DNA of 8,367 nucleotides from Acidobacteriota bacterium (GTDB taxonomy: Bacteria; Acidobacteriota; Terriglobia; Terriglobales; SCQP01). Position numbers and translations under genes: made by a program. Where the stretch lies: positions 1-8,367 of the forward strand of contig JAKAOE010000050.1 in assembly GCA_021823305.1 (NCBI GenBank), in the 5' to 3' direction. The notes under the pieces were generated by a model. That model saw only the letters and a list, made by a program, of their open reading frames with translations. It was not told the DNA's origin and did no database searches. The first letter of the stretch is position 1. Each line of letters starts with the position of its first letter. Positions 1 to 8,367 of the stretch are shown in pieces.

Positions 1-108
1 TCCGATCTTGCGATGACGGCGCTGGACAACGGGGCGCGGGAGATCTGGACGCACGATCGCGGCTTTGCGGCGGTGACGGGGTTGAAGGTGGTGTTTCCGC
101 TGGACTGA
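1..108 (+). CDS. VapC-like PIN-domain toxin, C-terminal end (partial)
   Basis: Frame 1 is open from the window edge to a TGA at 106-108 and gives 35 residues. The visible part contains D-L-A-M-T-A-L, then G-A-R-E-I-W-T-H-D-R-G-F. This matches the C-terminal half of VapC-type PIN ribonucleases, where an Asp in the 'DaLiaAtAl' helix and the Asp of 'T-x-D-x-x-F' belong to the metal-binding acidic cluster. The protein would be the RNase toxin of a type II toxin-antitoxin pair, with its VapB antitoxin expected upstream outside the window. It lies 71 bp before the tRNA gene, so it belongs to the chromosomal flank and not to the integrated element. The assignment rests on a short C-terminal fragment. 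Confidence 0.72.
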   Translation, partial: SDLAMTALDNGAREIWTHDRGFAAVTGLKVVFPLD

Positions 109-166
109 GTGGTGTTTCCGCCGCGCTGATCCGGTGGCGTTTGGCGAAGGTGCGGGACGGGAAACC

Positions 167-172
167 TATAAT
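167..172 (+). promoter_or_regulatory. -10 box of the tRNA-Arg promoter
   Basis: TATAAT is a perfect sigma-70 -10 hexamer. The best -35 candidate is TTGGCG at 141-146, but the 20-bp spacer is longer than normal, so the -35 is uncertain. The discriminator after the -10 is GC-rich, which is typical of stable-RNA promoters. Transcription should begin near 179, only about one base before the mature tRNA 5' end. Confidence 0.7.
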
Positions 173-179
173 GAGGGCG

Positions 180-257
180 GGGCGCGTAGCTCAGTTGGAC
201 CAGAGCATCGGCCTTCTAAGCCGACGGTCGCAGGTTCGAATCCTGCCGCGCCCGCCA
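180..257 (+). tRNA. tRNA-Arg (anticodon UCU), CCA encoded
   Basis: A full cloverleaf can be drawn. The acceptor stem is GGGCGCG (180-186) with CGCGCCC (247-253). The D stem is GCTC/GAGC (189-192, 203-206). The anticodon stem is TCGGC/GCCGA (208-212, 220-224) around the loop CTTCTAA (213-219), with anticodon TCT at 215-217. A 5-base variable loop follows at 225-229, and the T stem-loop is GCAGG-TTCGAAT-CCTGC (230-246). The discriminator is G254 and CCA is encoded at 255-257. The tRNA reads AGA/AGG, which are rare codons in a GC-rich genome. Its 3' portion from the first anticodon-loop base onward is duplicated at 6380-6424, so it serves as the element's integration site and stays intact after insertion. 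Confidence 0.97.
213..257 (+). repeat. attL core: 3' half of tRNA-Arg, 45-bp direct repeat
   Basis: It is identical over 45 bp to 6380-6424. It begins exactly at the first base of the anticodon loop (tRNA position 32) and runs through the encoded CCA. The bases on either side differ between the two copies. This is the classic crossover segment of tyrosine integrases that use tRNA genes, where strand exchange usually falls in the anticodon stem-loop. The integrase stop codon lies 11 bp beyond this copy. Confidence 0.95.
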
Positions 258-267
258 ATGATTTCAA

Positions 268-1464
268 TCAGTTGGCGAGGTCAGCCGCTTTCGCTTCGGA
301 AAAGTTTGGGGGGAAGTTGGGGGACCCAGATGCAATTCCGGCGGCGGCCGGCCCGGCCCCCGCTTCCACCGCGGAACGCAAATCCTCCAGATCGAAATGG
401 CCGTACCGGGCGGCCATCAGCGCCATGGTGCTGGGCTTCCAGCCCAGTATCTTGGCCACCTTGGGGAGCGGGACGCCGGCATCCATCATCCGGCTGGCGG
501 CGGTGTGGCGGAGGTCATGAAACCGGCATGCCACCCCCGCGCGTTTCTTGGCCGCTTCCCAAGCCTCTTTGATCTCGCCCACGGGCTGCGTGGGATCGGT
601 TGCGTAGGCGCAACCGGCTGCAAAGGCGGCGTCCCCGCGCGCGCCCTGAGGCCCGCGACGGCCGGCGCCGCCAATCCGCATACGCGGAAAGACGTAATGG
701 CCGGGCTGGCGTCTGGGGAACTGCGCCGCCCAGTGTTCCAAGACCGTGGCGGCGCGTTCGGTGAGGGGCACGATGCGGCCGGAGCCGGCTTCGGTTTTGT
801 CGTGCCCCCATTTGACGGCGCGGGCCTTGAAGTCAACCTGGCCCCACGTCAGCGTGCGAATCGTACCGAACCGGGCGCCGGTGGCCAGCGCCAGAACCAC
901 GAAGGGCAGCAGCGCCGGGGAGCGGGACTCACCGGCGGCGCGGAGCAGCGCCTCCTGCTCGGGCGGAGAAAGCTTGCGTCCCTTGCCGTTGTGATCCTCG
1001 GGGAACAGCGTCACATCCTCCTGGATCAGCGCCCAGCGCCGAGCTTTTTTGAGCACGGATCGAAGCGTGCCAATCTCCATGTTGATGGTGCGCCTGGACG
1101 CCTTTTGATCGAGCCGCTGCTGCTGGTAACGGTGGATGTCCGCCGCTTCGATGTCGCACGCGAGTTGGCCTCCGAACACCGGCAGCAGATGCCCAAGGTG
1201 GCGGCGGTGAATTTCCAGCGTGGAGGCCGTCCACTTCGGCGCCCGCTGTGTGATCCAATCCTCAGCGGCCACGGAAACGAGCTTCGGGCGCGCTTGGCGA
1301 CGCACTCCCGCCGCCGCTTCCTCCAACCCGCGCCGGCGCGCCGCCTCGATCCGCTTTGCCAGCGTCCGGCTGCTGGTGTGCGTGGACTCGCGGATGCGCT
1401 GCGCGGCGAAAACGAAGTCCATCCAGAAAATCTTGCCGCGCCCGGTTGGCCTGTAGACCGCCAT
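268..1464 (-). CDS. int: Tyrosine recombinase/integrase
   Basis: This 398-aa site-specific recombinase of the phage-integrase family would insert and excise the element at tRNA-Arg. An N-terminal arm-binding region is followed by a core-binding SAM-like domain (about 60-155) and the catalytic domain (about 165-360). Visible catalytic residues are R198 in T-G-A-R, K223 in the beta-hairpin, H316-x-x-R319 in H-D-L-R-H, W342 in I-L-G-W-K replacing the usual second His, and the nucleophile Y354 in A-R-Y-G-H-F. A Gly/Arg-rich insert lies at about 262-285. The ATG at 1464 is chosen because AAAGGAGG lies just upstream with good spacing; the same frame stays open to 1656, but that extension overlaps a better small ORF. 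The C-terminal tail (G-S-P-N-F-P-P-N, 380-387) is encoded by a 25-bp sequence repeated near attR. The gene is convergent with the tRNA and follows the 51-aa ORF after one base. Confidence 0.96.
   Translation of the reverse strand: MAVYRPTGRGKIFWMDFVFAAQRIRESTHTSSRTLAKRIEAARRRGLEEAAAGVRRQARPKLVSVAAEDWITQRAPKWTASTLEIHRRHLGHLLPVFGGQLACDIEAADIHRYQQQRLDQKASRRTINMEIGTLRSVLKKARRWALIQEDVTLFPEDHNGKGRKLSPPEQEALLRAAGESRSPALLPFVVLALATGARFGTIRTLTWGQVDFKARAVKWGHDKTEAGSGRIVPLTERAATVLEHWAAQFPRRQPGHYVFPRMRIGGAGRRGPQGARGDAAFAAGCAYATDPTQPVGEIKEAWEAAKKRAGVACRFHDLRHTAASRMMDAGVPLPKVAKILGWKPSTMALMAARYGHFDLEDLRSAVEAGAGPAAAGIASGSPNFPPNFSEAKAADLAN
304..328. repeat. 25-bp inner repeat, copy A (candidate arm-type site)
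   Basis: It is identical over 25 bp to 6225-6249 and in the same orientation. It lies inside the integrase 3' end, 46 bp from the attL core. Internally it holds two related G-rich blocks, TTTGGGGGGAA and TTGGGGGA. Location and copy number suggest an integrase arm-binding site; descent of copy B from a second integrase gene is the alternative. Confidence 0.75.
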
Positions 1465-1465
1465 T

Positions 1466-1621
1466 TCACGCCTCCTTTTTCGTCTTGCGCGGCCGGCCGC
1501 CGAGCTTGCCGTACTCGCTCTGGCGGCGCAGGTACTCGGCCTCGCCCCACTGCGCGATTCGCGCCCGCACGCTGCGCTTCCCCAGCAGGCTTGCCGCTTC
1601 GCTTGCCTTTTTGCTTGCCAT
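1466..1621 (-). CDS. Small basic 51-aa protein upstream of integrase
   Basis: ATG at 1621 opens a 51-codon frame ending with TGA at 1468-1466, one base before the integrase ATG. The integrase Shine-Dalgarno sequence lies inside its last codons, so translation of the two is probably coupled. The product is Lys/Arg/Ala-rich: it starts M-A-S-K-K-A-S-E-A-A, has a likely central helix (I-A-Q-W-G-E-A-E-Y-L-R-R-Q-S-E-Y), and ends L-G-G-R-P-R-K-T-K-K-E-A. 'GGRPRK' tails occur in small uncharacterised proteins of mobile elements. A strong promoter places the predicted transcript start at or within a base of this ATG, and no Shine-Dalgarno site precedes it, so initiation may be leaderless. Function is unknown; nucleic-acid binding or integrase regulation is only a guess from charge and position. 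Confidence 0.72.
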   Translation of the reverse strand: MASKKASEAASLLGKRSVRARIAQWGEAEYLRRQSEYGKLGGRPRKTKKEA

Positions 1622-1627
1622 TCAGCT

Positions 1628-1656
1628 AATTTACCCAACGTTGGGTAAACTGTCAA
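1628..1656 (-). promoter_or_regulatory. Promoter of the small ORF-integrase operon
   Basis: On the minus strand TTGACA (1656-1651) is a perfect -35 box. A 17-bp spacer leads to TAAATT (1633-1628), a four-of-six match to the -10 consensus. The predicted start is about 1621, the A of the downstream ATG. Nearly all of the spacer and most of the -10 lie in the 20-bp palindrome at 1630-1649, so a bound repressor would block RNA polymerase. Confidence 0.85.
1630..1649. promoter_or_regulatory. 20-bp perfect palindrome, candidate operator of the divergent promoters
   Basis: TTTACCCAACGTTGGGTAAA is a perfect inverted repeat centred between 1639 and 1640. It fills the spacer of the leftward integrase promoter and would overlap the -35 region of any promoter firing right toward the replication operon. 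A dimeric repressor here could switch integration and replication together. No repressor is recognisable in the element; the 198-aa protein, the AlpA-like protein or the 51-aa protein are candidates, as is a host or helper factor. Confidence 0.75.
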
Positions 1657-1660
1657 CTGG

Positions 1661-1666
1661 TAGGAT
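1661..1666 (+). promoter_or_regulatory. Possible -10 box of the rightward operon
   Basis: TAGGAT is the best -10 candidate before the rightward operon. No good -35 lies at 17 bp: the segment at 1638-1643 reads ACGTTG and is inside the palindrome. If real, this is a weak promoter that may need an activator, with a start near 1673. An ATG at 1674 opens a 23-codon frame ending with TGA at 1743-1745, across both leader hairpins and just before the ribosome site of the 198-aa gene. It could be a leader peptide, but this is weakly supported. Confidence 0.3.
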
Positions 1667-1682
1667 TAACCCGATGCGGCAG

Positions 1683-1704
1683 GCCCGCGCCGACGGGCGC
1701 GGGC
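1683..1704 (+). other. Leader hairpin 1 (9-bp GC stem)
   Basis: GCCCGCGCC (1683-1691) pairs perfectly with GGCGCGGGC (1696-1704) around the tetraloop GACG. Only TTAA follows instead of a U-tract, so it is at best a weak terminator. With the next hairpin it forms a structured leader before the 198-aa gene and could act as an attenuator or RNA-stability element. Confidence 0.6.
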
Positions 1705-1708
1705 TTAA

Positions 1709-1732
1709 GGGTCGGGTCCCCTTACCCGGCCC
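1709..1732 (+). other. Leader hairpin 2 (9-bp stem)
   Basis: GGGTCGGGT (1709-1717) pairs with ACCCGGCCC (1724-1732) with one G-U wobble, around the loop CCCCTT. A short CTTC/GAAG helix (1737-1740, 1744-1747) follows directly and would cover the start of the Shine-Dalgarno sequence AAGGGGG of the next gene. Base pairing is seen directly; a regulatory role is inferred. Confidence 0.55.
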
Positions 1733-1756
1733 GCCGCTTCGCTGAAGGGGGCGAGC

Positions 1757-2353
1757 GTGCCGGATGACGGTGAGGCGTTCCTGGTTGCCTACTGCGCACG
1801 GCTCAAGCGCGAATTGGGCGCATGCAGGCGCCTGGCGGAAATCTTCGACGACTACGCAGGCGGTAACGGCGCGAGGCTGGCCATGGGCTTACTTTTCACG
1901 ACTACGTGGGGAGAGGTACAGCTGAAGTCCAAACTGGGGCCGGATCAGTCCGCCGGGATGCGCAGTCGAAAGCTTGCGCGCCAGCAGCTCAAACGACAGC
2001 CGTGGTTTTCGGGGCATTTTCCCATTGAATGGGAACTATTTCCCAAGGGGACGCCCGCCAAAATGCGCGCTTGGATTGCCAAGCACCACCTTGCTGGGCG
2101 GCCGGAGTATCCCGACTCTCCAAGGTGGCTGAAAGAGCTGGGCGGGATCAAGGCGCGCCGGCCCGGCCAATACAACACGGGCTTTCGGCCAATCTGCATT
2201 AAGGACTTGGCCGCCAGCATCGAAGAATGGACCGGCAAAGCCCCTGGGTCGGTAAGGTTCACCGAACTGTTAAACGCTGCAAATCGGGCCGCCGGGTATC
2301 ACCAGCCGCTGGGGGCGCCGAACGTTAGGCGCATGCTGCGTGCCCGAAAATGA
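1757..2353 (+). CDS. Hypothetical protein, 198 aa, first gene of the rightward operon
   Basis: GTG at 1757 follows AAGGGGG with a 5-base spacing. I do not recognise the family. The N-terminal third (1-45) is predicted helical (A-Y-C-A-R-L-K-R-E-L, then R-R-L-A-E-I-F-D-D-Y). The middle is basic and rich in Trp and Pro (W83, W92, W106, W124). The C-terminus (about 165-198) reads like a small helix-turn-helix (F-T-E-L-L-N-A-A-N-R-A-A-G-Y, then N-V-R-R-M-L-R-A-R-K). No signal peptide or membrane segment is visible. Base composition is less GC-rich than the downstream genes, suggesting a different origin. It is the first gene right of the operator and lies 51 bp before the AlpA-like gene. A control role is plausible from position, but unproven. 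Confidence 0.75.
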   Translation: MPDDGEAFLVAYCARLKRELGACRRLAEIFDDYAGGNGARLAMGLLFTTTWGEVQLKSKLGPDQSAGMRSRKLARQQLKRQPWFSGHFPIEWELFPKGTPAKMRAWIAKHHLAGRPEYPDSPRWLKELGGIKARRPGQYNTGFRPICIKDLAASIEEWTGKAPGSVRFTELLNAANRAAGYHQPLGAPNVRRMLRARK

Positions 2354-2383
2354 CAATACCGGCGCGGCATCAAACGCGCGATA

Positions 2384-2415
2384 ACGGTAGGCGAGGACCG
2401 ATTCGTGCCTACCGT
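2384..2415 (+). promoter_or_regulatory. 9-bp inverted repeat around the AlpA-like gene's ribosome site
   Basis: ACGGTAGGC (2384-2392) is the exact inverse of GCCTACCGT (2407-2415), with a 14-bp spacer. The Shine-Dalgarno GAGGA (2393-2397) lies in the loop and the GTG start (2405-2407) reaches the 3' arm. As RNA this hairpin would limit initiation of the AlpA-like gene; as DNA it could be an operator or Xis-type binding site. Confidence 0.6.
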
Positions 2416-2665
2416 GAGCCATTTCAACACCCCACCCAAGCGTAATGCCGCCTGCCCCGACCCCGAAGGCGCGCGGCAGCTCATGCCGATCCCGCACGTA
2501 GCCGCCGCCCTGGCCGTGTCGCCAGCGACCATCCGCGAATGGGTTTGGCGCCGCCGCTGCCCCGTTGTGCGCGTTGGCCGCGCCGTGCGCATCCCCGCCG
2601 CTTGGGTGAGGGATTACGTCGCTCGGCGCACCACCCCGGCGCTGCCGGAGCGCGAGGCGAAGTGA
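2405..2665 (+). CDS. AlpA/excisionase-like winged helix-turn-helix protein
   Basis: This 86-aa protein has a MerR/HTH_17-type DNA-binding fold. The HTH spans about residues 27-48 (M-P-I-P-H-V-A-A-A-L-A-V-S, then P-A-T-I-R-E-W-V). A wing follows (C-P-V-V-R-V-G-R-A-V-R-I-P at 52-64) and then an anchoring helix (W-V-R-D-Y-V-A-R). In satellites and prophages this small family supplies recombination directionality factors and AlpA-type activators of excision, which fits an element with an integrase. GTG at 2405 is preferred because GAGGA lies 7 bases upstream; the internal ATG at 2483 has no good ribosome site and would leave only the HTH. Its TGA overlaps the next gene's GTG. Family assignment is firm; excisionase versus transcriptional regulator is open. 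Confidence 0.85.
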   Translation: MPTVSHFNTPPKRNAACPDPEGARQLMPIPHVAAALAVSPATIREWVWRRRCPVVRVGRAVRIPAAWVRDYVARRTTPALPEREAK

Positions 2666-3105
2666 CGCCTGCCGACGTGGCCGACCGTCTCCACGCGCGC
2701 CCCACCGGCCCCGGCCGGTGGATGGCTCGCTGCCCGGCCCACGCGGACAGCAGCCCGAGCCTGAGCATCCGCGAAGGCGACGGCGGGCGGCTGCTCCTGC
2801 ACTGCTTTGCCGGCTGCGCCACCGCCAATGTGCTGCGCGCCGCCGGCCTCACTTGGCGTGACATCTGCGGCGTGCCCACCACGCCCGCCGACCGCGCCCG
2901 GCTCGCGCGCGATCGCACCACGCGACAGGCGGCCGACACCGCGCAGCGCCGGCGCGAGCGGGCGCGGACGGATGCGCTGCGCCACGCCGACGCCACCCTG
3001 GCCAGCCTAGCCGCGGCGGCGATGGCCGACGGCGGCGACGCGGCGGCGCGCGAGTACCACCGCCTGTTGCACGCCACCCGCCATGCGGAGGTGCCCACGT
3101 GGTGA
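2662..3105 (+). CDS. Primase-type CHC2 zinc-ribbon protein without catalytic domain
   Basis: GTG at 2662 shares GTGA with the stop of the AlpA-like gene and has GAGG four bases upstream; the product is 147 aa. Residues 20-52 match the zinc-ribbon of phage and satellite primases: C24-x2-H27, then D-S-S-P-S-L-S-I, then L-L-L-H-C48-F-A-G-C52. The zinc module recognises template DNA and steers primer synthesis. In relatives it is usually fused to a Toprim domain and often a helicase. Here only an Arg/Ala-rich helical tail (about 75-147) follows, with no Toprim motif, and none occurs in the next gene. It may be an accessory that recruits host primase to the element's helicase. The gene overlaps the helicase gene at its 3' end. 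Zinc-ribbon call is confident; the mechanism is inferred. Confidence 0.85.
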   Translation: MTPADVADRLHARPTGPGRWMARCPAHADSSPSLSIREGDGGRLLLHCFAGCATANVLRAAGLTWRDICGVPTTPADRARLARDRTTRQAADTAQRRRERARTDALRHADATLASLAAAAMADGGDAAAREYHRLLHATRHAEVPTW

Positions 3106-4325
3106 CGGCGGCCGATCTGGGATTCTCCGCGACCGATGATCCGGTTGCCGCGCTGCGCGCGGAGCTGAAGCGCGCCAACGAGCTGCTGGGCATCGCGCCG
3201 CCGCCAGCCGCGGGCTTCGCCCCAGTGCCAATTGGCGATCTGCTGCACAAGCACTATGCACCCGACGATTACCTGTGGGCCGGCCGGCTGGTACGCGGAA
3301 CCGTTTCGATGGTGGCGGCAAAACCGAAGGTGGGCAAGTCCACCTTCGCGCGGAACTTGGCGCTGGCAGTTGCCCGCGGTGAGCCGTTCCTGGGCGGCGC
3401 AACCAAACAGGGCGACGTGATTTATCTCGCCTTGGAGGAGCGTGAGCAGGAAGTGGCGGGAACGTTCCGGGCGCTGGGCGCGACCGGGACGGAGCCGCTG
3501 CACGTCCACGCCGCGCCCACCCCGGAGGCCGGCATCTTTGCGCTGGCGGACATGGTGCGCGCGCGCAAGCCGGCGCTGGTGATCGTGGACCCGGTTTTCA
3601 GACTGGCGCGGATTCGCGACGAAAAGGCTTACGGCGAGGTTTACGCCGCGTTGGGGCCGCTGATTGATCTGGCGCGCGAGGTCGGCGCGCACGTCATGCT
3701 GCTCCATCATTCGGGCAAGAGCGCCCGTTCGGATGCAATAGACGCGCCGCTGGGCAGCACGGCCCTGGCCGGCGCGGTGGCGACGCTGCTGGTGATGAAG
3801 CGCACGGAAGCCTATCGCACGCTCCAGAGCGTGCAGCGAGCCGGCCCGGACATGCCGGAAACGGTGCTCAGCTTCGATCCGGCGACCATGGCGCTAGGCT
3901 TGGCTGGAACGAAGACCGACGCCGACCGCCAAACTTCGGAAGGCGACATTCTGGGGTTTTTGGCCGAATCGGCCGAGCCGCAAACCCAAGCCCAAATTCG
4001 GGAGGCGGTGGAGGGTCAGACGCGGTTGGTGCGCGCCGCGCTGACCGCCTTGGTGACCGCCGGGAAGGTCGCCCGAACCGGCGATGGAACCCGGGGCAAA
4101 CCGTTCCTTTACATAGCCCGAAACGGATTCCCGAATACTGGTTCCCAGCATATAGCGGGAACCAGAAAACCAAAATCACAAAAAGCGGGTTTCGACCGCA
4201 TAAACACTGGCTCTATTCTGGTTCCCGGTTTTGAGCAAAAACCGATTCTGGTTCCCGGAACCGAAAGCGCCGAAAATGCCGCCCCGGCAGCCACCCAAAG
4301 CGCCCTGTGGGAGGGCAAGCTATGA
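3099..4325 (+). CDS. RepA-like RecA-fold replicative helicase (AAA_25)
   Basis: This 408-aa ATPase resembles the hexameric RepA helicase of RSF1010-type plasmids and satellite replication proteins; it would unwind the element's origin using ATP. Walker A is A-K-P-K-V-G-K-S-T (74-82), the likely catalytic acidic motif is L-A-L-E-E (110-114), Walker B is A-L-V-I-V-D-P (159-165), and L-L-H-H-S-G-K-S (201-208) is the typical motif 3. A winged-helix segment follows at about 284-340 (I-L-G-F-L-A-E through A-G-K-V-A-R-T). The final 65 residues are low complexity and contain I-L-V-P-G twice, because this DNA carries iteron-like repeats. Two tandem GTG starts exist: 3099 lies 7 bases from GGAGG, while 3102 would give the GTGA overlap seen elsewhere in the operon. 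Confidence 0.93.
   Translation: MVTAADLGFSATDDPVAALRAELKRANELLGIAPPPAAGFAPVPIGDLLHKHYAPDDYLWAGRLVRGTVSMVAAKPKVGKSTFARNLALAVARGEPFLGGATKQGDVIYLALEEREQEVAGTFRALGATGTEPLHVHAAPTPEAGIFALADMVRARKPALVIVDPVFRLARIRDEKAYGEVYAALGPLIDLAREVGAHVMLLHHSGKSARSDAIDAPLGSTALAGAVATLLVMKRTEAYRTLQSVQRAGPDMPETVLSFDPATMALGLAGTKTDADRQTSEGDILGFLAESAEPQTQAQIREAVEGQTRLVRAALTALVTAGKVARTGDGTRGKPFLYIARNGFPNTGSQHIAGTRKPKSQKAGFDRINTGSILVPGFEQKPILVPGTESAENAAPAATQSALWEGKL
4138..4262. repeat. Iteron-like repeat cluster, candidate replication origin
   Basis: CTGGTTCCC occurs at 4138-4146, 4218-4226 and 4248-4256, and inverted (GGGAACCAG) at 4157-4165. Copies three and four extend to an exact 14-bp repeat, ATTCTGGTTCCCGG, whose starts are 30 bp apart. 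Copies one and two form an inverted pair around 10 bp, and the fourth copy continues into GGAACC. An AT-rich run (4166-4183) lies between the pairs and could melt easily. Copy one is in a different codon phase from copies three and four, so the repeat is conserved as DNA and not as protein. Repeats plus an AT-rich tract beside a replicative helicase gene are the hallmark of an iteron origin. Confidence 0.7.
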
Positions 4326-4816
4326 CCGCGTTGGAGGTGCTGCGCGAGGTGCAGGCGGCCGGCGGCAGCCTCACCCCGCTGGAGGATGGGTTGAGAATTC
4401 GGATGCCCGCCGCCCCGCCGGCACGGCTGCTGGATGCCATCCGTGAGCGCAAGCAAGACCTGCTGGCCCTGCTCCATCGCCCGGACGCCTGCCCGGAGTG
4501 CTCGGGGATGTACTGGTGGCAGGATTCGGTGGGGCTGTGGCGCTGCGGCACGTGCGAGCCGGACCCGCGGGCCGCCCGGATGCGCGGTGTTACCCTGGCG
4601 ATCCTGGGTGACCGCGCCTTCTGCACCACGCCGCCGACTGGCGATCTTCCGCAGCCCGGCAGTTGGGCCAGGACGCCCGCCGGCGCGTTCGCGGAACTGG
4701 TGCTCTATCGTGCGGATGGCGGCGAGGTGCTGGTGCGCACCCTGAAGGGCGAGCGCCTGCTGTGGCATCGCCCCGAGGATCTGGTTGGGGAGGAAGCTTG
4801 GGGGTGGGGAGCATGA
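4322..4816 (+). CDS. TubC-N-like docking domain plus zinc-ribbon protein
   Basis: ATG at 4322 overlaps the helicase stop as ATGA and is preceded by GGAGGG; the product is 164 aa. Residues 1-52 resemble the TubC N-terminal docking-domain fold: helix A-L-E-V-L-R-E-V-Q-A-A-G, strands around L-T-P-L-E-D-G-L-R-I-R-M-P, then helix L-L-D-A-I-R-E-R-K-Q-D-L-L-A-L-L. From memory, proteins of this type are often found beside replication genes of phage satellites, where no toxin-synthesis role applies. A four-Cys zinc ribbon follows (C57-x2-C60, C75-x2-C78), then a beta-rich segment (about 122-150). Four-base coupling to the helicase suggests a replication or protein-protein role. Function is unproven. 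Confidence 0.8.
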   Translation: MTALEVLREVQAAGGSLTPLEDGLRIRMPAAPPARLLDAIRERKQDLLALLHRPDACPECSGMYWWQDSVGLWRCGTCEPDPRAARMRGVTLAILGDRAFCTTPPTGDLPQPGSWARTPAGAFAELVLYRADGGEVLVRTLKGERLLWHRPEDLVGEEAWGWGA

Positions 4817-5136
4817 TCCCCGCGGCTGATCCGCTGGGCAGGGGCGTGGCATATGTACCGGGCGCCAGCGGGCTGAACGACCCGCCGAAGAAACGCCCAT
4901 GGAGCCGCTGCAATCCCGACGCGTCGGCAAATCCGGCCACGGCGGGGCTGGTAGGCAACGAGTTTTTCAGGGCTGCGGCGCGGCTTGGTGGGAAAGCACG
5001 CTGGGCGTCGGTTGGGCCAGCCGAGCGCAGCGAGCGCATGCGCAGCGTCGCCCTGGCTCGGTGGCATCCCGGCGGCCATCAGACGCCCATGCAGCGGGCA
5101 GTCCGCGAGGCGCTGCGGAGACTGGCAGCCGAGTAG
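4813..5136 (+). CDS. Hypothetical 107-aa protein with GGKAR...RSE...ARW motif
   Basis: ATG at 4813 overlaps the previous stop as ATGA, continuing the coupled operon; upstream GGGGA is a modest ribosome site. The first half is Pro/Gly-rich and probably disordered. The second half contains R-L-G-G-K-A-R-W-A-S, then A-E-R-S-E-R-M-R-S-V-A-L-A-R-W (about 57-84), and ends in a basic helix (M-Q-R-A-V-R-E-A-L-R-R-L). The pattern 'GGKARAxxxxPEERSExxRxAAxARW' recurs in small proteins of many bacteria and their mobile elements, but its function is not established. No Cys pairs or membrane segments are seen. It is the last gene of the rightward operon. Confidence 0.72.
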   Translation: MIPAADPLGRGVAYVPGASGLNDPPKKRPWSRCNPDASANPATAGLVGNEFFRAAARLGGKARWASVGPAERSERMRSVALARWHPGGHQTPMQRAVREALRRLAAE

Positions 5137-5216
5137 CTGCCCGGCCCGCGCGTCGCTGTGTGTGTCGCTGCCCTGGCTGGGCGCTGGGCGGGACTTGCCC
5201 GGTGCTATTCGTCGCT

Positions 5217-5972
5217 TCACCCCAGCGAATTGTAGCTGACGTTTAAATATCGGCTCGTGATCGTGCATGGGTCGTTCTCATCCACCGTCCAGCCGCCCTT
5301 GCGTAACTCGGTCATCCACCGCTTGTTCCTCCAAGAGAATAGGCTGAAGACGCGGGTTGGCTCTTCCCGTTCCCGAAGATGATCAGGCAGGTAGCCGGAG
5401 GGGAGGACGCGCAGAACCACCGCCTGCCATCCGTATCCAGCGCCGGTTAGGGTCTTGGGGATTTCAGGGGCAAACCGCCCCGATTGAGCCGGCCACCAGT
5501 CGTCCCCGGCCCTCACGCCGAAAACGAGGCCCCTGTTGCGCGATTCGAAAAAAAAGTGCGGTCCGGGCCAGCCGGGACGGCCGCCGGGCAGCGCGCCAGC
5601 AAAGCCCAGCCTTGTGGAGTAATACGCGGTGCTCTCGGCGGAGGAGTGGGCGGAACAGGCGAACGCGCCGGGGGTGAGGGCGGTGAACGTGAAACTGTTG
5701 AACGCGGGCTCGTTGCCGAGCGCGGCCTGGTCGGCGGAGCCGAAGTCGTCGCGTAGAGCCTCCAAGTTCACCCACACCTTGACCACATAGGGCTTGAACT
5801 CCGCGAGCGCGAAGAGCCAAAGCAGCCCGAACCCGACATAGGTGAAACCGAGTCCAAGCAGCGATGACGGCGCCCACGCCAGTTGCCCTGCGCTGTGCAG
5901 AAGCACGGTGACCGAGGCGCCAACCGCGAGCAAGCCGAAAAGGTGTAGCTCCCTGATCGGTACTTGTGTCAC
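5217..5972 (-). CDS. Two-TM membrane protein of unknown function, probable cargo gene
   Basis: GTG at 5972 is chosen because GGAGGT (5984-5979) lies six bases upstream, giving 251 aa; the frame stays open to 6098 without a better start. Two hydrophobic segments lie near the N-terminus (about 11-27 and 37-57), separated by a short loop. A long soluble region (about 65-251) follows, rich in aromatic residues (D-D-W-W at 157-160, G-Y-G-W-Q at 179-183, W214, W219, W228). I do not recognise the family, and no nuclease, nucleotidyltransferase or protease motif is clear. It is the only gene of the element's right half on the minus strand and stands alone between the replication operon and attR, the usual place for accessory genes such as anti-phage or superinfection functions. 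That role is inferred from position only. Confidence 0.78.
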   Translation of the reverse strand: MTQVPIRELHLFGLLAVGASVTVLLHSAGQLAWAPSSLLGLGFTYVGFGLLWLFALAEFKPYVVKVWVNLEALRDDFGSADQAALGNEPAFNSFTFTALTPGAFACSAHSSAESTAYYSTRLGFAGALPGGRPGWPGPHFFFESRNRGLVFGVRAGDDWWPAQSGRFAPEIPKTLTGAGYGWQAVVLRVLPSGYLPDHLREREEPTRVFSLFSWRNKRWMTELRKGGWTVDENDPCTITSRYLNVSYNSLG

Positions 5973-6034
5973 GTCGCTACCTCCGAGCGGCCGTTGTTTC
6001 TGGGCTTGCCTTTGGGCGTGGCGCTGCCCTCCAT
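5969..6034 (-). CDS. Possible 21-aa leader ORF of the membrane protein
   Basis: ATG at 6034 opens a 21-codon frame (M-E-G-S-A-T-P-K-G-K, ending S-E-V-A-T) whose TGA overlaps the membrane-protein GTG as GTGA, the same junction type used throughout this element. It has no Shine-Dalgarno site. A weak TATGCT -10 (6045-6040) would place a transcript start about at its ATG. It may be a leaderless coupling peptide or pure chance; the peptide has no recognisable family. Confidence 0.3.
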   Translation of the reverse strand: MEGSATPKGKPRNNGRSEVAT

Positions 6035-6039
6035 CGGCG

Positions 6040-6070
6040 AGCATACACCAGCGAGCTTGGATTGGTGCAA
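6040..6070 (-). promoter_or_regulatory. Weak candidate promoter for the membrane protein gene
   Basis: On the minus strand TTGCAC (6070-6065) and TATGCT (6045-6040) resemble -35 and -10 boxes, but the 19-bp spacer is longer than ideal. Transcription would start near 6033, about 60 bases before the GTG at 5972. Confidence 0.35.
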
Positions 6071-6224
6071 CAGTGCGCGCGCAGCGCGCGCGCGGCAAGC
6101 GGCGGCGCCAAACGGGGGCGGTACGGCGACTTGTACGCGCGGGCGAGGCATGCAGATTGCGGCTGGCCTTCGGGCGTTTTCGCGCGGTACGCGAACGCGC
6201 GAGTCACGCAAAGGCGCGCCGGCG

Positions 6225-6249
6225 AGTTTGGGGGGAAGTTGGGGGACCC
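6225..6249. repeat. 25-bp inner repeat, copy B (candidate arm-type site)
   Basis: It is identical over 25 bp to 304-328, in direct orientation, but here in non-coding DNA 130 bp inside attR. In the excised circle this copy and copy A would flank the 45-bp core, as expected for integrase arm sites. Confidence 0.75.
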
Positions 6250-6379
6250 CTGGCAGAAAGCGGCAGTTTTCGGTAGCGGCCGCATGAGCGGCAGAATCGC
6301 GCGTGAGCCCGCGCCAGGCCTGCTATTCTCTGCTTTTGGGTGCTGCCGGCTGCGATGGCGAAAATGAGCGTCGTCGGAA

Positions 6380-6424
6380 CTTCTAAGCCGACGGTCGCAG
6401 GTTCGAATCCTGCCGCGCCCGCCA
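6380..6424 (+). repeat. attR core: truncated tRNA-Arg 3' half
   Basis: This is the second perfect copy of the 45-bp core, from the anticodon loop to the encoded CCA. The upstream acceptor, D-arm and 5' anticodon-stem sequence is missing, so it is a tRNA fragment and cannot make tRNA. It marks the junction between the element's right end and the chromosome, which resumes at 6425. Confidence 0.95.
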
Positions 6425-6565
6425 GCAGGATGTGGCTCGGCCGCCCTTTGTCCAGACCGCCGTTCCCGTGGCCGGGCTGCGGCCGTACTTCGATCCCCGG
6501 CAGCGAGCGCCCGCTGGCACCCGGGCGTCGCCAAGTTGCCGCGTATGGGGTTCGGCCCCTTATTC

Positions 6566-6594
6566 TTGACCGGCGATATCCAAATGGATATGAT
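6566..6594 (+). promoter_or_regulatory. Toxin-antitoxin promoter with internal operator palindrome
   Basis: TTGACC (6566-6571), a 17-bp spacer and TATGAT (6589-6594) form a strong sigma-70 promoter. ATATCC (6576-6581) and GGATAT (6586-6591) make an inverted repeat around AAAT, covering the spacer and the start of the -10. This is a natural site for autorepression by the HTH antitoxin. The predicted transcript start is near 6601, at the toxin GTG. The DNA between attR and this promoter (6425-6565) shows no gene or other element. Confidence 0.82.
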
Positions 6595-6600
6595 GCGGTT

Positions 6601-6951
6601 GTGGTGCTCATCCGGTTCTTGGGCGATGCGCAGCGACGCCTCCGGGCGTTCCCGGCGGAGGCTCGGCTGGATGCGGGATTTCAATTGTGGAAGGTGCAGT
6701 GCGGCGAGCCGCCGGACGATTTCAAGCCCATGCCCTCGATAGGCCGGGGAGTGGAGGAAATCCGGGTACGGGCGGTATCCGGAACATTCCGGGTTGTGTA
6801 CTTGGCGCGGCGGGCGGAGGCGGTGTACGTTCTGCACGCCTTCGCCAAGAAGACGCGGGCTACCGCGCAGCGGGATATCGAGTTGGCGCGGAAGCGGTTG
6901 AATGAGTTGACAGGGGGCAGGCATGAAGAAGCAGACCAAAACGTTTCGTAG
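6601..6951 (+). CDS. higB: HigB/RelE-type (phage Gp49-like) toxin
   Basis: This 116-aa protein belongs to the Gp49-like branch of the RelE/HigB superfamily, ribosome-dependent mRNA interferases. Family signatures are F-L-G-D-A-Q-R-R-L-R-A-F-P (6-18), D-A-G-F-Q-L-W-K-V-Q (24-33), D-D-F-K-P-M-P-S-I-G-R-G-V-E-E-I-R-V (39-56), G-T-F-R-V-V-Y (61-67) and Y-V-L-H-A-F-A-K-K-T (76-85). GTG at 6601 or 6604 fits the family's usual length; no clear Shine-Dalgarno site is visible and the promoter puts the transcript start at about 6601, so initiation may be leaderless. The frame extends upstream through attR, but that part is not toxin-like. The 3' end overlaps the antitoxin gene by 29 bases. It lies outside attR, so it is chromosomal. 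Confidence 0.93.
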   Translation: MVLIRFLGDAQRRLRAFPAEARLDAGFQLWKVQCGEPPDDFKPMPSIGRGVEEIRVRAVSGTFRVVYLARRAEAVYVLHAFAKKTRATAQRDIELARKRLNELTGGRHEEADQNVS

Positions 6952-7207
6952 CATTTGGGATGCCATCGCCGTCCGTCCCGGCGAGGCGGCGAACCTGCAA
7001 CTGCGGGCCGAACTCATGCAGCAGGTCGCGGCCATCGTGCGGTCGGCGGAGTGGACCCAAGCCGAAGCGGCCCGGCGCTGCGGTATATCCCAGCCGCGCA
7101 TGAACGACTTGCTGCGCGGGCGCATGTCCAGGTTCTCGCTCGATGCGCTGGTGAACATCGCCACGGCCTTGAAGCGCCGGGTAAAGCTGTCCGTCCACGC
7201 CGCCTAG
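6923..7207 (+). CDS. higA: HigA-type XRE/HTH antitoxin
   Basis: ATG at 6923 follows GGGGG at close spacing and starts inside the toxin gene. The 94-aa product has the typical layout of antitoxins paired with Gp49-like toxins: N-terminal F-R-S-I-W-D-A-I (8-15), helix A-A-N-L-Q-L-R-A-E-L-M (22-32), then an XRE HTH with W-T-Q-A-E-A-A-R-R-C-G-I-S-Q-P-R-M-N-D-L (44-63) and F-S-L-D-A-L-V-N-I-A (71-80). It should neutralise the toxin and repress the shared promoter through the ATATCC-AAAT-GGATAT site. Its TAG (7205-7207) abuts the probable IS end at 7208; its length looks normal for the family, so the gene is probably intact. Confidence 0.93.
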   Translation: MKKQTKTFRSIWDAIAVRPGEAANLQLRAELMQQVAAIVRSAEWTQAEAARRCGISQPRMNDLLRGRMSRFSLDALVNIATALKRRVKLSVHAA

Positions 7208-8367
7208 CCTGGATTATTCACGAAGGACCGGGCGGGGACGGATGGTGCGCTTCGGCTGGCGATGGTTGGCGGTGCGAGCGACTGGCGGTGGGGTTTGGGC
7301 GGGCGGCGGCGTGGCACGCTCGGGAATCGGGCAGGGCTCCGCCGCGACGGCGTTTGGTGGCGGGGTTGAGACAGCGGCGTCGGTTCAGGCTGAGCTGAAG
7401 CGCTGGCACAGGCGCGCGAAGTCGGCCTGGAAGGGCCAGCCTTCGGCGAAGGAGACGCGCACGCAGCGCGCGGTGCGTCGGACGCGCGCCGCCAGCTTGA
7501 AGACGCGGTTGCGCAGGGCCTCGATCTGCAAGGGCCGGAGCCGCGGCGGCAGGCGCAGGCGGAACAGGTTCACCAAGTTGTAGGCGGCGGCGTGCAGCAG
7601 CAGGCGGAACTGGTTGGCGGCGAAGCGGTGGCAGCTGAGCCGGTCGGCGGCGAAGCCGTTCTTCAGTTCCTCGATGCGGTTCTCGCACTCGCCGCGGTCG
7701 TTGTAAAAGCCGAAGCTCGCCTCCGGCGATAGGCCTTCGTTGCTCACCAGGAAACGCAGGTTCGCTCCGGCCGCGCCGTGCTCGGCCTTGTAGCACAGCC
7801 GCCGCGGGCCGGCCCAGCTGCGGGCCTGGTAGCGGAACTCGCCGTAGAGCCGTTGCGGATGCCCGCCCGCCTCGTAGGCCAGTTGGGCCGCTTCCTGCAG
7901 CCGGGCGGCCTGCCGGCGCAGCACCGGGTTGACCCCGATGCCGATGGCGTAGCCGACCCCCATCGCCTCGCAGAACTCGTACAACTCCGGCAGGGCGAAG
8001 CCCGCATCGGCGCGCAGCCGCACCCGCACCCCCGGGAAGGCCCGCCCCAGCCGCCGCAGCAGGCGCACCGCCCCCGCCCCCGACGCCGCCCGGCCCGGAC
8101 GCAGCCACAGCGCCAGCGCGAAACCGGTGTGGCGCTCCGTCACCCCCAGCGGGTGGTACATGGGCTGCCCGTAGCAGCCGTGAAAGAAGCTGAACTGCTG
8201 CTGCCCGTGCGTCGGGTCATCGGTGGAATCGATGTCGAGCAGAATCTCCCCGCGCCGCCGCACCCCCGCTGCGCACGTCCGGATGAACCACTCCACCAAC
8301 TCTCCCCTCATCGCCAGCAGTTCCCGCCGCCGCGCCCGGTTCTCCCACCGGCTCAGCGTCGGCTGCG
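7208..8367 (-). mobile_element. IS1380-family insertion sequence (one end and most of the transposase)
   Basis: The transposase is IS1380-type. Its downstream end is placed at 7208, where the sequence CCTGGATTATTCAC begins; IS1380-family inverted repeats commonly start with CCT. The other end lies beyond the window, so neither the matching inverted repeat nor the target duplication can be confirmed. Non-coding tail 7222-7384 shows no gene. Confidence 0.65.
7385..8367 (-). CDS. IS1380-family transposase (5' end outside window)
   Basis: An open frame enters from the window edge (first full codon at 8365) and stops with TGA at 7387-7385, giving 326 visible residues; about 100 or more N-terminal residues are expected beyond the edge. 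It is a DDE transposase that cuts and rejoins the IS ends. IS1380 signatures are the opening Q-P-T-L-S-R-W-E-N, then L-D-I-D-S-T-D-D-P-T-H-G-Q-Q (first catalytic Asp, about 8235), F-F-H-G-C-Y-G, R-A-D-A-G-F (second Asp, about 8008) and Y-N-D-R-G-E-C-E-N-R-I-E-E-L-K-N-G-F (Glu region, about 7670-7710), followed by A-A-N-Q-F-R-L-L-L-H-A-A-A-Y-N-L. No internal stop or frameshift is present in the visible part, so it may be functional. Confidence 0.92.
   Translation of the reverse strand, partial: QPTLSRWENRARRRELLAMRGELVEWFIRTCAAGVRRRGEILLDIDSTDDPTHGQQQFSFFHGCYGQPMYHPLGVTERHTGFALALWLRPGRAASGAGAVRLLRRLGRAFPGVRVRLRADAGFALPELYEFCEAMGVGYAIGIGVNPVLRRQAARLQEAAQLAYEAGGHPQRLYGEFRYQARSWAGPRRLCYKAEHGAAGANLRFLVSNEGLSPEASFGFYNDRGECENRIEELKNGFAADRLSCHRFAANQFRLLLHAAAYNLVNLFRLRLPPRLRPLQIEALRNRVFKLAARVRRTARCVRVSFAEGWPFQADFARLCQRFSSA

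What the first reader, a model, noticed from the sequence alone, without database searches (positions are those of the whole stretch)
213..6424. Complete 6.2-kb integrative element with no packaging or transfer genes
A perfect 45-bp repeat of the tRNA-Arg 3' half brackets an integrase, an AlpA-like factor, a replication module and a single cargo-like gene. Recognisable capsid, terminase, relaxase and conjugation genes are absent. This is near the lower size limit for a self-integrating, self-replicating element, and how it moves between cells is unexplained. Helper-phage packaging and simple integrative-plasmid behaviour are both possible.
Basis: partly seen in the sequence, partly recalled or inferred. 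Interest (0 to 1): 0.85.

Follow-up and report, generated by a model that had tools for sequence, protein, structure and literature searches.

The report
Minimal tRNA island with in-gene origin
A 6.2-kb piece of DNA sitting between two exact copies of half a bacterial tRNA gene carries genes predicted to cut it out and copy it, probably from a start site buried inside its own helicase gene, but no recognisable gene for moving between cells, so it likely travels inside some phage's particles.

Summary
An exact 45-bp repeat (213-257, 6380-6424) of the tRNA-Arg(UCU) 3' half brackets an intact tyrosine integrase, a small int-adjacent gene, an AlpA-like HTH, a zinc-ribbon protein, a RepA-type helicase and an orphan cargo gene. 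No relaxase, conjugation, capsid, portal or large-terminase gene was recognised.

Two further features suggest a working element. A 25-bp tandem repeat lies about 90 and 200 bp inside the two ends (likely integrase arm sites). The last ~150 nt of the helicase gene look like an origin: CTGGTTCCC repeats flank an AT-rich core, four exact copies there and none elsewhere in the window. In eight related genes, identical residues use identical codons 77% of the time there against 39% in the gene body. The repeats change together between elements, and AlphaFold leaves that protein tail disordered beyond a winged helix.

Thirteen of 59 related loci are likewise bounded by tRNA 3'-end repeats (3.3-12.8 kb). 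Gene order and size resemble PICMI/PICI satellites, and some small tailed viruses carry related helicases. Helper-phage transfer is the best guess, untested. 'Self-replicating' is too strong: no primase catalytic domain was found. The exact empty-site join was not seen. Verdict: new variant of a known kind.

The parts
180..257 (+). tRNA-Arg(TCT) gene; its 3' 45 bp (213-257) are the left copy of the att core
   Evidence: ARAGORN; Rfam; exact repeat
6380..6424 (+). right copy of the att core, a displaced tRNA 3' half
   Evidence: exact 45-bp repeat; flanks unrelated to the left copy
303..327 (+). likely left arm-type integrase site: 25 bp made of two ~12-bp direct repeats, inside the integrase C-terminal codons
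   Evidence: binding inferred
6225..6249 (+). likely right arm-type integrase site, identical 25 bp
   Evidence: binding inferred
268..1464 (-). tyrosine integrase, 398 aa
   Evidence: Phage_integrase 3.4e-22; phrog_1 6.5e-52; motifs
1466..1621 (-). 51-aa basic protein, one base from int; similar small genes sit beside related integrases
   Evidence: no family match
1630..1649 (.). 20-bp perfect palindrome between the hexamers of the only promoter-like site found in 1400-2700, reading into the 51-aa gene and int; possible operator
   Evidence: a palindrome of 20 bp or more in 22 of 1000 shuffles
1757..2353 (+). 198-aa near-orphan protein
   Evidence: one relative besides itself at E <= 0.001; no family match
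2405..2665 (+). AlpA-like HTH protein, likely excision or regulatory factor
   Evidence: HTH_17 1.3e-7; phrog_66 6.1e-8
2662..3105 (+). 147-aa zinc-ribbon protein; no primase catalytic domain recognised
   Evidence: Zn_ribbon_DnaG E 0.0022, below cut-off; phrog_6088 1.3e-14
3099..4325 (+). RepA-type AAA_25 helicase, 408 aa; winged helix at residues 272-340, tail 344-408 predicted disordered
   Evidence: model; best PDB match RSF1010 RepA 1nlf
4138..4256 (+). likely origin: iterons CTGGTTCCC at 4138-4146 (+), 4157-4165 (-), 4218-4226 (+), 4248-4256 (+) around AT-rich AGCATATAGC
   Evidence: origin function inferred
4322..4816 (+). 164-aa protein of unknown function, co-located with the helicase in related loci
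   Evidence: only weak Pfam matches
4813..5136 (+). 107-aa protein of unknown function
   Evidence: no family match
5217..6044 (-). cargo-like orphan, 275 aa (start uncertain; the database form is 251 aa)
   Evidence: only itself found; no family match

Best explanation
This is a tRNA-Arg-associated element bounded by an exact 45-bp repeat (6,167-bp unit) that likely excises with its integrase and AlpA-like factor, likely replicates from iterons inside the 3' end of its own helicase gene, and probably spreads inside helper-phage particles as PICMI satellites do. Shown: the repeat, the open genes, the paired tandem repeats inside both ends, and DNA-level conservation of a repeat array in the helicase tail whose copies change together between elements. 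Inferred: integrase and perhaps the 51-aa protein act at core and arm sites, with the AlpA-like protein favouring excision; the helicase's winged helix binds the iterons, the AT-rich core melts and the hexameric helicase loads; as no primase catalytic domain was recognised, host or helper primase would start synthesis; a helper phage would package the product without an element-encoded packaging gene. My odds by layer: integrated mobile element 0.97, in-gene origin 0.8, phage as vehicle 0.5.
For: Element: exact 45-bp tRNA 3' repeat, intact integrase, tRNA present without a second good core copy in the four same-genus genomes, 13 of 59 related loci bounded by tRNA 3' repeats. Arm sites: 25-bp tandem repeat near both ends; repeats of 22 bp or more in 5 of 14 bounded elements, with different sequences. 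Origin: four exact CTGGTTCC in the helicase tail and none elsewhere in 8,367 bp, 0.3 expected; 8-mer copies exceed synonymous-codon shuffles in 22 of 29 tails; codon identity 482 of 626 in the tail against 1943 of 4955 in the body; paired arm cells 199 of 240 against at most 180 in 2000 partner shuffles; tail disordered after a winged helix; tail G+C 0.49 against 0.67. Vehicle: PICMI115 has a similar size and core genes and no packaging-redirection homologue, yet is transduced (PMC10803314); three of four viral contigs tested with related helicases carry terminase, tape-measure or portal genes.
Against: The exact empty-site join was not seen. No circular form, packaging signal or helper is known. 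Seven of 29 tails lack significant 8-mer repeats, and the dyad itself beats shuffles at P<0.05 in only 16 of 29, the window at 0.043; an unbiased dyad scan gave perfect dyads in 17 of 54 genes. The pairing axis was fitted. Single-stranded folding of the tail is also strong (z -4.57), which a hairpin reading would predict too. Viral-collection matches reach only 27-40% identity, and phage records only weak distant ones. Five of 14 bounded elements show no clear end repeats.
Confidence: 0.58

Rival explanations
1. A conjugation hitcher: an integrative element carrying only a short oriT, mobilised by the relaxase of a co-resident conjugative element.
For: Such elements exist (passages of PMC11389934); an oriT can be too short to recognise; no packaging signal was seen either.
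Against: No relaxase or conjugation family in the window's 9 proteins. Plasmid records give only 17 weak matches to the helicase at E <= 1e-3, those listed 25-32% identical. Viral contigs with related helicases carry packaging genes. oriT itself was not searched for.
Confidence: 0.25
2. A simple integrative plasmid or island that moves only by chance (transformation, generalised transduction), with no dedicated vehicle.
For: No vehicle signal was found; close relatives are patchy and rare: 6 of 60 relatives at 1e-10, own genome included, 1 of 297 in the phylum at 1e-60, the own genome (at most 6 candidates scored per genome in the rows shown).
Against: Related elements recur at several tRNA genes in several phyla with kept integration and replication signals, which suggests repeated transfer.
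Confidence: 0.17
3. A decayed remnant of a prophage that has lost its structural genes.
For: Viral contig L064 has a related integrase and helicase plus terminase and tape-measure genes.
Against: The listed genes are open, the att core is perfect, and end and origin signals are intact; compact elements recur as tRNA-bounded units.
Confidence: 0.08
4. The repeat array in the helicase tail is a transcriptional hairpin or an operator, not an origin.
For: The stretch folds well as a single strand (z -4.57); the dyad alone could be a hairpin.
Against: Extra copies in direct orientation at +80 and +110 share each element's own motif, and three relatives keep spacing 0, 20, 28, 80, 110; no copies elsewhere in the window, where other operators might be expected; [quoted passage not shown]
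Confidence: 0.18

Closest known systems
PICMI (phage-inducible chromosomal minimalist islands of Vibrionaceae; PMC10803314: abstract, sections 7 and 10 and passages seen)
   Same: About 6 kb; integrase with an adjacent or overlapping small gene, AlpA-type regulator, primase-type replication gene; no packaging or capsid genes
   Different: PICMI sits at fis, this at tRNA-Arg; the helicase is RepA-type and has no recognised primase domain; helper phage shown there, not here
PICI / SaPI (PMC6092414 section 6 and passages; PMC7581432 passages)
   Same: Order int - regulator - replication initiator - origin - accessory genes; iteron sets flanking an AT-rich region
   Different: PICI origin lies immediately 3' of rep, here within the coding tail; no terS or capsid-morphogenesis gene recognised here
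P4-like satellites (recalled; PMC8628076 seen in a listing only)
   Same: AlpA-type factor and one protein serving in replication initiation and unwinding (recalled)
   Different: No P4-type capsid or transactivation genes recognised here; different helicase type (recalled)
Compost-derived tmRNA-site islands moved by jumbo phage (PMC12595487, abstract and start of introduction seen)
   Same: Tyrosine integrase, insertion beside an RNA gene, direct repeats, no recognised transfer genes
   Different: tmRNA site in Pseudomonas; phage transfer shown there
Lambda O gene and pSK41 rep gene origins (PMC7466680 and PMC5703833, passages seen)
   Same: Iterons inside the gene of the initiator that binds them
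   Different: There mid-gene in non-helicase initiators; here in the 3' end of a helicase gene, after a winged helix

Membership tests
tRNA-targeted integrative element | Tyrosine integrase beside a tRNA gene and a second copy of the tRNA 3' end at the far end | tested here: met
tRNA-targeted integrative element | Empty site joining at the core in a relative | tested here: inconclusive
   unoccupied tRNA in relatives, left flank similar in G002, right flank shared by none compared
PICMI | Co-located int, alpA and prim | tested here: inconclusive
   int and AlpA-like HTH present; zinc ribbon but no primase catalytic domain
PICMI | Integration next to fis | tested here: not met
   integrated at tRNA-Arg; fis hallmark per PMC10803314
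PICMI | Induced, packaged and transduced by a helper phage | not testable with these tools
   needs experiment
[quoted passage not shown]
   iterons flank an AT-rich core but within the gene's 3' end; function untested
PICI | Packaging or capsid-morphogenesis genes (present in some PICIs only) | tested here: not met
   none recognised in 9 proteins, apart from a weak HTH-level phrog_57 hit
P4-like satellite | P4-type capsid-size and transactivation genes (recalled) | tested here: not met
   no such family in Pfam or PHROGs scans
ICE / IME | Relaxase or conjugation genes | tested here: not met
   an oriT-only IME is not excluded, oriT not searched
Prophage | Capsid, portal, large terminase | tested here: not met

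The most novel reading that the evidence does not exclude
A family of satellite-like 'replicons without a vehicle', not described in the papers I searched, is spread across several bacterial phyla: integrases that use different tRNA genes, an initiator-helicase that swaps its primase front end (TOPRIM, Prim-Pol, NrS-1-like or none), and an origin written into the helicase's own coding tail with co-evolving iterons, moved by helper phages without a single packaging gene of its own.
Probability: 0.35. Interest if true: 0.75.

Novelty: new variant of a known kind. Interest (0 to 1): 0.52.

Why it matters
Well-studied minimal satellites come from a few cultured groups. A similar design seems to exist in Acidobacteriota and other poorly cultured phyla, with an origin that can be read from sequence because it leaves a codon-level footprint in a disordered protein tail. 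That footprint offers a sequence-only way to find this replicon type in metagenomes, and makes 'how do islands without transfer genes move?' testable by mapping particle-derived reads to a defined 6-kb circle.

Tried and rejected
Chance repeat: rejected (45 bp exact; the longest end-to-end match in 30 shuffles per element was 13 bp over 14 elements). A nested second element as source of the 25-bp end repeat: unlikely, since other elements show the same architecture with other sequences. Protein-level conservation as the cause of the helicase tail: rejected by codon identity and synonymous shuffles. Known plasmid or phage replicon: no match at 1e-15 in 72,556 plasmid and 50,697 phage records; at 1e-3, 17 plasmid and 151 phage records, the listed ones 25-34% identical. 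The genome-contig scan with the single protein found nothing; the alignment scan found 45 loci. Right-flank synteny led nowhere: the flank holds a dispersed repeat. Palindromes at the int promoter of other elements: none comparable. The structure of the 198-aa and cargo proteins was not tried for want of relatives.

Weak spots. Gene calls in relatives come from my own codon-usage caller. Alignments A2 and A3 hold 85 of its ORFs; integrases, primase-helicases and some small ORFs were left out, and for A3 only the first 25 of 28 Pfam, 60 PHROG and 28 PADLOC families were shown, so absences in distant relatives are incomplete. The motifs were picked by eye for 24 loci. L028 was dropped by hand. 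The eight genes and eleven tails were chosen by me from the closer relatives. Alignment A4 was made but not scanned. In one search at most 6 candidates per genome were scored in the rows shown.
Full report
What is there. The window is the start of an 8,970-bp contig of a fragmented assembly (471 contigs, 73% complete). A tRNA-Arg(TCT) gene lies at 180-257. Its 3' 45 bp recur exactly at 6380-6424, and the sequence around the two copies is unrelated. The integrase gene points at the intact tRNA and keeps the tyrosine-recombinase motifs. This is the usual attL/attR layout of an element whose attP carries the tRNA 3' half.

Gene set. On the minus strand: integrase (268-1464) and, one base away, a 51-aa basic protein (1466-1621). 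On the plus strand: a 198-aa near-orphan, an AlpA-like HTH, a 147-aa zinc-ribbon protein, a 408-aa AAA_25 helicase, a 164-aa and a 107-aa protein; from the HTH gene on, each gene overlaps the next by 4 or 7 nt. A 275-aa orphan on the minus strand closes the element; the search found only itself among the 7,996 candidates scored. Pfam and PHROGs give no capsid, portal, large-terminase, relaxase or conjugation family; the one packaging-labelled match is a weak one of the HTH protein to a small-terminase family (E 0.0068).

Ends. A 25-bp sequence made of two ~12-bp direct repeats occurs at 303-327, inside the integrase C-terminal codons, and at 6225-6249. Among 14 bounded elements (the window and 13 relatives), five have matched end repeats of 22 bp or more (window, L021, L042, L045, L046), four have 11-15 bp (L022, L026, L041, L057), and five have none or only 10-11 bp (L016, L027, L034, L054, L061); the longest match in shuffles was 13 bp. 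Window, L021 and L042 have different sequences at like positions (86-91 from the left end, 191-219 from the right). Arm-type integrase sites would look so; binding is inferred.

Site. In the same-genus genomes G001-G004 the tRNA is present (96-100% identical) and no second good copy of the core was listed; G004 (98% complete) shows the 45 bp exactly once (not every first-look candidate was scored). In G002 the DNA upstream of the tRNA resembles the window's left flank (101 nt at 76%, and 22 nt next to the tRNA at 95%), but no compared genome shares the right flank, so the exact join was not seen. In G009, of the same family, a 56%-identical integrase lies on the same contig as a 96% copy of the tRNA-Arg fragment, 316 nt past its stop.

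Likely origin. The helicase model has a RecA-like core (best PDB match RSF1010 RepA, 1nlf, E 3e-11), a winged helix at residues 272-340 with pLDDT mostly in the 80s, and a tail of 65 residues below 50. That tail is nonetheless conserved between proteins. The reason seems to lie in the DNA. CTGGTTCCC occurs at 4138, 4218 and 4248 on + and at 4157 on -, around AGCATATAGC, and nowhere else in the window. Of 56 helicase genes extracted in whole or part, 29 gave an anchored tail of 60 nt or more (L028 dropped by hand). In 22 of 29, an 8-mer recurs more often than in synonymous-codon shuffles (P <= 0.007); the seven that fail are L034, L041, L049, L050, L055, L064 and L067. The dyad alone beats shuffles at P < 0.05 in 16 of 29, the window at 0.043. 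A motif-free dyad scan found a perfect 8-bp dyad in 17 of 54 genes. Spacing recurs: 0, 20, 28, 80, 110 with orientation + - - + + in L021, L023 and L054; the window lacks an exact copy at 28. The motif differs between elements (CTTGTTCC, CTGGTTCG, CTTGTACG, CTCCACCA), and in the 24 of 32 tails with an AT core both arms tend to change together: 199 of 240 arm cells pair, against at most 180 in 2000 partner shuffles, with the caveat that the axis was fitted. In eight of the closer genes, identical residues use identical codons in 482 of 626 comparisons in the tail and 1943 of 4955 in the body. Tail G+C is 0.49 against 0.67 for the element. In E. coli PICIs two iteron sets flank an AT-rich region beside rep (PMC6092414, passages and section 6). 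Iterons inside an initiator gene are known from lambda O and pSK41 rep (passages). An origin is thus the best reading, and its place inside the gene is unusual but not without precedent.

Is it self-replicating? For ten bounded relatives I checked the front end of the same protein: six have a TOPRIM match (three above Pfam's cut-off), one has Prim-Pol with PriCT-1, one an NrS-1-type domain, and two no recognised catalytic domain (L054 with a weak zinc ribbon, L034 with none). The window has a zinc ribbon only. It therefore probably relies on host or helper primase.

The family. Of 59 related loci scanned for tRNAs (54, five regions), 13 are bounded by repeats of a tRNA 3' end: Cys, Asn, Phe, Ala, Gly (three), Glu, Lys and Arg (two each); spans 3.3-12.8 kb. 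Record titles of 12 of these name Acidobacteria or a group within them (seven), Methylomirabilota (two), Hydrogenedentota, Nitrospiraceae and Actinobacteria; one is unnamed. The unnamed host of the window is likely an acidobacterium too (inference). The nearest same-family relative, G006, has integrase, zinc ribbon, helicase and the 164-aa protein in the same order beside tRNA-Lys, but its contig ends before a second core. The family is patchy: 6 of 60 relatives at 1e-10, own genome included, and 1 of 297 genomes of the phylum at 1e-60, the own genome. In G009 a 63%-identical integrase with a similar small gene sits beside tRNA-Thr with another replication set (DnaB-like by eye), so modules seem to swap. 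Cargo of relatives includes FRG-domain, ApeA-like and other proteins with PADLOC matches.

How it moves. Two facts favour phages. First, PICMI115 is 6,110 bp, has int with an adjacent gene, alpA and prim, no packaging-redirection homologue, and is transduced as a concatemer (PMC10803314, sections 7 and 10 and passages). Second, viral contigs with related helicases carry packaging or tail genes: L064 (16 kb with 141-bp terminal repeat; large terminase, tape measure), L067 and L069 (portal); in L066 the two proteins scanned gave none, and the other five of nine contigs were not scanned. Two relatives carry a lone head-protease-like gene, though the one in L022 is Clp-like and may be ordinary. 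Against: no packaging signal is known here, and viral-collection matches reach only 27-40% identity. A conjugative helper acting on an unseen oriT remains possible (PMC11389934 passages).

Literature. Nine searches of the open library listed nothing that, by title and abstract, describes this element family or a RepA-type helicase with iterons in its tail; subscription papers and supplements are not covered.

Verdict. A real, apparently complete minimal element. By anatomy it works like a PICMI/PICI satellite, but it fails PICMI's fis-site hallmark and lacks recognised PICI packaging genes, so I do not file it as a member of either. New variant of a known kind.

Noticed in passing
window 6432-6544: Right flank just outside the element holds a ~110-bp dispersed repeat with many copies in the own genome, G002 and G004.
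   Followed up: partly
window 7385-8311: ORF of 308 aa that looks like an IS-type transposase (by eye, no family scan).
   Followed up: no
window 1-106 and about 6600-7207: Flanks look like toxin-antitoxin genes (vapC end; higBA-like), by eye only.
   Followed up: no
window 1630-1649: 20-bp perfect palindrome within the promoter-like site of the int operon; 22 of 1000 shuffles reach 20 bp.
   Followed up: partly
L030, L031, L053: Replication regions 87-90% identical in MAGs titled Deltaproteobacteria and Nitrospirae; L030 also holds an inverted second copy of the helicase region. Transfer or binning error.
   Followed up: no
L064:1-16029: Viral contig with 141-bp terminal repeat, integrase, related helicase, large terminase and tape measure: perhaps a small temperate phage with the same replication type.
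   Followed up: partly
alignment A5; window about 4199-4214: A second conserved block (CCCGCATAAACACT) between the two iteron groups, meaning unknown.
   Followed up: no
L034:11732-12133 and L022:12646-13392: Lone head-maturation-protease-like genes in bounded relatives; might act on a helper's capsid, or be ordinary proteases.
   Followed up: partly
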